64,000 nucleotides of DNA from Bifidobacterium sp. B4142 (lineage in GTDB: Bacteria > Actinomycetota > Actinomycetes > Actinomycetales > Bifidobacteriaceae): the NCBI RefSeq assembly GCF_026537325.1, contig NZ_JAFNMJ010000001.1, forward strand, positions 1-64,000, given 5' to 3'. This document shows, in pieces, positions 1 to 64,000 of the stretch; the first letter of the stretch is position 1, and the number at the start of each line of letters is the position of its first letter. A model generated the notes under the pieces. That model did not search any database and was not told where the DNA came from. It saw only the letters and a list, made by a program, of their open reading frames with translations. The position numbers were made by a program, and so were the translations under genes.

Positions 1-85
1 CACCATCATCCCCCTGGTCATCGCCTTCCTCCTCCTGCAGAAATACTGGCAATCCGGCCTCGCCGCAGGAGCCGTCAAAGAATAA
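1..85 (+). CDS. C-terminal end of a carbohydrate ABC transporter permease (partial)
   Basis: The window opens inside a reading frame that ends with TAA at 83-85. The last 27 residues include QKYWQSGLAAGAVKE, the tail typical of MalG-type inner permeases (usually LQRYFVxGLTAGAVKG). The protein would be the second membrane subunit of a sugar ABC importer, and the rest of the operon lies to the left of the window. The next gene, a LacI regulator, converges on it 85 bp downstream and could regulate this importer; that link is inferred from position only. No terminator hairpin is obvious in the gap. Confidence 0.75.
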   Translation, partial: TIIPLVIAFLLLQKYWQSGLAAGAVKE

Positions 86-170
86 ACCAAAAATTCTATG
101 GAATCGTTATATTGGATTCGTCACATGTAATCGTGCATCAATAGGGTGGACTGGAATGCTTGTCTGCCTG

Positions 171-1229
171 CTATTGGACGGTGGTGTGACGTTCAACCAG
201 CCGATAGCCAGTTGTTAGTACGTGGACTTTTTCGCTGGAACCTTCGATGCGTGCGATGAGTTGTTGGACCGCTAGTTGGGCGTATTGCATGACATGAGGG
301 TCAACCGTGCTCAGTGGCGGCGAGGAGTAATGGGACTCGCGTGTATTGTCAAAACCGATTACCTGTATTTGTTCCGGTACGGAAATATGGTGTTTGGACA
401 AAGTAGACAGGGCGCCCAGCGCTAAGGCATCGTTGGCGCATATAATGCCTGACGGCATATCTCCTGTTTGTAGCAGCATCTCTGTAGCTCTTTCGCCTTC
501 TGCTTCGATCAATTTACGGACGGGACGAATAATCGTCCAATCAGGTTGTATAGCGTGATCTTGCAGGGCTAATAGATATCCGTGCAGTCTCATATCTGTG
601 TTTCTATCCCGCGTATGACGAAGTCGTTGGGGTATCGGATCAGGATCTTTGGCATCCTGTTCGTATGTTTCGAAAGATGCGCCAATCATTCCTACATGGC
701 CATCAGAATGTTCGATAAGCCAATTCGTGGCGTAACGTGATGCGTCAACATTGGGCATCATAACTGCATCCAATTCACCGTCGCCCAAATAGTCGCCTGC
801 CAATACGACAGGATAGTCCTGCTTAAGGTGACGGATGCGTCGCAAAATAGTGGCATCAGCGAAGAAAATCCACCCATCTGCGTTGAGTTGGTAGGTTTCT
901 TTGATGGTCTCTTCAAAATTGTCGCCGAATACGCTTACGACCAGGCCGTACCCTTCTTGATGGGCATATTGTGCTACACAGTCACAGAATAAACTGCAGA
1001 ACGGCTGATCAAACCGAGGAACAGTGATGCCGATCATCCGGCTATGCCCCGTTCTCAGCATCTGAGCGGGCCGATTGGAATGATATCCCAAGGTAGTTAT
1101 GACAGACTGCACCCTTTTCTTGGTTTGTTCGCTCATTCGACCGGTTCCGTTAATTACATTGGAAACTGTCTGTTGAGATACCTGTGCTTTGTGAGCTACT
1201 TCGCGGATAGTCACCCGGTGCTTCGTCAC
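171..1229 (-). CDS. LacI-family transcriptional regulator
   Basis: This 352-residue protein has the normal LacI length. Residues 5-55 form the HTH and hinge helix (IREVAHKAQVSQQTVSNVIN), and the rest is a periplasmic-binding-like sensor domain (IGITVPRFDQPFCSLF near residue 66; FDNTRESHYSSPPLSTVD near 293). The start is GTG at 1229 with GGGAGAAG about six bases upstream. Such proteins usually repress a sugar-uptake operon and are released by a sugar effector. It converges on the truncated ABC permease at 1-85, so that operon is the likely target, but no operator was identified. The effector cannot be read from the sequence. Confidence 0.9.
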   Translation of the reverse strand: MTKHRVTIREVAHKAQVSQQTVSNVINGTGRMSEQTKKRVQSVITTLGYHSNRPAQMLRTGHSRMIGITVPRFDQPFCSLFCDCVAQYAHQEGYGLVVSVFGDNFEETIKETYQLNADGWIFFADATILRRIRHLKQDYPVVLAGDYLGDGELDAVMMPNVDASRYATNWLIEHSDGHVGMIGASFETYEQDAKDPDPIPQRLRHTRDRNTDMRLHGYLLALQDHAIQPDWTIIRPVRKLIEAEGERATEMLLQTGDMPSGIICANDALALGALSTLSKHHISVPEQIQVIGFDNTRESHYSSPPLSTVDPHVMQYAQLAVQQLIARIEGSSEKVHVLTTGYRLVERHTTVQ

Positions 1230-1396
1230 TTCGTCTTCTCCCTACATGGTTGATGATTCGGTGATACTTCCACATTATCTAGAAAGTTCTTGAGGCGAAT
1301 GATGTGTTGTTCAGAGTATAAGCACACGGGTTTTGTGTTCAAGGACAAAGCGCATTGCGGCAGATAATCTGACCGTCGTACTCGCGTCTGGACTGC

Positions 1397-3268
1397 TCAA
1401 TCGATCAGGCCCTCGAGCTGGCGGCGGTTGATCAGAGAGGGAATGACGCCTTCGCGGGCGACGCTGAAGCCGGCGGCCAGATTGGCGATATGGGCGGCTT
1501 TGTCCAGGGAACATCCGTTGCACAGATAGGAGGCCAGAGCACTGATGAAGGCATCGCTGGCGCCGGTGTCGTCGATTGCTCGGGTTTCGTGGGCTGGGAA
1601 GTCCTTGTGTCCGCTGGCAGTGACCAGGGTGCAGCCGTGCTCGCCCAGGGTGATGATAACCTTGCCCACCCCGCCGTCGATGAACTGTTTCGCCTTATCA
1701 ACCACGGGTTCTGGTCCATGTATCAGGGTGTTCAACTCGTTGAAATTCGGGATCAGGATGTCGATCGAAGACAGGAGGTCCTCGGGCAGGTGGTCGCAGG
1801 ATGATGGCTTGACGATGGTGACAGCCTGGTGGCGCTTGGCTGTTCTGCAGGCCTCGGCGACAGTATCCATGGGGATCTCTGTCTGGATCAGGCAGTAGCC
1901 GGTGTTTCTGAAGATCTGGTCACGCTCGGTGATGTCACCCGGGGTCAGGGATTCGTTGGCGCCCGCCACCAAGGAGATCATCGACTCGCCCTTGCTGTCG
2001 ACAAAGATGTAGGCTTTGCCCGTGTCCGCCCCGCTGATTCTGCGCACACCAGTGGTATCCACGTGGGCTTGCCTCATAGCTTTGTAAATGTAGTCTGCAG
2101 CGGGATCACTGCCGACATTGCCAATAAGGGAAACTTGATGCCGCAGCCTGGCCACGCCTACCGCCTGGTTGGTGGCCTTGCCCCCCGGTGTAGAGGCGAA
2201 ATTTCTGGTCGTGGTGGTCATGCCCGCCTTAGGCAGACTAGGAGCGGTCAGGTAGGTGTCCACGTTGATGCTGCCCACCACCACGATCTTCTTGCATCGC
2301 TGGTCCGGGGGTCGGCCAATAGTCTTCTCGCCGTCCAGGGCAAAAACATGCTCGAAGGTCTCGCTCGAATCAGACTCATGCTCGATGGCGCGGATGATCC
2401 GTCGACACAGATAGGCGCCGAAATCGGCATTGCGCATGACGTAGGACGATATCTCTGGGCTGCCTGGGTAGCGCAGATGCACGTTGGTGTCGTTCATCAG
2501 GGAGACCAGGGAGAGATCCTGGGGCAGGTGGTAATGCATGGATTCAGCGAACTGGAGGAATTCCAGGGCATGGTGGTAGTGGGATGCCACGATTCCGGTG
2601 ACGTGCCGGTTCTCCAGGACTTGGGTCAGGTCCTCGCCGATGGTTTCCAGGACCATGTCGGTGTGGTACTGGAGGTTATGGTCGAACAAGCAGCGTCGGT
2701 AGCCGTGCAGGAAGCTCTGGGTCCGCCTGCCTGGCGAGAGCAGGCAAGCGATGCTGGTGTGGTGGCGATTGATCAGCTCTTCAGTAAGACTGTAAGCAGC
2801 CTCCTCGTAGGGCATGAGCGCGGCCCGATCGTCCCCCAGGGGTCCAATGGTGAGTTCGGGGATCCTGCGTTCCTCGATTTTGCTTTTCAAGGCCAAGCTT
2901 GCGCGGTCGATCGGCTCCCATACCATGCCATCCACTCGATGTTCCAGAGCGGCCAGGATGTTTCGTTCCTCCTGGTCGTGATCGCCGTAGCTGTTGAAGA
3001 CCAGGGTGCCGTACCCCGACTTTTGTGCCTGCTGGATGATCCCATCCAAGGTGGAATCCATGGAGATGGATGAGCTCAGCAGGACTCCGATTCTCCAGGT
3101 GGTGGTGTTGGGCTTGGAGGATCCGTAGGGCGTGTAGTGGTACTTCCTGACCAGTTCAAGGACCCTGTCGCGCGTGGCGGCGGTAATGCTCGCGTCCCTG
3201 TGATTTACGATCTTGGAGACCGTCGATGTGGATACGCCGGCAAGCTCAGCAATGTCCTTGATATTCAT
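1397..3268 (-). CDS. LacI-type regulator fused to a PfkB/ribokinase-family sugar kinase
   Basis: One 623-residue frame joins two proteins. Residues 1-50 are a LacI HTH (IKDIAELAGVSTSTVSKIVN) and about 60-320 a LacI sensor domain. From about residue 325 there is a complete PfkB kinase: VVVGSINVDTYL at its start, PGGKATNQAVG as the ribokinase-type sugar-binding motif, and DDTGASDAFISAL as the catalytic and anion-hole motif. The usual GAGD is GASD here; the catalytic Asp is kept. The kinase should phosphorylate ribose or a similar sugar with ATP. The gene is divergent from an ECF and nucleoside hydrolase operon, so regulation of nucleoside salvage coupled to ribose phosphorylation is the simplest reading. 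That role is inferred; the domain fusion is seen directly. Confidence 0.9.
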   Translation of the reverse strand: MNIKDIAELAGVSTSTVSKIVNHRDASITAATRDRVLELVRKYHYTPYGSSKPNTTTWRIGVLLSSSISMDSTLDGIIQQAQKSGYGTLVFNSYGDHDQEERNILAALEHRVDGMVWEPIDRASLALKSKIEERRIPELTIGPLGDDRAALMPYEEAAYSLTEELINRHHTSIACLLSPGRRTQSFLHGYRRCLFDHNLQYHTDMVLETIGEDLTQVLENRHVTGIVASHYHHALEFLQFAESMHYHLPQDLSLVSLMNDTNVHLRYPGSPEISSYVMRNADFGAYLCRRIIRAIEHESDSSETFEHVFALDGEKTIGRPPDQRCKKIVVVGSINVDTYLTAPSLPKAGMTTTTRNFASTPGGKATNQAVGVARLRHQVSLIGNVGSDPAADYIYKAMRQAHVDTTGVRRISGADTGKAYIFVDSKGESMISLVAGANESLTPGDITERDQIFRNTGYCLIQTEIPMDTVAEACRTAKRHQAVTIVKPSSCDHLPEDLLSSIDILIPNFNELNTLIHGPEPVVDKAKQFIDGGVGKVIITLGEHGCTLVTASGHKDFPAHETRAIDDTGASDAFISALASYLCNGCSLDKAAHIANLAAGFSVAREGVIPSLINRRQLEGLID

Positions 3269-3375
3269 GGGGTTCCTGCCCTCCTCATCTCTGATGCTCC
3301 GGCGAATGGCTTCGTTGGCCTGTTGGGTCTAGCGAATCAAGCTTACCTGAGAGATCGTCGTCAGAGGTTTCGCAT

Positions 3376-3404
3376 TTGACACCCCATGCAGCTGTTGATA
3401 GTCT
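3376..3404 (+). promoter_or_regulatory. Candidate promoter of the first ECF/nucleoside operon
   Basis: TTGACA at 3376-3381 matches the -35 consensus. After a 17-bp spacer TAGTCT (3399-3404) could serve as a -10, though it is a poor match. It points toward the ECF S gene 115 bp downstream. The weak -10 keeps confidence low. Confidence 0.35.
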
Positions 3405-3411
3405 CTGTCAA
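3395..3411. promoter_or_regulatory. Dyad overlapping the candidate -10 box, possible LacI operator
   Basis: TTGATAGtctCTGTCAA has 7-bp arms that match as an inverted repeat at six of seven positions. It sits between the divergent LacI-kinase gene and the ECF operon and overlaps the putative -10 element, where a repressor would act. The regulator and site are assigned only by position. Confidence 0.35.
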
Positions 3412-3518
3412 TGAAAGTTGTTTACGAAAGTGGTTTCTCAAAGCGGTGATGCGGATCTGGCTGTGAGCGACGGCCGTCTGCAGAAATCGACATTCAAGGA
3501 CCAAAGGCGGTACGAATT

Positions 3519-4316
3519 ATGAGCGCGCGATCGTTGTGGAGAGGAATCACTGCTCAATTCTCGACAAAATCCTTGGTGCTGATACCCATTGCGGTGGGCA
3601 TCAACCTCATCGGTGGGAGCCTGAGCTCCACCCTCAAACTGCCGCTCTTCCTGGATATGATTGGCACCACGGTTATCGCCTGCCTGTCCGGGCCTTGGGT
3701 GGCTGCCCTGTGCGGACTGCTGACTAATGTCTTCCTCGCCTTGGTAGCTAATCCGGTTTACCTGCCCTATGCGCTCTCCAGCGTTTTGTGCGGCCTGGTG
3801 ATCGGATACATGGTCAAGGCCGGGCTCTTCAAACGGATATGGGGAGTCGTCCTGGTCTGGCTGGCCTGCGCCCTGGTCAACACGGTAACCGCCTCTCTGA
3901 TCACCGTGCTCGTCTACGGGGGCGCCACCGGAGTCAATGGCACTTCGGTCCTCACAGCTGCGCTGGTGGTGGCTGTGAAGAACATCGTCATTTCAGTGCT
4001 CTCCTCCTCCATGCTGGAGAATCTGATCGACAAGGGCATCACCGTCCTGATCGCTTATGTGATTGTGCGTCGAATCCCCAAGCGCTTCCTGAGCCAGTAC
4101 GCCTTGGACGGCAGCGATGACCAGTCCGATCTGGACGATTTGGATGACTTGGATGAGGATGAAGACGAGGATGAACGCGAAGCGACTGGAGCGTCCAGTC
4201 TGGCGAGTTCAGCACGGCCGGGGAAGATCGACGGCGCAGCAGAAGCTGATGGTGGCACATCGACAGGCGACTCAGTGGCCTTGGACTATGAACGCACCCA
4301 AAGGTCTGAACGCTGA
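3519..4316 (+). CDS. ECF transporter S component, probably nucleoside or ribose related
   Basis: A 265-residue membrane protein with about five to six hydrophobic segments in residues 15-190, then a hydrophilic, strongly acidic tail (DDLDDLDEDEDEDERE near residue 208). It resembles the S component at 10800, sharing INLIGGxLSSxLKLPLxxDxIG near the N-terminus and the conserved LTNVFLALVANPVYLPYAL region. S components bind the substrate and dock onto a T/A1/A2 energy module, and all those genes follow. The nucleoside hydrolase in the same operon suggests a nucleoside substrate; this is inference. Its last base overlaps the T gene start. The long acidic tail is absent from the paralogue. Confidence 0.75.
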   Translation: MSARSLWRGITAQFSTKSLVLIPIAVGINLIGGSLSSTLKLPLFLDMIGTTVIACLSGPWVAALCGLLTNVFLALVANPVYLPYALSSVLCGLVIGYMVKAGLFKRIWGVVLVWLACALVNTVTASLITVLVYGGATGVNGTSVLTAALVVAVKNIVISVLSSSMLENLIDKGITVLIAYVIVRRIPKRFLSQYALDGSDDQSDLDDLDDLDEDEDEDEREATGASSLASSARPGKIDGAAEADGGTSTGDSVALDYERTQRSER

Positions 4317-5134
4317 TGCCTGGTCCTGCATCGAACGGGATTCCTGATTCTCCCCTGGCCCGCATGCATCCCATGGCCAAGATTGCTGGAGTGTGTTCCT
4401 TGGGCCTTGCGACTTTGGTTTGGCCGGACTTTACCATGGGTCTGGGAATCGTCGTCATACTTTTCGTAGCAGCGGCTCTGGCCCGGGTGCTCAGGCCCTT
4501 CACTGGGGTTATGTTTGGGTTCGGCATTCCCATCACGCTCATGCTGCTGTTTATTCAGGGATGCTACAGCCCAAAAAACACCAAGGTCATTCTTGATCTG
4601 GGATTTGCCGAGCTGGGTCTTGAAGGCAGCCTCTACGCAGCCAAAATCGTAGTAACCCTTTTGGTTTTCCTAGGGTCTTTCTATCTGACCAATAAAACTA
4701 CCTACATGGGTCGCCTGGTTGCGGCTCTGACACAAATAGGCGTGCCATCCAAGATCGGCTACCTGATCCTGGCCAGTCTGAATGTGGTTCCCCAGATGCA
4801 GCGCAGGATTGCGGTCATCGAGCAGTCGCAGCACGCGCGTGGCTTGGAGACCGGCGGCGGCTTGATTTCCCGGACGCGGGCCTTCCTGCCCCTGCTCGGA
4901 CCGGTTGTTCTTTCCTCCCTGACGGATTCGCAGGAGCGCGGGATGACCTTGGAGACCCGCGGATTCGGTATCCGTAGGGTGCGGCAGACCAGCTATCTTG
5001 AGGTGGTTTGGCGGCGCAGCGACACCGTGATGACCATCCTGTTCACCGTTTTTCTGGTGCTTGCCCTGGTGCTCGGCTGCCTTTCTCGCACAGGTCTGGT
5101 CACCTTCGCAATCCAGTGGGGAGGTCGGGCATGA
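4316..5134 (+). CDS. ECF transporter T component (transmembrane coupling protein)
   Basis: This 272-residue membrane protein has the two short Ala-Arg-Gly-like coupling motifs of EcfT proteins: QHARGLETGG near residue 175 and ETRGFGIRR near residue 215. It also has hydrophobic segments near the N-terminus (VCSLGLATLVW, IVVILFVAAALA), in the middle and at the C-terminus. EcfT links the S component to the two ATPases through those Arg motifs. The gene overlaps the S gene by one base and the first ATPase gene by ATGA, so the operon is probably translationally coupled. Confidence 0.85.
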   Translation: MPGPASNGIPDSPLARMHPMAKIAGVCSLGLATLVWPDFTMGLGIVVILFVAAALARVLRPFTGVMFGFGIPITLMLLFIQGCYSPKNTKVILDLGFAELGLEGSLYAAKIVVTLLVFLGSFYLTNKTTYMGRLVAALTQIGVPSKIGYLILASLNVVPQMQRRIAVIEQSQHARGLETGGGLISRTRAFLPLLGPVVLSSLTDSQERGMTLETRGFGIRRVRQTSYLEVVWRRSDTVMTILFTVFLVLALVLGCLSRTGLVTFAIQWGGRA

Positions 5135-5979
5135 CCGAGGTCATACGAGTGGAGGACTTCTCTTTCAGATACCGTGATGCCAATCGGACCGCTTTGAAGC
5201 GGGTGAGCTTCAGCGTGGAGCAGGGCAGCTTCTTCTGCATCGTCGGAGCCAACGGATCGGGAAAGTCGACCCTGTGCAACGCCCTGGTCGGTCTGATTCC
5301 TCACTATTTCGTAGGTAAATCCAAGGGGAGTGTCCAGATCGAGGACATCGACGTAGCTGCTTCGAGCATTGCCGATCTGTCCAGACATGTGGGCTTGGTC
5401 TTTCAGAACCCCTTCAATCAGCTCTCCTATACGGCCGGGACCGTAGCCGAGGAACTGGCCTTCGGGCTGGGCAACCATGGGGTTCCACGTGAAACCATGC
5501 ATGCCAAGGTGGCTCGGGTGGCGGCCCTTATGCATATCGAGGATCTGCTCGACAAGAACCCTCTGGAACTCTCCGGTGGACAGGTGCAGCGGGTGGCCTT
5601 GGGCTCGACCTTGATCATGGAACCGGACATCCTGGTTCTGGATGAATGCACAGCCCAGCTGGACCCGCTAGGCAGCGAGGAGATCTTCGACATTGTCAAG
5701 CGGCTCAACCAGGAGGGGATCACCGTAGTCATGGTCGATCACGATATGGAGCGGGTCGCTCGATGCGCCGATCAGGTCATGGTTCTGGGGGCAGGCCGGG
5801 TTCGCTCCATAGGTACTCCCGGGGAGGTCTTCACTGATCCCGAGACCGCGAAGTGGGGGATTGACATACCGGATTACGTCAAACTCGGCAGGGGTTTGCA
5901 GGACGCTGGATTCGACCTGCCGGATCTGCCCGTACGCGAGGACCAGGCGGTACGCATGATTCGGGAGGCGTTGCGGTGA
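5131..5979 (+). CDS. ECF transporter ATPase subunit A1 (consensus signature)
   Basis: A 282-residue ABC ATPase starting at ATG 5131, inside the TGA of ecfT. Walker A is GANGSGKST near residue 39, the signature LSGGQVQR is at about 147 and the H-loop is MVDHDME. Walker B reads LVLDECTAQLDP, with Cys173 where DEPT is usual. It should pair with the next gene product to drive import by the S and T components. It has the intact LSGGQ, while the partner does not, so the two ATP sites of the dimer are probably unequal. Confidence 0.9.
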   Translation: MTEVIRVEDFSFRYRDANRTALKRVSFSVEQGSFFCIVGANGSGKSTLCNALVGLIPHYFVGKSKGSVQIEDIDVAASSIADLSRHVGLVFQNPFNQLSYTAGTVAEELAFGLGNHGVPRETMHAKVARVAALMHIEDLLDKNPLELSGGQVQRVALGSTLIMEPDILVLDECTAQLDPLGSEEIFDIVKRLNQEGITVVMVDHDMERVARCADQVMVLGAGRVRSIGTPGEVFTDPETAKWGIDIPDYVKLGRGLQDAGFDLPDLPVREDQAVRMIREALR

Positions 5980-6833
5980 AGATCGATCTGGAGCATCTGG
6001 AGTACGTCTACCCGCATGGCCATCGTGCCCTGGACGGAGTGAATCTGACCCTCGAAGGTGATCAGCCTGTAGCGCTGATCGGTCAGAACGGCGCTGGCAA
6101 GACCACCCTGGCCAAACATCTGAACGGCATCCTTAGACCAACCAAGGGTCGCATCTTGATTGACGGCGTCGATCTGGCTACAGCGAACACGGCCCAGTGG
6201 GCCCGGAAGGTGGGGTACGTCTTTCAGAATCCCGACGATCAGCTCTTTCTGGACAGTGTGCGCAAGGAATTCGCGTTCGGTCCCCGGCAGCTTGGTTTCG
6301 ATCAGGATCTGATAGCGCGACGTATGGAGCAGGTTGCTGGGTTGGTGGGTCTGGCGGACCGGTTGGACGATCATCCTTTCGATCTGAGCCCTACCGAGAA
6401 GAAATTCTGTGCCATCGGCTCCGTCCTCATGATGGATACGGGTACCGTAGTCTTCGACGAGCCCACATGCGGACAGGACAAGGCGGGCGATGATCGGCTG
6501 GCGGCCATCATCGCCCGTCTTCGGGGCCAAGGCAGACTCTGCATCACCATTTCCCACGACATGAAGTTTGTCGCCCGCAACTTCCCCAGGGTTGTGCTCA
6601 TGCAGCATGGCCGGGTCCTGCTGGATGGCAGTCGCGAGGAGGTCTTCGCCCGGGACGATGTGCTTGAGCAGGCCTATGTGACGCCTCCGCCCATCACTCG
6701 GGTGGCCCGGCAAATCGGCTTGGATGGCCCGGTCTTCACCGTCTCTGCCTTTGTCGATGCAGCCTGGCGGGCCAAATCGGGGAGCAGGAATTTGAGTTTG
6801 GATACGACAAGAGCAAAAGGAGTGAAGCAATGA
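5976..6833 (+). CDS. ECF transporter ATPase subunit A2 with degenerate signature motif
   Basis: The 285-residue ABC ATPase starts at GTG 5976, overlapping the A1 stop codon. Walker A (GQNGAGKTT), the Q-loop (GYVFQNPDDQLF), Walker B (VVFDEPTCGQD) and the H-loop (ITISHDMKF) are all intact. The LSGGQ signature is replaced by LSPTEKK at about residues 137-143. The same region is degenerate in the paralogue at 13099, so this looks like a subfamily trait. In an A1/A2 dimer the LSPTEKK face would sit opposite the A1 Walker A, leaving one canonical and one degenerate ATP site. Confidence 0.88.
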   Translation: MKIDLEHLEYVYPHGHRALDGVNLTLEGDQPVALIGQNGAGKTTLAKHLNGILRPTKGRILIDGVDLATANTAQWARKVGYVFQNPDDQLFLDSVRKEFAFGPRQLGFDQDLIARRMEQVAGLVGLADRLDDHPFDLSPTEKKFCAIGSVLMMDTGTVVFDEPTCGQDKAGDDRLAAIIARLRGQGRLCITISHDMKFVARNFPRVVLMQHGRVLLDGSREEVFARDDVLEQAYVTPPPITRVARQIGLDGPVFTVSAFVDAAWRAKSGSRNLSLDTTRAKGVKQ

Positions 6834-7753
6834 CCAGACCACTGATCATCGACACGGACCCTGGCATCGATGATGCTGCGGCCATTACGATGCTGGTCGA
6901 CGAGCCCAGCTTCGACATCAGGCTGATAGCCTCGGTGTCAGGCAATGTGGGCATCGGCCACACCACCAACAATGCCCTGAAGCTGCTGACCTTCCTGGGC
7001 AGGCGCATCCCCGTGGCCCGTGGCGCTGCGGCCCCGCTCATGCGTGACAACAGGTTCGCCACCGAAGCCCATGGCAAGTCAGGGATGGGGTCATTCGTCT
7101 TCCCTGAGCCTGACGCCAGCCTGCTGACCGAGAACAATGCGGTCCTGGAGGAGCGGCGGGTGCTTCTGGAGAGCGATGAGCCAGTCACCATCCTGACCCT
7201 GGGCCCTCTGACCAACATCGCCCTGCTGCTGGCCACCTTCCCGGAGGTCAAGGACCACATCGACCGGATCGTCATGATGGGAGGTTCCACCGGGCGCGGC
7301 AACATCGGAGTCTATGGCGAGTTCAACATCTCCGTCGATCCTGAAGCTGCCAAGATGGTCTTCCGCAGCGGGCTGCCTGTGACCATGGTTGGTCTGGACA
7401 TCGGTCGCAAGGCCCATCTGGTCGCCGGAGATCTGGACGATCTGGACGCAGCCGGCGAAGTGGGCGGCATGGTCGCATCCCTCTTCCGGTCGTACGACGG
7501 TGGACACATCGAAGAGGGGATCAAGATGTACGACCCTTCGGCCGCCATGGTCCTGCTCCAGCCAGACCTGTTCACCATGCGCGAGGCCTTAGTAGACGTC
7601 GAAATCTCCAGCCCGCTCACCCTGGGCGCCACGGTGGTCGATTACGACGGCATCTTGAGCGACAAGGCCAACGCCAGCGTCTGCGTGGACGTGGATGTGG
7701 ACGGATTCCGCTCCGCCTTTGTCGACAGGGTCGGCCGAGTTCGCCGTCAGTAG
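6830..7753 (+). CDS. Nucleoside hydrolase (IU-NH superfamily), His to Tyr variant
   Basis: A 307-residue nucleoside N-ribohydrolase, normal length for the family. The N-terminal Ca2+/ribose-binding motif is DTDPGIDDAAAI (residues about 6-17), and LGPLTNIALL lies near residue 125. At the C-terminal metal site the family usually has HDP; here it is MYDPSAA with Tyr234. In IU-type enzymes that His helps the purine leave, so the base preference may differ. It cleaves nucleosides to base plus ribose in the cytoplasm. It overlaps the A2 gene by ATGA, so import and cleavage are coupled, and the ribose could feed the ribokinase domain encoded at 1397-3268. Confidence 0.9.
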   Translation: MTRPLIIDTDPGIDDAAAITMLVDEPSFDIRLIASVSGNVGIGHTTNNALKLLTFLGRRIPVARGAAAPLMRDNRFATEAHGKSGMGSFVFPEPDASLLTENNAVLEERRVLLESDEPVTILTLGPLTNIALLLATFPEVKDHIDRIVMMGGSTGRGNIGVYGEFNISVDPEAAKMVFRSGLPVTMVGLDIGRKAHLVAGDLDDLDAAGEVGGMVASLFRSYDGGHIEEGIKMYDPSAAMVLLQPDLFTMREALVDVEISSPLTLGATVVDYDGILSDKANASVCVDVDVDGFRSAFVDRVGRVRRQ

Positions 7754-7793
7754 CTTCCGCATTGAGAAGAACCGAAAGGAAATTAAAGAAAAA

Positions 7794-9242
7794 ATGAGCG
7801 AGTCAACTGTCTCCGAGGAGCAGAAGAACGGTATACCCGTTCCCGAGGAGGGGACTCCGGAGTTCGCGAAAATGAACAAGATGGCCCGAGTGGCCATCCC
7901 GGTGGTCCTGATCATCTTCACCCTGGGCGTGCTTCAGCAGCAGGCCTTCGGCATGATCTACGTGAACATCGGCAAGCAGCTGAACCAGACTAATCTGGCT
8001 CCGCTGATCACCTCGCTGCCGGGCATCATTCTGGGAATCGTCTGCGTCATCTACGGCTCCCTGGGCGATTTTGTCTCCCTGAAGAAGATGATGATCCTGG
8101 GTACGATCGTCTTCGTGCTGGGTTCGATTCTGGGGTGCTTCGGCACCTTCAGCATCTGGATCGTCATCGCGGCCCGCGTGGTGCAGTCGGCCGGCTGGCA
8201 GGTCTCCGGCTCCATCTTCCTGGTTCTGGTCTCCAAGTACGTGGAGAAGAAAAAGCGCGTCATCTGGTACGGCGTCTTTGTAGCGGTCTTCCGCTTCGCT
8301 GCCGCCCTGGGAGTCTTCCTTGCTGGCTACATGACCCTGCTTGACTGGCGCTGGCTCTTCGGCGTGGGCGTTGTGGCCGTCTTCTTCATTCCCGTTCTGG
8401 CCAAGAACCTGCCCGACCAGCATGCAGCTGGCGTCAAGATCGACGGAATCGGTTTTACGCTGATCGGACTGTTCGCCGCTTCGGTGACCATGTTCTTCAC
8501 GGACATCAACTGGGGTTGGGGCATTGCCTGCATCGTGACCCTGGTGGCTTTCCTGGTCTATGTCAACAAGGCCAGCAATCCCTTCATCACTCCGAAGATG
8601 CTGACCAACCCGGCCTTCGCCATGACTATGACCGTCATCTTCGTCGGCTACTTCTTCAGCTACACCCTGAACGCGGGCGTCAATGCCATTGGTCTGAACG
8701 TGTACGGCATCGACTCCTCTAAGGTTTCCAACCTGCTGGTCTGGTCCATCATCCTGGCTGGCATCATGGGATTTGCTGCCGGTCCGATCATCCAGAAGAT
8801 CGGACGCAAGGCTTCGGTCATCCTGGCTCTGGCCTGCATGGGCGGCGGCCTGATCGCCATCGCCTTCCTGATCCCCGCCGGCAAGATCTGGGCCCTGGCT
8901 GTGGCGCCCTGCATCTACTACTTCGGCACCTCCTTCTTCTACCAGCCCATCGTTGACACCGCGACCCTGACCGTGGCTCCTGAGGAGTCCGGCCGTGTGC
9001 TCGGCTTCAATGACCTGCTCCAGGCCATCACCGGCTCTATTGGCGTCGCCCTCTTCGGCCAGCTCATGGCCAACGGATCCATGGGTTCGGGCAGCTTGGC
9101 CGGCACTGCGCAAGGTCTGGCATCGACCTACGCCAACGTCTTCATGATCGGCGGCGTGATCATCCTGCTGGGCTTGGTGCTCTTCATCTGCTCAATGAAG
9201 ATGATCTATAGCCACTCCCGCGTGGCCGCGGACGAGGATTGA
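7794..9242 (+). CDS. MFS transporter, 14-TM DHA2-like
   Basis: A 482-residue protein starting at ATG 7794, chosen because GAAAGGA lies about 12 bases upstream and the N-terminus MSESTVSEEQ is hydrophilic. About 14 hydrophobic helices follow, with a DHA2-like loop (YGSLGDFVSLKKMMILG) after the second helix. The substrate is unknown. As the last gene of a nucleoside operon it could export bases or import nucleosides. A second copy of its C-terminal 100 residues, with about seven substitutions, is stranded in the pseudogene at 43536-44323. The DNA after the stop codon is also similar at the two sites. Confidence 0.85.
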   Translation: MSESTVSEEQKNGIPVPEEGTPEFAKMNKMARVAIPVVLIIFTLGVLQQQAFGMIYVNIGKQLNQTNLAPLITSLPGIILGIVCVIYGSLGDFVSLKKMMILGTIVFVLGSILGCFGTFSIWIVIAARVVQSAGWQVSGSIFLVLVSKYVEKKKRVIWYGVFVAVFRFAAALGVFLAGYMTLLDWRWLFGVGVVAVFFIPVLAKNLPDQHAAGVKIDGIGFTLIGLFAASVTMFFTDINWGWGIACIVTLVAFLVYVNKASNPFITPKMLTNPAFAMTMTVIFVGYFFSYTLNAGVNAIGLNVYGIDSSKVSNLLVWSIILAGIMGFAAGPIIQKIGRKASVILALACMGGGLIAIAFLIPAGKIWALAVAPCIYYFGTSFFYQPIVDTATLTVAPEESGRVLGFNDLLQAITGSIGVALFGQLMANGSMGSGSLAGTAQGLASTYANVFMIGGVIILLGLVLFICSMKMIYSHSRVAADED

Positions 9243-9266
9243 TCCCTCGAGCTGCTGATTGAGAGA

Positions 9267-9304
9267 GCCGGGTCTGGGGTTTGCCCCCCTGGGCCTGGCC
9301 TTTG
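9267..9304 (+). terminator. Hairpin after the first nucleoside operon
   Basis: GCCGGGTCTGGGG (9267-9279) can pair with CCCCTGGGCCTGGC (ending 9299) in a stem of about 13 bp with several G-U pairs, followed by a short TTTGT. The same region is partly conserved behind the truncated MFS copy at 44324-44375, which supports an original terminator role. Confidence 0.5.
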
Positions 9305-9805
9305 TCGATATGGTGCAGAATCGAAGAAGATTCAACAAGGCGCATCGGCGGTTATCGATTAACGGCTCAAGCGGACTTGCCAGAAAGGACTGGCGATTGC
9401 TGAGTATGTAGTCGCAATCGTGTATAACGGTCTCATGGGACAGTCAGGCATGGCGGTGCCGACGGCACTATTTGACAAGGGCATTCGGTCCTTTGCCATG
9501 CCCTCCCATAATCAATTGAAAAAGCTGACGGACCATGGTCAAAGGGCCACGGACGGTCTTGCACAGAGGCTGCATCTGCATACCCCGGTCCATCATCATC
9601 ACCATCATCATTTTGCCAGCCATATGGCTGTCCTGGAGCCTGCACATATCTGAATCTGAGGCCTGAATCTGAATGGCGGCTTCCGATTAACCGCAAAGGC
9701 CAAGCACCAGAACCATCACAGTCAGCAGTAAGAGCAGAATCCTTTATCTATCCGGCAGAATACAGGCTTCAGGCAGGTCCTGAACACGAAAGGAGAGACA
9801 GGCAC
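9305..9805. other. Non-coding gap before the second nucleoside operon
   Basis: About 500 bp between the terminator hairpin and the leader frame at 9806. No convincing gene is seen. A His-rich frame near 9590 comes from a CAT/CAC run and has no ribosome binding site or family resemblance. A promoter for the second operon should lie here but no clear -35/-10 pair stands out. Confidence 0.5.
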
Positions 9806-9838
9806 ATGAACGATACCGAAGGTTGGCGGACCAGATGA
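9806..9838 (+). CDS. Ten-codon upstream leader frame coupled to the nucleoside hydrolase
   Basis: ATG 9806 has a strong AAGGAGAG nine bases upstream and opens a ten-codon frame (MNDTEGWRTR) ending at TGA 9836-9838. That TGA overlaps the ATG at 9835 of the next gene (ATGA). The hydrolase ATG has no Shine-Dalgarno of its own, so it may be translated by coupling to this leader. An alternative is that the hydrolase starts at TTG 9823. No database support is known to me. Confidence 0.5.
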   Translation: MNDTEGWRTR

Positions 9839-10782
9839 GCCCTGAACCGATCATTATCGATTGCGATCCCGGCTGCGATGATGCTCTGGCCATCATCCTC
9901 GCCTTGCATTCGCAGGAGTGCGACCTTAAGGCCCTATGCACGGTGGCGGGCAATGGGGCGATTGACAATACCACGCGCAATGCCTTGAACATTCTTGCCT
10001 TGTGTGATCGGTCGGACATCCCGGTATATCGGGGCTGCTCAAGGGCTTTGGACGATAGGCAGCCCGCGACCGTCGAGGCTTTCGGGGATGACGGATTGGG
10101 TGGGTATGCCCAGTCCATTGCCTCCGACAGCCATGAGCAGCCAAAAGATGCTGTCGCTTCTCTGGTGGAATATGTCAACAGCCATCCTGGTGAGATAACG
10201 CTCTTTGCTACAGGGCCCTGCACTAATATCGCCTGTGCCATCCGCAGCAGCGCCGAATTTGCCTCCAACCTCAAGCGCCTCATCATCATGGGCGGTGCGA
10301 AATATACAGGGAATGTAAGTCCTGTGGCGGAATACAATTTCTGGGCCGACCCGCAAGCAGCCCATGAAGTTCTGCAGGCAGGGACCGCGGATGTGACTGT
10401 AATCGGCCTTGACGTCACCAATAAGATTGCGCTCACCTGCGAGATGCGGGAGAGAATCCGTCTGGTCGGCACCAGATTGTCCCGGTTCCTGTATGACATC
10501 ACCCGCGAGGGCTTGGATGATAACTGGCGGTCCAGGCATAAGGCTGTGGCGCCCATGCATGACGTGCTGACGGTCGCCTATATGCTTGATCCAAGCATAC
10601 TTGAAGTAAGGCCGGCGAATATCGATGTCGTTGTCGATGGTTTGGCCAGAGGACAGTCGATTACCGATATCGATGGGCATTGGCATGAAGGTGAATGCAA
10701 CGCGGGATATGCGGCCAGCGTTGATGCCGACCGGTTCTATCGTCTGCTGTTCACCACGATTTTTGACGAAGAGATTGAGTAA
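9835..10782 (+). CDS. Nucleoside hydrolase (IU-NH superfamily)
   Basis: This 315-residue protein (from ATG 9835) is an inosine-uridine-type nucleoside hydrolase. It has DCDPGCDDALAI at residues 8-19, ATGPCTNIACAI near residue 125 and the canonical MHDVLTVAYMLDP at the C-terminal site, with His242 present. It should hydrolyse imported ribonucleosides to ribose and base. It is the first gene of a second ECF operon, whereas in the first operon the hydrolase follows the transporter genes. The two hydrolases are distant paralogues and differ at the His/Tyr position, so they may prefer different bases. TTG 9823 is an alternative start. Confidence 0.9.
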   Translation: MSPEPIIIDCDPGCDDALAIILALHSQECDLKALCTVAGNGAIDNTTRNALNILALCDRSDIPVYRGCSRALDDRQPATVEAFGDDGLGGYAQSIASDSHEQPKDAVASLVEYVNSHPGEITLFATGPCTNIACAIRSSAEFASNLKRLIIMGGAKYTGNVSPVAEYNFWADPQAAHEVLQAGTADVTVIGLDVTNKIALTCEMRERIRLVGTRLSRFLYDITREGLDDNWRSRHKAVAPMHDVLTVAYMLDPSILEVRPANIDVVVDGLARGQSITDIDGHWHEGECNAGYAASVDADRFYRLLFTTIFDEEIE

Positions 10783-10799
10783 GCGAGGAAGGGAAAATT

Positions 10800-11480
10800 A
10801 TGAAGAAAGCCAACAAGCGAAGCAAATTATCCTTGATGGTCCTGCTGCTGATACCAGTGGCCATCGCCATCAATATCGTCGGCGGCCAGCTTACTTCGGT
10901 GCTGAAGCTGCCACTGGACATGGATACCATCGGCGTCATACTGGTGGGGGCTCTGGTCGGGCCTATTCCAGCTGCAATAACGGGAGTCCTGACCAATCTG
11001 ATAAACGGGATTTTCGATCCCACCCTGATCCCTTATGCAATCTGCGCCTTCTTCATCGGGCTGGCTGCCGGTCTTCTGGCCAAGTACAACATGATGACCA
11101 AGGTATGGAAGCTGATTGTTTCAGGCATCGTTCTCGGACTTGTCGGCACTATCACGGCTACGCCCATCACTGTCTTCTTCTTTGGCGGCGCATCAGGAGG
11201 TGGCGCCTCCATGATCGCTGCTGGGCTTATGGCGACTGGGCAGAAAATACTGACATCCGTATTGTCCGTATACATCGTCACCGAAAGCGCCGGTAAGATT
11301 CTATCGGTCTTCATCGCCTGGCTGATCGTCAAGGCTATTCCGGCCCGTTCCCTGATCAAGTATCCCTTTGGCGACAAATACATAAAGAAGAAGGTTGCAA
11401 AGACCATTGGGCAGGGGCCTTCCCAGGATTCCGCTGCTGATGCGCCTGCTTCCGCTGGTCTGCCGTCTTCGGAGGACTGA
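10800..11480 (+). CDS. ECF transporter S component (paralogue of 3519)
   Basis: A 226-residue membrane protein with an ATG start behind GAGGAAGGG. It has five to six hydrophobic segments and shares with the S protein at 3519 the early AINIVGGQLTSVLKLPLD region, DTIGVILVGALVGP, and LTNLINGIFDPTLIPYA. It lacks the long acidic tail of its paralogue and ends in an Ala/Ser/Pro-rich stretch. It should be the substrate-binding subunit of the second importer. The upstream hydrolase suggests nucleosides; the substrate is inferred. Confidence 0.75.
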   Translation: MKKANKRSKLSLMVLLLIPVAIAINIVGGQLTSVLKLPLDMDTIGVILVGALVGPIPAAITGVLTNLINGIFDPTLIPYAICAFFIGLAAGLLAKYNMMTKVWKLIVSGIVLGLVGTITATPITVFFFGGASGGGASMIAAGLMATGQKILTSVLSVYIVTESAGKILSVFIAWLIVKAIPARSLIKYPFGDKYIKKKVAKTIGQGPSQDSAADAPASAGLPSSED

Positions 11481-11485
11481 GTTGC

Positions 11486-12244
11486 ATGCCTGGTCATAAC
11501 GTCATTGCCAATCTGTATCCGCTTACGAAGTTTTACATGGCTGTGGTGCTCATGGCTGTGTCTTTCATGCTGCCAGGAATAGCGAGCAAGCTCATCTGCT
11601 TCTTGTTCATCAATGCTCTGGCAGCCGCGAGCGGAGTCTGGTCTGTTTTCATCAGAAGGGAGCTGGAAACGGTGGGCGTGCTTTTCCTCATCCTCTTTGT
11701 CATTCAAACGCTTTTCTACCCGGATGCAAGACGCATACTGTTCACCTTCTGGATCTTCAGCGTAAAGTACGAGGGCATCATGTTCGCCTTGAACCTGGGA
11801 CTCATGCTCCTGTGCGCCGGTGGAAGCCTGATATGGTTCTTTGCCGTCACCAAGCAGAAGGATTTTGTGCTTTCTCTTGAAAAGGCGGGAATGAGTCCAA
11901 AGGCTTCCTACGTGGTGCTTTCCACCTTGCAGATAGTGCCAGTGCTCAGGAGGAAATCCAAGACCATCATGAATGCTCAGAGGGCCCGAGGAGTCGAGAC
12001 TGAAGGCGGTGTGTTGACCCGCGCCAAGGTGTTTCTCCCGACCATGATTCCGCTGGTCCTCAGCTCGATCGCCGGTACTGAGGAACGCGCGCTCACGCTG
12101 GAGGCACGGGGGTTCTCGTCGAGCAGGACTCCTACTCATCTGGAGGACATTAAAGCCACTCCTGCAGATAAGGTGGCAGTGATCCTTATTACGGTTGCAT
12201 TCGTCGCATTGATCGCCGGAAGGATGGCGCTTTGGCTTATATAG
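11486..12244 (+). CDS. ECF transporter T component
   Basis: A 252-residue membrane protein with hydrophobic N-terminal helices (FYMAVVLMAVSFML), a middle pair (MFALNLGLMLLCAGGSLIWFF) and a C-terminal helix. The two coupling motifs are QRARGVETEGG near residue 170 and LEARGFSS near 210. It starts five bases after the S gene stop. It matches the T protein at 4316 in length, motif order and the SxASYVVLSTLQIVP-like segment before the first Arg motif. Confidence 0.85.
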   Translation: MPGHNVIANLYPLTKFYMAVVLMAVSFMLPGIASKLICFLFINALAAASGVWSVFIRRELETVGVLFLILFVIQTLFYPDARRILFTFWIFSVKYEGIMFALNLGLMLLCAGGSLIWFFAVTKQKDFVLSLEKAGMSPKASYVVLSTLQIVPVLRRKSKTIMNAQRARGVETEGGVLTRAKVFLPTMIPLVLSSIAGTEERALTLEARGFSSSRTPTHLEDIKATPADKVAVILITVAFVALIAGRMALWLI

Positions 12245-13095
12245 AACTCAAGGATGTGACCTATACCTACCCCTTGGCCGACCGCCCGAGTCTGAGCCAT
12301 GTTGATCTGAAGATTGAAAAGGGCAGGTTCTATGCGGTCATCGGCGCGAACGGCTCCGGCAAGACCACGCTGTGCAACTTGATTCGTGGGTTCATTCCAG
12401 AGTTCTACCAGGGTGAGCTGCTTGGAGAAGTTATTTTCGATGGCAAGCCCTTGTCTGAGTATGACAGTGGAGACCTGGCCTGGCGCATCGGGTATATATT
12501 CCAGAATCCCTTCAATCAGATCACGGGGGCTCGTGACACCGTATTCGCAGAGATCGCCTACGGCTTGGAAAACATGGGACTGCCTGTCTGCCAAATCCGG
12601 GAACGCGTGAACTCGGTCATGGAGACCACTGGCATCGCCGATCTCAAAGATAAAAACCCCTTTGAGCTTTCCGGAGGCCAGCAGCAGAGGGTTGCCTTCG
12701 CCTCTGTGCTGGTTCTGGAGCCTGATGTTTTCGTGATCGATGAGCCGACTTCGCAGTTGGACCCCCGTGAGACCAAGCGTGTGTTTGACATCATCGACGG
12801 AATGAAGGCGATGGGGAAAACCATCATACTGGTCGAGCACAAGATGGAACTGGTCGCCAGATACTGCGACGAGGTCATAGTCCTGTCCAATGGCAAATTG
12901 GTATGCACTGGTGAAAAGCATGACATCCTGTCGCGTGTCGAACTGCTTGACGACGGTGTGATGTTGCCGCAAGCGGTTCTCCTGGCGGATACTCTGCGCA
13001 AGCAAGGCAGGCCAATCCAGGGCAATCCGATCACGTTGTCGGAAATACTGCCCCTGCTGTCCAAGCAAATCGGCTTTGCCGGAAAGGAGGGCTGA
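12232..13095 (+). CDS. ECF transporter ATPase subunit A1
   Basis: A 287-residue ABC ATPase read from TTG 12232, inside the end of the T gene, followed at once by AYIELKDVTYTYP, the normal N-terminus. Walker A is GANGSGKTT near residue 38, the signature LSGGQQQR is at about 146, Walker B is FVIDEPTSQLDP near 167 and the H-loop is LVEHKME. All motifs are canonical, unlike the partner A2. It ends with GGAAAGGAGG, which provides the Shine-Dalgarno for the next gene. Confidence 0.88.
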   Translation: MAYIELKDVTYTYPLADRPSLSHVDLKIEKGRFYAVIGANGSGKTTLCNLIRGFIPEFYQGELLGEVIFDGKPLSEYDSGDLAWRIGYIFQNPFNQITGARDTVFAEIAYGLENMGLPVCQIRERVNSVMETTGIADLKDKNPFELSGGQQQRVAFASVLVLEPDVFVIDEPTSQLDPRETKRVFDIIDGMKAMGKTIILVEHKMELVARYCDEVIVLSNGKLVCTGEKHDILSRVELLDDGVMLPQAVLLADTLRKQGRPIQGNPITLSEILPLLSKQIGFAGKEG

Positions 13096-13098
13096 GCA

Positions 13099-13917
13099 TT
13101 GCCCATTATTGAATTCCGAAATGTGACATTCGCCTATCCCAATGGGTACTCGGCTGTCGAGAACCTCAGCTTCTCCGTGGAAGCAGGTGCCAGGATCGCG
13201 ATCCTAGGGCAGAACGGAGCCGGGAAGACTACCACAGTCAAAATGATGGACGGCCTCCTGCGCCCCTCATCCGGGAAGGTGCTGATTGACGGGGAAGATA
13301 CCAGGGAGCACACTACGGCCCAGATGTCCAAAATCGCCGGGTACGTCTTTCAGAATCCCGATGATCAGATCTTCCACAACACTGTTGGCGAGGAGATAGC
13401 CTTCGGTCCGAAAATGCTCAAGCTTGATGCGGATACGGTGGAGGAGCAGAGCAAATGGGCCGCGACCATATGCGGGTTGGACGGGCAGATGGAAGAGAAC
13501 CCCTATGATCTACCCCTGTCGGCCAGAAAGATCGTGACCATTGCCTCCGTTCTTGCCATGCGCACGAGAATCGTGATTTTAGATGAGCCTACCGCAGGGC
13601 AGGATTATCGGGGCCTGAACAGACTCGGTGCCATTCTGGAGGAATTGACCAATCGCGGTGTGACAGTGATCACCATTACCCATGACATGCAATTTGCAGC
13701 CGAGCATTTCAGCACCTTCTTCGTCATGGCGCATAAGAAGCTGCTGAGGACAGGTACGGCTAAGGAGATATTCCAGGATCAGGCCCTGCTTGATGAAAGC
13801 ATGCTTGAGCGGCCTTTTGCCAGCGAGCTTGCCTTGCAGCTCGGTCTTGGAGCGGACATTTGTACTCGGGAAGAGCTGGCAAAGCGTCTGCTGGCTGGCG
13901 GTGGCATGAAACCGTAG
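13099..13917 (+). CDS. ECF transporter ATPase subunit A2 with degenerate signature motif
   Basis: A 272-residue ABC ATPase starting at TTG 13099, eight bases after GGAAAGGAGG. Walker A (GQNGAGKTT), Q-loop (GYVFQNPDDQIF), Walker B (IVILDEPTAGQD) and H-loop (ITITHDMQF) are intact. The signature reads LPLSARK at residues 138-144 where LSGGQ is expected. This parallels LSPTEKK in the first operon's A2. Both retain QNPDDQ and GQD after Walker B, so they form a recognisable pair of asymmetric ECF ATPases. Confidence 0.88.
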   Translation: MPIIEFRNVTFAYPNGYSAVENLSFSVEAGARIAILGQNGAGKTTTVKMMDGLLRPSSGKVLIDGEDTREHTTAQMSKIAGYVFQNPDDQIFHNTVGEEIAFGPKMLKLDADTVEEQSKWAATICGLDGQMEENPYDLPLSARKIVTIASVLAMRTRIVILDEPTAGQDYRGLNRLGAILEELTNRGVTVITITHDMQFAAEHFSTFFVMAHKKLLRTGTAKEIFQDQALLDESMLERPFASELALQLGLGADICTREELAKRLLAGGGMKP

Positions 13918-13984
13918 GCGACTGAATTTTGGCTGTAGCCGCACTTATGCCGACCTGTCGCTTTCAGGGCGAGTTCCATCGATG

Positions 13985-14014
13985 TGGACAGATTGTGTCC
14001 GAATTATGGATAAT
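13985..14014 (+). promoter_or_regulatory. Candidate promoter upstream of the anthranilate-synthase-like genes
   Basis: TGGACA (13985-13990) and GATAAT (14009-14014) are separated by 18 bp. The -35 lies in a small dyad, GGACAgattgTGTCC. Transcription from here would begin only a few bases before the leader peptide ATG at 14025, so the leader would be almost leaderless. The match to consensus is moderate. Confidence 0.4.
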
Positions 14015-14024
14015 AGTTGGTCGT

Positions 14025-14075
14025 ATGCATATGGGTGCTCTAGCATCGTGGCCATGGAGAAAACGACATCACTGA
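14025..14075 (+). CDS. Possible trp-type leader peptide
   Basis: A 16-codon frame, MHMGALASWPWRKRHH, has two Trp codons at 14049 and 14055 separated by one Pro codon, and stops at 14073-14075. It lies 230 bp before an anthranilate-synthase-like gene, just upstream of a hairpin with a T run. Trp codons are rare, so two in 16 codons in this position suggests an attenuator leader. There is no strong ribosome binding site; ATG 14031 could be used instead. Confidence 0.45.
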   Translation: MHMGALASWPWRKRHH

Positions 14076-14077
14076 AG

Positions 14078-14103
14078 CCTTGGCTGCCCAAGGGTGTCTT
14101 TTT
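14078..14103 (+). terminator. Terminator-like hairpin directly after the leader peptide
   Basis: CCTTGG (14078-14083) pairs with CCAAGG (14088-14093), followed by gtgtc and five T residues at 14099-14103. The stem is short (6 bp). GCCATGG over the second Trp codon could pair with the 5' arm at six of seven positions, giving a possible alternative structure. Confidence 0.4.
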
Positions 14104-14163
14104 CTATGTCGATGCCCGATGGCGTTGATGTTTTAGCCGGTTCTTCTTCTGATTCATATATTT

Positions 14164-14190
14164 ACCTCAGTGTTTGAGGTTGCTCTTTTA
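14164..14190 (+). terminator. Second hairpin in the leader region
   Basis: ACCTCA (14164-14169) and TGAGGT (14175-14180) form a perfect 6-bp stem with a 5-base loop, then tgctctttta. It may be part of an attenuator for the following operon or a weak terminator. Confidence 0.35.
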
Positions 14191-14304
14191 TCATCTGCGG
14201 ACATGCTGCCATAGGAAATCCATATCCATGGCGTACTGAATTGGCACCAGGTGGGGTTTTGTTGCCGTTTTCAATCCGCAGTATTTGACCTAGGACGTGC
14301 CCTA

Positions 14305-15901
<1,597 letters not shown>

Positions 15902-15921
<20 letters not shown>

Positions 15922-16477
15922 TGCCTTCGACAGTTTCGTCTACGTGGTCAAGAATTACGTGGACTTGTTGGGCGCCGATACGACCATCGTCCGGGTGAAC
16001 CATCTTGCGCACGTGGATCCGCTCGCCTTTGATGCAGTCATTCTGGGCCCCGGACCAGGGCGCCCGGAGGACTGCGGTTACCTAGAGCTTCTTGACCAGG
16101 TGGCAGGACGGAAGCCGGTCTTCGGCATCTGTCTGGGCATGCAGGCCATCGCGGTACACGCTGGAGCCCGTGTGGTCAGGGCCTCCAGTCGTCAGCATGG
16201 CAAGGTGAGCGGGATAAGCAACGACGGGAAAGGCTGCTTCAAGGGTCTGCCTGATACCTTCGATGTGACTAGATACCATTCCCTGGTTGCTGACGAGGCC
16301 TCGGTCAGTCAGGTCGCCGATCTGGAGATCAGCGCGCGCTCGCTTCTGGATGGCTATGTGATGGGTCTGAGGCGGGACAGGTCGCTCATGGAGGGCGTCC
16401 AGTTCCACCCCGAGAGCATCGGCAGTCAGTATGGTCACCAGGTGATCGCTAATTTCTTCCAGGAGTATTGCGGCTGA
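15902..16477 (+). CDS. trpG: Glutamine amidotransferase subunit (TrpG/PabA family)
   Basis: A 191-residue class I glutamine amidotransferase, the normal length for TrpG/PabA. The oxyanion motif GPGPGRPED is near residue 50, the nucleophile Cys77 lies in FGICLGMQAIA, and the His-Glu pair in VQFHPESIGSQ is near residue 168. It supplies ammonia from glutamine to the upstream component I, which it overlaps by 20 bp. No other tryptophan or folate genes are adjacent, so the pathway is set by the upstream gene rather than by this one. Confidence 0.85.
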
Positions 16478-16713
16478 TTTGACAGGGACTGTTTCATCAG
16501 GACCGAACCGGGTTGTTTTCTCCCGCAATCCGCCATTCAGCAAGCAAGGCCAGTGACCTCTCTGCGTAAGTCCGGCAAGATGCTGCGGCGGAGTCGATTC
16601 GGCAGCTCATGACTTGATGCTCACACGGTCAGGGAAACTTGTGCGACCGCTCTCTAAACTCACAGGTCAGGGAGGACAAAGGTGGATAGCCGCCCGAGTG
16701 TGAGGTTCGGCGG

Positions 16714-17685
16714 TCAGGACATCTCGCTGCGGCCCTGGCGCCAATAACCCATGAAAGAGACGTTGCGCCGGTCCATTCCTCGGTCTCTGACCAGCATGCG
16801 TCTCAGCTCGCGGACGGTGGCCGCCTCTCCGGCGATCCAGGCGTACAGGTCGTCGGCCCGAATGGAGGTATCGGCTTGGGCGGCATCGGCAGTCTCCCAG
16901 AGCAATTCTTTGTCGATATCGACCTCTGTGAATTCCTTGGAGGATTCAGCGGCTGCGGCCGTAGGCGGATGGATTGGCAGGTCCTCCAGTAGGTTGCGCA
17001 TGGCTTCAGTGAGGGCGTGCCCATGCCCGGATTCGTCGCAGGTCGTCCAAATTATGCGGATTCCTTCATGCTCGGGCAGTGGAAGACGATCCTCTTCGGT
17101 CGGGACTTCAATCACTGCCGCCCCCTCTCCCTGCCAGTGGTCACGGATCAGGCTGTCCATTATGGCGGCGATGGCTGGTACCGCTGTCTCGTCGCCCACC
17201 AGGAGGAGATGTCTGGATTGGCCTGGGTGAAAGTCCATCCCAGCGACCGGTCCCCCGGCCTGTGAATTGGGGCCGATGATGATGGTCTGGTCGCCAGGTT
17301 TTGCAGCCTCTGCAAAGGCTCCAGCCGGTCCGGCATGGTCGTGGATGACGAAGTCTACATCGATTTGCTCGCTCTCGGGTCTGACCTCGCGAACCGTATA
17401 GGTGCGCAGGGGATTGCGGCGCTCTGCGGGCAGGGTCCTCCACTTTCGGTACCAAGCAAGCGGATCTTCAGGGGTCGCCTCGAAGAAGGAAGGGGACGGC
17501 ACGGATCCGTCGGGAAGGGGCAGAAGGATTTTGATTCGCTCATCGTAGCCAGCGTCTGCAAAAATCCTCAGATCCGGTCCTTGGAAGACGATCCGCTTGA
17601 AGTGTGGCGAGAGCGTTTCCGCTCTAGCTACGGAGACACGGAAGGGGATCAAGGGTACAGGATGATTGTTGGCTTGGTGTTCCAT
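16714..17685 (-). CDS. Siderophore-interacting protein (ViuB/SIP ferric reductase family)
   Basis: A 323-residue flavoprotein of the SIP family. The N-terminal FAD-binding barrel has SPHFKRIVFQGPDL (near residue 26), the flavin-binding RTYTVREV (near residue 94) and a segment with DFVIHDHAGPAGAFA (near 112). The C-terminal half has HLLLVGDETAVPAIAAI and ends with MGYWRQGRSE, characteristic of the family. It reduces ferric siderophores in the cytoplasm so that iron is released. It follows, on the same strand, a complete iron-siderophore ABC importer. An extra low-complexity segment, residues about 220-245, lies in the C-terminal half. Confidence 0.88.
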   Translation of the reverse strand: MEHQANNHPVPLIPFRVSVARAETLSPHFKRIVFQGPDLRIFADAGYDERIKILLPLPDGSVPSPSFFEATPEDPLAWYRKWRTLPAERRNPLRTYTVREVRPESEQIDVDFVIHDHAGPAGAFAEAAKPGDQTIIIGPNSQAGGPVAGMDFHPGQSRHLLLVGDETAVPAIAAIMDSLIRDHWQGEGAAVIEVPTEEDRLPLPEHEGIRIIWTTCDESGHGHALTEAMRNLLEDLPIHPPTAAAAESSKEFTEVDIDKELLWETADAAQADTSIRADDLYAWIAGEAATVRELRRMLVRDRGMDRRNVSFMGYWRQGRSEMS

Positions 17686-17872
17686 GGCTGGTTCTCTTTC
17701 GGTTGGGATTTATGGGTTGGCCTTGGTGTCGGGTTGTCGTCGTTCAGGTTGTAGCGGTTTGAGACTTTGTGGTTTAAGGCTTTGCGGTTTGGGACGTCGG
17801 GGTAAGCGATGTGGGGGCGGGACGAGGGGCTTTACATCTTCGGATTGTTTGGTGTCGTCCTGCCGAGTCATC

Positions 17873-18736
17873 TCAGTGTACGTGTGCATTACAAGCCCCG
17901 CCAGAGTGAGCTGAAAGACTATGGAGGGGCGCTGGTGTCATCAACGGGGTGCCGGTGGATTCATCCTTCACCATGGTGGATGCGATGTCGAATACTTCCG
18001 TGACCAGGCTCTCGGTCATGACCTCGTCTGGAGCGCCCAAAGCGATTCTCCTGCCATCCTTGATGGCCAGGATCCAATCCGAATATCTGGCGGCCATGTT
18101 CAGGTCGTGGAGAACCATGACCACCGTGACGCCCTCCTGCCTGTTCAGGGTGCTCAGCAAGTCAAGTACCTCAAGCTGGTAGGCGATGTCGAGATAAGTG
18201 GTCGGTTCGTCTAGAAGGAGTATGTTGGTCTGCTGGGCGAGGGTCAAGGCAATCCAGGCGCGCTGGCGTTGGCCTCCGGACAGGCGGTCGATTGGGCACC
18301 CCGCCATATCGGTCAGTCCGGTCAGGGCGAGGGCCCGTTCCACCGCCTTTTCGTCCTTGGTCGTCCACCGCTCGACGAAGTGGTGGTGGGGGTATCGGCC
18401 GCGAGCGACCAGGTCGGCGATGGTGATGCCTGCGGGTGCCGACGGGTTCTGCGGCAGTAACCCCAGAATCGTTGCAACCTTGCGGGTGGGCATGCTGGTG
18501 ATGGGTTCTCCGTCCAGCATGACGGTCCCCGAGGCTGGTTTCAGTATCCTGGCCATGGCCTTGAGGAAGGTTGATTTTCCGCACCCGTTGGGTCCGATGA
18601 TGGACCCCATCGTGTGTGGGGGTATATCCAGACTCAGGTCCTCGATGACCGTACGTCCGCCATAGGTGAGGCGAAGGTGCGAGGCGGTCAGCCTATGCGT
18701 GCTGCTCCAAGCGTCGTATGCCGGAGATGATGTCAT
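17873..18736 (-). CDS. Iron-siderophore ABC transporter ATP-binding protein (FecE/FepC-like)
   Basis: A 287-residue ATPase from ATG 18736 (MTSSPAYDA), with AGGAG 11 bases upstream; earlier in-frame starts would run into the permease gene. Walker A is GPNGCGKST near residue 46, the signature LSGGQRQRAW is near 145, Walker B is ILLLDEPTTYLD and the H-loop is VLHDLNMAARY. The PQNPSAPAGITIADLVARGRYPH segment is typical of siderophore transporters. It powers uptake through the two permeases encoded just upstream on the same strand. Confidence 0.9.
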   Translation of the reverse strand: MTSSPAYDAWSSTHRLTASHLRLTYGGRTVIEDLSLDIPPHTMGSIIGPNGCGKSTFLKAMARILKPASGTVMLDGEPITSMPTRKVATILGLLPQNPSAPAGITIADLVARGRYPHHHFVERWTTKDEKAVERALALTGLTDMAGCPIDRLSGGQRQRAWIALTLAQQTNILLLDEPTTYLDIAYQLEVLDLLSTLNRQEGVTVVMVLHDLNMAARYSDWILAIKDGRRIALGAPDEVMTESLVTEVFDIASTMVKDESTGTPLMTPAPLHSLSAHSGGACNAHVH

Positions 18737-18741
18737 GATGG

Positions 18742-19800
18742 TCAGAGCTCCTGTCTGCGGGTCATGAGGACCATGATCAGGATGAAGACGGGTCCGCCCA
18801 CAATGCTGGTGATGATGCCGACCGGCACCTGGGTTGTGGGCAGATGTTGGGCGACGATGTCCGACCCCAGAACCAGGCAACCTCCCACCAAGGCCGACTG
18901 GATAAGGGCCGATGCTCCCCGCCCAACCAGGACTGCGGCGATTGGGCCGGAGAGGAACGAAACAAAGGAGATGGGACCGGTGGTCGCCGTTGCGACAGCC
19001 AGGAGCAGCACACCCACGATAATCACCTCGAACTGGACACGGCTTACCCTGACTCCCAGTCCGGCGGCCATCTCCGGTCCCAGCTGCAGTGTGCTGACAT
19101 TCCTGTCGAGTGCCAGCAGGAGCATGGCGCCGACCAGGGTTGTTGTTGCCAATATGGGTAGATCAGACCACTGGGCATCGGCCAGGCTGCCCGTCAACCA
19201 TCGGGTTGCTGCCTGGATGTCCCATTGGTTGCTGCGAACCATCAGCCAGGAACCCAGAGCATTGAACCCTGCGGCCACTCCGATTCCGATCAGTATCAGC
19301 CGGGTCGGGTCGAACGAACCGCGCCAGGCCAGGGCCATGACCAGGAGGGCTGTCAGGAGACCGCCCATGACCGCCAGGCAGGCCAGGGGCATGCCCGACA
19401 GACCCAATACGACAATGCCGAAGATGGCGGCCGTGTTGGCTCCTGCCGTGATGCCGATGATATCCGGGCTGGCCATCATGTTGCGCAGGAGGTGTTGGAA
19501 ACCAATTCCGGCCATGCCGAATGCGATGCCGGCGGCGCAGCCGATCAGTGCTCTGGGCATGCGGAGTTGGAGAATTACGAACCTGGTCCCTTCGTCTCCC
19601 TGCCCCAGAAGTGCTCCAATCAGGTCGTTCATGGAGTATGTGCGGTGCCCGAGAACCAGGTCAGACAGCGCGAGAGCAACCAGGAGCATCACAAGCAGGA
19701 TGGTGACTGCCAGTGAACGAACGGTATGGGTCCGTCGTATCCGTTGCAGGTCGGTCATCGCATCGGGTCTATGCGAGTCATGAAGAAGGCAAGCATCCAT
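18742..19800 (-). CDS. Iron-siderophore ABC transporter permease (FecCD family)
   Basis: A 352-residue membrane protein with eight to ten hydrophobic helices. The ATG at 19800 is supported by GGAGG seven bases upstream, inside the end of the preceding permease gene. FecCD hallmarks include GAxxGxxGxxFQHLLRNMMASPDIIGITAGAN-like sequence near residue 95 and the C-terminal GPISFVSFLSGPIA region. It would form a heterodimeric channel with the permease encoded at 19803-20854. It overlaps no other gene and is followed five bases later by the ATPase gene. Confidence 0.88.
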   Translation of the reverse strand: MDACLLHDSHRPDAMTDLQRIRRTHTVRSLAVTILLVMLLVALALSDLVLGHRTYSMNDLIGALLGQGDEGTRFVILQLRMPRALIGCAAGIAFGMAGIGFQHLLRNMMASPDIIGITAGANTAAIFGIVVLGLSGMPLACLAVMGGLLTALLVMALAWRGSFDPTRLILIGIGVAAGFNALGSWLMVRSNQWDIQAATRWLTGSLADAQWSDLPILATTTLVGAMLLLALDRNVSTLQLGPEMAAGLGVRVSRVQFEVIIVGVLLLAVATATTGPISFVSFLSGPIAAVLVGRGASALIQSALVGGCLVLGSDIVAQHLPTTQVPVGIITSIVGGPVFILIMVLMTRRQEL

Positions 19801-19802
19801 GC

Positions 19803-20854
19803 CTATACCTCCGCGGTTCTTCTGCGCCCGGCCAGAATCACGAATACGGGAGCCCCAATCAGTGCCGTGACGATGCCGACCTCCACATCGGATGGACGGG
19901 TGATTATCCTGCCCACCACGTCGGCGCCAACCACCAGAAGGGGGCCGATGAGGATGCTCAGGGCCATGATCCGCCTGTAGTCGGGTCCTATGAGCAGTCG
20001 TGCCACATGGGGGACCACCAACCCGACGAAGCCAATCGGACCCGCCAGTGCCGTACAGGAGGCGCAGAGGAGTATCGCCGCAAGCCAGGCCAGGCTGCGG
20101 ACACGTCCGACGTGCATACCCAGTCCTTCGGCCATCTGATCACCCAGGGTCAAGGCGTTGATTCCGGGCGTCAGGCAGAAGGCGAGTATCAGTCCAAGAG
20201 CGAGAAGAGGCAGGACCGGCATCATGAGGTCGAACCGGGCGCCGGAGATTCCGCCCACCTGCCAGAAGCGATAAGAGCTGATGACATTGACGCGCGGCAA
20301 AAGGATGGCGGAGGTAAGAGACCCCAGTACCGAACTGATCACGATACCGGCCAGGGTCAGCCGTAGCGGAGATGGACCGGATGGCCCCAGGGAGCCTATG
20401 GCCCAGACGACCAGTGCGGTCGTCGCACTGCCCAGCAGTCCCACCCAGACATACTCTGGGCCGGGGTCGATAGGGAGAAGAAGACTATGGAGCAGACGAT
20501 CGCCAGGGCCGCCCCCGTATTGAAACCCAGAATCGACGGGTCCGCCAGTGGATTGCGTGATATGCCCTGCATCAGGGTCCCGGCCACCCCGAGCCCGGCA
20601 CCGACCAGGAGGCCGAGGACGGTGCGGGGGATTCTCAGGCGGATGGCCGAGACTGCGATGTCATCCGAGGAGGCGGACAGTGCGTGGAGGATGTCGGAGG
20701 GGCTGACGGAACGGGATCCGAAAACCAGGGACAGGGCGCAGACCATGACCAGGCAGACCGCCAGAATCAGCCCGGACAAGACCATGGGTCCGTTTCCATT
20801 GCGATGCATGGTTGCTCGTCGACCGCATATATGCGCCACCTCTCCCTCTTTCAT
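19803..20854 (-). pseudogene. Iron-siderophore ABC transporter permease (FecCD family), one-base frameshift
   Basis: Two frames together make a FecCD permease of about 350 residues. The N-terminal part has MQGISRNPLADPSILGFNTGAALA in one frame and the C-terminal part GLLGSATTALVVWAIG through ALAGPIGFVGLVVPH in another. They join near plus-strand GGG 20473-20475. One added base there (a C on the coding strand, CCC to CCCC) restores FFSPIDPGPEYVWVGLLG. A real frameshift would break the importer while all its partners are intact, so a sequence error or a slipped homopolymer is possible. The start is put at ATG 20854 (MKEGEV) after GGTGAGGGG; ATG 20809 is an alternative. Confidence 0.8.
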
Positions 20855-20873
20855 CCCCTCACCTGCGGCTTGA

Positions 20874-21983
20874 TCAGACCTTGGCGGCAGCCTCGCCCAG
20901 GAGTTGGGCGTATGCGTCGGTCGTTTTCTGGATGGACAGGGCCGAGGGGTCAAGGGCATTGGCCATCTCGCTGTCATTGTCGATGACCACGACGGATCCG
21001 CGCTCAACTGCGGGAATCTTGGAGAGGAGGGGGTCCTTGCGCATCGCTTCAAGCAGGTCCGGGGTGCCGTAGGTAACGATGATGTCGACATCCTTGTACC
21101 TGTCGGCATGCTCGGAGGAGATCTCCTTGTAGAAGTTCTTGGTGCTCTTGGAGTCCTCCTTGATGGACTCCGGAGTCTCCATACCGAGGTCGTTCAGGAA
21201 CTGAGGCCGGGCGTCGGAGGTGGTGTAGACGCTGAACTTAGAGAGCTTGGAGGCATCGAAATACATAACTGCCGCGGTCTTGCCCTTGATGGCCGGTTGG
21301 GTCTCTCCGGCCTTTGAGATGCGCTCCTCCAGGTCGGATATCAGCTGCTTGCCCTTTTCGGGTTCTCCGATGGCCTTGGCCGTGGACGTGATGACCTTGC
21401 GCCAGGGGTCGCCCCAGGCAACCTCTTGATAGGCGATTGTCGGCGCGATCTTGCTCAAGGTGTCATACTGTTTCTTGGTCATGCCGGAGAGCAGGCCGAT
21501 GATCAGATCGGGCTTGGACGCGGCGATGGCCTCGACATCGATGCCGTCCGATTCGTCATGCAGCTTGGGGATATCCGCCTTGGCCACATGCATCTCATCC
21601 AGGGCATCCTTGGTCCAGGGCAGATACCCTCCATCCACGGTCTTGCCGAAGGAGTTTTTCTGGATGCTGACCGGCACGACCCCCAAAGCGATGAGGTTGT
21701 CGGGAGTGGCCCATCCGACGGTGGCGATGCGCTTGGGCTTGGAAGGGATCGAGGTGGTGCCGTAAACATGATCGATCTTGACGGGGAAGGAGCCCTGCCC
21801 TTCCGAGGCCTTTGACTGGCTGGACTGGTCTGTCTGCGAGCCCGATCCGCAGGCGCCCAGGAAGAAGAGGGCGCTTGCCAGCACCAGGATTACTGCGATA
21901 GCGCGCTTGAATCGAGCGAGGGAAAGAGTGGTCGAATGTGCATGTGGTTCCTTTGATCGTGCTGTCGAATTGGCATGGTGCAC
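20874..21983 (-). CDS. Iron-siderophore substrate-binding lipoprotein (FecB/FepB-like)
   Basis: A protein of up to 369 residues. The N-terminal signal segment AIAVILVLASALFFLGAC ends in a lipobox (LGAC), so the mature protein is lipid-anchored outside the membrane. The domain has the cluster A fold: RIATVGWATPDNLIALGVVP near residue 84, DLIIGLLSGMTKKQYDTLSKIAP and PEKGKQLISDLEERI. It captures a ferric siderophore and passes it to the two permeases downstream. The start is uncertain: the frame can begin at GTG 21983, but no ribosome binding site precedes it. Confidence 0.85.
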   Translation of the reverse strand: MHHANSTARSKEPHAHSTTLSLARFKRAIAVILVLASALFFLGACGSGSQTDQSSQSKASEGQGSFPVKIDHVYGTTSIPSKPKRIATVGWATPDNLIALGVVPVSIQKNSFGKTVDGGYLPWTKDALDEMHVAKADIPKLHDESDGIDVEAIAASKPDLIIGLLSGMTKKQYDTLSKIAPTIAYQEVAWGDPWRKVITSTAKAIGEPEKGKQLISDLEERISKAGETQPAIKGKTAAVMYFDASKLSKFSVYTTSDARPQFLNDLGMETPESIKEDSKSTKNFYKEISSEHADRYKDVDIIVTYGTPDLLEAMRKDPLLSKIPAVERGSVVVIDNDSEMANALDPSALSIQKTTDAYAQLLGEAAAKV

Positions 21984-22331
21984 CAGAGCCAGCTACCAGA
22001 TGTAGCATCGGCGCGACGGGAAGAAAAGAGTTGATTTCCCTGGTTGCGTGTGTTAAATGGCACACTGCGAAAACGATGAGAAAGCGAGGGTTGGGTCCAA
22101 TCGGCCTCTCATGGCCTTCGGTGGAACCATCTAGCAAAGCCCTTGCTCTACGGATCCTGTCGGATATCAAGGTTCGGCAGACGCAGAATTTTGACTGTTC
22201 TAGGTCTCTCAGGACTTCGTCTTTCACGATGCCTTCCTTGGCAGCAGAAGGGCTCTGCTCGTTCCTTTATCTTTCTTTATTTTCGGTCTTTAGTCTGGCT
22301 CCTGCCACACGGAAATGAATAGGAGCTGACC
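21984..22331. other. Divergent promoter region, no gene seen
   Basis: About 350 bp between the iron-uptake cluster (leftward) and the LanFEG cassette (rightward). It must hold promoters for both. I looked for a DtxR/IdeR-type iron box (TTAGG-like dyad) and did not find a convincing one. Confidence 0.4.
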
Positions 22332-23027
22332 ATGCGTTACATATTGCGGACCGAGGGGCTGACCAAGGTCTTCGGCCACGGACAGCGGGCCGTCGATCAG
22401 GTGTCCCTGCATGTCCCCGAGGGCGGAGTCTACGGGCTCTTGGGGCCAAATGGGGCTGGTAAATCCACTACCTTGAAGATGGTCACAGGCATGCTGCACC
22501 CCACTGGCGGATCCATGATTCTTGACGGACATCCCTGGTCGCGCCGGGACCTCTACGACATCGGCGCCCTGATCGAGCAGCCGCCCATCTACCCCAATCT
22601 GACGGCCCGTCAGAACCTCAAGGTGCGCACAACCCTGTTTGGCCTGCCTGATGAGCGGATCGACCAGGCGCTCTCCATTGCCGGACTGAGCGACACAGGC
22701 TCCAAGAAAGCTGGGCAGTTCTCACTAGGCATGAAGCAGCGCCTGGGGATAGCCAACGCCATTCTGACCAAACCTCGTCTGCTGATCCTGGACGAGCCCA
22801 CCAACGGGCTGGATCCGCTGGGCATCGAGGAGCTGAGGGGGATGATCCGCAGCTTCCCGCAGCAGGGGATGAGCGTGATCGTCTCAAGCCATATCCTCTC
22901 CGAGGTGTCGATCCTGGCGGATCATATCGGCATCATCGCGGACGGTCGCCTGGCCTACGAGAATGAGCTGCACGCCGGGGAGGACCTGGAGGGGCTGTTC
23001 ATGGACGTGCTCAGGAGGTCACGATGA
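22332..23027 (+). CDS. Lantibiotic immunity ABC transporter ATPase (LanF-like)
   Basis: A 231-residue ABC ATPase, the usual LanF length, with AGGAGC before ATG. Walker A is GPNGAGKSTT near residue 38, the signature FSLGMKQRLG is near 133, Walker B is LLILDEPTNGLDP and the H-loop is VSSHILSEV. The segment IGALIEQPPIYPNLTARQNL is characteristic of the bacitracin/lantibiotic (BcrA/LanF) group. With two small permeases it should pump cationic peptide antibiotics off the membrane. It overlaps the next gene by four bases. Confidence 0.85.
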   Translation: MRYILRTEGLTKVFGHGQRAVDQVSLHVPEGGVYGLLGPNGAGKSTTLKMVTGMLHPTGGSMILDGHPWSRRDLYDIGALIEQPPIYPNLTARQNLKVRTTLFGLPDERIDQALSIAGLSDTGSKKAGQFSLGMKQRLGIANAILTKPRLLILDEPTNGLDPLGIEELRGMIRSFPQQGMSVIVSSHILSEVSILADHIGIIADGRLAYENELHAGEDLEGLFMDVLRRSR

Positions 23028-23860
23028 GCAACATGAATGCCAACCAATTCGTCCAGCAGGATACGGCTGAAAGAGTCAGAACCAGGGGCAACGGCATCCC
23101 CTTTGGCAGGATCCTGGCAGCGGAGATCATGAAGGGCCGGTCGGCTGCGCCCAGGCGGATGGCCTTGGCTTTCCCTCTGGTGCTCATTGTCATCGTGGCT
23201 TGCTTCGCGTTCGGGCTGCATGTCTGGATGCCCTCCTGGGTCAACTACTGGTATGTCCTGCTCCTCCCAGCCATGACTGCTCTGATAAGCGTCGCCGTGG
23301 CCAACATTGACAGCAAACAGCGGTGGAGGACCATTCTGGCCCTGCCTGCTGCGCCCGCTCTGATCTGGTGGGCCAAGATTGTCTACTGTCTGCTTCTGGT
23401 CGGCATCGCCACCCTGCTGGCTCTGGGTCTGTCAGCACTTATAGTCGCCGTTTCCGGGGTCGGGGGACCGTCTGTAGTCGACTTCGTAGTCAGTGCCCTG
23501 ATGCTGGTCCTGGCCTGCTCCTGGATGATACCGGCGGGACTGGCGCTGACCGCCCGATTCGGCGTTCTGATCGGGTTCGGCCTGCCTTACATGGCGGACC
23601 TGCTGGTCTCGATCACCTTCTGGGGAAGTCAACGGCTATGGCCCTTCTTGCCGTCCGCCGCCATGATCAACCTGCCGGTGCCTTTCATGAAGGTCATGCC
23701 TGATGGCGTGCCCCTGGAGGCCGAAGACAACAGCCCGATCAAGGCTGCGCTGTCTGTCTTTGGCGGGCAGAGCCTGACGGCTTTGGTCGCCTGTCTGGTC
23801 TGGTTCCTGCTCCTGTCCGTCCTGACGGGAATCTGGTTCTCGCGGAAGGAGACCAACTGA
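23024..23860 (+). CDS. Lantibiotic immunity ABC permease (LanE/MutE-like)
   Basis: A 278-residue integral membrane protein with about six helices and no soluble domain: FPLVLIVIVACFAFG near residue 50, LLLPAMTALISVAVAN, IVYCLLLVGIATLLALGLSAL and a C-terminal LVACLVWFLLLSVLTGIW. The first helix is preceded by the loop ILAAEIMKGRSAAPRRM, similar to LanE proteins. It overlaps the ATPase gene by ATGA and is followed one base later by a second permease, the standard LanF-E-G order. Assignment to LanE rests on gene order and topology more than sequence motifs. Confidence 0.75.
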   Translation: MSNMNANQFVQQDTAERVRTRGNGIPFGRILAAEIMKGRSAAPRRMALAFPLVLIVIVACFAFGLHVWMPSWVNYWYVLLLPAMTALISVAVANIDSKQRWRTILALPAAPALIWWAKIVYCLLLVGIATLLALGLSALIVAVSGVGGPSVVDFVVSALMLVLACSWMIPAGLALTARFGVLIGFGLPYMADLLVSITFWGSQRLWPFLPSAAMINLPVPFMKVMPDGVPLEAEDNSPIKAALSVFGGQSLTALVACLVWFLLLSVLTGIWFSRKETN

Positions 23861-23861
23861 C

Positions 23862-24686
23862 ATGACTGGAATGACAGTCGGCCGGGTCGCGGCCTCGGAA
23901 ATCGTGCGATTGCATGGATCTGTGCTTATCGCCATCCATGTCGTCTGCGGACTGGCGGCTGGGTTCGTCTGTGGTGCCTACTTCGCTGCAACCCCCTATG
24001 ATCCTGGTCTGGAGACCGATGCCTTCTTCCAGGTTCTGGGTGCCTTCATGCCCCTGATGGCCGCCATTGTTGTTGCCATAAACATCGAAACCGAGCGAGA
24101 GGCCGGCGACATGGCCAACCTTCTGGGGATTCCCAGCCGCCGTCTGGGCCTAGCAGCCAAGATCTTGGTGCTCTGGTTTCTGGGTCTGCTGGCTCTTGCC
24201 TTGGCGGCTCTGGCATACTGCCTACCCATGGCTCTGGTCGGCGGACTGGGCGCGCCAATCTCGGCTTTCGCGCTCGCCACCCTGGGCATGGCAGGTGGTT
24301 CCCTCTGCCTCTACCTTTTCTTCATCGCTCTGGCCCTGCGCTTCGGCAGAAACACGACCATCGCCATTGGGGTCCTCGGCACCGGAATATCCATCAGTTC
24401 CCTCGGTGGGCTCTTCAATGGCCTTTACGGCCGTACTTTATCCGGTGTCGAGAGCACTCCTGGAATCAGCCAGTGGATACCCTTCACCTGGCCTACCAGG
24501 TTCGGTTCCTTGGGGATCGAGCAGGCCCTGGCCTTGGCTATGCCGGGAGGGGAGGGTCTGCGTGCCTCAATCGGCGTGACGGCTCTGGACAATCTGGTCT
24601 CCTGCCTGGTCCTCACCCTGACCTTGGGCCTGGCCCTCCTGCTCTGGATCGGCAGGTTCGAGGATCGGCGCAAGGTCAGCGATTAG
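23862..24686 (+). CDS. Lantibiotic immunity ABC permease (LanG/MutG-like)
   Basis: A 274-residue membrane protein with about six helices (VCGLAAGFVCGAYFA, LGAFMPLMAAIVVAIN, ILVLWFLGLLALALAALAYCL and others). The cytoplasmic segment NIETEREAGDMANLLGIPSRR resembles the E-x-E-x(3)-G coupling region seen in MutG/LanG permeases. It pairs with the preceding permease to form the channel of the immunity transporter. A 131-bp gap separates it from the response regulator start. Confidence 0.75.
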   Translation: MTGMTVGRVAASEIVRLHGSVLIAIHVVCGLAAGFVCGAYFAATPYDPGLETDAFFQVLGAFMPLMAAIVVAINIETEREAGDMANLLGIPSRRLGLAAKILVLWFLGLLALALAALAYCLPMALVGGLGAPISAFALATLGMAGGSLCLYLFFIALALRFGRNTTIAIGVLGTGISISSLGGLFNGLYGRTLSGVESTPGISQWIPFTWPTRFGSLGIEQALALAMPGGEGLRASIGVTALDNLVSCLVLTLTLGLALLLWIGRFEDRRKVSD

Positions 24687-24817
24687 ACTGGATTGCAGGG
24701 CATCCGGTCCGCGAGAAATCTGTCCTAGGAATCAGGCTTGCAAGACACCTGGCCCACAAGGCGTTCATTCTCGAAAGCGCCTGGGCCGAGTCGGCAAGCG
24801 CAGAAAAGGAGCCAATC

Positions 24818-25549
24818 GTGGTTGACGTGCACGCCGAAGGTTCCCCCGTGGACGATCAGCATCGGGCATCCATCCTGGTGGTGGACGACGATCCAAGGAT
24901 CACCACCCTGCTGATGGCTGCCCTGTCCAAGGACGGCTATGCCGTGACCGTGGTCAACGAGTCGCGGAAGGTCATAAGCATGGACCTGTCCTCGGTCGAC
25001 CTGATTCTCTGCGATGTCATGATGCCACACTTGGACGGCTTCGCCCTTTTGACTTCCATCAGGGAACGGGTATCCTGCCCGATCATCTTCCTGACGGCCA
25101 AGACCGACGAAGACAGCGCAGTCCTGGCCTATGGCCTGGGCGCCGACGATTACATACGCAAGCCTTTCGGCATTGCCGAACTTCGAGCCAAGGTCAGGGC
25201 GCGGCTGTCTCAAGGCAGTCGTCGCGGCCGCCTGCTCCTACATTTCGGCGCCTTGGACATGGACCTTCAGGCGCGGCAGATCAAGGTGGACGGGCGCAAC
25301 GCCAATCTGACGGATGCGGAATACCGCATATGCGCCCTGCTGGCAGAGCATCCAGGTCGGGCCTACGCGCCCATGCAGATATGGGAGGCCTGCCTGGCTG
25401 CAGAGGATGACCCAGCCGCCGATGACACGGACAGCGATGCCACGGCTGCGGTCAGAGTGCATTTGAGCAATGCCCGGCGCAAGCTCAAGGCCCTGGGGGT
25501 GGACCCCATCAGGACCATCTGGTCGGTGGGTTACCAATGGGTGGCCTGA
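24818..25549 (+). CDS. Response regulator, OmpR/PhoB family
   Basis: A 243-residue two-component regulator read from GTG 24818, with AAAAGGAG six bases upstream. The receiver domain starts with SILVVDDDPRIT; the phosphorylated Asp66 is in LILCDVMMPHLDG, and Lys lies in YIRKPFG. The C-terminal winged-helix domain runs from about residue 145 with LTDAEYRICALLAEHPGRAY and VRVHLSNARRKLKALG. It probably activates the upstream LanFEG operon when the kinase senses a peptide antibiotic; that target is inferred from order. It overlaps the kinase gene by 13 bases. Confidence 0.85.
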   Translation: MVDVHAEGSPVDDQHRASILVVDDDPRITTLLMAALSKDGYAVTVVNESRKVISMDLSSVDLILCDVMMPHLDGFALLTSIRERVSCPIIFLTAKTDEDSAVLAYGLGADDYIRKPFGIAELRAKVRARLSQGSRRGRLLLHFGALDMDLQARQIKVDGRNANLTDAEYRICALLAEHPGRAYAPMQIWEACLAAEDDPAADDTDSDATAAVRVHLSNARRKLKALGVDPIRTIWSVGYQWVA

Positions 25550-27045
25550 CCGACGGCGTGCCCGAATCGCCCAGGGAGCAGAGCGTCGACGACAAGGGCC
25601 GGCCGAGCCGCAAGGGAATGCCCATCGTTGTGCTGATCATCAGATATTTTCTCTATGTGCTGCTGATTCTGGCTCTGTTGTTCGCCGGCATTTATATGGT
25701 CTGGATAAACCTGGGGGCTAGGGGTGACTTCTTCTGGGCCAACTATGGCGAGCAGCATCTGGAGAAGGTCGGGCAATCCATCGGCCGCTCAACCACTATT
25801 GACGAATCTGTGATTCCCTCCGCTTACTGGTATCGGACTTATGACCATCAGGGGCATCCTACGGGGGGAGATATGAAGGGCGGCATGGCCAGCGAGGCCG
25901 ACCAGCTGGCGGCCGACCGTTGGAAGCACAGGGCATCTAAGTCATCGGAAGAGCAGATAAAGAAGACAGGAAGGCCCCTAGCTACTCGCGCGAAGTCGGA
26001 TGCGACCTACGTCGTCTATGCCACAGCCGATGGGAGGCCATGCGTCCTGGCCTATCGGGTTCAGCCGCAGTGGGCATCCAGGCAGGACCGGGACCGCTAT
26101 CCCAATCCCCAGAACCTTCTGCTCGCGTCTTGCGGGATGGCTTTGCTGCTCACCCTCTTGTTAGTCGGGCTGCGGGCGGCCCATGTCATATCGTCCAAGC
26201 TCAAGGTCTTCAACCAGGTGGCTGACGATATAGGGCGGCAGGATCTGGATGCCTCGCTGCCCCGCAGCAACGTGATGGAGATCAACCGGGTGCTGGGGTC
26301 CTTCGACAGGATGCGCGCCACACTGAAGGAATCCCTGGAGAAGACCTGGACGGCCCAGGAGTCCCAGCGTCGGCAGGTGGCGGCTCTGGCTCACGATCTG
26401 AAGACTCCGCTGACCATCATGCGAGGCAACGCAGACCTGCTGGGGGAGACCGGACTCAGCCAGGAGCAGCAGTCCTACCTGGACTCCATCGAGGATGCCA
26501 TCCGCGAGATGGCCGACTATGCCCAGGCCATCAGTCAGGGCTCTGTGGGTACCGCTTCGGGGCGATCCGGGGTCACGACGGTCGCCTTGAGGGATATGGT
26601 CGACAACCAGGCCCAGGGTTACCTGAATGCCCGGGGTCTGCGGCTTGAGAGGGATGATCACCTAGGTTCCGCCACTGGTCAGATTTCTGGTGATGCTGCT
26701 GGTCTTGCCCGCGCGATTATGAACATCGTTGCCAACGCAGCTGACTATTCTCCGGACCAAGGCCTGGTGACGCTGACCTGGAGGCTGGAGAATGGACAGG
26801 AGGGCAGGCGAGCCTTGGTGGTGACCGTGCGTGACCAGGGTCCAGGATTCAGCAGCCGGGCTCTAGCCCATGCCACAGAATGGCTCTATCAGGCTGATAG
26901 CAGCCGGCACGGCTTTGGTGGTCACCATGGCATCGGCCTGGCTGCGGCCCGGTCAGCTGTGGAGAGTGCAGGGGGGCGCCTGACCTTCGGAAATGCTACC
27001 GATGGCGATGGCGCAGTAGTCACGGTATCTTTGCCGGTGCAGTGA
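25537..27045 (+). CDS. Sensor histidine kinase (LanK-like, lantibiotic sensing)
   Basis: A 502-residue membrane kinase. Two helices (about residues 29-52 and 188-208) enclose an extracytoplasmic sensor of about 135 residues. A HAMP-like linker and the phospho-accepting His286 in AALAHDLKTPLT follow. The ATP-binding domain has the N box RAIMNIVANAADYSP, the G1 box VTVRDQGPGFS and the G2 box GIGLAAARSAVESAGG. It forms a pair with the overlapping response regulator. The large sensor fits a peptide-detecting kinase more than a small-sensor BceS type, but the ligand cannot be predicted. Confidence 0.85.
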   Translation: MGGLTDGVPESPREQSVDDKGRPSRKGMPIVVLIIRYFLYVLLILALLFAGIYMVWINLGARGDFFWANYGEQHLEKVGQSIGRSTTIDESVIPSAYWYRTYDHQGHPTGGDMKGGMASEADQLAADRWKHRASKSSEEQIKKTGRPLATRAKSDATYVVYATADGRPCVLAYRVQPQWASRQDRDRYPNPQNLLLASCGMALLLTLLLVGLRAAHVISSKLKVFNQVADDIGRQDLDASLPRSNVMEINRVLGSFDRMRATLKESLEKTWTAQESQRRQVAALAHDLKTPLTIMRGNADLLGETGLSQEQQSYLDSIEDAIREMADYAQAISQGSVGTASGRSGVTTVALRDMVDNQAQGYLNARGLRLERDDHLGSATGQISGDAAGLARAIMNIVANAADYSPDQGLVTLTWRLENGQEGRRALVVTVRDQGPGFSSRALAHATEWLYQADSSRHGFGGHHGIGLAAARSAVESAGGRLTFGNATDGDGAVVTVSLPVQ

Positions 27046-27175
27046 ATGAGGCGGGGGGTGAATATCGGTCACTGCAAACTCGATGTCGGACTAAAAATTG
27101 AACAGTGATAAAGATCTGGAAATAGTGTTAATCATGGATTGATAATTATAAAAACATCAATTTTTAGCGATTATT

Positions 27176-27216
27176 TTAGTAATCAATTACTAAAGTTTGC
27201 CATTCTTTAGTAAATC
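27176..27216. promoter_or_regulatory. AT-rich palindromic operator before the AlbA_2 gene
   Basis: TTTAGTAATCAATTACTAAA (27176-27195) is a perfect inverted repeat with 9-bp arms, and a matching half-site TTTAGTAAAT lies at 27207-27216. Both sit in a 180-bp AT-rich tract (27090-27260), unlike the high-GC surroundings. The site is within 85 bp of the start of the next gene, so autoregulation by that protein or a local repressor is likely. Confidence 0.6.
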
Positions 27217-27260
27217 TGTATGATAAAGATAACAGAGATTATCAATTTATAGGGGCCTGC

Positions 27261-28832
27261 ATGCAAAAATCAGATGGCGCTGAACAGAGCGATCTGTCTC
27301 TTGAGGAGGTTGTGCGTTCGATTCAGCGCAAGGGTTGCGAAGGCCAATCGATAGAAGTCAAAGCCGCCAGCCAGGGGACTCCGAAGGTGTATGACTCGCT
27401 GTCGTCGTTTTCCAACCAAAACGAGGGCGGCATCATCGTATTCGGGCTGGATGAAAGCCTTGGATTCGAGGTTGTTGGCGTCCACGACGCGCAGGAGCTG
27501 GAAAAGGCGGTAACGGCACAGGGCAAAGAGATGTATCCCGAGGTCAGACCAGTCTATAGCGAAAGCCTGATTGACGGTAAGACAGTGGTTTCGGCTTACG
27601 TCAATGGCAAACCTATGGGCGAGAGGCCTGTCTACCGCAAGACAGCAGGCATCAGCGCAGGCAGCTACACTCGGATCGGGGATGCTGATGCCCGCATGAC
27701 GCCTACGCAGCTGTATGAGATCGAGACTTTCAAGGACGGTCGGCGCGACGATGTATCGGTAGACCCTCAGGCCGATTCCGATATGTTGAACTCAGAAAAA
27801 CGTCATGATTTCATTAGTCGCGCACAGCGGGAACGCCCGCTCCTAGCCAGAAGGAATGAGGACGAGATCCTGGAGCTATCGGGTGTCTGCCGTCGTGGAT
27901 CTCCTACTCTCGCAGGTTTGATGACCCTTGGCGAATATCCGCAGCAGGTGTATCCGAACCTCTGTATTACCGCCGTGGTTGTGCCGGGAGCCAAGGTCGG
28001 AACTGGTCTTGGGGGAGAGCGGTTCCTTGACAATCAGCGCTTTGAAGGGACCATTGACCGCATGCTTGAGGATGCTATGGCCTTTGTGCGGCGTAACAGC
28101 AGAACCAGGACGGTGATCAGGGATGGGGTGCGCACTGATATTCCTGAGTATCCAGAAACCGCAGTCAGGGAAATCCTGACCAATGCACTGATGCATCGTG
28201 ACTATGGCCCATACTGCAACGGAACGCCGGTCAGATTGACGCTCTTTACTGATCGTCTTGAATGCTGGAATCCTGGTGGTGTATATGGCGGTCAGAGCAT
28301 CAACGACTTGGGCTTTGCCAACAGTCAGACCAGGAACCCTACCCTGGTCAGTCTGCTGGAGATTGAGGGGGTTGCGGAGAATCGGCACTCAGGAATTCCG
28401 GCTATCCGCGAGGAGGCCAAACAGTGTGGATATAAGCCTGTAGAGTTTCAGGATCGGCAGGCTTCCTTCACTGTGCGCTTCTACTCTGTGCCGGAGCGTG
28501 CTGGTGCGGCGGAAGCAACCGTTCATTGGACTGGGGCCGCAGTATCTGATTCGGCGAAACGCGTCCAAGTCCATGCACTTGGTGGTTCTGATGCCTCGGG
28601 AGCAGCAAAGACGGGCAAGGGAATACGCGACAGGATTCTCGGTTTTTGTAAGGAACCCCGTTCGCTCGAGGATATCGCGCATGCGCTTGGGCTGGGCAAG
28701 TACTATGTCCGCAGGCGGTACATCGAGCCATTGCTCGAAGAAGATGCGCTCTCCATGACGCTTCCCGATAAGCCCCGGAGCAAGTACCAACGATATGTGT
28801 CCAGCGATGCCTCAGCTGAGATGTCTTTGTAA
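27261..28832 (+). CDS. AlbA_2 and HATPase-domain protein (Schlafen-like, putative DNA-binding)
   Basis: A 523-residue protein. Residues about 25-145 fit the AlbA_2 domain (SIEVKAASQG, SSFSNQNEGGIIVFGLDE, SAGSYTRIGDADARM). From about residue 280 there is an ATP-binding helicase/ATPase-like segment (YPETAVREILTNALMHRDYG and DRLECWNPGGVYGG). The C-terminal 70 residues look like a winged helix (LEDIAHALGLGKYYVRRRYIEPLL). Members of this group act as transcription regulators or in phage defence; the role here is unknown. The palindrome upstream and the AT-rich leader suggest it is transferred and self-regulated. It stands alone between LanK and a LacI gene. Confidence 0.7.
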   Translation: MQKSDGAEQSDLSLEEVVRSIQRKGCEGQSIEVKAASQGTPKVYDSLSSFSNQNEGGIIVFGLDESLGFEVVGVHDAQELEKAVTAQGKEMYPEVRPVYSESLIDGKTVVSAYVNGKPMGERPVYRKTAGISAGSYTRIGDADARMTPTQLYEIETFKDGRRDDVSVDPQADSDMLNSEKRHDFISRAQRERPLLARRNEDEILELSGVCRRGSPTLAGLMTLGEYPQQVYPNLCITAVVVPGAKVGTGLGGERFLDNQRFEGTIDRMLEDAMAFVRRNSRTRTVIRDGVRTDIPEYPETAVREILTNALMHRDYGPYCNGTPVRLTLFTDRLECWNPGGVYGGQSINDLGFANSQTRNPTLVSLLEIEGVAENRHSGIPAIREEAKQCGYKPVEFQDRQASFTVRFYSVPERAGAAEATVHWTGAAVSDSAKRVQVHALGGSDASGAAKTGKGIRDRILGFCKEPRSLEDIAHALGLGKYYVRRRYIEPLLEEDALSMTLPDKPRSKYQRYVSSDASAEMSL

Positions 28833-28917
28833 AAGAAGCCGTGAATGGCACTACCGTAAGAGCAGGTATTTCCGGGTGGTCATGATGAAGCATGGTTATA
28901 GCATGCTGATTGTTTTC

Positions 28918-29979
28918 TCAGTGCGAGTACGCTGACCTGCTTGAATCCCGCTCTACCAGGGTCGGCTCAATCAACACGGAGCCGTGCGCATGCCGGGAGT
29001 TGCTGAACTCGTCCATCAAAAGGGTAGCGGCCTTGCGGCCCATGTCGACTCCTGGCGCGGCGACTACTGATAAGGGGACCTTGGGATAGCTGTCCGTGCG
29101 GGCGCCTTCGGTGCCGATAACTTTAATGTCGTCGGGTACGCGATATCTGTGCTTCTCCTGCAGGGCATTGATGATTCCCGCCCCAAGAACATCGCTGCCG
29201 GTGACGATGCCGTCAGGGACTGTCGTCGACGGGAGCTGGCTGATTTCATCGCCGACCGCATAGCCGTCTTCTATCATGATTCCGTGCGAATCGATGATTG
29301 ACAACTTGGCCTGGGACTGCTCTCGCATGGCCCGCTGAACCCCCGTATAGCGGTCGTATATGGACTGGTAGTCGAAGGAGTGAGAGACGAAGGCGATGTG
29401 TTGGCATCCAGCTTCCAACAAATGCCTGGTCGCCATCTGCCCTACGGCGAGGTTGTCCTCCATGACGCTGCAGTTTTTGGTTTTGCTGCTGGGCTCCACA
29501 TGATCGACCAGTACCACAGGCAACTTGACCGAGGCAGCCCATTCCAGATCGGCAGTGCAGTCCACTACGCTGCAGAGAATAACTCCCTTGACGCCTAGGG
29601 AGTAGAAGAGTTTGAGCAGGCTGGTCTGGCGTTCCGAATCGGAATAGGCATTGGTGCCGATCAGCTGCATGTCCTTGTCCTCGCAGATTTCCTGGGCCCC
29701 CTCGAACACGGAGGTAAACAGGGAATGCTCGATGTCGGTCATGATGATGCCGATGGTGGACTGTCCGGTCAGAGCTGCGGCTCCGCGAGCTGGGCGGGGC
29801 ACATAGCCGAGTTCGTCTATTGCTGCGCTTATGCGTTTTTTCAGAGTCTGCGAGACGCGGTCGGGATAGTTCAGATAATTGGAGACTGTGCCCAGCGAGA
29901 CCCCGGCTTTCTGGGCGATGTCTGCAACACCGACCTTGCCTCTGCCTGCCGGGACGGCTGCGTCTTGTGCGGACGACAT
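28918..29979 (-). CDS. LacI-family regulator of the rhamnoside locus
   Basis: A 353-residue LacI protein. The HTH and hinge are VGVADIAQKAGVSLGTVSNYLN, and the sensor domain has IGIIMTDIEHSLFTSVFEG and VIGTEGARTDSYPKVPLSVVAAPG near the C-terminus. It is divergent from an MFS carrier and a GH78 rhamnosidase, so it most likely represses that locus in the absence of rhamnosides or rhamnose. The intergenic 29980-30221 contains AT-rich stretches where an operator could lie, but I found no clear palindrome. Confidence 0.88.
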   Translation of the reverse strand: MSSAQDAAVPAGRGKVGVADIAQKAGVSLGTVSNYLNYPDRVSQTLKKRISAAIDELGYVPRPARGAAALTGQSTIGIIMTDIEHSLFTSVFEGAQEICEDKDMQLIGTNAYSDSERQTSLLKLFYSLGVKGVILCSVVDCTADLEWAASVKLPVVLVDHVEPSSKTKNCSVMEDNLAVGQMATRHLLEAGCQHIAFVSHSFDYQSIYDRYTGVQRAMREQSQAKLSIIDSHGIMIEDGYAVGDEISQLPSTTVPDGIVTGSDVLGAGIINALQEKHRYRVPDDIKVIGTEGARTDSYPKVPLSVVAAPGVDMGRKAATLLMDEFSNSRHAHGSVLIEPTLVERDSSRSAYSH

Positions 29980-30221
29980 GGTGTCGGATTCCTTCCTGCT
30001 GACCGTGGTTATCGCGTAAAACCAGCCTAACGCCTACTTGACAGTATAAAGGCACGTTGTCTGAAGGTCAGGATTGAAATTTTCAAAAAGTGAGTTAGTA
30101 TTAATCTACGAAAAGGCAGTCTTTAGCCTTATTTGCGAAATGAAAAATAAAAAATGAACGGTACTGGGCTTCGATATGCAAGGTCGCGCCCGGCGCTCGC
30201 CTCAATGACAGAGGAGAAAAT

Positions 30222-31520
30222 ATGGCAGACAGCACTTCTGCGGCGGACAAGGGGCTGGGAGGCTATGGCTCTCTGGCTGTTGCCGCCGGCATCGGATCAA
30301 TGCTGGGATCAGGCATCATCGTGGGCCTCTCATCGACCATCACGGTATGGCAGCAGGGTTTTGGGCTGAGCAACGGGCAGGTGGGAGTCCTGTCGGGGGC
30401 CCTGACCTTCGCCATCGCCTTCGGTTCCCTCTTCGGAGGCCGTATCGCTGACGTTGTCGGGAGGGCCCGCTTTTTCAATTGGATTAACCTGCTCTATGCG
30501 GTGGGGGCCGCCATCGTTGTGTTCTCGGGCTCATACGCCATGCTTCTTGCAGGTGTAGTCATTGCAGGTGTAGCCTCAGGCGCTGATCTGCCGGTGTCGA
30601 TGACCGTCGTCTCCCATGATGCTCCCAATGATTCGCTGGCGGCTCGTCTGGTATCCACCACCCAGGTTTACTGGCAGGTCGGCGTGTTCATCTCCTTCAT
30701 CTGCGCTTTCCTGGTTTCCAGGATGCAAGGGGCTGCAGGAGGCCGTGCGGTTTTCGTCATTCTGGCTGTTTTTGCAGTGATCGCCTGGCTCTGGCGCACA
30801 TGCTCGCCCACCTTCCGTGCCTTCCATGAGGCTGCAGATCGTCGTGACGCAGCTGAGCCCGGGGTTGAGACCGGGACCAAGGTCTCGGTGATCAAGGTGA
30901 TGATGGGCGCGAACAAGAAAATGTATCTGAGCTTTTTCGCTGCAATCCTGATCTTCTATGTGGGCTGGAATCTGCTGGCCAACACCTGGGGCCAGTTCCA
31001 GACATTCATGCTGGTCAACGCCCATGCCTCTCAGACCCTGGCCACCGGACTGGGCATCATCCTCAACTTCGTGACCCTCGTTCTCAACATCGTTTTCGCT
31101 TCGATCGCCGGAGGCAAATACCGTAACAAGGCCTTCGTGGCAGGCATCATCATCACATTCATCGCCATGGTTGCTCTCTCCTTGGGTGGTACCAACCTGT
31201 GGATCATCGTTGGCGCCACCGCCTTCATGAACCTGGGCAGCCCTCTGGCCGGCGAGGCACTGTACAAGGTCTGGACCCAGGAGTCCTTCCCCATTGAGAT
31301 CCGCGCCTCCATTCAGGGCTTCATCAACGGCTTCTCACGTCTCTGCTGTGGCCTGTTAGCCCTGGTTACGCCTGCCCTGGTTGTACCTTCGACCATCCGA
31401 ACCACCATGTGGGGCTTCGCAGTGGTGGTGGTCATCGAGGCCATCGCCGGAACCATCATGATCAGGCTCCAGGCACGGTATGGCACCGATGAGGAACGCC
31501 GGGAACGGTCTCAGCGGTAA
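30222..31520 (+). CDS. MFS sugar transporter, probable rhamnoside uptake
   Basis: A 432-residue MFS protein with 12 predicted helices. The loop after the second helix carries FGGRIADVVGRARFFNW (the GxxxD-R-xGR-R/K signature), and PIEIRASIQGFINGFSRL in the second half matches sugar-porter style PExxR. GAGGAGA lies before the start. It is the first gene after a divergent LacI regulator and 32 bp before a rhamnosidase gene, so it likely imports a rhamnose-containing glycoside. A second MFS gene follows the rhamnosidase, so the substrates may be split. Substrate is inferred. Confidence 0.8.
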   Translation: MADSTSAADKGLGGYGSLAVAAGIGSMLGSGIIVGLSSTITVWQQGFGLSNGQVGVLSGALTFAIAFGSLFGGRIADVVGRARFFNWINLLYAVGAAIVVFSGSYAMLLAGVVIAGVASGADLPVSMTVVSHDAPNDSLAARLVSTTQVYWQVGVFISFICAFLVSRMQGAAGGRAVFVILAVFAVIAWLWRTCSPTFRAFHEAADRRDAAEPGVETGTKVSVIKVMMGANKKMYLSFFAAILIFYVGWNLLANTWGQFQTFMLVNAHASQTLATGLGIILNFVTLVLNIVFASIAGGKYRNKAFVAGIIITFIAMVALSLGGTNLWIIVGATAFMNLGSPLAGEALYKVWTQESFPIEIRASIQGFINGFSRLCCGLLALVTPALVVPSTIRTTMWGFAVVVVIEAIAGTIMIRLQARYGTDEERRERSQR

Positions 31521-31552
31521 CGCACACATACAAGACAAGGAGGTCACATTAT

Positions 31553-34216
31553 ATGAATACGAATCAGATAATCGCCATTAGCGCCCCTGAGGTGGAGCAC
31601 TACCATGGTGACGTGCTGGGAATCGGCAGCCACATGCCTAGGCTCTCCTGGACATACACGGACCAGCCACCCCAAGGGGCGAAAGTGGCGGTCAAGCTGA
31701 CCAGGCGGATGCCGGGCGGAGATCCCGTACAGCAGGAAGCCAAGGTTGATGCTGGCGACAATGTGCTCCTGGATTGGCCCTTTGAACCCCTGCGCTCGCG
31801 GGAGAGAGCAAAGGTGACTCTTGCCATGATCAATGCCGACGGAGCTCCTCTCGGGGCGCCATCGCCGGAGCGTCGCTTTGATGTCGGGTTGGATGTGACC
31901 GACCGTATCGCCGACTTCGTCGGTCCCTCCTGGTCAGAGGCCGAGACGGACCATCGTCATCTGCCCCTGGTGCATGCGGAGTTCGAGCTACCTGCAGTGC
32001 CTAGGTCCGCCAGACTTTATCTGTCTGCTCTGGGTCTGGTCCAGGCTGAAATCAACGGCGCTCGGGTCGGTTCCGACGAGCTTACGCCTGGCTGGACCGT
32101 TTATGGCCGCCGTCTGGAGTGCTGGACCTATGATGTGACCGAGCAGCTGTCGCAGGGTGCCAATGCCATGGGCTTCTGGCTCGGCGATGGCTGGTACCGT
32201 GGCCGACTGGGGTTCGACGGCGGCATGGCCAACTTCTATGGCGACAGGATAGGAGTGTTCGCCCAGTTGGAGGTGGAGGGCGAAGACGGCTCGATTACCC
32301 ATATCTACTCAAACTCCTGGGATCGCACCTGGAAGACCACTCTGGGGCCGATCGTGTGCTCGGACTTGTATGAGGGAGAGATTTACGATGCCAGGTTGGA
32401 GGAGCCGGGCTGGTCCAGTCCTGGTTTCGACGATTCGGCATGGCGGCCAGTGGCTGAGATTCCTTATGATCCGGCGAAGATTGAGAATCCAGAGCTCCAG
32501 GCCGTACGTATGCAAGGGCGGAACCAGCCGGTGTCCATTACCCGTACCGGAGGGTCGGGGAAGTCCTCCTCCTGGCTGATCGACTTCGGTCAGAACTGCA
32601 GTCAGCGGATGCGCCTGCACATGCATGGGTTGGCAGAGGGTGCTCAGATCTCCATCCGCCATGCCGAGGTGCTGGAGAAGGACGGTACCCTGGCCACACG
32701 GACTCTGCGCCGAGGGCAGGAGCATGATCAATACATCTCGAATGGACAGGATGCCTGGTGGGAACCTCGCTTTGCCATGCACGCCTTCCGCTACGCCAGC
32801 ATTGAGGGGTGGCCCGGAGAACTGACCGCCGAGGATATCGACTGCCGGGTCTATCACTCCACAATGGAGCGGACCGGCTGGTTCGACAGCTCCAACCCGC
32901 TTCTGAACAAGCTCCACGACAACGTTCTGTGGTCAATGCGTTCTAATTTCCTCTCCATTCCCACCGATTGCCCCCAGCGGGACGAGCGCATGGGGTGGAC
33001 CGGAGACATCGACCTTTTCGCGCCGACGGCAGCTTACCTCTACGATGTTCAGGCCTTCCTCTCCTCTTGGTTGAAGGATGTGCGCATCGAGCAGGAGGCT
33101 CGCGGCACCATACCGTTCTTCGTGCCCTTTGTGCCGCTGGGCGTCTGGGCCAAGCCGTCAGCCATCGCCATCTGGGGAGATGCAGCTGTGGCGGTTCCTT
33201 GGACTCTCTATATGGAGGGCGGGGACCGGCATGTTCTGGATGAATCCTGGGACTTGGTGCGAGGATGGATAGACGAAGTGCGCGCCTACCTGTCGCCGGA
33301 CGGAGTTTGGGATCGTCGGCCGGACTATGTGCTTGGTCAGTTGGGAGACTGGCTGGATCCCAGCGCTCCGCCGGATGACCCTGCCCAGGCTATGACCCAG
33401 AAGGAGCTGGTGGCCACTGCCTACCTCGCCCGTTCGGTTGACTATGCCTCCCGCATTGCCCAGGCTCTGGGGAAGCAGACAGAAACAGCCGACTACCGCT
33501 CCTTGTATGAGCTGATGGTTACCGGCTATCGGAACCGGTTTGTGGCAGGCGATAGTTCAGATATGCGCATGACCTCCGATACTCAGTGTGCCTATGCGAT
33601 TTCGATTGCTTTCGGATTGTTCGATGCCGAGCCTGAGCTCAAGCAGGCTGCCGGCCAACGGTTGGCGGAACTGGTGCGCGAGTCAGGTGGCAAGGTCTCC
33701 ACTGGTTTCGCCGGTACCCCATTCGTCCTGCCAGCTTTGAGCGAGACCGGGCACGATCCTGAAGCATTCTCTCTGCTGTTGTCGACCGAATGCCCCTCCT
33801 GGCTCTACCAGGTGAAGATGGGGGCGACGACTACCTGGGAGCGTTGGGATTCCATGGAACCTGACGGATCCATCAATCCGGGCGGCATGACCTCGTTCAA
33901 CCACTATGCGCTGGGGTCCGTGGCTGAGTGGATGCATGAGCGGATTGGCGGTTTGAGAGCTCTCGAACCGGGGTGGAGCCTCTTCGAGGTCGATCCTCGA
34001 ATTGGTGGCGGGATGACGAAAGCATCCACGCGCCATCTGACGCCTCATGGCATGGCTGGATCGTCCTGGCGGCTTGAAGATGGCCAAGTCCGGCTTCGGC
34101 TGGTCGTGCCTGCTGGTTCTGTGGCACGGGTGCTGGTTGGCTCTCCCGTGGGCCAAGGGGAACGTGTCAGCAAGGATTACTCTGCTGGAACCTACGATCT
34201 GGTGGTCGAACGCTGA
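31553..34216 (+). CDS. Alpha-L-rhamnosidase, glycoside hydrolase family 78
   Basis: An 887-residue intracellular GH78 enzyme, without a signal peptide, behind AAGGAGGT. N-terminal beta-domains occupy residues about 1-420. The catalytic alpha/alpha barrel begins near 430, with the hallmark PTDCPQRDERMGWTGD at about 469 and GATTTWERWDSMEPDG at about 755, which includes expected acidic residues. The C-terminal 75 residues form a short beta-domain. It releases terminal alpha-L-rhamnose from plant or flavonoid glycosides. Between two MFS genes it probably acts on imported glycosides. Confidence 0.92.
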   Translation: MNTNQIIAISAPEVEHYHGDVLGIGSHMPRLSWTYTDQPPQGAKVAVKLTRRMPGGDPVQQEAKVDAGDNVLLDWPFEPLRSRERAKVTLAMINADGAPLGAPSPERRFDVGLDVTDRIADFVGPSWSEAETDHRHLPLVHAEFELPAVPRSARLYLSALGLVQAEINGARVGSDELTPGWTVYGRRLECWTYDVTEQLSQGANAMGFWLGDGWYRGRLGFDGGMANFYGDRIGVFAQLEVEGEDGSITHIYSNSWDRTWKTTLGPIVCSDLYEGEIYDARLEEPGWSSPGFDDSAWRPVAEIPYDPAKIENPELQAVRMQGRNQPVSITRTGGSGKSSSWLIDFGQNCSQRMRLHMHGLAEGAQISIRHAEVLEKDGTLATRTLRRGQEHDQYISNGQDAWWEPRFAMHAFRYASIEGWPGELTAEDIDCRVYHSTMERTGWFDSSNPLLNKLHDNVLWSMRSNFLSIPTDCPQRDERMGWTGDIDLFAPTAAYLYDVQAFLSSWLKDVRIEQEARGTIPFFVPFVPLGVWAKPSAIAIWGDAAVAVPWTLYMEGGDRHVLDESWDLVRGWIDEVRAYLSPDGVWDRRPDYVLGQLGDWLDPSAPPDDPAQAMTQKELVATAYLARSVDYASRIAQALGKQTETADYRSLYELMVTGYRNRFVAGDSSDMRMTSDTQCAYAISIAFGLFDAEPELKQAAGQRLAELVRESGGKVSTGFAGTPFVLPALSETGHDPEAFSLLLSTECPSWLYQVKMGATTTWERWDSMEPDGSINPGGMTSFNHYALGSVAEWMHERIGGLRALEPGWSLFEVDPRIGGGMTKASTRHLTPHGMAGSSWRLEDGQVRLRLVVPAGSVARVLVGSPVGQGERVSKDYSAGTYDLVVER

Positions 34217-34225
34217 CTACTGCTA

Positions 34226-34262
34226 AGTCGGCCAGATCCTGACTTTTTGGATTTGGCCGACT
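34226..34262 (+). terminator. Strong hairpin between rhamnosidase and second MFS gene
   Basis: AGTCGGCCA pairs perfectly with TGGCCGACT, and inside it ATCC pairs with GGAT; the loop includes five T residues. There is no T run after the stem, so it may be a processing or attenuation site rather than an intrinsic terminator. Confidence 0.6.
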
Positions 34263-34363
34263 AGGGATGGGACGTACGGCAGTGCTGCCGTGCCCGTTCC
34301 TCAAAAGAGCAACGAAGCTCAAATGGAGCATGGCGCTCCCTGTAAAGGATTGGAGTATATGAA

Positions 34364-35689
34364 ATGGCGGATACAGTTGAGCAGGTTCCTGAGGCAACGC
34401 TGCCATCAGACGCGATCGCGCCGGATACGGGCCGTCCACTGACTAGAGCGGAGAAGATCCGCTTCGGGATAGGCTTCTGTTTGTTTTCAGTGATATGGAT
34501 GACTGCCGGCACCTCTGGCTCCCAGGTGCTCTTGCCGCAACGGTTTACAAATCTTGGCGTCGGCGTTCCTGAGGCCATACTGGGCACGATGAATTCAGTC
34601 GGTTGTGTATTCGCCTTGGTATCCAATGTGATCTTCGGCGCCCTGTCTGATATGTCGCACTCGCGGCTAGGCAAGCGCACACCATGGGTGGTGGCCGGAG
34701 GAGTTGTCACAGCCTTGGGCTACCTCTACACCTCACAAGCAGTTACCATTCCTACCATCGTGGCCGGCTGGTGCCTAGTACAGGTGGGAGTCAACATGAT
34801 GATTGCGCCGGCTGTCGCGGTGCTCTCTGACCGAATCCCCGAGTCCACTCGCGGGACTTTCTCTGCCTTCTACGGTGGTGGTGGCATCGTCGGCCAGTCC
34901 TTAGGCACATTGATTGGCGCCCGATTCATTGGACACATGCAGGTAGGTTTCATCGTCGGCATCTGCCTGTTCGCGGTGACAGGCATCCTTACTGTCATCA
35001 TTTGGCCGCGTGAGCATTCTGCTGCCGGAGGTTCTGCAGCGACGGCGGTGAGCGGTCATGAAAGTGGCCAGAAGCAAAGTCTATGGCACCGGTTGCGGGT
35101 TTCGTTCACGCCACCGACAAAGGGAAGCCGTGATTTCTATCTAGCGCTCAGCGGCAGGCTCTTCATGATGGTGGGCTCGTCCATGGTCGCTACTTATCAG
35201 CTTTATATTCTGCAAAAGTATTGCGGGCTCTCCGTTGCGGCATCGGCCAGTGCAATTTCCACGATGTCCGTCATCTCGATGGTGGTCACTTTCTTCGCTT
35301 CAATAATCTCTGGTCCCATCTCGGACAAGCTTCGCCGCCGCAAGGTCATCGTGGTAGTTAGCTCCTGCATCCTTGCCCTGGGCATCGCTCTGCCGTGGGT
35401 GTTTCCTACAGCAGTGGGCATGATGTGCTATGCGGGCATCGCTGGTTTGGGTAATGGCATCTACACTTCAGTAGACCAGGCCCTGAATGTTGATGTGCTG
35501 CCGAACAAGAACGAAGCCGGCAAGGATCTTGGCATCCTGAACCTGGCCAATACTCTGGGACAGGTTATCGCCCCGGTACTGGTCTCGGTCTTGGCGATCC
35601 GCGCGGGGTATGTGTCCATATTCCCCGTTGCCATCGTCATGGTGCTCATTGGGGCCGCTGTCATCATGCTGATCCGTTCGGTCAAATAG
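34364..35689 (+). CDS. MFS transporter, second carrier of the rhamnoside locus
   Basis: A 441-residue MFS protein with 12 helices. FGALSDMSHSRLGKRTPWV in the second loop has the GxLSDxxxxRxGRR-like signature of glycoside-cation symporter type carriers, and ISGPISDKLRRRK repeats it in the second half. It lies 148 bp behind the rhamnosidase and after a hairpin, and ends just before a terminator. It could take up a rhamnoside or the released rhamnose or aglycone. Its relation to the first MFS of the locus is distant. Confidence 0.8.
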   Translation: MADTVEQVPEATLPSDAIAPDTGRPLTRAEKIRFGIGFCLFSVIWMTAGTSGSQVLLPQRFTNLGVGVPEAILGTMNSVGCVFALVSNVIFGALSDMSHSRLGKRTPWVVAGGVVTALGYLYTSQAVTIPTIVAGWCLVQVGVNMMIAPAVAVLSDRIPESTRGTFSAFYGGGGIVGQSLGTLIGARFIGHMQVGFIVGICLFAVTGILTVIIWPREHSAAGGSAATAVSGHESGQKQSLWHRLRVSFTPPTKGSRDFYLALSGRLFMMVGSSMVATYQLYILQKYCGLSVAASASAISTMSVISMVVTFFASIISGPISDKLRRRKVIVVVSSCILALGIALPWVFPTAVGMMCYAGIAGLGNGIYTSVDQALNVDVLPNKNEAGKDLGILNLANTLGQVIAPVLVSVLAIRAGYVSIFPVAIVMVLIGAAVIMLIRSVK

Positions 35690-35699
35690 GGTCGTCTGT

Positions 35700-35743
35700 C
35701 TTCGGGCGTATCGGCGTGGAGAGTCGGCTGATACGCCCTGAAG
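35700..35743 (+). terminator. Terminator of the rhamnoside locus
   Basis: GGGCGTATC (35704-35712) pairs with GATACGCCC (35730-35738), flanked by CTTC and GAAG that extend the stem. It starts 10 bases behind the MFS stop codon. There is no T run, but the stem is long and GC-rich. Confidence 0.65.
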
Positions 35744-35751
35744 CAAAGAAC

Positions 35752-35781
35752 TTGACGAGTATGGCCTGATTTATGTATATT
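35752..35781 (+). promoter_or_regulatory. Promoter of the cation ATPase gene
   Basis: TTGACG (35752-35757) and TATATT (35776-35781) are separated by 18 bp, a good sigma-70-type match, about 110 bp before the start codon. It lies just behind the terminator hairpin, so the ATPase gene is its own unit. Confidence 0.6.
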
Positions 35782-35892
35782 TTTTGATCAACTTGGTAAA
35801 CATCCACGCAGCGTTTTGGACTGGCCGACTCTGATTTCTTTCAACAGGCCCCCGAAGCGTTGACTACTCCGTGGCATAAGCAGGAGAGTGGC

Positions 35893-38800
35893 ATGACTGG
35901 GTTGACCAGCGACTCCAAGCATGAACAATCAACAGATACCGGTGTGATCCCGGCTGCGGGGCAGGATCCTGAGCGGAGGCTTGCCACGAATGACCCCGAC
36001 CTCAAGGATCCTTCTACAGTAGGCGTCGATCAGGTTGCCCTTGCCCTGAACGTGGATCCTGACCAGGGTCTGGCCGAGGCCGAAGCGATGCGCCGACTGG
36101 AACAATTCGGCCCCAACGAGCTTGCTGGAGCACCTTCCGTTCCCGCGTGGCGGAAGTTCCTCCAACAGTTCAAGGACCCCTTGGTCTATCTGCTTCTGGC
36201 AGCCACGGCCATTTCGTTGGTGGCCTGGGTGGTGGAACGCTCACATCCGGCATCAGGAGGCGGGGAGCCCCTGCCCTTTGATGCCATCGTCATCATGATC
36301 ATCCTCATCCTTAATGCCGCCCTGGGGTACGCTCAGGAGGCTAAGGCCGAGCGGGCTGTGGATGCTCTGGCGAGCATGACGGCCCCGCACGCCTCGGTGC
36401 TGCGAGGCGGCCGGGTGGTCAGCCTGGAGACCAGCAGGATCGTGCCTGGTGATGTAGTAGTCCTGGCTGAAGGCGATTCGGTCGGCGCCGACGGAAGACT
36501 GTTCCAGGCCGCAGGTCTGCGCGTGGCCGAGGCATCGCTGACCGGCGAGTCGCTGCCGGTGGGCAAGCGGCCCGGTCGGCTGGACCAGCCCAAGGCTCTG
36601 GGCGACAGAACCAACATGGTCTTCAACGGCACCGCAGTGGCCCAGGGGAACGGGCGCATGATCGTCACCTCTACTGGTATGGACACCCAGGTCGGGAAGA
36701 TCGCCGACATGCTGGCTGATACCCAAGAGGAACCCACGCCCCTACAGAAGGAGATGGCCCGCGTCTCCAAGCTCCTCGGACTGGCCGTCTGCTTGATTGC
36801 CGCCCTGGTTTTGGCTGCTTTGGCCCTGATGGAAGGCTTTCAGACAACCCAGGATCTGATTGATTCCCTGCTCATGGCCGTATCTCTGGCCGTAGCTGCT
36901 GTGCCGGAGGGGCTGACGGCCATCCTGACTGTGGTTCTCGCCCTGGGCGTGCAGCGCATGGCCAAGCATCATGCCATCGTCAAGAAGCTCAGCTCGGTGG
37001 AGACCCTGGGATCGGCATCAGTCATCTGCTCCGACAAGACAGGAACTCTTACACGCAATGAAATGACCGTTGAACGGGTGGTCGTCCCCTCGGGGCAGGT
37101 CAGGCTCACTGGCACCGGGTACGCTCCGGAGGGAACCATGCAGCCGGTCGAGGCCAGTGGGTCAGATGATCAACAACTGACAGATACCATTGGTTCATCT
37201 CTGGCTGAGGCAGTGGAAGAGACCCTGATGGTCGGGGCCATCGCCAACGATGGAGACCTGCATTGGCAGCCGGTCGAGGCCGAACCTGATTCCCAGGCCC
37301 AGTCTGGATCCGGGCAGGGTCACTGGCAGAGCGTCGGCGATCCCACGGAGGTCTCTCTGATTGTCGCCGCTCGCAAAGTCGGCGCTGATGCCAAGGCTGA
37401 CGGCTACCGTCGTTTGGCTGAGATTCCTTTCACGTCCGAGCGCAAGCTCATGTCGGTCCTGGCCGCTCCGCGTGACGGCAGCGAAGGGCAATCGCGCCTC
37501 TTCTGCAAGGGTGCTCCCGATGTGCTGCTCGGCCGGTGCGACCGGATTCTCGAAGACGGCCAGGTCAGGCCTATGACTAGCGCTGACCGGGAGAGGATAC
37601 TCGCCCAGGTCAGCCATCTGTCCGGCGATGCCTACAGGACTCTAGGACAGGCTTTCCGGCCTGTATCCGGTCAGGAACTGTCGTCCCTGACCGAAGATGA
37701 CGAGGGGGAGGAGAGGCCGTCAAGCACGATTGGGACAGGCCAGACGGACCGTTTGTCTAAGGAGACTCAGCGTGCTTCCGCAGTTCTCCTGTCTGCGGAC
37801 AAGGTATTCCAGGAGAGCGCCCATTTGGAAAGCGATTTGATCTGGGCGGGCATGGTCGGCATCATCGATCCGCCTCGGACTGAGGTCCGCCAGGCTGTGG
37901 CTCAGGCTCACAGTGCCGGCATCAGAACGATCATGATCACTGGCGACCATCCACTCACTGCGGCCAGGATCGCGGGTGACCTGGGCATCATCGAGCCCGG
38001 CGGCCCCGCCTGCACCGGCGAGCAGCTGGATGCCATGGACGCGGACCAGCTTCGGGAGACCACCTCCAAGGTCTCCGTCTACGCTCGCGTGGCCCCCGAG
38101 CACAAGCTGAAGATCGTCGAATCGCTTCAGGACCAGGACAAGGTCGTGGCCATGACCGGCGACGGCGTCAACGACGCCCCCGCTGTAAAGGCTGCGGACA
38201 TCGGCGTGGCCATGGGCATCACCGGGACCGAGGTCACCAAGGAGTCGGCCAAGATGATCCTGGCGGACGACAATTTCGCCACCATCGTCCAGGCTGTACG
38301 AGAGGGCCGGGGCATATTCGACAACATCCGCAAGTTCCTGCGCTACCTGCTCAGCTCTAACATGGGCGAGGTTTTCACGGTCTTCGGGGGCGTGGTCTTT
38401 GCAGGTCTTCTGGGCATATCGCAGCCCGGCGCGGCGGGCGTGACCGTGCCGCTCCTGGCCACTCAGCTGCTCTGGATCAACCTTCTGACCGATGCGGCTC
38501 CCGCCCTGGCCATGGGAGTGGACCCGCAGAGCGACGATCTGATGGGCCGTCCGCCCCGGTCCGTCGACGACCGGGTGATTGACCGGAACATGTGGGCCGA
38601 CATCGTCTATATCGGCCTGGTCATGGCCCTGGTGACCCTGATTGGCATGGACATGCATTTGAGTGGCGGTCTTTTCACTGACAGGTCGGTCCAGGCGATC
38701 GGCCATGAGGCGCAGATGCGTGAGGCGCGAACCATGGGCTTCACGATCCTGGTCTTCGCCCAGCTGTTCAACGCGCTGGCCTCCCGTTCCTCCCGGAGAT

Positions 38801-39027
38801 CGGCTTTCCTGGGCCTGTTCGGCAATCTCTGGCTCTGGGGCGCCATCGGCGTCTCCATCCTTTTGCAGATGGCTGTGGTCTACCTGCCTTTCCTGGGCGA
38901 GGCCTTCGGGACTGTCCCCCTCCGGCCCCAGGCCTGGCTGGAATGCATCGTGCTGGCCTCTCTGGTCCTGGTCGCCTCTGAGCTGCGCAAACTGGTCATG
39001 TGGGCAGTCAGACGACTGCGGGCGTGA
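35893..39027 (+). CDS. P2-type cation-transporting ATPase (Ca2+/Mn2+ type)
   Basis: A 1044-residue pump from ATG 35893, which has CAGGAGAG just upstream; the earlier TTG 35860 is less likely. The cation N-terminal domain is followed by TGESLPVGKRPGR in the actuator and PEGL in helix M4. The phosphorylated Asp381 lies in SDKTGTLT, and the hinge is MTGDGVNDAPAVKAADIG. TKESAKMILADDNFATIV continues the P domain. The P2 layout suggests calcium or manganese export. It has an additional loop around residues 410-470 and at 595-630 compared with a minimal pump. Confidence 0.9.
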   Translation: MTGLTSDSKHEQSTDTGVIPAAGQDPERRLATNDPDLKDPSTVGVDQVALALNVDPDQGLAEAEAMRRLEQFGPNELAGAPSVPAWRKFLQQFKDPLVYLLLAATAISLVAWVVERSHPASGGGEPLPFDAIVIMIILILNAALGYAQEAKAERAVDALASMTAPHASVLRGGRVVSLETSRIVPGDVVVLAEGDSVGADGRLFQAAGLRVAEASLTGESLPVGKRPGRLDQPKALGDRTNMVFNGTAVAQGNGRMIVTSTGMDTQVGKIADMLADTQEEPTPLQKEMARVSKLLGLAVCLIAALVLAALALMEGFQTTQDLIDSLLMAVSLAVAAVPEGLTAILTVVLALGVQRMAKHHAIVKKLSSVETLGSASVICSDKTGTLTRNEMTVERVVVPSGQVRLTGTGYAPEGTMQPVEASGSDDQQLTDTIGSSLAEAVEETLMVGAIANDGDLHWQPVEAEPDSQAQSGSGQGHWQSVGDPTEVSLIVAARKVGADAKADGYRRLAEIPFTSERKLMSVLAAPRDGSEGQSRLFCKGAPDVLLGRCDRILEDGQVRPMTSADRERILAQVSHLSGDAYRTLGQAFRPVSGQELSSLTEDDEGEERPSSTIGTGQTDRLSKETQRASAVLLSADKVFQESAHLESDLIWAGMVGIIDPPRTEVRQAVAQAHSAGIRTIMITGDHPLTAARIAGDLGIIEPGGPACTGEQLDAMDADQLRETTSKVSVYARVAPEHKLKIVESLQDQDKVVAMTGDGVNDAPAVKAADIGVAMGITGTEVTKESAKMILADDNFATIVQAVREGRGIFDNIRKFLRYLLSSNMGEVFTVFGGVVFAGLLGISQPGAAGVTVPLLATQLLWINLLTDAAPALAMGVDPQSDDLMGRPPRSVDDRVIDRNMWADIVYIGLVMALVTLIGMDMHLSGGLFTDRSVQAIGHEAQMREARTMGFTILVFAQLFNALASRSSRRSAFLGLFGNLWLWGAIGVSILLQMAVVYLPFLGEAFGTVPLRPQAWLECIVLASLVLVASELRKLVMWAVRRLRA

Positions 39028-39532
39028 CCCTTTCGCCCTCCCGGTTCCCTGTGTAGTGCTGCCGATCGGGGGGGGGGGGTAATCCGCTTTGACGCTATAC
39101 GGCTGTTGGTACGCTCGATATCAGCCTAGGAAGGCCGCCCAGGCTGATTGCCTTGACTGCTTTGTGACGAAAGTGCCCTCCCCTCAGGCAGAGGAGGGCC
39201 TCTGCGCTGCTCAGTGCTGCTGCATCTGCGCTGTCGACGGTTTTGGCGCCCTTGCAGTCGCCAAGGTCTTGCATATCGAATTATTCAGGAGTGGTGGGTG
39301 CTATTTGACTCAAACTGTGGTTTGTCGAAAATCTTATCTTGAAGCCTAGGTATGCATCTTGGTGGCATTGATTGTGTTTGTTGTGTGGTTGTTTGCTGGC
39401 GGTGTGTGGTTGGTCCGGCTGGGGTCTGGTTGTGGTTTGTAGGGTTGTTGGGTGTGGTGGCGGCTCCGTCGTGTTGGGGGTGGCGGGGCCGCCTGTTGGC
39501 CTGGGTCCTGTTGGGGGTGTGGCCCGGGCTGC
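39028..39532. other. Non-coding region with G12 tract and rut-like 3' flank
   Basis: The run of 12 G residues at 39068-39079 follows the ATPase stop by 40 bp. From about 39360 to 39532 the plus strand is G/T-rich, so the RCC1 transcript (minus strand) would have a C-rich, G-poor, unstructured 3' end, like a Rho utilisation site. No gene is seen. Confidence 0.45.
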
Positions 39533-42500
39533 TTACTCGTGTGAAGTGTGTGTTTGGGTTTGTTGTCGTCGGTTTTTGGCGGCTGCGGCGGCTCCTGCGG
39601 CGAGCAGTCCTGTGGCGAGCAGGAGGAGCATGCCGTTTCCTCCGGTCAGGGGCAGGCTGGCGATGGACAGGTACCGGTAGGTGTTGCTTGTGTCGGTTTG
39701 CTGCTGTCTGCCGTCCTGGGTCCAGTCGATGGCTGCGGGGACGGGGCCTGGCGTGTAGGCGGGCGTGGTGGCGTTCCAGGTGCCGTCGGGGTTGGGCGTC
39801 AGGTTTTTGCCGGCGGCGGAGCAGACGCCTTGTTGCCGGGTTTGGTCGAAGCAGATGCTGGTGGCTTGTGGTTTTCCGGGGAAGCCGACCGGTCCTGGCC
39901 GGCTGGCCGGCCAGGCTTCAGCGGGTTCGCGTCCCAGTTGGCCGCTGCTGTTGCTTCCCCAGGTGTAGAGGCTGCCGTCGGAGCCTAATGCTGCGGAATG
40001 GTTGAAGCCCAGGCTGGCCTGCGTCCAGGTGAACCCGTCGGGAGCGCCTGCGGGCCTGCCGACCAGGACTGGCCTGTTCTGGCTGGTGGTGGTGCCGTCG
40101 CCCAGCTGGCCGTCGCCGTTGCTTCCCCAGGTGTACAGGCTGTCGTCGGAGCCGATGGCTGCGGAATACCACCTGCCTAGGCTGGCTTGTTTCCAGGTGA
40201 ACCCGTCTGGCGCGCCTTGGGGCTTGCCGACCTGGGTCGGCGTGCGCTTGTCGACCTGGGTGCCGTCGCCCAGCTGGCCGTACTGGTTCCATCCCCAGGT
40301 GTAGAGCTGGCCGTCCGAGCCGAACGCTGAGGAATGAGAGTTGCCTAGGCTGACCTGCGTCCAGGTGAACCCGTCGGGAGCGCCTTGGGGCTTGCCGATC
40401 TGGACTGGCGTGCTGCGGCTGGTGGTGGTGCCGTCGCCCAGCTGGCCGTTGAAGTTGTACCCCCAGGTGTACAGGTTGCCGTCGGATCCGATGGCCGCGG
40501 AATGCTGGTCGCCCAGGCTGGCCTGCTTCCAGGCGAACCCGTCGGGAGCGCCTTGGGGCTTGCCGACCTTGACTGGCGTGCTCCGGCTGGTGGTGGTGCC
40601 GTCGCCCAGCTGGCCGTACTGGTTCCATCCCCAGGTGTAGAGCTGGCCGTCGGATCCGATGGCCGCGGAATGCTGGTCGCCCAGGCTGACCTGCTTCCAG
40701 GTGAACCCGTCGGGAGCGCCTGCGGGCTTGCCGACCTTGACTGGCGTGCTCCGGCTGGTGGTGGTGCCGTCGCCCAGCTGGCCGCTGCTGTTGTTTCCCC
40801 AGGTGTAGAGCTGGCCGTCGGATCCGATGGCCGCAGAATGAAAGCCGCCTAGGCTGACCTGTTTCCAGGTGAACCCTGCTGGCGCGCCTTGGGGCTTGCC
40901 GATCTGGACTGGCGTGCTGCGGCTGCTGGTGGTGCCGTCGCCCAGCTGGCCCTTGCTGTTGTATCCCCAGGTGTAGAGGTTGCCGTCCGAGGCGATGCCT
41001 GCGGAATGAAAGCTCCCGAAGCTGGTCTGGCTGAATCTGACGCCGCGCGGCGTGGGCGGGGTCAGGGTGACCTTGGTGCCGCCGGCCTCGGGCCCTTGGG
41101 CGGGGCTGATGGTCCAGTGCTGCGTGTCCGTCCTGGTCCACCGGGCGGTCAGGGTGATGCTGTGGGTGACGGGCTGGCTGAAGTCGTAGGCCACATTGTC
41201 TTGGAACCAGCCGTCGAACAGGCAGCCGTCGGCTTTCGGGTCCGGCTGGGGGCGTTCCGCCTGCCCGTCCTGGGTGACGGCCTGGCTGGGGGGCATGCCC
41301 GTGGGTGCGGGGCAGGAGCTGTCCTTGGAGGTGAAGCCGACCTGGTGTTCGGGGGCGATGAACGTGTATTGCAGGTGCGCGTCCGGCTGGGGCCCGTTCC
41401 TGTTCCAGACGACCCTCACGTCCACGGCCCCCGGGGCATGCGCGGGCGTGGACGCCTGCCAGGTGCCGTCAGGGTTAGGCGTGATCCCACCCATGGTCCT
41501 GGCCTGGCCGAACAGGACATCAGTGGGCGTGGCGGCGCCAGGGAAGACGACCACGCCCGGCCTGCCCTGTGGCGTGGCTTCGGTGACGTCACGTCCGAGC
41601 TGGCCAGGGTTGTTCTCGCCCCAGGTGTACAGGTTGCCGTCCGAGCCGAACGCTGCGGAATGATACCTGCCTAGGATCGCGTATTTCCAGGTGAACCCGG
41701 CGGGTGCGCCTTGGGGTTTGCCGACCAGGGTCGGCGTGCTCCTGTCGGTGGTGGTGCCGTCGCCCAGCTGCCCGTACTGGTTCCATCCCCAGGTGTAGAG
41801 CTGGCCGTCCGAGCCGAACGCTGAGGAATGAGAGTTGCCTAGGCTGGCTTGTTCCCAGGTGAACCCGGCGGGCGCGCCTGCGGGGTTAACGACCTGGACC
41901 GGCCTGTAGCTGTCGGTGGTGGTGCCGTCGCCCAGCTGCCCGTTGAAGTTCAATCCGCAAGCATAGAGGCGGCCATCGGAGCCCATGGCCGCAGAGTGCC
42001 AGCCGCCTAGGCTGGCTTGTGTCCAGGTGAACCCGTCGGATGCGCCTTGGGGCTTGTCGACCACGCCCGGCCTGTTTCGGTCGGTGGTGGTGCCGTCGCC
42101 CAGCTGACCATTGCTGTTCCACCCCCAGGTGTAGAGGTTGTTGTCCGAGCCTATGGCCCCGGAATGGCGGCCGCCCAGGCTGACTTGTTTCCATGTGAAT
42201 CCGTCGGGTGCGCCTTGGGGTTTGCCGACCAGGGTCGGCGTGTTCCGGTCGGTGTTGGTGCCGTCGCCCAGCTGGCCGTAATAGTTCCATCCCCAGGTGT
42301 ACAGGTTGCCGTCCGAGCCGATGCCTGCGGAATGATACCAGCCAATGTCGACTTGTTTCCATGTGAACCCGTCGGATGCGCCTTGGGGCTTTTCAACTTG
42401 GACTGGCCTTGTCCGGTCGGTGTTGGTGCCGTCGCCCAGCTGGCCGTAGTTGTTGCTTCCCCAGGCGTAGAGCTGCCCGTCCGAGCCCATGGCCACAGAG

Positions 42501-43315
42501 TAATAGTCGCCTAGGCTGACTTGTGTCCATGTGAATCCGTCGGATGCGCCTTGGGGCTTTTCAACTTGGACTGGCCTTGTCCGGTCGGTGTTGGTGCCGT
42601 CGCCCAGCTGGCCTTCGCTGTTTCTTCCCCAGGTGTAGAGGCTGCCGTCGGAGCCGATGGCCGCGGAATGCATGTAGCCTAGGCTGGCCTGGCTGAATTT
42701 GATGCCGCGCTGTGCGGGCGGGGTGAGGGTGAACTTGGCGCCTCCGGCTGCGGGCCCTTGGGTGGGGCTGATGGCCCAGTGCTGGGTGTCTGCCTTGGTC
42801 CATCGGGCGGTGAGGGTGATGCTGCTGGTGACGGGCTGGGTGAAGTCGTAGGCGATGTCGCCTTGGAACCAGCCGTCGAACAGGTATCCGCCCCTGGACG
42901 GGTCGGGGCTGGGCCGGCTGGCCTGGCCCCCGTCGGGGATGGTCTGCTGGTCGACGCTGCCGCCGCCTGCCGTGTCGAAGCTGACCGTCCAGGCTGCGGA
43001 GGACCGGGCCTGAGCTGTGGCAGCATCGCCGGAAGTGCCGCGCGTGGGTGATGCAGGTGTCGGGGTCGTGTGGCTCAGGGGCGAGGACGTGGCCAGCGGG
43101 GATGATGACGGGGCTGCGGTCAGCGTGCTGCCAGCGGCATCGAACTGTCGGCTATCCGCGCGGGGGGGCTTGTATTCTTCCTGCCTGGCGTTTCCCAGGG
43201 TGGCGGGTGTGGCTGCTTCCGATGGGCTGCTGAATCCTCCGGCCAGGGCAGGAGCGCAAGACAGGGCCAGGAGGATGGCCAGAGCGGCGGCCGCCAAGCT
43301 CGGACGCTGACGCAT
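39533..43315 (-). CDS. Sortase-anchored RCC1-repeat surface protein with two beta-propellers
   Basis: A 1260-residue protein from ATG 43315, which has AAAAGAGGG upstream. Signal peptide: MRQRPSLAAAALAILLALSC. C-terminal sorting signal: LPLTGG at about residue 1220, then a hydrophobic stretch and the positive tail KNRRQQ. Two copies of one module follow each other. Each has a Listeria-Bacteroides (Flg_new) repeat ending GWFQ...ITLTARW, then a TIG-like strand (ISPxQGPxAGG), seven RCC1 repeats (GSDGxLYTWGxNxxGQLGDGT), and a TPNPDGTWxATTPAxxPG segment. RCC1 repeats lie at about residues 202-582 and 758-1138. Such proteins probably mediate adhesion. Proline/serine linkers separate the signal peptide and repeats. 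Confidence 0.88.
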   Translation of the reverse strand: MRQRPSLAAAALAILLALSCAPALAGGFSSPSEAATPATLGNARQEEYKPPRADSRQFDAAGSTLTAAPSSSPLATSSPLSHTTPTPASPTRGTSGDAATAQARSSAAWTVSFDTAGGGSVDQQTIPDGGQASRPSPDPSRGGYLFDGWFQGDIAYDFTQPVTSSITLTARWTKADTQHWAISPTQGPAAGGAKFTLTPPAQRGIKFSQASLGYMHSAAIGSDGSLYTWGRNSEGQLGDGTNTDRTRPVQVEKPQGASDGFTWTQVSLGDYYSVAMGSDGQLYAWGSNNYGQLGDGTNTDRTRPVQVEKPQGASDGFTWKQVDIGWYHSAGIGSDGNLYTWGWNYYGQLGDGTNTDRNTPTLVGKPQGAPDGFTWKQVSLGGRHSGAIGSDNNLYTWGWNSNGQLGDGTTTDRNRPGVVDKPQGASDGFTWTQASLGGWHSAAMGSDGRLYACGLNFNGQLGDGTTTDSYRPVQVVNPAGAPAGFTWEQASLGNSHSSAFGSDGQLYTWGWNQYGQLGDGTTTDRSTPTLVGKPQGAPAGFTWKYAILGRYHSAAFGSDGNLYTWGENNPGQLGRDVTEATPQGRPGVVVFPGAATPTDVLFGQARTMGGITPNPDGTWQASTPAHAPGAVDVRVVWNRNGPQPDAHLQYTFIAPEHQVGFTSKDSSCPAPTGMPPSQAVTQDGQAERPQPDPKADGCLFDGWFQDNVAYDFSQPVTHSITLTARWTRTDTQHWTISPAQGPEAGGTKVTLTPPTPRGVRFSQTSFGSFHSAGIASDGNLYTWGYNSKGQLGDGTTSSRSTPVQIGKPQGAPAGFTWKQVSLGGFHSAAIGSDGQLYTWGNNSSGQLGDGTTTSRSTPVKVGKPAGAPDGFTWKQVSLGDQHSAAIGSDGQLYTWGWNQYGQLGDGTTTSRSTPVKVGKPQGAPDGFAWKQASLGDQHSAAIGSDGNLYTWGYNFNGQLGDGTTTSRSTPVQIGKPQGAPDGFTWTQVSLGNSHSSAFGSDGQLYTWGWNQYGQLGDGTQVDKRTPTQVGKPQGAPDGFTWKQASLGRWYSAAIGSDDSLYTWGSNGDGQLGDGTTTSQNRPVLVGRPAGAPDGFTWTQASLGFNHSAALGSDGSLYTWGSNSSGQLGREPAEAWPASRPGPVGFPGKPQATSICFDQTRQQGVCSAAGKNLTPNPDGTWNATTPAYTPGPVPAAIDWTQDGRQQQTDTSNTYRYLSIASLPLTGGNGMLLLLATGLLAAGAAAAAKNRRQQTQTHTSHE

Positions 43316-43535
43316 AATAGAAAAACCCTCTTTTCCGCAGAGTCGCAACCATGCCCTGGACCCCCCTGGCCGGGCTGTGGCCGCGCGCCGGGGACAGCCC
43401 GGCCGTGCCTATCACCGTACCACGCGCACCAACACTCTCCCAGTCCGAGGGTGTCGCCAGGGCGAGCGAAGTGCCGTGCCCTCCTTGCACCCGCATTCAA
43501 TAGAGCCATGGCCGCTAAAAGTGCACCTCTGCAGC

Positions 43536-44323
43536 CGTCGTCGGCAACGATCAGTGCAAATCGCTGAACAACGCTGCTGCCGCAGGCTCCGGCTTGCCTG
43601 ATGCCGCGCAATTCAGCTACGAGGACCTTCCTGAGTACCAGATAAAAAATTGTAAAGGGTATCAGCAAGGACTATGCCAGAGGCACTTGGTCTTCGTAGG
43701 CCATCAGCGGCGGCATCTACGGTCTGCCCATGGACCCCGGCCCAATGGCTCTGTTCTGCAACAAGGAGGTTCTCGACAGGGCGGGAGTGGGGGAGCCTCC
43801 GAGGACCTGGGATGAATATTGCGAAGCTGCTAGGAAGATCAATGCAGCTGGTTCGTACATCGAGGCCGACGCGGGCGATGCAGGCTTCTTCAAATCCATG
43901 ATCTGGGCATTCGGAGGCCACCCCTATAGCGCCTCAGACGATGGGCGGAATGTCACCATCAACCTGACAGGCGACAAGGGGACCCAGAGGTTCATCGACT
44001 ACTTCGGCACCTCTTTCTTCTACCAGCCCATCGTCGACACCGCGACTTTGACTGTGGAGCCCGAGGAGTCCGGACGCGTATTGGGATTCAATGATCTTCT
44101 GCAGGCCATCACCGGCTCCATCGGCGTTTCGCTCTTCGGCCAGCTGATGGCCAACGGTTCCATGGGTTCGGGCAGCCTGGCCGGCACCAAGGCCGGTCTG
44201 GCCTCCACCTACGCCAACGTCTTCATGATCGGCGGCGTGATCATCCTCGCTGGCATGGTGCTCTTCATCTGCTCCATGAAGATGATCTACAGCCACTCTC
44301 GCGTGGCTGAGGACGAGGACTGA
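43536..44323 (+). pseudogene. Chimeric pseudogene: sugar-binding protein fragment joined to the MFS C-terminus
   Basis: The left part reads as an ABC sugar-binding protein. VVGNDQCKSLNNAAAAGSG and AQFSYEDLPEYQIKN come first, then, after a frameshift, DYARGTWSS, a stop, and GGIYGLPMDPGPMALF through GDKGTQRFIDYF. Near 43990 the frame passes without a break into YFGTSFFYQPIVDTATLTV and the last 105 residues of the DHA2-type MFS carrier encoded at 7794-9242, with about seven substitutions. The shared ACTACTTCGGCACCT at both parents' edges looks like a junction microhomology. There is no start codon or full domain, so it is inactive. Confidence 0.85.
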
Positions 44324-45456
44324 CCTTCCGAACTGCTGATTAAAAGAACCGGACCCAGGATTTGCCCCTGAGCCCTGTCCGTGTAAACAGGAGTGCATGA
44401 ATTCCTTGGTAGGCAGGGACTGGCCAGGCAAAGGCATTCATCACTCACTATTCACGCAGTTTGGAACTGCCGCTTGCCGGGGCCAATGCCGTGCTCGGGA
44501 GGGTGGATTCGCCTGTTGCCTGGCTAGGCATAGCAGCACGCATGTTGCGTAATCGATAGCTGCGGATTGCCCAAGGTCGGATGGTATGCACGTCAGGCGA
44601 TTTCAATGATCAAAGTGCCCAGGTCGAGTGTGATGTCCTACAGGGAGTCAACGGCCGCCGCCCGTCCTTCTGCTCTACTGATGCCAGCATTCTCAAGCCT
44701 TGCACGCATCCAGACTCTGCTCTGGCCTTTCCCTTCTGGAGGGCGGTTGAATGGCTCAGTGCAGGCGGAGGCGAACATAAGAATCAAGCAGATGTCGGGA
44801 AAAGCGAGGCTCATACATCCGTACGTCGGTATTGCGAGATGTGGAGGATTGTGCGATAGGGCGCACGTTGAAGGGGCATCGGGACTGTACGAGCAAGAAT
44901 TTGGTTTGGTTGGCTTTCGTCCCCTGGCAAGGTCTCGTGAGAGTAATTGCTGGCGACCGGCATGACCTGGCTCATGCATGGGGGCGACTCAACCGTTCCG
45001 CAATGCTAGGAGATGCTCTACCGGCATTGAAGCGCTTGGGGCCAGGGTGCATGAATTGCAGGGGCAGACGGGTTTCTTGAACCGGAAGATAGTGGATATG
45101 AGCAGAATTTTGATGAAGAAGCGACTCAGCCGTTTTTAACAACTGTGGCTAAAGGGGGCTTTGCAGAAAGCCATCCAGGCAATGGGCATGAAAACGATAG
45201 ATTACGGCTATCCGGTACTGAGCGATATTGAAGAATTGCCTGTGTGCGGGGCTGAATCGTGAGTTGGCCATAACAGATGCCTAGAAAGGCATAGGTCTGC
45301 TCGTATTTCTCAAGCTTGTGCGTCTGGGCAATGTCATGAACCTCGATCGGATAATGGAACGCTGAAACTCTTAAGGCAATAAGAGGTGACGGTGTCACAA
45401 AATCAGTGTGCGATCGTTCCTGGCCTATCTAGCGGAACCCACCGCGTTTGAAAGGA
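44324..45456. other. Mostly non-coding decayed region
   Basis: The first 60 bp resemble the flank behind the intact MFS gene (9243-9304). The rest shows no complete gene. At about 45155-45262 the plus strand reads ALQKAIQAMGMKTIDYGYP and stops after PVCGAES, with coding-like codon use; a different frame upstream (FDEEATQPFLTTVAKG) may be its other half. I do not recognise the family. Confidence 0.45.
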
Positions 45457-48400
45457 CTAGACCTGGTTTTCTCCCAATCCTCTGAATCTTCCGAAGAATT
45501 CAGAGAGCCTGTCGATCACCTGCTGTTTCTTTTCGCCATGACCGCCTTGCGGGATGAACCTGGACACAGGTGGAAGAATGGTAGCGATCGTTGTGCCGCC
45601 GGTCTGCAGTGTCCCATTGCGGAATGCCTCGTCCATGAACCGTTCAGTCGGCTGGGGTTTGAGTCCTTCCTCCCTGATGATGGTCTGTAATTCCTCATCG
45701 CGTCTATGGTCGATGAACTCCCGCCACTGGTCATCCACGGTTCCCTTCATTGAAACCGTGTTGACGAAGTCGTCAATCAGGTCCTTCTTGTTGCGCAGGG
45801 AGGGGCTTGCCGAGACAGCCTTGTTGATCTCCGTGCGGATCTCCTTGTCCTCGCCGTTGCCATGCTTCTGACGGTACTGCTCCACCAGCATCAGGATATA
45901 GTCGACATTGATCTCAACCTGTTTGACCAGTTCGATCTCGAAGGTCAGATCATCATTGATGTTCTCCTTGTCGGCCTCCCCGGCCTTCCGGTACTCGGCA
46001 TACAGATCCAGGTAGATGCTGCGATAATCCTGGCTCTGGCGCTCGGACAGGATCTCGTTGCCTGCGAAGTCATCGAAGCTGTTGAGGATGTTCTGCAACC
46101 TGAGGATGTTCCCGAAGAGGGTTATGAAGTCCTTCTGTGCCTGTTCTCCAGAGATGGGTTGACCGATGGGGTAGGAATCAAGCAGTTCGGCAACCTTGTC
46201 TGCATACTCCTTGTGGTACTGCCGGTAGGGTTTGAGCAGGACGATCCCGCATGCTTCCTTGTTCCCGAACAGTTCCAGAGCCTCATTGGTCTCCTGCTCC
46301 AGGTTTCTGAAGGAGACGATGTTGCCGTAGGTCTTGACCGAGTTGAGGATGCGGTTGGTCCTTGAGAAGGCTTGGAGGAGTCCGTGCATCCTCAGGTTCT
46401 TGTCCACGAACAGGGTGTTCAGGGTTTTCGCATCGAACCCCGTCAGGAACATGTTGACCACGATCACCATGTCGATCTCACGGTTCTTGAGCCGCATGGA
46501 GAGATCCTTGTAGTAGTTCTGGAACTTCTCGGCACTGGTGTCGTAGCTGGTCCCGAACATATGGTTGTAATCGTCGATCACATCTTCGAGGAAGTCCCGA
46601 TCATCCTTATGCAGGTCCTGGGTGCTGAAATCCTCGTCATCCAGTATTCCGTCAGTCTGTGGTCCGTTGGGGGCGTAGGAGTATATGAGACCGATCTTCA
46701 GTCTTTCATCGGGGACCAGATCGGCCTGCTGATGTTGGAACTCGATATAGTACCGCTTGGCGGCTTCAATCGAGGCGGTGGCAAAGAGGGCGTTGAATCC
46801 ATGCACGCGGCGAGATTGCTTGACTTCCTCGACCTTGCGCCGTGATGAGATCACATCACGGACGTTGGTAACAACCGATTGCTGGTAGGAGTCGAGTCTC
46901 CGGGTCTTCTGCGCAAAATGACCAAGAGTGTATTTAACGATCTGGTAGATGCGGCGGTCAGACAAGAGGGCCTTTTCGGTATCGATGCCATGGACGGTGG
47001 CAGTGGAGTCGATAGTGTTGTTCTCACCCAGGCTGTCTACATAGTCGATGCGGAAGGGGAGAACGTTCTTGTCGTTGATGGCATCCACGATCGTGTAGGT
47101 GTGCAGCTTGTCCCCAAAGGCCTGTTCAGTGGTCCTGAGTTTGGGATTCTTGCCGCTGCCGGCGTTCCTTGCGAAGATGGGTGTTCCTGTGAAACCAAAG
47201 AGGTTATAGCGCTTGAAGGAGCGGGTGATCATGGTATGCATGTCACCGAACTGGGATCGGTGGCACTCGTCGAAGATGATGACCACATGCTTCTCATATA
47301 CAGGGTGGCCGGGGTTGGCATGAATGAAGGTGGACAGCTTTTGGATGGTGGTGATGATGATCCGTGCCCCGGGATCTTCCAGCTGCCGCTTCAGCACCCT
47401 GGTTGAGGTGTTGGAATTGGCGGCACCCTTCTGGAAGCGGTCATACTCACGCATGGTCTGGTAGTCCAGGTCCTTGCGGTCGACCACGAAGAGAACCTTG
47501 TCGACATCCTCCATTTGGGTTGCTAGCTGTGCGGTCTTGAAGCTGGTCAGGGTCTTGCCTGATCCGGTCGTGTGCCAGATGTATCCGCCCGCCTTGACCG
47601 TGCCCAGTTGATGGGCGTTGGTGGAGACGAGGATGCGCTGGAGGATGCGTTCGGTGGCCACAATCTGGTAGGGACGCATCACCATCAGGGTATCGTCTGC
47701 CGTCAGCACGCAGTACCGGGTCAGGATGTTCAGAATCGTGTGCTTGGCGAAGAAGGTCCTGGTGAAGGCCATCAGGTCCATGATCGGCTTGTTGGCGGCA
47801 TCGGCCCACCAACTGGTGAACTCGAAGCTGTTGGATGCCTGGCTCCCTACGGTCTTCCGCTGCTTGACGGTTTCGTCGATATGCTGCTGGCGGGTGGTGT
47901 TGGAGTAGTACTTGGTCAGGGTGCCATTGCTGATGACAAAGAGCTGGATGTACTCGAAAAGCCCGGAGTCCGCCCAGAAGGAGTCGCGCTGGTAACGGTC
48001 GATCTGGTTGAAGGCCTCGCGCAGGTCCACGCCGCGTCGCTTCAGTTCCACATGAACCATGGGCAGACCGTTGACCAGGATGGTCACGTCATAGCGGTTG
48101 GAATACCTGGCCGTGCCTCCCTCGGTCCTGCCTGGCACCACATACTGGTTGATGACCTGAAGACTGTTGTTGTGTATATCCTTCTTGTCAATCAGCATGA
48201 CGTTCTTGGTGGAGCCGTCATCACGGCGGAGCACCTGAACGCTGTCCCGTTGAATGCGGATGGTCTTCTCCCTGATGCCTTCATTGCTGTCAGCGATGCT
48301 GTGCTTGAAGAATCGTCCCCATTCCTCATCAGTGAAGGTCATATGGTTGAGCTCTTCGAGCTGGGCACGTAGGTTGTCAATCAGATCGGCCTCGGCATGG

Positions 48401-48573
48401 ATGGGCAGATACTCATAAGCCTGGGATTCCAGCAGTGAGATAAGGAACTTTTCCAGGTCAGCCTCCGACTGGTATTCCGTCTGTTCGGATTCGGGAGCCT
48501 TATATTCGGCAACCACCGTACTCTCGGATGACAGGGCAACTGGGTTGAATGTGTGGGCTGCTGCTTCACGCAT
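45457..48573 (-). CDS. hsdR: Type I restriction endonuclease R subunit
   Basis: A 1038-residue HsdR. Its N-terminal nuclease domain has YDVTILVNGLPMVHVELKRRG near residue 160, with the D...ExK catalytic residues. The translocase has Walker A WHTTGSGKTL near 334, the DEAD-like FDECHRSQFGD, motif III GFTGTPIF and MVIVVNMFLTGFDAKTL. A C-terminal assembly region follows. It cuts unmodified DNA after ATP-driven translocation as part of the HsdR2M2S complex. Its start ATG overlaps the hsdS stop by eight bases. It is the last gene of the leftward operon hsdM-mrr-hsdS-hsdR. Confidence 0.93.
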   Translation of the reverse strand: MREAAAHTFNPVALSSESTVVAEYKAPESEQTEYQSEADLEKFLISLLESQAYEYLPIHAEADLIDNLRAQLEELNHMTFTDEEWGRFFKHSIADSNEGIREKTIRIQRDSVQVLRRDDGSTKNVMLIDKKDIHNNSLQVINQYVVPGRTEGGTARYSNRYDVTILVNGLPMVHVELKRRGVDLREAFNQIDRYQRDSFWADSGLFEYIQLFVISNGTLTKYYSNTTRQQHIDETVKQRKTVGSQASNSFEFTSWWADAANKPIMDLMAFTRTFFAKHTILNILTRYCVLTADDTLMVMRPYQIVATERILQRILVSTNAHQLGTVKAGGYIWHTTGSGKTLTSFKTAQLATQMEDVDKVLFVVDRKDLDYQTMREYDRFQKGAANSNTSTRVLKRQLEDPGARIIITTIQKLSTFIHANPGHPVYEKHVVIIFDECHRSQFGDMHTMITRSFKRYNLFGFTGTPIFARNAGSGKNPKLRTTEQAFGDKLHTYTIVDAINDKNVLPFRIDYVDSLGENNTIDSTATVHGIDTEKALLSDRRIYQIVKYTLGHFAQKTRRLDSYQQSVVTNVRDVISSRRKVEEVKQSRRVHGFNALFATASIEAAKRYYIEFQHQQADLVPDERLKIGLIYSYAPNGPQTDGILDDEDFSTQDLHKDDRDFLEDVIDDYNHMFGTSYDTSAEKFQNYYKDLSMRLKNREIDMVIVVNMFLTGFDAKTLNTLFVDKNLRMHGLLQAFSRTNRILNSVKTYGNIVSFRNLEQETNEALELFGNKEACGIVLLKPYRQYHKEYADKVAELLDSYPIGQPISGEQAQKDFITLFGNILRLQNILNSFDDFAGNEILSERQSQDYRSIYLDLYAEYRKAGEADKENINDDLTFEIELVKQVEINVDYILMLVEQYRQKHGNGEDKEIRTEINKAVSASPSLRNKKDLIDDFVNTVSMKGTVDDQWREFIDHRRDEELQTIIREEGLKPQPTERFMDEAFRNGTLQTGGTTIATILPPVSRFIPQGGHGEKKQQVIDRLSEFFGRFRGLGENQV

Positions 48574-49726
48574 GGTCCAGCTCCTTGAAGGTCAACAAAC
48601 GGTCCCGGTAGTACTCGTACTGCTTATGGCGCGCTTCGATTTCAGCAGGCAGACCAGACGAGATATTTACTGTCGATGTGCGGAATTTGTCTAGAGATGC
48701 AGCAATTATGTCCTGTTTCTTACGTGAGGGAAGCGCAAAAGCAATATTGTTAAGACGTTTGACGGCAAGTCCTGGCTGTGCTGATTTTGTCTTGTATTGA
48801 TTTAAATTCATCTGTTTTAGCATCTGAAAAGCCCAGGTCATGTTCATATCAATTTTTGGAGTTGCAATAACGGCATGTTCTGTTGCATAGAATTTCCCGG
48901 AAACCAAATGAATATTTCCGCATAAGGCTCCTTGTCTGCCGATCAGCAATGCAATTCCTTCATGGTTATATTTGCTTGAGTAACCACGGAGTCCATTCCC
49001 TCCGAAGCAAGGGTATTTGTTCGATACATCACTGGATTTGTGAATCTGATTCGCTGATATATGATTACCGGCGGACAAATTGAATGCGTCGCCTAGCTTC
49101 AATCGGCTCTTTGTATCTTTTCCTAGTAATTCCTTCGCAAAGTACTGATATTGCGCTGACCGAGCTTCCAGTTCTGCTTCCAGTTCTGCTTCCAGTTCTG
49201 CTTCCAGTGAGGTGAATGAGTCAAGGATCCGTACAATCTCTTCTTGTACTTTCAATGGCGGGATAGGAATGCGGTATTTCATTACTTGCTGCTTGCTGCC
49301 GCGTGGCATCTTACCGCCTTTAGTATGTTGTTGGTCGAACAAAAAGAAATGATCGGAGGACAACAAGTAGTAAAGGAATTGAGGCTGCAATTGTTTAGTA
49401 AAATTCTCTTTAATATGTATAGCTAATACGTCTCCGCTGCAGCCTCCTGTTCTGTCAGCAAGCCAGATTTTCTTCAGATATGGGCGAATATTGCCGATCA
49501 GAAGGTCATCTGTTGTAAATCTGGTTAACCGTTGTGAGTTGGGCAGATGTTTGGCCTCTGTCTTTCCGGCTTTGTTTGGCAGTAGATTGTCAACTCCCAC
49601 GAAAGAAGTTTCGTCTAATTCGGATGCAGATATTCGCGTTGATGAGTATTCGGTACAATCGCTTAATGCTACATAGCGTACGCCATCAGGACACAGTTCT
49701 TGTATCAGGTCATTGATTCTGCTCAT
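48566..49726 (-). CDS. hsdS: Type I restriction specificity subunit, with LEAE tandem repeat
   Basis: A 386-residue HsdS with two target-recognition domains, each ending in a coiled-coil region. The first conserved region holds PIPPLKVQEEIVRILDSF, then a SLEAELEAELEAELEARSAQ run, about residues 173-188, then YQYFAKELLGK. The second is IAASLDKFRTSTVNI to ARHKQYEYYRDRLL. HsdS sets the recognition sequence of the complex, and the central spacer fixes the distance between its half-sites. The recognition-domain DNA is notably AT-rich, as often seen in exchanged modules. It overlaps mrr by ATGA and hsdR by eight bases. Confidence 0.92.
   Translation of the reverse strand: MSRINDLIQELCPDGVRYVALSDCTEYSSTRISASELDETSFVGVDNLLPNKAGKTEAKHLPNSQRLTRFTTDDLLIGNIRPYLKKIWLADRTGGCSGDVLAIHIKENFTKQLQPQFLYYLLSSDHFFLFDQQHTKGGKMPRGSKQQVMKYRIPIPPLKVQEEIVRILDSFTSLEAELEAELEAELEARSAQYQYFAKELLGKDTKSRLKLGDAFNLSAGNHISANQIHKSSDVSNKYPCFGGNGLRGYSSKYNHEGIALLIGRQGALCGNIHLVSGKFYATEHAVIATPKIDMNMTWAFQMLKQMNLNQYKTKSAQPGLAVKRLNNIAFALPSRKKQDIIAASLDKFRTSTVNISSGLPAEIEARHKQYEYYRDRLLTFKELDHA
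49165..49207 (-). repeat. 12-bp tandem repeat in the hsdS spacer
   Basis: cttccagttctg is repeated three times exactly (49165-49200) and a fourth time for seven bases (to 49207). It encodes LEAE units in frame on the minus strand, so copy-number change keeps the frame and alters the length of the central helix. It resembles the TAEL repeat of EcoR124-type HsdS. Confidence 0.9.
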
Positions 49727-50649
49727 GCAAAATAGTCTTCGTCGATGCGGACAATCTTCAGAGTCTTCTTAGTTTCGACGCCTACACCGTACTTGATCAT
49801 CAACTGGGCTAGCTGTTGACCGTCGATTAGGATGATTCGAGATGGAACGTCTCGGGCATAGTCAGTGGCCCCCTGGCTGAAGACCCCCGTGGTGATGAAG
49901 AGGCCGCCGTCGGCCTTGCCGCTCAGAGCCCCTACGAAGCTCTGCACTTCCGGCCTTCTGACGGACGTCTGAGGACCATATCGTTTAGCCTGAACGTAGA
50001 TTTTGTTCAGGCCAAGTGCATCCTGGTCGATGATTCCGTCAATGCCCCCGTCGTTGGTCAGCTGGGTAACGGTCCCCCTCCCGTGGGCTCCGCCGTAGCC
50101 CATAGCGAGCAGGAGGTCCACGACAATCTGTTCAAAGAAAGCCGGCTCCCCTCCCTGCATGAGGGACAGCAGCTCTGCCGATACCTCACTGTTGATCCGA
50201 TCCATGCCTTCCTCGACTTGTTCATTGGGATCGAGAGTCGTGTCCGTATCCAGTTGGCCGACGGTGGAGGATGAAGTGTCCTTTAAGGTTCCTGTCGAAT
50301 TCTTGCGTACCCACCATTGGTCATCTGGTTTGGCCAACTGCCGTAAGTCCTTTTCTGTGATTTCCCCTGGATAACGGGCTAGGAGGTCTCTGCCAATTGG
50401 GGTGATCCGGTACTGGCCACGCTGTGGCCGCTCAATGGCATCGACACGATTGAGGTAGGAGATGGCCCAGGCAATGCGGTTTTCAGCAACCGGCTGTCCT
50501 GAAGGAAGGGTTTTGAGGCGCTGTTCTTCTGTGAGTCCAACGATATTTGCCACTTGATCTTTAAGCTCATGCACCTGCAAGGTGTCGCCCTTTGAAAGGC
50601 ACTGAAGCACGAAGCGGATGAATTGCTCCCAGGTGGGTATGTTGTTCAT
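49723..50649 (-). CDS. Mrr-like restriction protein embedded in the type I operon
   Basis: A 308-residue protein. Residues 1-100 are an Mrr N-terminal winged helix (MNNIPTWEQFIRFVLQCLS, YRITPIGRDLLARYPGEIT). Residues about 165-295 are the Mrr catalytic domain, with FEQIVVDLLLAMGYGG, the catalytic Asp in NDGGIDGIIDQD and YVQAKRYGP as the QxK pair, then GLFITTGVFSQGA. Mrr enzymes cut modified DNA. It overlaps hsdM by ATGA upstream and hsdS by ATGA downstream, so it is made together with the type I enzyme. It may cut methylated foreign DNA or act as a toxin-like response to foreign methylation; neither is shown here. Confidence 0.88.
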   Translation of the reverse strand: MNNIPTWEQFIRFVLQCLSKGDTLQVHELKDQVANIVGLTEEQRLKTLPSGQPVAENRIAWAISYLNRVDAIERPQRGQYRITPIGRDLLARYPGEITEKDLRQLAKPDDQWWVRKNSTGTLKDTSSSTVGQLDTDTTLDPNEQVEEGMDRINSEVSAELLSLMQGGEPAFFEQIVVDLLLAMGYGGAHGRGTVTQLTNDGGIDGIIDQDALGLNKIYVQAKRYGPQTSVRRPEVQSFVGALSGKADGGLFITTGVFSQGATDYARDVPSRIILIDGQQLAQLMIKYGVGVETKKTLKIVRIDEDYFA

Positions 50650-52211
50650 TTTGTATCCTCCAGATTTGTAATAATAATATTGATTTGTTCGCGCAGCTCT
50701 TGCTCGCGCTTGACAATGCCCTCAATGCGTTGGTTCAGCTCGTGGATGTCGATCTTTTCGTCGGTGTCCTCGGGTTGCACGTAGCTGGAGACGGCGATGT
50801 TGTATTCGTTCTCGCCTATTTCAGAGTTCTGTACCAGCTTGGCTCTATGGTCTACATCCTGGCGCTGGGTGAACCAGTCCAGAATCTGCTGGCGGTTATC
50901 GGCATCAAGCTGGTTCTTGTTCCCCGAGTGGATGAACTGGTCGGATGCGTCGATGAAGAGTACGGCGTTGTCCTTTTTGGACTTCTTGAGCACGATGATG
51001 CAGGTAGCAATCGTGGTGCCGAAGAAGAGGTTGGGTGGCAGTTGGATCACCGCATCGACATAGTTGTTGTCGATCAGGTACTTGCGGATCTTTCGCTCGG
51101 CCCCGCCACGGTAGAGCACACCAGGAAATTCGACGATGGCCGCCGTCCCGTTCACAGCCAACCAGGAGAGGATATGCATGGTGAAGGCCAGGTCGGCCTT
51201 GGAAGGAGGAGCCAGCACCCCGGCCGGAGAGAACCGCTCATCATTGATGAGCAGTGGGTTGTTCTTACCCTCCCAGTGGATGGAGTAGGGAGGGTTGGAG
51301 ACGATGGCTTCGAATGGTTCCACATCACCGTGTGCCGGAGACGTCAGGGTGTCTCCATGAGCGATGTCGAACTGCTCATAGTTGATGTCGTGCAGAAACA
51401 TGTTGATGCGGGCCAGGTTGTAAGTGGTCAGGTTAATTTCTTGCCCGTAGAACCCACCCACCTTCTCCTTGCCCAGGACCTTGTCGAACTGGAGCAGGAG
51501 GGAACCTGAACCACAGGCCGGGTCATATACCTTATCAACACGGGTCTTGCCCACTACAGCGATCCTGGTCAGCAGCTCGGAGACCTCCTGGGGGGTGAAA
51601 AACTCACCACCAGATTTGCCGGCCTGTGAAGCATACATGGTCATCAGGTACTCGTAGGCATCGCCGAAGGTGTCGATCTGTGTGCCCTCGCTGATTCCCA
51701 GCTGCATGTCCCCTATGGCATCCAGCAGGCGGACCAGTCTCTTATTACGGTCTGCAACCGTCGAGCCGAGCTTGTTACTGTTGACGTCAAGATCGTCGAA
51801 GAGTCCCTTGAGGTCGTCCTCACTAGCCGTGCCCACGGCTGACCCTTCGATGTGTTTGAACACGCGCTCCAAGGTCTCGTTTAGGTTCACGTCATGCGGT
51901 GCCTGGGCACGCACGTTGGTGAACAGCTCAGAGGGCAGTATATAGAAGCCCTTTTCCTGCACGGTATCATCCCGTCCCAGTTCCGCCTGGTCGTCGGGGA
52001 GCCGGGAGTAATCAAAGCCGGGGTCTCCCGCTTCTTGCTCCCCCTGGTTTATATAGGTGGTCAGGTTCTCCGAAATGAACCTGTAGAAGAGCAGACCCAG
52101 CACGTAGGATTTGAAATCCCACCCGTCGACGGAACCCCGCAGTTCGGTGGCTATTCGCCATATGGTCTTGTGGAGCTCGGCACGCTGCTCTTCTCGGGTG
52201 GTGGATTGCAT
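50646..52211 (-). CDS. hsdM: Type I restriction DNA methyltransferase M subunit
   Basis: A 521-residue HsdM from ATG 52211 (MQSTTREEQ), preceded by AGGAGGAAATCG; earlier in-frame starts lie in GC-rich, poorly conserved sequence. The N-terminal helical domain has DGWDFKSYVLGLLFYRFISE. The N6-adenine methylase motifs are VYDPACGSGSLLLQF (motif I, SAM binding), followed by SNPPYSI (motif IV, catalysis). It methylates adenine with HsdS and carries DNA to the R subunit. It is the first gene of the operon. Confidence 0.93.
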   Translation of the reverse strand: MQSTTREEQRAELHKTIWRIATELRGSVDGWDFKSYVLGLLFYRFISENLTTYINQGEQEAGDPGFDYSRLPDDQAELGRDDTVQEKGFYILPSELFTNVRAQAPHDVNLNETLERVFKHIEGSAVGTASEDDLKGLFDDLDVNSNKLGSTVADRNKRLVRLLDAIGDMQLGISEGTQIDTFGDAYEYLMTMYASQAGKSGGEFFTPQEVSELLTRIAVVGKTRVDKVYDPACGSGSLLLQFDKVLGKEKVGGFYGQEINLTTYNLARINMFLHDINYEQFDIAHGDTLTSPAHGDVEPFEAIVSNPPYSIHWEGKNNPLLINDERFSPAGVLAPPSKADLAFTMHILSWLAVNGTAAIVEFPGVLYRGGAERKIRKYLIDNNYVDAVIQLPPNLFFGTTIATCIIVLKKSKKDNAVLFIDASDQFIHSGNKNQLDADNRQQILDWFTQRQDVDHRAKLVQNSEIGENEYNIAVSSYVQPEDTDEKIDIHELNQRIEGIVKREQELREQINIIITNLEDTK

Positions 52212-53133
52212 CGATTTCCTCCTGCTGTGGGGTGGAAGCCGCTCTTCTGCTCCTGGCCGCTCGGCCGACAGATGAGCGGTCCTTCTCATGTTCAGTATAT
52301 GCATCCGCCGTTTGCCTCAAATCGGGCATGTCCGCACAGGCCGGATGCCTGACCCTGCTCGTTTGCATTCCTGAGATAGGGAATAAACGGGTCTCAGCAT
52401 TCTATGGATGTCCTTTCGCATTGGTGCGTCGTTGAGTTGTTCTCTCCTCAGTCCTGGCTCAAACCCGATTTGATTCTCTTGAATTCCCATGATTCCAGTG
52501 CGTGCAGCCGTGAGGCGGAGAGATGGGGAGGGTGGTCCTCTCCCCTGGGAGCACATACGGGTCCCGGCCTGTAACTAAAAGCCGATGGAAAGGGGCCGCT
52601 ACGCAGTTCCAAAAGAATCTGCCCCTGGCCTACTATGTGATGCGATCAAGTAAATCCAACCCTGATCAGTAGTTGACCGCTTGACGGGCTTTTCCTTGGG
52701 TGCTGTCGGTCATACCCACATCTTTCGCTTTCTTCTCCCGAGTGTTTTTCGGCTTGGGAAGGCAGGCCTTTGGCTGGGCATGCCTCTGGTCGTTCATCGG
52801 CGCTGCGATGCGCACATGTTCTCTATATGCAACGTATGGCCTATTCCGGTCGAATGATTCGTGTGCGGCCGGAACGCAAACCTTGCACTTGTATGGCAGA
52901 CACGAGCGCCGGCAGCGAGCTGCCCCCCCCCCCCCCCCTGCTGGTATGACGTGCCGGCGGGGCGGGATGAACAGGGATCGGCCTAATGGAGGCCTCAGGA
53001 GGGCTATGAACTGTACAGGCGTTTGTGCGACCTGATTGAGGGGGCATCCATCATGTGGATATCCTGGTCATGGTGCCTTTAAAGTGGCCGCCTCCAAGCC
53101 GATGTTGTGCTTCGTCCTGGCTCCAAGACGCTC
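52212..53133. other. Non-coding region upstream of hsdM, with C16 tract
   Basis: A 922-bp gap between hsdM and the NmrA-like gene, which is transcribed in the same direction. No gene with a ribosome binding site is seen. A run of 16 C residues at 52923-52938 is the longest homopolymer in the window. The hsdM promoter must be in the left part, but no clear -35/-10 pair was fixed. Confidence 0.45.
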
Positions 53134-53784
53134 TCAGTAGACGGGCCGGTCGGATCCTTCTGTGGTGGGGTCAGCTATTCCCAGGCTGTCATTCGCGCCG
53201 ATGGCCGGGTCCTTGACGATACGCAGGATCAGGTCGGCTGCGCTCTTCCTGGATCCGGATACCCCCTTGAAGGTCTCGTCCCGCTTTGTGGTGACATATC
53301 GGACCTCGTCGCGGTTCGTCAGCCAGCACAGGCGGAGGGTGGTGTGGTCGAGGCCTGATTCTCTCAGAAGGCGGTCGGAGGCTGCGGCGGTGGGCAGACC
53401 CCTGCCGACCATCTCCGCGTTCCATCTGCCAAAGGCGCCCGGGACCTCGCCATAGATGCCGGCGACGTTGGCGAAGATGACGCGGCCCACCTTATTGGCC
53501 TTCATGGAGGCTATCACGTTGCGGGTCATGGCGTTGTCGGGGTCGTGGTCGACGACGTCCACGAAAACCAGGTCCTGTCCCTTCATGACGGCATCGATGT
53601 CTCTCCGGTTTTCCAGGTCGACCTCGGCCACGGTCACACGGGGGTTGGCCCCGAGCCTGCGGAGACGGTCGATCTTTCTCAGTCCCAGGGTGAGTGTGAC
53701 ATTTTTGAATTCCGGTTCGGACAGGATGCGGTCTTCGACGATGCGGGCTATCTGTCCGTATGCTGCAAGAATAAGCATGTTCAT
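53134..53784 (-). CDS. NAD(P)-binding NmrA/SDR-like oxidoreductase
   Basis: A 216-residue Rossmann protein. The start at ATG 53784 is supported by GAGGAAAG eight bases upstream. The first strand is MLILAAYGQIARIVEDRIL, where the usual GxxGxxG nucleotide loop is altered to AYGQIA. It is followed by LRKIDRLRRLG and VEVDLEN-like segments, MTRNVIASMKANKVGRVIFANVAG and the GLDHTTLRLCWLTN stretch seen in NmrA-type sugar epimerase homologues. Substrate unknown; members often sense redox state. It is followed 53 bp upstream in the minus direction by a flavodoxin-like gene. Confidence 0.75.
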   Translation of the reverse strand: MNMLILAAYGQIARIVEDRILSEPEFKNVTLTLGLRKIDRLRRLGANPRVTVAEVDLENRRDIDAVMKGQDLVFVDVVDHDPDNAMTRNVIASMKANKVGRVIFANVAGIYGEVPGAFGRWNAEMVGRGLPTAAASDRLLRESGLDHTTLRLCWLTNRDEVRYVTTKRDETFKGVSGSRKSAADLILRIVKDPAIGANDSLGIADPTTEGSDRPVY

Positions 53785-53909
53785 GGTTTTTCTTTCCTCG
53801 TCACTCTTCTTTGTTCGGCCCGGGGCCAGTGTTGAAAGGCAATGACCAGATGCCACAGCCTGCCTGTCCCTCGCAGACTCAGCTTTGCCGTGCCGTTGAT
53901 CGGCGCAGC

Positions 53910-54563
53910 CTACTTTCCTAGCATGACTGCCTGCAAGCGTTGAGCCTGGTCCTTGCTCTGGGCGATGCCGACGAGATTGAGCCCGAACCGTTTGGCCACG
54001 CGGTCCAAGGTGCCGTAAGTGGAGTTGATGGCCCTGGTCTGGTCGCTGTCCGACCCCTGTACGATCAGGTAGAGGTCGGCTCCTTTGAGATCGTCGTTGA
54101 CATCGACGTGGTCGATGAAGGTCTTCAGGTATCCGGACATGTTGGACCAGTAGACGGGCGTGCCGATGACAATCACATCCGCTCCTTTGAGCTGTTCCCA
54201 GACACGGTTGAAATCCCCGTCGCCCTGCCCGACCTGAGGGATGTGGTGTTCAGCCAGGTTGACCTGTTTGTAGTCCTGACCTCCCATCAGTTCCTTGGCC
54301 AGGGAGGAGGTGTTCCCGTCGACATTCCGGCTGGCGTTGAGGAAGACCTTCTTGGTTGCGGCTCCTATGTGCCGCGGTTTGGCGTATGCCCGCCCGGCTT
54401 TATCCCCGCCCAGCATGGCGGCTCCTTCCTGGGTCCTGACCCTGGTCTGGTCCAGTGCCGAAGATGGTTCCAAGGCCGCATAGCAGATCAAAGCCCCGAG
54501 TCCCAGACCCAGCAGCAGGGCCACCGCCAGTGTGGCTAGGGCCTTCCAACGATTCTTCGCCAT
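53910..54563 (-). CDS. Membrane-anchored flavodoxin-like FMN oxidoreductase
   Basis: A 217-residue protein. An N-terminal hydrophobic segment, LATLAVALLLGLGLGALICYA (about residues 9-29), could anchor or export it. The flavodoxin-like fold follows: KVFLNASRNVDGNTSSLAKEL near residue 72 (FMN phosphate-binding loop), VIVIGTPVYWSNMSGYLKTFIDH near 131, and YLIVQGSDSD. NAD(P)H-dependent FMN reductases and quinone reductases share this layout, usually without a membrane segment. It lies next to the Rossmann protein, so a redox function at the membrane is likely. Confidence 0.75.
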   Translation of the reverse strand: MAKNRWKALATLAVALLLGLGLGALICYAALEPSSALDQTRVRTQEGAAMLGGDKAGRAYAKPRHIGAATKKVFLNASRNVDGNTSSLAKELMGGQDYKQVNLAEHHIPQVGQGDGDFNRVWEQLKGADVIVIGTPVYWSNMSGYLKTFIDHVDVNDDLKGADLYLIVQGSDSDQTRAINSTYGTLDRVAKRFGLNLVGIAQSKDQAQRLQAVMLGK

Positions 54564-55878
54564 TTGTGAGCCTTTCTCCCTGGATGGTTGAATGGTATTG
54601 CTTCAACTCGGCTTGAAGGCAAATCGCCTTACACTGGCAGCTGAAGGAGTCCATGGCATCACTAGCAAACCGGTCATATGGGTTCTGCAGGGCAGGTTGT
54701 CGTCTCCGGCTGAGGTCAGGAGACCACATGGTGGGAGACTGGGGCAGGGCGTGGCGGAGGTTGATCGGCAGCCTCCATATCCGTGCAAGATACATCCGAA
54801 TATCATGGTCAACTGTTTCTGTCTTCTGATGAACCAGGCTGTCGGCTACATTGTTGTTCTCATTATTTATATGCCGCTGCTGTCCGCTGGCTGACCGCGC
54901 AGTGGTTCTCTATGGCACATGCAGGTCTCCATACCCTACCCCCCCCCCCCCCTCATGATTAGTGCTCGGACATAACTAAATTTTTGCTGGTTTATTAGAT
55001 TGTGGCCATATCCGGCAGTTGGATTGGTCTGCGGGTAATCCGACCTTCCATGGTCGATAGACCCCCGTCGGCCGGGTGGCGTTGCGCCATAGCCCGCGCA
55101 ACACACCTGAGGGGCTGGCTCAGAAGACGTGCCATGGCCCGCACGTTGCGTCAAAGTTTATTCGTGTGTTTGCCCCTCTCAGCCAGGCGGGCCGTCTGCA
55201 TGAAGTCCAACTCTGATTCCAGGGCATGCGCTGCGTCCTCCCTGCGGTCCTGGCATATCCGGCCATGGCCTTTGACGGTCGTGCCATCGAACAGTCACAG
55301 GCGCTCCGCAGCACCCGCTCATCCATTTCCCCGATCAGACAAGCGTGGCAGGCCCCTCGGAACCCGCCAAACGCAGTCAATGAACAAGGGGTGGGGGTTC
55401 TGGTGCGCTCTTCGCCTGTGTGAGCAGACGCAAAACCCGTATTCTTGGCTTGCAGCCTGCCGCGAGGGCGATGCGGCAAGACCGGTTTCCCCTCAGGAGG
55501 GCCATTCTTATGGCTTGCTTTGAGGGGGTGTTGTGAGTGAAGGCGTAAAGCAGGACCGAGACCAGCAGGATGCAAATCCGCTAAAGATCCGACTGTGATT
55601 GAGCAACCAGGCATGAAGGCCGGCATGCTCAAAAAGCTGTAGGCTCCAGCCTTTGTCTGCATACAGACTGTGACGGCTAAGCTAGAAGGCTCGGAGCATT
55701 CATGATGGTCACCAGCGCTTTCATAGGCGCCACTTCCCTGGCCAAGGCCAAGCAACAGTTATAGCAGGGGAGAATGCAATAGCCTCCCGCCGCAAACGGC
55801 GACATGACAACACCATGGGCTACATATTGCTCGCCGATTCTGCTTAAAGTGCATAACCGGCACCCTATACTCCTAAAG
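54564..55878. other. Decayed non-coding region with C14 tract
   Basis: About 1.3 kb with no intact gene. A run of 14 C residues lies at 54939-54952. On the minus strand near 55170-55330 one frame reads LFDGTTVKGHGRICQDR then AAHALESELDFMQTARLAE before stops, which looks like a broken gene; I cannot name the family. The region ends at the partial tRNA copy at 55879. Confidence 0.45.
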
Positions 55879-55914
55879 TGCCCCGTGGGACTCGAACTCA
55901 CAACCTACGACTTA
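55879..55914 (-). repeat. Partial tRNA-Lys copy (att site, distal end of the integrated element)
   Basis: Thirty-six bases match the 3' part of the intact tRNA-Lys at 60583-60620: TGCCCC, GTGGGACTCGAAC, then CACAACC and ACGACTTA, with two substitutions and a two-base shortening of the C run. The tRNA 3' end faces left, and the copy lies on that side, as expected for a distal att site left by integration. It has no anticodon stem or D arm, so it is not a tRNA gene. Confidence 0.8.
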
Positions 55915-56081
55915 GGATATTGGGGACGAGTAAGCGGAGAATGACATGGGCGGAAATCGAACTGATGACCATGATTATTGGCTTCAGCCTTATGGGGCCT
56001 GTACGATAACTTGTTATTGACGCACCGTAGTGATTCGTCGGTCATGCCGGCTTTTTTATGTGTATGGCAAGGAGAGCCGGC

Positions 56082-56920
56082 ATGGAGTTTCTGAAACACA
56101 GGCAACCGCCGTCTGAGCGGGTGGGGCGCGTGGATGATCGGGTGTCTTCATTGCGGGCTCATGATGATACTTCTGCGACCGTGGAGCACCGGTAATATCT
56201 GGTTACGCAGTTTGCTCTTTACATTGGAAAGAACCCGAGGACGTGCAGACCCAGGACATCATATCCTGGGTGACCAGGGGGTCTCCACGAGTTTAATCAG
56301 ATCCGACGTCAACTCCCTTAGATCCTTCTATGGTTGTTTGCATAAGGAAGAGGTAATAACGAACAATCCCATGGAGGGCGTTCCCACAGTCAAGCGAAGA
56401 AGGAAGAAGCAGAAGCCCGTCCCGCAGGCGGCTGTTGACCGGAGATTGAACCATGTTGATTCCCGGGTGCGGCTCCTGATCAGGCTGTTCTGTGAAGCGG
56501 GGCTGCAAAGATCCGAGGCCATAGCCGCCAGGACGGGTGACCTCATGGAGGACCTGGCCGGCATGAGCCTGCTGGTCCATGGCAAGGGCGGCAATGACAG
56601 GATGCTGCCCCTGAGTGATGGGGCTGGCCCGGGAGCTGTCAGCTCCTTCATGCGGGTAATTCTTTCCGGGCGGGCATAAAGGCCATATCTGCTCCGACAC
56701 GGCCTACGCGCTGGTCAAGAAGGGGACAGGGTAGCCGCCTCACTTCTTCAGACGACCGTTCGCCTCGGACATGTGGGAGGCTACGGGGGATGTGGTCAAG
56801 GTGCAGTCGCTCCTTGGCCACGAGTCTCTGGCGACGACACAGGCCTATGTCTATGACAGCACCGACGATCTCAGGCAGGCGGTCGATGACATGCTCTCAT
56901 ACCGGAGCCATAAAGGGGGC
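56082..56920 (+). pseudogene. Tyrosine recombinase (integrase), disrupted
   Basis: ATG 56082 has AAGGAGAG before it and begins MEFLKHRQPPSERVGRV. A stop codon at about 56192 and several frameshifts interrupt the gene. Other frames then give SLIRSDVNSLRSFYGCLHK and NNPMEGVPTVKRRRKKQ (core-binding domain). The catalytic domain has AGLQRSEAIAART (first Arg), VHGKGGNDRMLPL (Lys), PHFFRRPFASDMWEATGD (His and second Arg), LLGHESLATTQAYVYD (His and nucleophilic Tyr). At least four lesions lie between 56192 and 56740. It should have driven integration at the tRNA. Confidence 0.85.
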
Positions 56921-56925
56921 GCGTG

Positions 56926-57036
56926 TGGTGCAGCCCGAGAAGATTCTGGAGGCCTATGGGCTGCCCATACCCCTGATCGACAGGATACTGGCCAGCAGCA
57001 AGGGTGGATACCATCAGGATCGGCTATTCAGCTGAA
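56926..57036 (+). CDS. Short frame behind the integrase, unknown
   Basis: A frame of about 36 codons starting near GTG 56926-56929 with VVQPEKILEAYGLPIPL and ending SKGGYHQDRLFS, then TGA. It lies behind the recombinase Tyr codon in a different frame and could be a small excisionase-like or fragmentary gene. Not recognised. Confidence 0.25.
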
Positions 57037-57803
57037 CTGCAATGAAACACCCAAGCATGTTTGTTCCCTAAACGTGCGGTATACCATACTGAAAGTGGCA
57101 AAGACTGTCCGCACGACCAGATTAGATGGCTCCTGCCGGCGCATCCTTCACATCACCATATCAACCAATCTCATGAGCCTAGCCTTTCTTGCAAGCAGGT
57201 TTACCGTGATTTGTGATGGGGCCATTCTTCTATCTGTCTTGCCAGGATTGGTCTTCCTTGTCATTCTGGTTGGGAGCCTGTCTCCTGGGTGGATGGGCAT
57301 TTTGCCGGCGCGGGACGTTGGACGGGATGCGCCCGTAGACCCACCAAAGGTCGTTGCTCTGCTGGCGAGGTTGGGTGGCGTACCCCCCCCCCCCACCGCG
57401 GTCTTCGGGATGTTGCCCTGGGTCTTCGTTCTCGCAGTGCTTTGGACACCTTTCGTCGAAGGTGTGCAGATTTCCGCAGGGCTCACGAGGTGCTCTTCTC
57501 TATTGCTGTTGGGGAATATCTGAAGCATCTTTGGGATGAATGAATCATGCCGATATGGTGACAAGGCACCTTACACTATAGGATAGTACATTTATGGTCA
57601 TGAGTGACAAGATCAAAGATGATGGGTTTCGACTTCGGCGCGAAATTCTCGGACAAATGGTTCTTGACTGTGCTCCGTGGCGGCGGGCAGATAGGTGAGG
57701 ATGAGTGGGCGTGGGTATTCCGCTCCGCCCTAATGCCGGCGGCGCAGTGGTACGACTGCTCTGGCGCGAGAGCTACAGATAGTTTAACAGTTGATAGAAA
57801 ACT
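57037..57803. other. Region with C12 tract, no clear gene
   Basis: A run of 12 C residues lies at 57383-57394. A 67-codon frame from 57604 (MTRSKMMGFDFGAKFSDKWF) has no strong ribosome binding site and no family resemblance; it may be a fragment. Confidence 0.35.
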
Positions 57804-57856
57804 CTAGGTCCTAATGAAAAAAATGTGATAAACTAACATTACTACTTAGGACCTAG
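57804..57856 (+). promoter_or_regulatory. Long inverted repeat in the DUF262 leader, right arm touching the ribosome binding site
   Basis: CTAGGTCCTAA (57804-57814) and TTAGGACCTAG (57846-57856) are perfect 11-bp inverted repeats 31 bases apart. AGGAGA, the likely Shine-Dalgarno, starts at 57855 inside the right arm. If transcribed, the arms could hide the ribosome binding site; as DNA they could be a repressor operator around a promoter in the AT-rich spacer. Confidence 0.65.
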
Positions 57857-57865
57857 GAGATTGAA

Positions 57866-59104
57866 ATGATATATGACAGACTGAACATGCAACCGACCGT
57901 GAAGACCGTGGGTGGTGTTGTGGGTGACATGCAGAATGTGAAAACGGGGGGGCTTGACATCTCGCCTGAGTACCAGCGTGATTACATCTGGTCCAACGAG
58001 TTCAAGGATCAACTAATACTGAGCATCATCCTGAACTATCCGATCGGCAACATCGTGATCAACAACCTCGACCATCCCAACAAAAGGAACGCGCGCCAGG
58101 AACTGGTGGACGGTAAACAAAGGTTGACCACGATTATGCGTTTCAAGGAGGGCAGGGATGCGGACAACTGGCTCAACGAAGAGGATACGTGGTGCAAGCT
58201 CAGCAAGAAGAATTCGGAACAGGCCAAGGAGATCATCGGGAAGATTATCGGTGATAACGACCCAGAGGGAAAAGAACGTATGAACAAGGCCACCCGCCTG
58301 GGCTACAATGACCTCCCCGAGAGCATCAGCAGGAACTTCGACAACTACAACATCTCGGTGTACACGATGCAGGCTGCCGACCCAGAGCAAATCCGGGACT
58401 ACTTCAAGGTCCTGCAGAATCAGGAGAAGCTCAAGGCCGGAGAGATTATCAACGCCCTTCCTCACAGTTACGTGAGTCCCTATTTCGATCAGGCCGACGG
58501 CGATGGCTTCCTTAGAGTCCTCGGCTGTAATTACCGCCGCGGCGAGTTCGAGAAGCTGTACTACTCCATGCTCGGCCTCTGGTTTGGCAAAATGCAGATC
58601 AACACCGCCGACAAGACTGTCATCAACTTTGTCGAGAACTTAAGTGATCTCACGGACGAGCAGAGAAGCATTGTCAGAGAACTGAACGCCGGCATCAACA
58701 GAATCGCCTCCCTGAACTATGTCGTTCCGCAGCGCAGGACGAACAGGCGAACTATCAAGCTCCTGCTCGGCATCGCCCTAGAACGACCGGAGTACTTTGT
58801 CGATGACAACACCCTGCTGACGCACGTATGTCAAGTGTGCGATCTTGCAAGCAAGCTCGCAGCTTTCAACTCAAGCGATTCGGACGGGGTGCGGTTTGCC
58901 AGGTACTTCAGTGACGAGTATACGAGCGACCGCGGGGACTTCGAAAGGCGTAGGGAGCCCATGTATCGGCAGATTTTCTCCGCAGCGTCGCGCGGCACGT
59001 CGAAGGGTGACTTCCAAAAAGCCATTCGTACCATGCTCGCAATGTTCACCATGCCGTTCGACGAAGCTTATGAACGCTACACTCAGAATCAGGATACGGT
59101 ATGA
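57866..59104 (+). CDS. DUF262-domain protein (possible restriction or defence enzyme)
   Basis: A 412-residue protein with the DUF262 N-terminal domain: DISPEYQRDYIWSNEFKDQLILSIILNYPIG near residue 31, then VDGKQRLTTIMRF near 80. The DGQR-like motif is the ParB/Srx-type nucleotidase site found in GmrS-type proteins. No DUF1524 HNH nuclease domain is fused, unlike many GmrSD proteins, and none is adjacent. DUF262 proteins are common in defence islands; the position in a mobile element supports that, but the target is unknown. The codon use is similar to the host. Confidence 0.75.
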   Translation: MIYDRLNMQPTVKTVGGVVGDMQNVKTGGLDISPEYQRDYIWSNEFKDQLILSIILNYPIGNIVINNLDHPNKRNARQELVDGKQRLTTIMRFKEGRDADNWLNEEDTWCKLSKKNSEQAKEIIGKIIGDNDPEGKERMNKATRLGYNDLPESISRNFDNYNISVYTMQAADPEQIRDYFKVLQNQEKLKAGEIINALPHSYVSPYFDQADGDGFLRVLGCNYRRGEFEKLYYSMLGLWFGKMQINTADKTVINFVENLSDLTDEQRSIVRELNAGINRIASLNYVVPQRRTNRRTIKLLLGIALERPEYFVDDNTLLTHVCQVCDLASKLAAFNSSDSDGVRFARYFSDEYTSDRGDFERRREPMYRQIFSAASRGTSKGDFQKAIRTMLAMFTMPFDEAYERYTQNQDTV

Positions 59105-59494
59105 AACATAGGTACTGACCACACCGAAATCCTTGCATGGGCGGCGTGGTCGCGTTGCGCGAGGGATAAGGGCGTCTGGGTTCAGGCGTCCTGGAGCTGC
59201 CTGTCGGCCCGGTGAAGGTCGTGGGCGACGAGGGCGCGCAGTACTCATTGCGGTTGGACAGGTGCCGGCAGACAATCGGGTTGTTTATTGTCTCGACGTG
59301 CTGCTCTGTGAAGTTGCGTGCACCGTCGTTGCCGGCCTGTGCACTGTTGCTCACAGCCTGCCGTCCGCGGCCTCTTCTAACTTAGTGGGTTCCACTGATC
59401 CTCAGCCAAGGCAGGCGGCAACGCACAATAATGGAGAACGCCAACTTCGCCGTCCGTTGCCTCCTGAAGGACCACGAACAAACCGTCTGAACAA
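59105..59494. other. Non-coding gap inside the element
   Basis: About 390 bp with no supported gene. A minus-strand frame from 59354 (MSNSAQAGNDGARNFTEQ) runs into the DUF262 gene end; it has no recognised domain. Confidence 0.35.
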
Positions 59495-59838
59495 TCAGAA
59501 AAACCCTGTCCCAATCCGGAGCCGGGCAGACTGACACAGATCGCTCCACACGCGCCGCACCCCGCCCGGTACATCCCCGTACGGCGCGGCCATGATGATA
59601 TTCTGAGCGATGTTGTTGATATGCATGATAACCGCAACCGACTTGCGGCCTTCGCCGGTCTCGGCCTTGTACTTGGCCAACGCTCACCAACTTGCTCGAT
59701 TGATTCATTACATACCGCCACAGCCGACGCGAACTCGGTGATTGTCTCCTCCTCGCCCCTCAACCCATCGCTCTTCAGTGACGTGGACTCTTCGACCAGC
59801 TGCTTCACCCAACCGCTCTGGGCCTTGGATAGCTTCAT
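59495..59838 (-). pseudogene. Unknown small protein, one-base frameshift
   Basis: ATG 59838 is preceded by GGGAGGAG, so the gene was real. It begins MKLSKAQSGWVKQLVEES and continues in another frame from near 59684 as AKYKAETGEGRKSVAVIM to SARLRIGTGFF. One missing T in GTTGGCC (minus strand) accounts for the switch and would give ERLAKYKAETGEG. The full protein would be about 114 residues. It is not recognised; it lies next to the palindrome and mobC. Confidence 0.55.
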
Positions 59839-60039
59839 GGTTCTCCTCCCAGGACATTACTGTTGCACCCCGTTTTTTGCGCATATGGGGCGAATCTATA
59901 GCTGGCAGGAAACGAGGGTAACGATGAATCTCACAGAAACGATGCGCAACCGGCGACCCGGTCACAACCGGCCCGGCTTGCGACCGACCAACATGGCAGA
60001 AAAGCCATCCACCCCCCCGGTTTGAGGTTAGCAAGCATA

Positions 60040-60061
60040 GCAAGTATCCGGATACTTGCTG
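60040..60061. repeat. Perfect palindrome near mobC, candidate oriT
   Basis: AGCAAGTATCC is followed at once by its inverted copy, GGATACTTGCT, giving a 22-bp perfect palindrome, about 100 bp upstream of the mobC remnant. Origin-of-transfer sites often lie just in front of mobilisation genes and contain such repeats. Nick site not identified. Confidence 0.45.
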
Positions 60062-60158
60062 CTCGCTGGCTCCGCCGGGCAGCGACGGGAGACCCGCACC
60101 CCATATGCGCCGAAGGCGGTCAGGCACGAGCGCAACGCGTCGTTAGACAGCCCGCCCC

Positions 60159-60505
60159 GTGCGCAAGGAGATCACCTTCTCCCACGACGAGTGGGAGCAG
60201 TCACGGGAGCTGTACACCTGGTCAAGGGAGGACGCGGCTACGCCACCTGCATGAGGTTCGCGCGCGACATGCTCATGCATGGCAGCGTCCACATAGTGCG
60301 CGTGGCCACCGACCAGGCCGCCTTCCGCCCGGACATCGCCCGCATCGGCAACAACATCAACCAGATAGCCCACACGGCCAACGCCACCGGCGCCATCACC
60401 CCAGAGCAGGTGGCCGAACTCATGCAGGGCATGGACCGCATCCGGGCCATCCTCCTTGACCTGCACCACGACTTCACCACATCCGTCACCGAAGGTTGGC
60501 ACTGA
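60159..60505 (+). pseudogene. mobC: MobC relaxosome protein, frameshifted
   Basis: GTG 60159 begins VRKEITFSHDEWEQSRELY and stops at about 60252. Another frame gives GYATCMRFARDMLMHG, then the MobC core IARIGNNINQIAHTAN followed by AITPEQVAELMQGMDRI. MobC helps a relaxase open oriT. A single frameshift near 60235 separates the two parts. No relaxase is seen downstream before the tRNA, so mobilisation is lost or depends on another element. Confidence 0.75.
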
Positions 60506-60582
60506 TGGCCGTCTGCAAGGCAGCAATGCCAGGCGCAACAACCCATCAAGTCCCAAATATCTTGTCGGGCCAGATGGACTGG

Positions 60583-60655
60583 TGCCCCCCGTGGGACTCG
60601 AACCCACAACCCACGACTTAAAAGGACGCTGCTCTAACCATTGAGCCAGAGGGGC
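60583..60655 (-). tRNA. tRNA-Lys (UUU anticodon)
   Basis: A 73-base tRNA read leftward: acceptor GCCCCTC pairs with GGGGGGC, the D arm is GCTC...GAGC, the anticodon loop is CTTTTAA with anticodon TTT, the T arm is GTGGG TTCGAGT CCCAC and discriminator A is at 60583. The anticodon stem GCGTC/GTCGT has one U-U mismatch. A TATACT box lies about 12 bases upstream (minus strand). The 3' part is copied at 55879. Confidence 0.9.
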
Positions 60656-60903
60656 AATATAGCACAGTATACCTCATACTCGGCCGACGGCACATCGCGG
60701 CGGCCTGTCCATCGGATAGCCCTATCGGGCCGGGCCCCCGCCGTCCCCGCCCTTCCGATTGCCGGATTCGCCGTAGCCTGAAGTCCGGTCCGCTTCTTTG
60801 CTAGGGTGATGCAGGAGTACACCGCGTTGAATGACCATCACGGGACTTCGGGGGAAGGTTGAAGCCTCTGCCGACGGAGCGCAAGACAAGGAAGACAAGC
60901 ACC

Positions 60904-63340
60904 ATGCTTACACATCACCCATCCACATTCACCCCTCTTGAGGGGAGTTGGACCATGGCAGCCCTCAATCCCCAGGTGGCGCCGGAGGATCTCCGCGACC
61001 GCCTGGCCAATGGGGTCGAGGCCCGAGTGCCGGGGGAGGCGACTATTGACCTTCTCCGCGCCGGCCTGATCGGTGACCCTTATGACGGGGACAACGAACA
61101 GGCCCAGCAGTGGATCGGCGATGTTGACTGGCGGTTCACCTGCCAGTTCGACTGGCATGACGACGGATCGCAGCGTCACGACCTGGTGGCCTACGGACTG
61201 GATACGGTTGCCGCACTGGAACTCAACGGCCGACCGGTCGGCAGCACCCAGAACGCCTACCGCACCTACCGGTGGGATGTGCGCAATCTCCTCAAAGATG
61301 GCGGGAACACCCTGGTCGTCTCCTTCACCTCCCCTGTCCGCGAGGGGGAGAGGAGACAGACGATTCTGGGTTACTACCCTTATGACAGCCATCCCTTCAA
61401 CCAGCTCCGGAAGGCGGCCTCGTCGTTCGGATGGGACTGGGGTATCGACGTGGCCAACGCCGGAATCTGGCAGCCCATCGGCATTGATTCTTGGTCCGGT
61501 GTCAGAATTGCCCAAGTCCGCCCGTTGGTGGGCGTCGACGACCAAGGTGGGGGTCTGCTCACCGTGGATGTGGATCTGGAACGCGCTGGTGGCCGTGGAA
61601 GGTCCGGTACCGATGAGAAGGCACGGCCTGGCACCCAGTCCGGGGGGATACCCGTGCGGGTCCATCTAGGCGGCAACAGTGCCGACGCCCAGGCCTGCTC
61701 CTGCCTCAATGCCGGAGCGGACACGGTCCGCCTGGTTCTCAGGGTACCGGATGTGCAGCTTTGGTGGCCCCGGGGCTACGGTGATCACCCCCTCTACACG
61801 GTCGATGTCATGGCAGGCCAGGAGGGGGCAAACGCCGGATCGGATGAATCCCGTCCCCAGGCCGTGTGGACAGGCCGGGTGGGTTTCCGCACGGTCAGCG
61901 TGGACACGGCGGCCGACGAGGACGGCCGCCCCTTCCGCATATCCGTCAACGGGGTACCGGTGCATGCCCACGGTTACAACTGGATTCCCGACGATGCCTT
62001 CATTACCCGGATGAACAAGGATCGCTACCAACGACGGATGGAGGACTTGGTCGAGTCCAATTCCAACATGGTCAGGATCTGGGGAGGTGGATACTACGAG
62101 TCCGACGACCTCTATGACCTGGCGGACGAGGAGGGGGTGATGGTCTGGCAGGACTTCATGTTCGCTTGCGCCGCTTACCCGGAGGACCCGGGCAACTGGT
62201 CGGAGGTTGAGGCGGAGGCCCGGGAGCAGATCGGTCGGCTCTCCCCGCACCCCAGCCTGGTCGTATGGAATGGATCCAACGAGAATTACACGGCCTATGC
62301 CGACTGGGGCGGGTTCAAGAACGCTCTGGTCGATCCCGCCGCCGTCCCCAACATGTACGGTTACGGTGAACGCCCTTGGGGCGATGGATATTATTCTGAT
62401 CTTTTTCCCCGCCTCTTCGCACAACTGGACCCGACCAGGATCTATCTGCCGAGTTCCCCGATGAGTTTCACCAAGTACACCTCGCCCAACAAGGACAACG
62501 ACGGGACCGTGCACATCTGGGATGTGTGGAACAGCAAGGGCTACAAGGCCTACAGGGATTACAGGCCCCGCTTCGCCGACGAGTTCGGATACCAGGCGCC
62601 TCCTGCCTGGAGCACCCTGACCCGGGTGGTGCATGACAGCCCCTTGGACCCCTTTGGCACCCAGATGCTGGTCCACCAGAAGGCCATCGACGGCAACATC
62701 AAGCTCTCCCGAGGCATGCGTTCCCATCTGACTCCGGGCGACTTCTATGACATCAGTTACGGCGGCGTGGTAAACGGCCGTCGTTCGGATGGGCCGCACT
62801 CCTGGCTGATTCCCAGTGACCGCTGGGAGGATATTGAGGACTGGCACTGGGCTTGTCAGTTGCAACAGGCACAGGCCGTCCGATTCGGGGTGGAGTACAT
62901 GCGCTCGCTGGAGCAGGTGAATGCTGGCACCGCAAGCCCCTCTGGTTCGCCTCCCGCGACTTCTTCGCTCCCTCTGCCTAGCCTCTATTCAGCCCAGGGT
63001 TTCAGAGGCCTACTGGGCTGAGCACAGTTGGGCTGGCATGCCTGTCACCCCTGACCAGCTGGTTCTGGTCATGGTCAACGACACCCGTCAGGCCTGGGAG
63101 GGCCAGTGGCGGGTGGAGCGCCACCGCTTGGATGGGACTGTCTTGGCCGATCAGATCGCCCAGGTCTCCATACCGGCAGGGAGACAGGCCCAGGTGGTTC
63201 TGGAGGCATCCGTGGCTGCCTTCGGTGCCCCGCCCAGGAGATCCTCGTGGCCGGTCCCGACCGGCCGGGTTTTGCCAGGGTCATCTACAATTCGGCTGAG
63301 GTTGTGGACCAAGCTCTCCGACCGAGGCGCAGGATGTGAA
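60904..63340 (+). pseudogene. Beta-mannosidase (GH2), C-terminal domain destroyed
   Basis: ATG 60904 begins a GH2 protein that is continuous for about 670 residues. The sugar-binding N-domain has SFGWDWGIDVANAGIW, the acid/base Glu460 lies in VWNGSNENYT and the nucleophile Glu560 in ADEFGYQAPPAW. After NAGT near 62928 the frame is broken. The next recognisable pieces (RKPLWFASRDFF, SIQPRVSEAYWAEHSW, VMVNDTRQAWEGQW, VAGPDRPGFARVIYN) lie in other frames up to 63340. About 25 residues, where VWQLNDCWP is usual, are missing. Three lesions make it inactive. The protein would have hydrolysed mannosides. Confidence 0.85.
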
Positions 63341-63344
63341 TATC

Positions 63345-63894
63345 GGCGGGACGATCAGTATGGATTGGCTTCCCAATGACAAGATTAGCTTCACCCTGGA
63401 TGGCAGCTGGCTGCCCTCCACGTGGATTAAGGGCTGGTCCAAGGAGTGGCCGGATTACGAGAAGACCCTGGGGGCTGTCTCTTCCCTAGCAAGACCGGTG
63501 CGGAACCGCAGTACGTCACCTCTTCCGGCGGGTGGACCCTGGCTGTTGGCGGCAAGTCCAAGAACCCGGAGCTGACCTTCGAGTTCGTCAAGCTTCTAGG
63601 CAATAGGGAGTTTTCGTTGGAGAAGGATATCAAAGAAGCCAAGATCGCAGTCAGGTCCGACGTGGCCAAGGATCCCAAGTATCTGGCCACCAATGCCTTC
63701 AGATCACCACCAAGGCCCTGGCTTACATGCATGTCCGCACCAGCGTGAGCGAGTATCCCAAGGTCTCGGCTGAAATCCAGAGGGCTACGGAGCAGGTGGT
63801 GACCGGTGCAATGTCGGTCGACGAGGCCGCCAAGGCTTACGAGCAAGGGGTGACAGGTACCGTCGGCCAGGACAAGGTTGCCATCAGGGAATAG
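63345..63894 (+). pseudogene. C-terminal remnant of a sugar ABC substrate-binding protein
   Basis: Starts in LPNDKISFTLDGSWLPST, then KGWSKEWPDYEKTLGA. A frameshift near 63478 leads to GGWTLAVGGKSKNPELTF and FVKLLGNREFSLEKDIKEA; a second near 63700 to YMHVRTSVSEYPKV and QGVTGTVGQDKVAIRE, ending at TAG 63892-63894. These match the tail of extracellular sugar-binding proteins. It is joined directly to the beta-mannosidase remnant and has no N-terminus. It may be the other half of the sugar-binding fragment at 43536. Confidence 0.8.
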
Positions 63895-64000
63895 GACCCG
63901 GTGATCGGTCGGGCACGGCTGATCCCTTGGCCTCATCCAAGAGCACCACCCTGCCCGTCTTCGCCTACAAGGTGACCCTTTAAATTCAGGGACATCGGCT
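63895..64000 (+). pseudogene. Scrap of a sugar ABC permease
   Basis: After the binding-protein stop, SSKSTTLPVFAYKVTL is read before TAA at 63980-63982. TLPVFAYKV is a conserved middle segment of MalF-type permeases, but the N-terminal half is missing and the frame ends. The rest of the sequence runs off the window. Confidence 0.5.

Follow-up and report, generated by a model that had tools for sequence, protein, structure and literature searches.

Gene content of the two ECF operons

Two operons encoding ECF transporter components, here named a and b, were found in the window, which is the whole stretch of 64,000 nucleotides of Bifidobacterium sp. B4142 DNA that was analysed (Table 1). In both operons the S component scored above the PF12822 cut-off, in agreement with an ECF fold, and the S profile matched the solved chains of a folate S-component (E 2e-8) and of 5d0y_A, a conserved hypothetical membrane protein (E 4.4e-10). 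Neither protein reached the curated cut-off of NF045596, the NCBIfam model of the CD3073 S family, so they are named CD3073-like only; no paper naming CD3073 was found in the open-access literature. Both T components scored above the PF02361 cut-off, and their ARG/TRG (operon a) and ARG/ARG (operon b) motifs are presumably the coupling motifs. Each operon also encodes two ECF-type ATPases (A1 and A2), for which the best NCBIfam models were ECF ATPases, with all four proteins below the equivalog cut-offs, and a PF01156 nucleoside hydrolase, the kind of nucleoside-cleaving enzyme expected of a salvage operon. The gene order S-T-A1-A2, the PF12822 S component and the PF02361 T component with two ARG-type motifs are those of the group I (dedicated) ECF transporters, and the best solved matches of the two ATPases include EcfA1 and EcfA2.

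Table 1. Genes of the two ECF operons and their neighbours, in window coordinates.
Gene product	Position	Strand	Profile matches and motifs
LacI-type regulator fused to PfkB (ribokinase-like) kinase	1397..3268	-	Pfam LacI 1-46, Peripla_BP_3 162-299, PfkB 325-611
Operon a S component, CD3073-like	3519..4316	+	PF12822 39.8 bits (cut-off 30.7); NF045596 101.4 bits (cut-off 180)
Operon a T component (EcfT)	4316..5134	+	PF02361 63.3 bits; ARG at residue 174, TRG at 214
Operon a ATPase A1 (A1a)	5131..5979	+	Canonical LSGGQ, residues 147-151, window 5569-5583
Operon a ATPase A2 (A2a), 285 aa	5976..6833	+	LSPTEKK at C-loop, residues 137-143, window 6384-6404
Operon a nucleoside hydrolase, RihC-like	6830..7753	+	PF01156 285.3 bits; PRK10768 376.5 bits, just under equivalog cut-off 382
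MFS transporter, lying between the two operons	7695..9242	+	PF07690 85.5 bits
Operon b nucleoside hydrolase	9823..10782	+	PF01156 291.8 bits
Operon b S component, CD3073-like	10800..11480	+	PF12822 43.9 bits; NF045596 105 bits (cut-off 180)
Operon b T component (EcfT)	11486..12244	+	PF02361 70.8 bits; two ARG motifs
Operon b ATPase A1 (A1b)	12232..13095	+	Canonical LSGGQ, residues 146-150, window 12667-12681
Operon b ATPase A2 (A2b), 272 aa	13099..13917	+	LPLSARK at C-loop, residues 138-144, window 13510-13530

Loss of the A2 signature

Detailed reading of the four ATPases confirmed what a sequence-only reading of this DNA had reported, namely that both A2 subunits carry other residues in place of LSGGQ at the C-loop, while their Walker A (GQNGAGKTT), Walker B (DEPTCGQD and DEPTAGQD) and H-loop (TISHD and TITHD) are intact and both A1 partners keep LSGGQ. 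A2a and A2b share 40% identity over 253 residues aligned without gaps, the C-loop region included, and no LSGGQ was present in the other two forward frames around either A2 C-loop, ruling out a misread or frameshifted signature. The GQD motif of the D-loop, which had been put forward as a shared mark of the defective A2s, is not specific to them, since it was also found in L158, an ECF-type ATPase of the same genome that keeps its signature.

By ABC geometry the A2 C-loop serves the composite site that holds the nucleotide of A1, so this would be the degenerate site (site I: A1 Walker A, Q-loop, Walker B and H-loop with the A2 C-loop), and the nucleotide of A2 would meet the intact A1 LSGGQ (site II: the same motifs of A2 with the A1 LSGGQ). 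Each operon of the window thus has one composite site without the canonical signature opposite a complete one. A change of the catalytic Glu or the H-loop His on the degenerate side, a common but not universal trait of such sites, was not seen in A1a or A1b, both of which also have the Q-loop Gln; some hydrolysis at site I is possible because these three residues are kept and the C-loop is the sole difference.

Distribution of the asymmetric pairs

The comparison included 85 distinct A1/A2 pairs adjoining an S component of the CD3073-like type (S-linked pairs), from bacteria of four phyla and from haloarchaea. LSGG was present in all 85 A1s and in none of the A2s, so the close homologues do not share an intact A2 signature, which had been named as the finding that would count against the asymmetry. 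The second glycine of the signature was kept in a single A2, that of Streptomyces L064 (LSLGDRK); site I was complete in 1/85 pairs and site II in 85/85. The same asymmetry in distant bacteria and haloarchaea rules out a peculiarity of Bifidobacterium.

Further losses (Q-loop Gln, Walker B DE or H-loop His) were found on A1 in 22 of the 85 pairs and on A2 in none. The H-loop His was absent from 17 A1s and the Walker B DE from two; in two haloarchaeal A1s the Walker B, H-loop and Q-loop residues of this same composite site were all gone. The minimum number of changes behind these losses, counted on a 58-row A1 tree, was four for the His and three for the Gln. After thinning at 60% A2 identity (n = 29) the pattern persisted, with LSGG in 0/29 A2s and 29/29 A1s, and the His in 19/29 A1s and 29/29 A2s.

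Ordinary EcfA pairs from 12 genomes that also carry the asymmetric system (n = 13, taken from the best 30 loci read and not from every ECF ATPase of those genomes) kept the signature in all 26 domains, as LSGG in 25/26 and as LSSG in 1/26. Among 37 other ECF pairs site I was complete in 23, so the asymmetry is graded, and the second glycine was absent from 5/43 pairs without a CD3073-like S component nearby. Other ECF pairs of the phylum of the window are near neighbours in the A2 tree and have a reduced A2 signature (LTKGERQ or LSRGQRQ), some with Gln in the A1 H-loop; unlike in the S-linked A2s, the second glycine was kept in 34/37 cases. Weak S matches from a phylum search either had no ABC pair beside them (L037-L040, L042) or, in L041 (E 2.8e-4), adjoined a pair whose two ATPases each read LSGGQ; this pair was included with the other ECF pairs.

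Constraint on the replacement motif

Across 11 Bifidobacterium orthologues of A2a, eight of the ten codons of DLSPTEKKFC vary synonymously and none non-synonymously, given here as counts, with dS undefined for some orthologue pairs. For a wider view, rows were picked by identity outside the C-loop and then thinned. In the 32 A2a-like rows, whose A1 partners all have LSGGQ (32/32), the K, K, F and C were each kept in 31/32 and positions 2-4 vary, and in the 17 A2b-like rows the RK was kept in 17/17, with position 5 among the most variable columns. The two positions that follow the former LSGGQ are occupied by basic residues in every row of either type (32/32 and 17/17).

This conserved basic pair (KK or RK), together with the catalytic residues retained in the A1s of the window, would fit a non-canonical but working signature in which the pair replaces LSGGQ and both sites hydrolyse ATP. 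In canonical ABC dimers the gamma-phosphate is contacted by positions 2-5 of LSGGQ. Of these, positions 2-4 vary within the A2a-like rows and are not the same from one subclade to another, and position 5 is among the most variable columns of the A2b-like rows. Moreover, the losses in A1 fall on the same site and leave the opposite one untouched, making a second working site rather unlikely.

H-loop and Q-loop residues have been lost from A1 repeatedly, which could instead reflect neutral decay, with site I dispensable and drifting and its nucleotide without function. We consider this very unlikely, given that the A1 Walker A Lys was kept in 85/85 pairs (all Walker A lysines are present in the S-linked pairs) and the A1 Walker B DE in 83/85, and that the A2 C-loop has changed only synonymously among the orthologues. 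Because of these same three observations, ATP binding at a degenerate site I appears to be under selection.

Origin of the signature loss

A2a and A2b fall in one supported clade (UFBoot/SH-aLRT 98/97) in which 27 of the 28 rows lack the glycine, and they most likely share one loss in one degenerate ancestor. The two diverged paralogues had been read as separate cases of a defect kept by selection; they are not independent, and selected asymmetry is supported instead by its conservation in the S-linked pairs, by the constraint on the motif and by the one-sidedness of the losses. On a single origin of every loss the trees point both ways: the careful A2 tree needs five changes, and 0% of its 200 bootstrap trees need only one, whereas the AU test did not reject a topology in which the 35 S-linked A2 rows were constrained to form one group (p 0.289).

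A nucleoside hydrolase gene lies within 6 kb of 64 of the 85 S-linked pairs, and a PNP_UDP_1 or PfkB gene (nucleoside phosphorylase or PfkB kinase) was found at 8 of 12 other S-linked loci looked at. The corresponding figure for other ECF pairs was 0/37, a weak control given that only 6/37 are on loci with a 4 kb flank on both sides. The hydrolase is not supported as the determinant of the C-loop loss, because relatives without it also lack the A2 signature. The loss tracks the lineage of the S component and transporter more closely than it tracks this gene.

Comparison with known transporters and proposed mechanism

Degenerate sites are already known in exporters and in RbsA-type importers. 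That of heterodimeric ABC exporters, which have the exporter fold, often also lacks the catalytic Glu, in contrast to its retention in 83/85 S-linked A1s. The RbsA and NupO systems carry ribose and nucleosides. According to PMC7756269, ABCB2/B3, CFTR, ABCC1 and Pdr5 have one deviating composite site and one intact site; the degenerate signature given there for Pdr5 (LNVEQ) is comparable to the A2 C-loops of the window. RbsA and NupO are described in PMC11466899 as importers with a duplicated ATPase and one degenerate site; they are type II importers with a binding protein that have lost the second Walker A lysine, whereas every Walker A lysine is kept here. For the solved Lactobacillus delbrueckii ECF complex, PMC4820897 states that all important motifs are present in both ATPases, unlike the window A2s, which lack the signature. 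Searches of the open-access literature yielded no description of a degenerate site in an ECF transporter.

Taken from their sequences, both operons probably encode dedicated ECF importers with one working and one degenerate composite site, most likely for ribonucleosides. The asymmetry is well supported, and the recurrence of the lopsided pairing suggests that such importers are built to work from only one ATP site of the two. The sequences, their conservation and the one-sided losses are direct observations; the identity of the hydrolysing site, site occupancy, stoichiometry and substrate are predictions. Site II, with canonical motifs throughout, would hydrolyse ATP and drive the steps in which the S component is released and reset, and site I would bind ATP through the intact A1 Walker A with slow or no turnover, acting as a hinge or latch. 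The asymmetry would predate the spread of the clade over Actinomycetota, Bacillota, Chloroflexota, Spirochaetota and haloarchaea and be maintained by selection. A bolder version, slightly less likely than not, is that this whole widespread ECF branch may run on a single catalytic site, with the A1 site keeping its ATP bound through several cycles, as a hinge, and the A2 site using up one ATP each time the S component topples and is reset.

The division of work between the two ATP sites of ECF transporters is an open question on which such an asymmetric family bears. For ECF-FolT2 under turnover-like conditions, PMC10368641 reports that one ATPase carried ATP and its partner ADP, and suggests that binding and hydrolysis are non-synchronous. 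With one site taken apart by changes in both subunits and the other complete, the S-linked pairs offer a ready-made system for asking which site does what, and they point to a widespread nucleoside-linked ECF class, of which no characterised member was found in the open-access literature. If the bolder version is true, one-site mechanics would be obligatory in this ECF class, which would then serve as a natural test of the reason for the heavy futile ATP hydrolysis of canonical ECF modules.

Neighbouring genes

The LacI-PfkB fusion gene is divergent from operon a and also adjoins operon a in relatives. The published RbsR operator consensus of the bifidobacterial RbsR2/RbsR3 regulons had no match at up to three mismatches within the window, a point against the proposed reading of the operons. 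MFS-like genes adjoin many Bifidobacterium relatives and L112. This neighbourhood, with an MFS gene also between the two operons of the window, would suit an asymmetric module that gates or senses and no longer drives transport, with uptake left to the MFS protein; the retention of the S component, of the T component with both coupling motifs and of one complete ATP site makes this extremely unlikely. The start of the MFS gene between the operons, as given by the mechanical open reading frame, is probably too far upstream.

Two ECF operons with a signature-less A2 ATPase

Two ECF operons (a and b) were found in the window, each encoding an S component, a T component, two ATPases (A1 and A2) and a nucleoside hydrolase. 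With 101-105 bits for a cut-off of 180, the S components fall short of the NCBIfam CD3073 family, and are therefore named CD3073-like. An MFS gene follows the hydrolase of operon a. In the LacI-PfkB fusion protein (623 aa), a LacI-type part for DNA binding and sensing is linked to a PfkB kinase of the ribokinase-like kind. Relatives have a similar protein (45-97% identity) beside operon a, locus L035 among them.

Coordinates of features in the window and in gathered loci of relatives (L-numbers)
Feature	Position	Strand	Remark
LacI-PfkB fusion gene	1397-3268	-	divergent from operon a
Operon a S	3519-4316
Operon a T	4316-5134
Operon a A1	5131-5979
Operon a A2	5976-6833
Operon a nucleoside hydrolase	6830-7753
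Operon b nucleoside hydrolase	9823-10782
Operon b S	10800-11480
Operon b T	11486-12244
Operon b A1	12232-13095
Operon b A2	13099-13917
Fused A1-A2, Haladaptatus plasmid	L063:5068-6813
Fused A1-A2, Haladaptatus plasmid	L066:5047-6795
QueT-like S, T, A1, A2	L215:7665-11201	-
TenA-family and nucleoside phosphorylase genes	L134:12359-13903		Chloroflexota
S gene in two frames	L061:9792-10360	-	Bifidobacterium relative

The C-loop is LSPTEKK in A2a (residues 137-143) and LPLSARK in A2b (residues 138-144), while LSGGQ is present in A1a and A1b. All four ATPases have an intact Walker A, Q-loop, Walker B and H-loop; for the A2 subunits, the sequence-only reading had already named Walker A, Walker B and H-loop as intact. 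The alignment is ungapped in the C-loop region and LSGGQ is absent from the other forward frames, which disposes of a misread signature nearby.

The asymmetry in relatives

The S was found in 15/27 genomes of the genus and in 11/396 of the phylum (six of the 11 being weak matches). A contig scan with four S queries gave 120 confirmed matches, and plasmid records contributed two Enterococcus raffinosus, two Haladaptatus and one Streptomyces systems. The best 80 loci were kept and came from Bacillota, Actinomycetota, Chloroflexota and Spirochaetota; 64 carried an intact A1/A2 pair, three a frame-broken pair whose readable A2 C-loop was not LSGGQ, five were short contigs, and eight were S genes of Bacillus relatives without an adjoining ECF pair. 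Altogether, 153 ABC pairs reduced to 128 distinct ones. In 85 of these, called S-linked, the S profile matched (E 1e-5) on the same strand no more than 5 kb away; of the remainder, 37 had a T component and 6 did not. The S-linked set (55 pairs from the contig scan, 30 from the window, same-genus and same-phylum genomes and plasmids) is heavy in near Bifidobacterium and Enterococcus relatives.

LSGG was present in 85/85 A1 and 0/85 A2 of the S-linked pairs, so that the possibility of close homologues all having LSGGQ fell away. Thinning at 70, 60 and 50% A2 identity left 46, 29 and 16 pairs, and in each set LSGG was found in every A1 and no A2. The second glycine of A2 was kept once (Streptomyces L064, LSLGDRK); motif types include LxxTEKK, LPxSxRK, LGLPWRK, LTAPQRK and ITASERQ.

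The replaced loop is itself constrained. Across DLSPTEKKFC in 11 Bifidobacterium A2a orthologues (L052 left out), 8/10 codons had synonymous changes and none a non-synonymous one. Among 32 thinned A2a-like relatives, picked by identity outside the C-loop, K, K, F and C were each kept in 31/32 and positions 2 to 4 were variable, with LSGGQ in 32/32 of their A1. In 17 A2b-like rows selected likewise, R and K were kept in 17/17 and position 5 was among the most variable columns. By these patterns, the ATP-contact positions have been freed and the scaffold behind them retained.

In the A2 tree, built with C-loop and H-loop columns excluded, a 28-row clade contained 27 rows without the glycine (UFBoot/SH-aLRT 98/97). 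A2b belongs to a subclade of 10 rows (100/97) and the A2a type, represented by a 99% identical orthologue (L043), to one of 12 rows (100/99); Bacillota rows occur in both. Operons a and b are therefore old lineages, most likely with a common degenerate ancestor: they are diverged paralogues as had been claimed, but most likely share one loss. Two more S-linked groups (5 and 3 rows) were placed outside this clade and may be separate losses: the tree requires five changes, but an arrangement that puts the 35 S-linked A2 rows together in one clade was not rejected (AU p 0.289).

The damaged ATP site

An ABC site combines Walker A/B, Q-loop and H-loop of one domain with the signature of the other (PMC7756269). 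Because of this, the A2 C-loop loss damages site I, which holds A1's nucleotide, and A2's own nucleotide (site II) faces the LSGGQ of A1. Site II was complete in 85/85 S-linked pairs and site I in 1/85. Q-loop Gln, Walker B DE or H-loop His was lost in 22/85 A1 and 0/85 A2, A1 retaining Gln in 73/85, DE in 83/85 and His in 68/85 (one His row, L120, is a gap). Every further loss falls on the site already spoiled by the A2 C-loop, and one-sided decay of this kind would be expected if the sites divide their labour in a fixed way. In the A1 tree (58 rows after thinning), the His states require at least four changes and the Gln states three. The Walker A Lys of A1, kept in 85/85, suggests that ATP binding at site I would be retained. 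The selected asymmetry proposed earlier, with one hydrolysing and one ATP-holding site, agrees with the one-sided losses and the kept Lys, but the damaged site is the one holding A1's nucleotide.

The Haladaptatus plasmids encode A1 and A2 as one fused protein. Its A1 half keeps LSGGQ, carries RQ or QQ in place of the Walker B DE, and has lost the H-loop His and Q-loop Gln.

Degenerate sites are well known among exporters (PMC7756269) and are noted in RbsA and NupO in PMC11466899, where ECF transporters are set aside. In contrast to the window's A2, both ATPases of ECF-FolT2 are said to have all important motifs (PMC4820897). Searches of the open-access literature gave no description of a degenerate site in an ECF transporter, in line with the sequence-only reading, in which no described nucleoside ECF family with this trait was known.

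ECF pairs without this S type

In 12 system-carrying genomes, the best 30 ECF ATPase loci were read. Their 13 ordinary EcfA pairs had LSGG in 25/26 domains and LSSG in 1/26; only five pairs had a signature-less A2, with the motifs of the same genomes' S-linked pairs. In the window's genome (16/22 ECF ATPase matches read), C-loop-covering domains besides both A2 had LSGG, with MSGG and FSGG once each.

The 37 other pairs with T were drawn mainly from the best A2-like matches, and are therefore a conservative control. The second glycine of A2 was present in 34/37 (13/15 after thinning at 60%), LSGG in 5/37, a complete site I in 23/37 and a complete site II in 36/37. This partial loss of site I indicates that asymmetry is graded within this ECF region, the S-linked branch being its extreme. 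Glycine-less A2 without an S match occurred in 3/37 pairs with T (LNFFQKQ twice, LSKADRS) and 2/6 without T (LGLSERK of L166/L217, LNFFQKQ of L172).

A milder version of the asymmetry is found in other, mostly fused, pairs of same-phylum genomes (L181, L182, L184-L192), with the A1 H-loop His replaced by Gln (e.g. VIEQKVA) and LSRGQ or LNRG in A2. At L215, and also L213 and L214, an S that we read from its sequence as QueT-like accompanies T, A1 and an A2 with C-loop LNFFQKQ and Walker B region DEPNTSQD. A close relative, L169, lies within the degenerate A2 clade, so a second substrate type (QueT-like S) may use the same one-site module.

Nucleoside link and substrate

In 64/85 S-linked pairs, a nucleoside hydrolase gene is no further than 6 kb away. 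The C-loop loss follows this neighbourhood only in part, as it also occurs in the 21 pairs without one at that distance; the control loci for this linkage carry little flank. Three of the 21 have a hydrolase slightly beyond 6 kb and several are on short contigs. At the 12/21 loci whose neighbours were checked, PNP_UDP_1 phosphorylases occur at L112, L114, L117 and L134, and PfkB kinases at L070, L100, L122 and L124; at L033, L064, L069, L118, L120 and L131 the tested ORFs included neither. According to PMC4746261, the predicted targets of LacI regulators of the RbsR type in bifidobacteria are rihC hydrolases, ribokinase and transporters for ribonucleosides; neither "energy-coupling" nor "ecf" occurs in its text. 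The substrates of these importers are likely ribonucleosides.

At L134 a TenA-family gene stands beside the phosphorylase gene, near the ECF genes, and the substrate may be thiamine-related. As a SIS-domain gene also neighbours L122, the S family may be broader than ribonucleosides.

The broken S gene of L061 has no adjoining ECF ATPase and is apparently a remnant; its genome (G011) has an intact operon a at another place. The Bacillus-like loci L133, L135, L136, L138, L139, L140, L144 and L145 carry a CD3073-like S without a nearby ECF ATPase pair, and at L138, the one of them whose neighbours were looked up, it stands by a LysR regulator, a GH1 glycosidase and a ROK protein, hinting at a sugar substrate and a shared ECF module.
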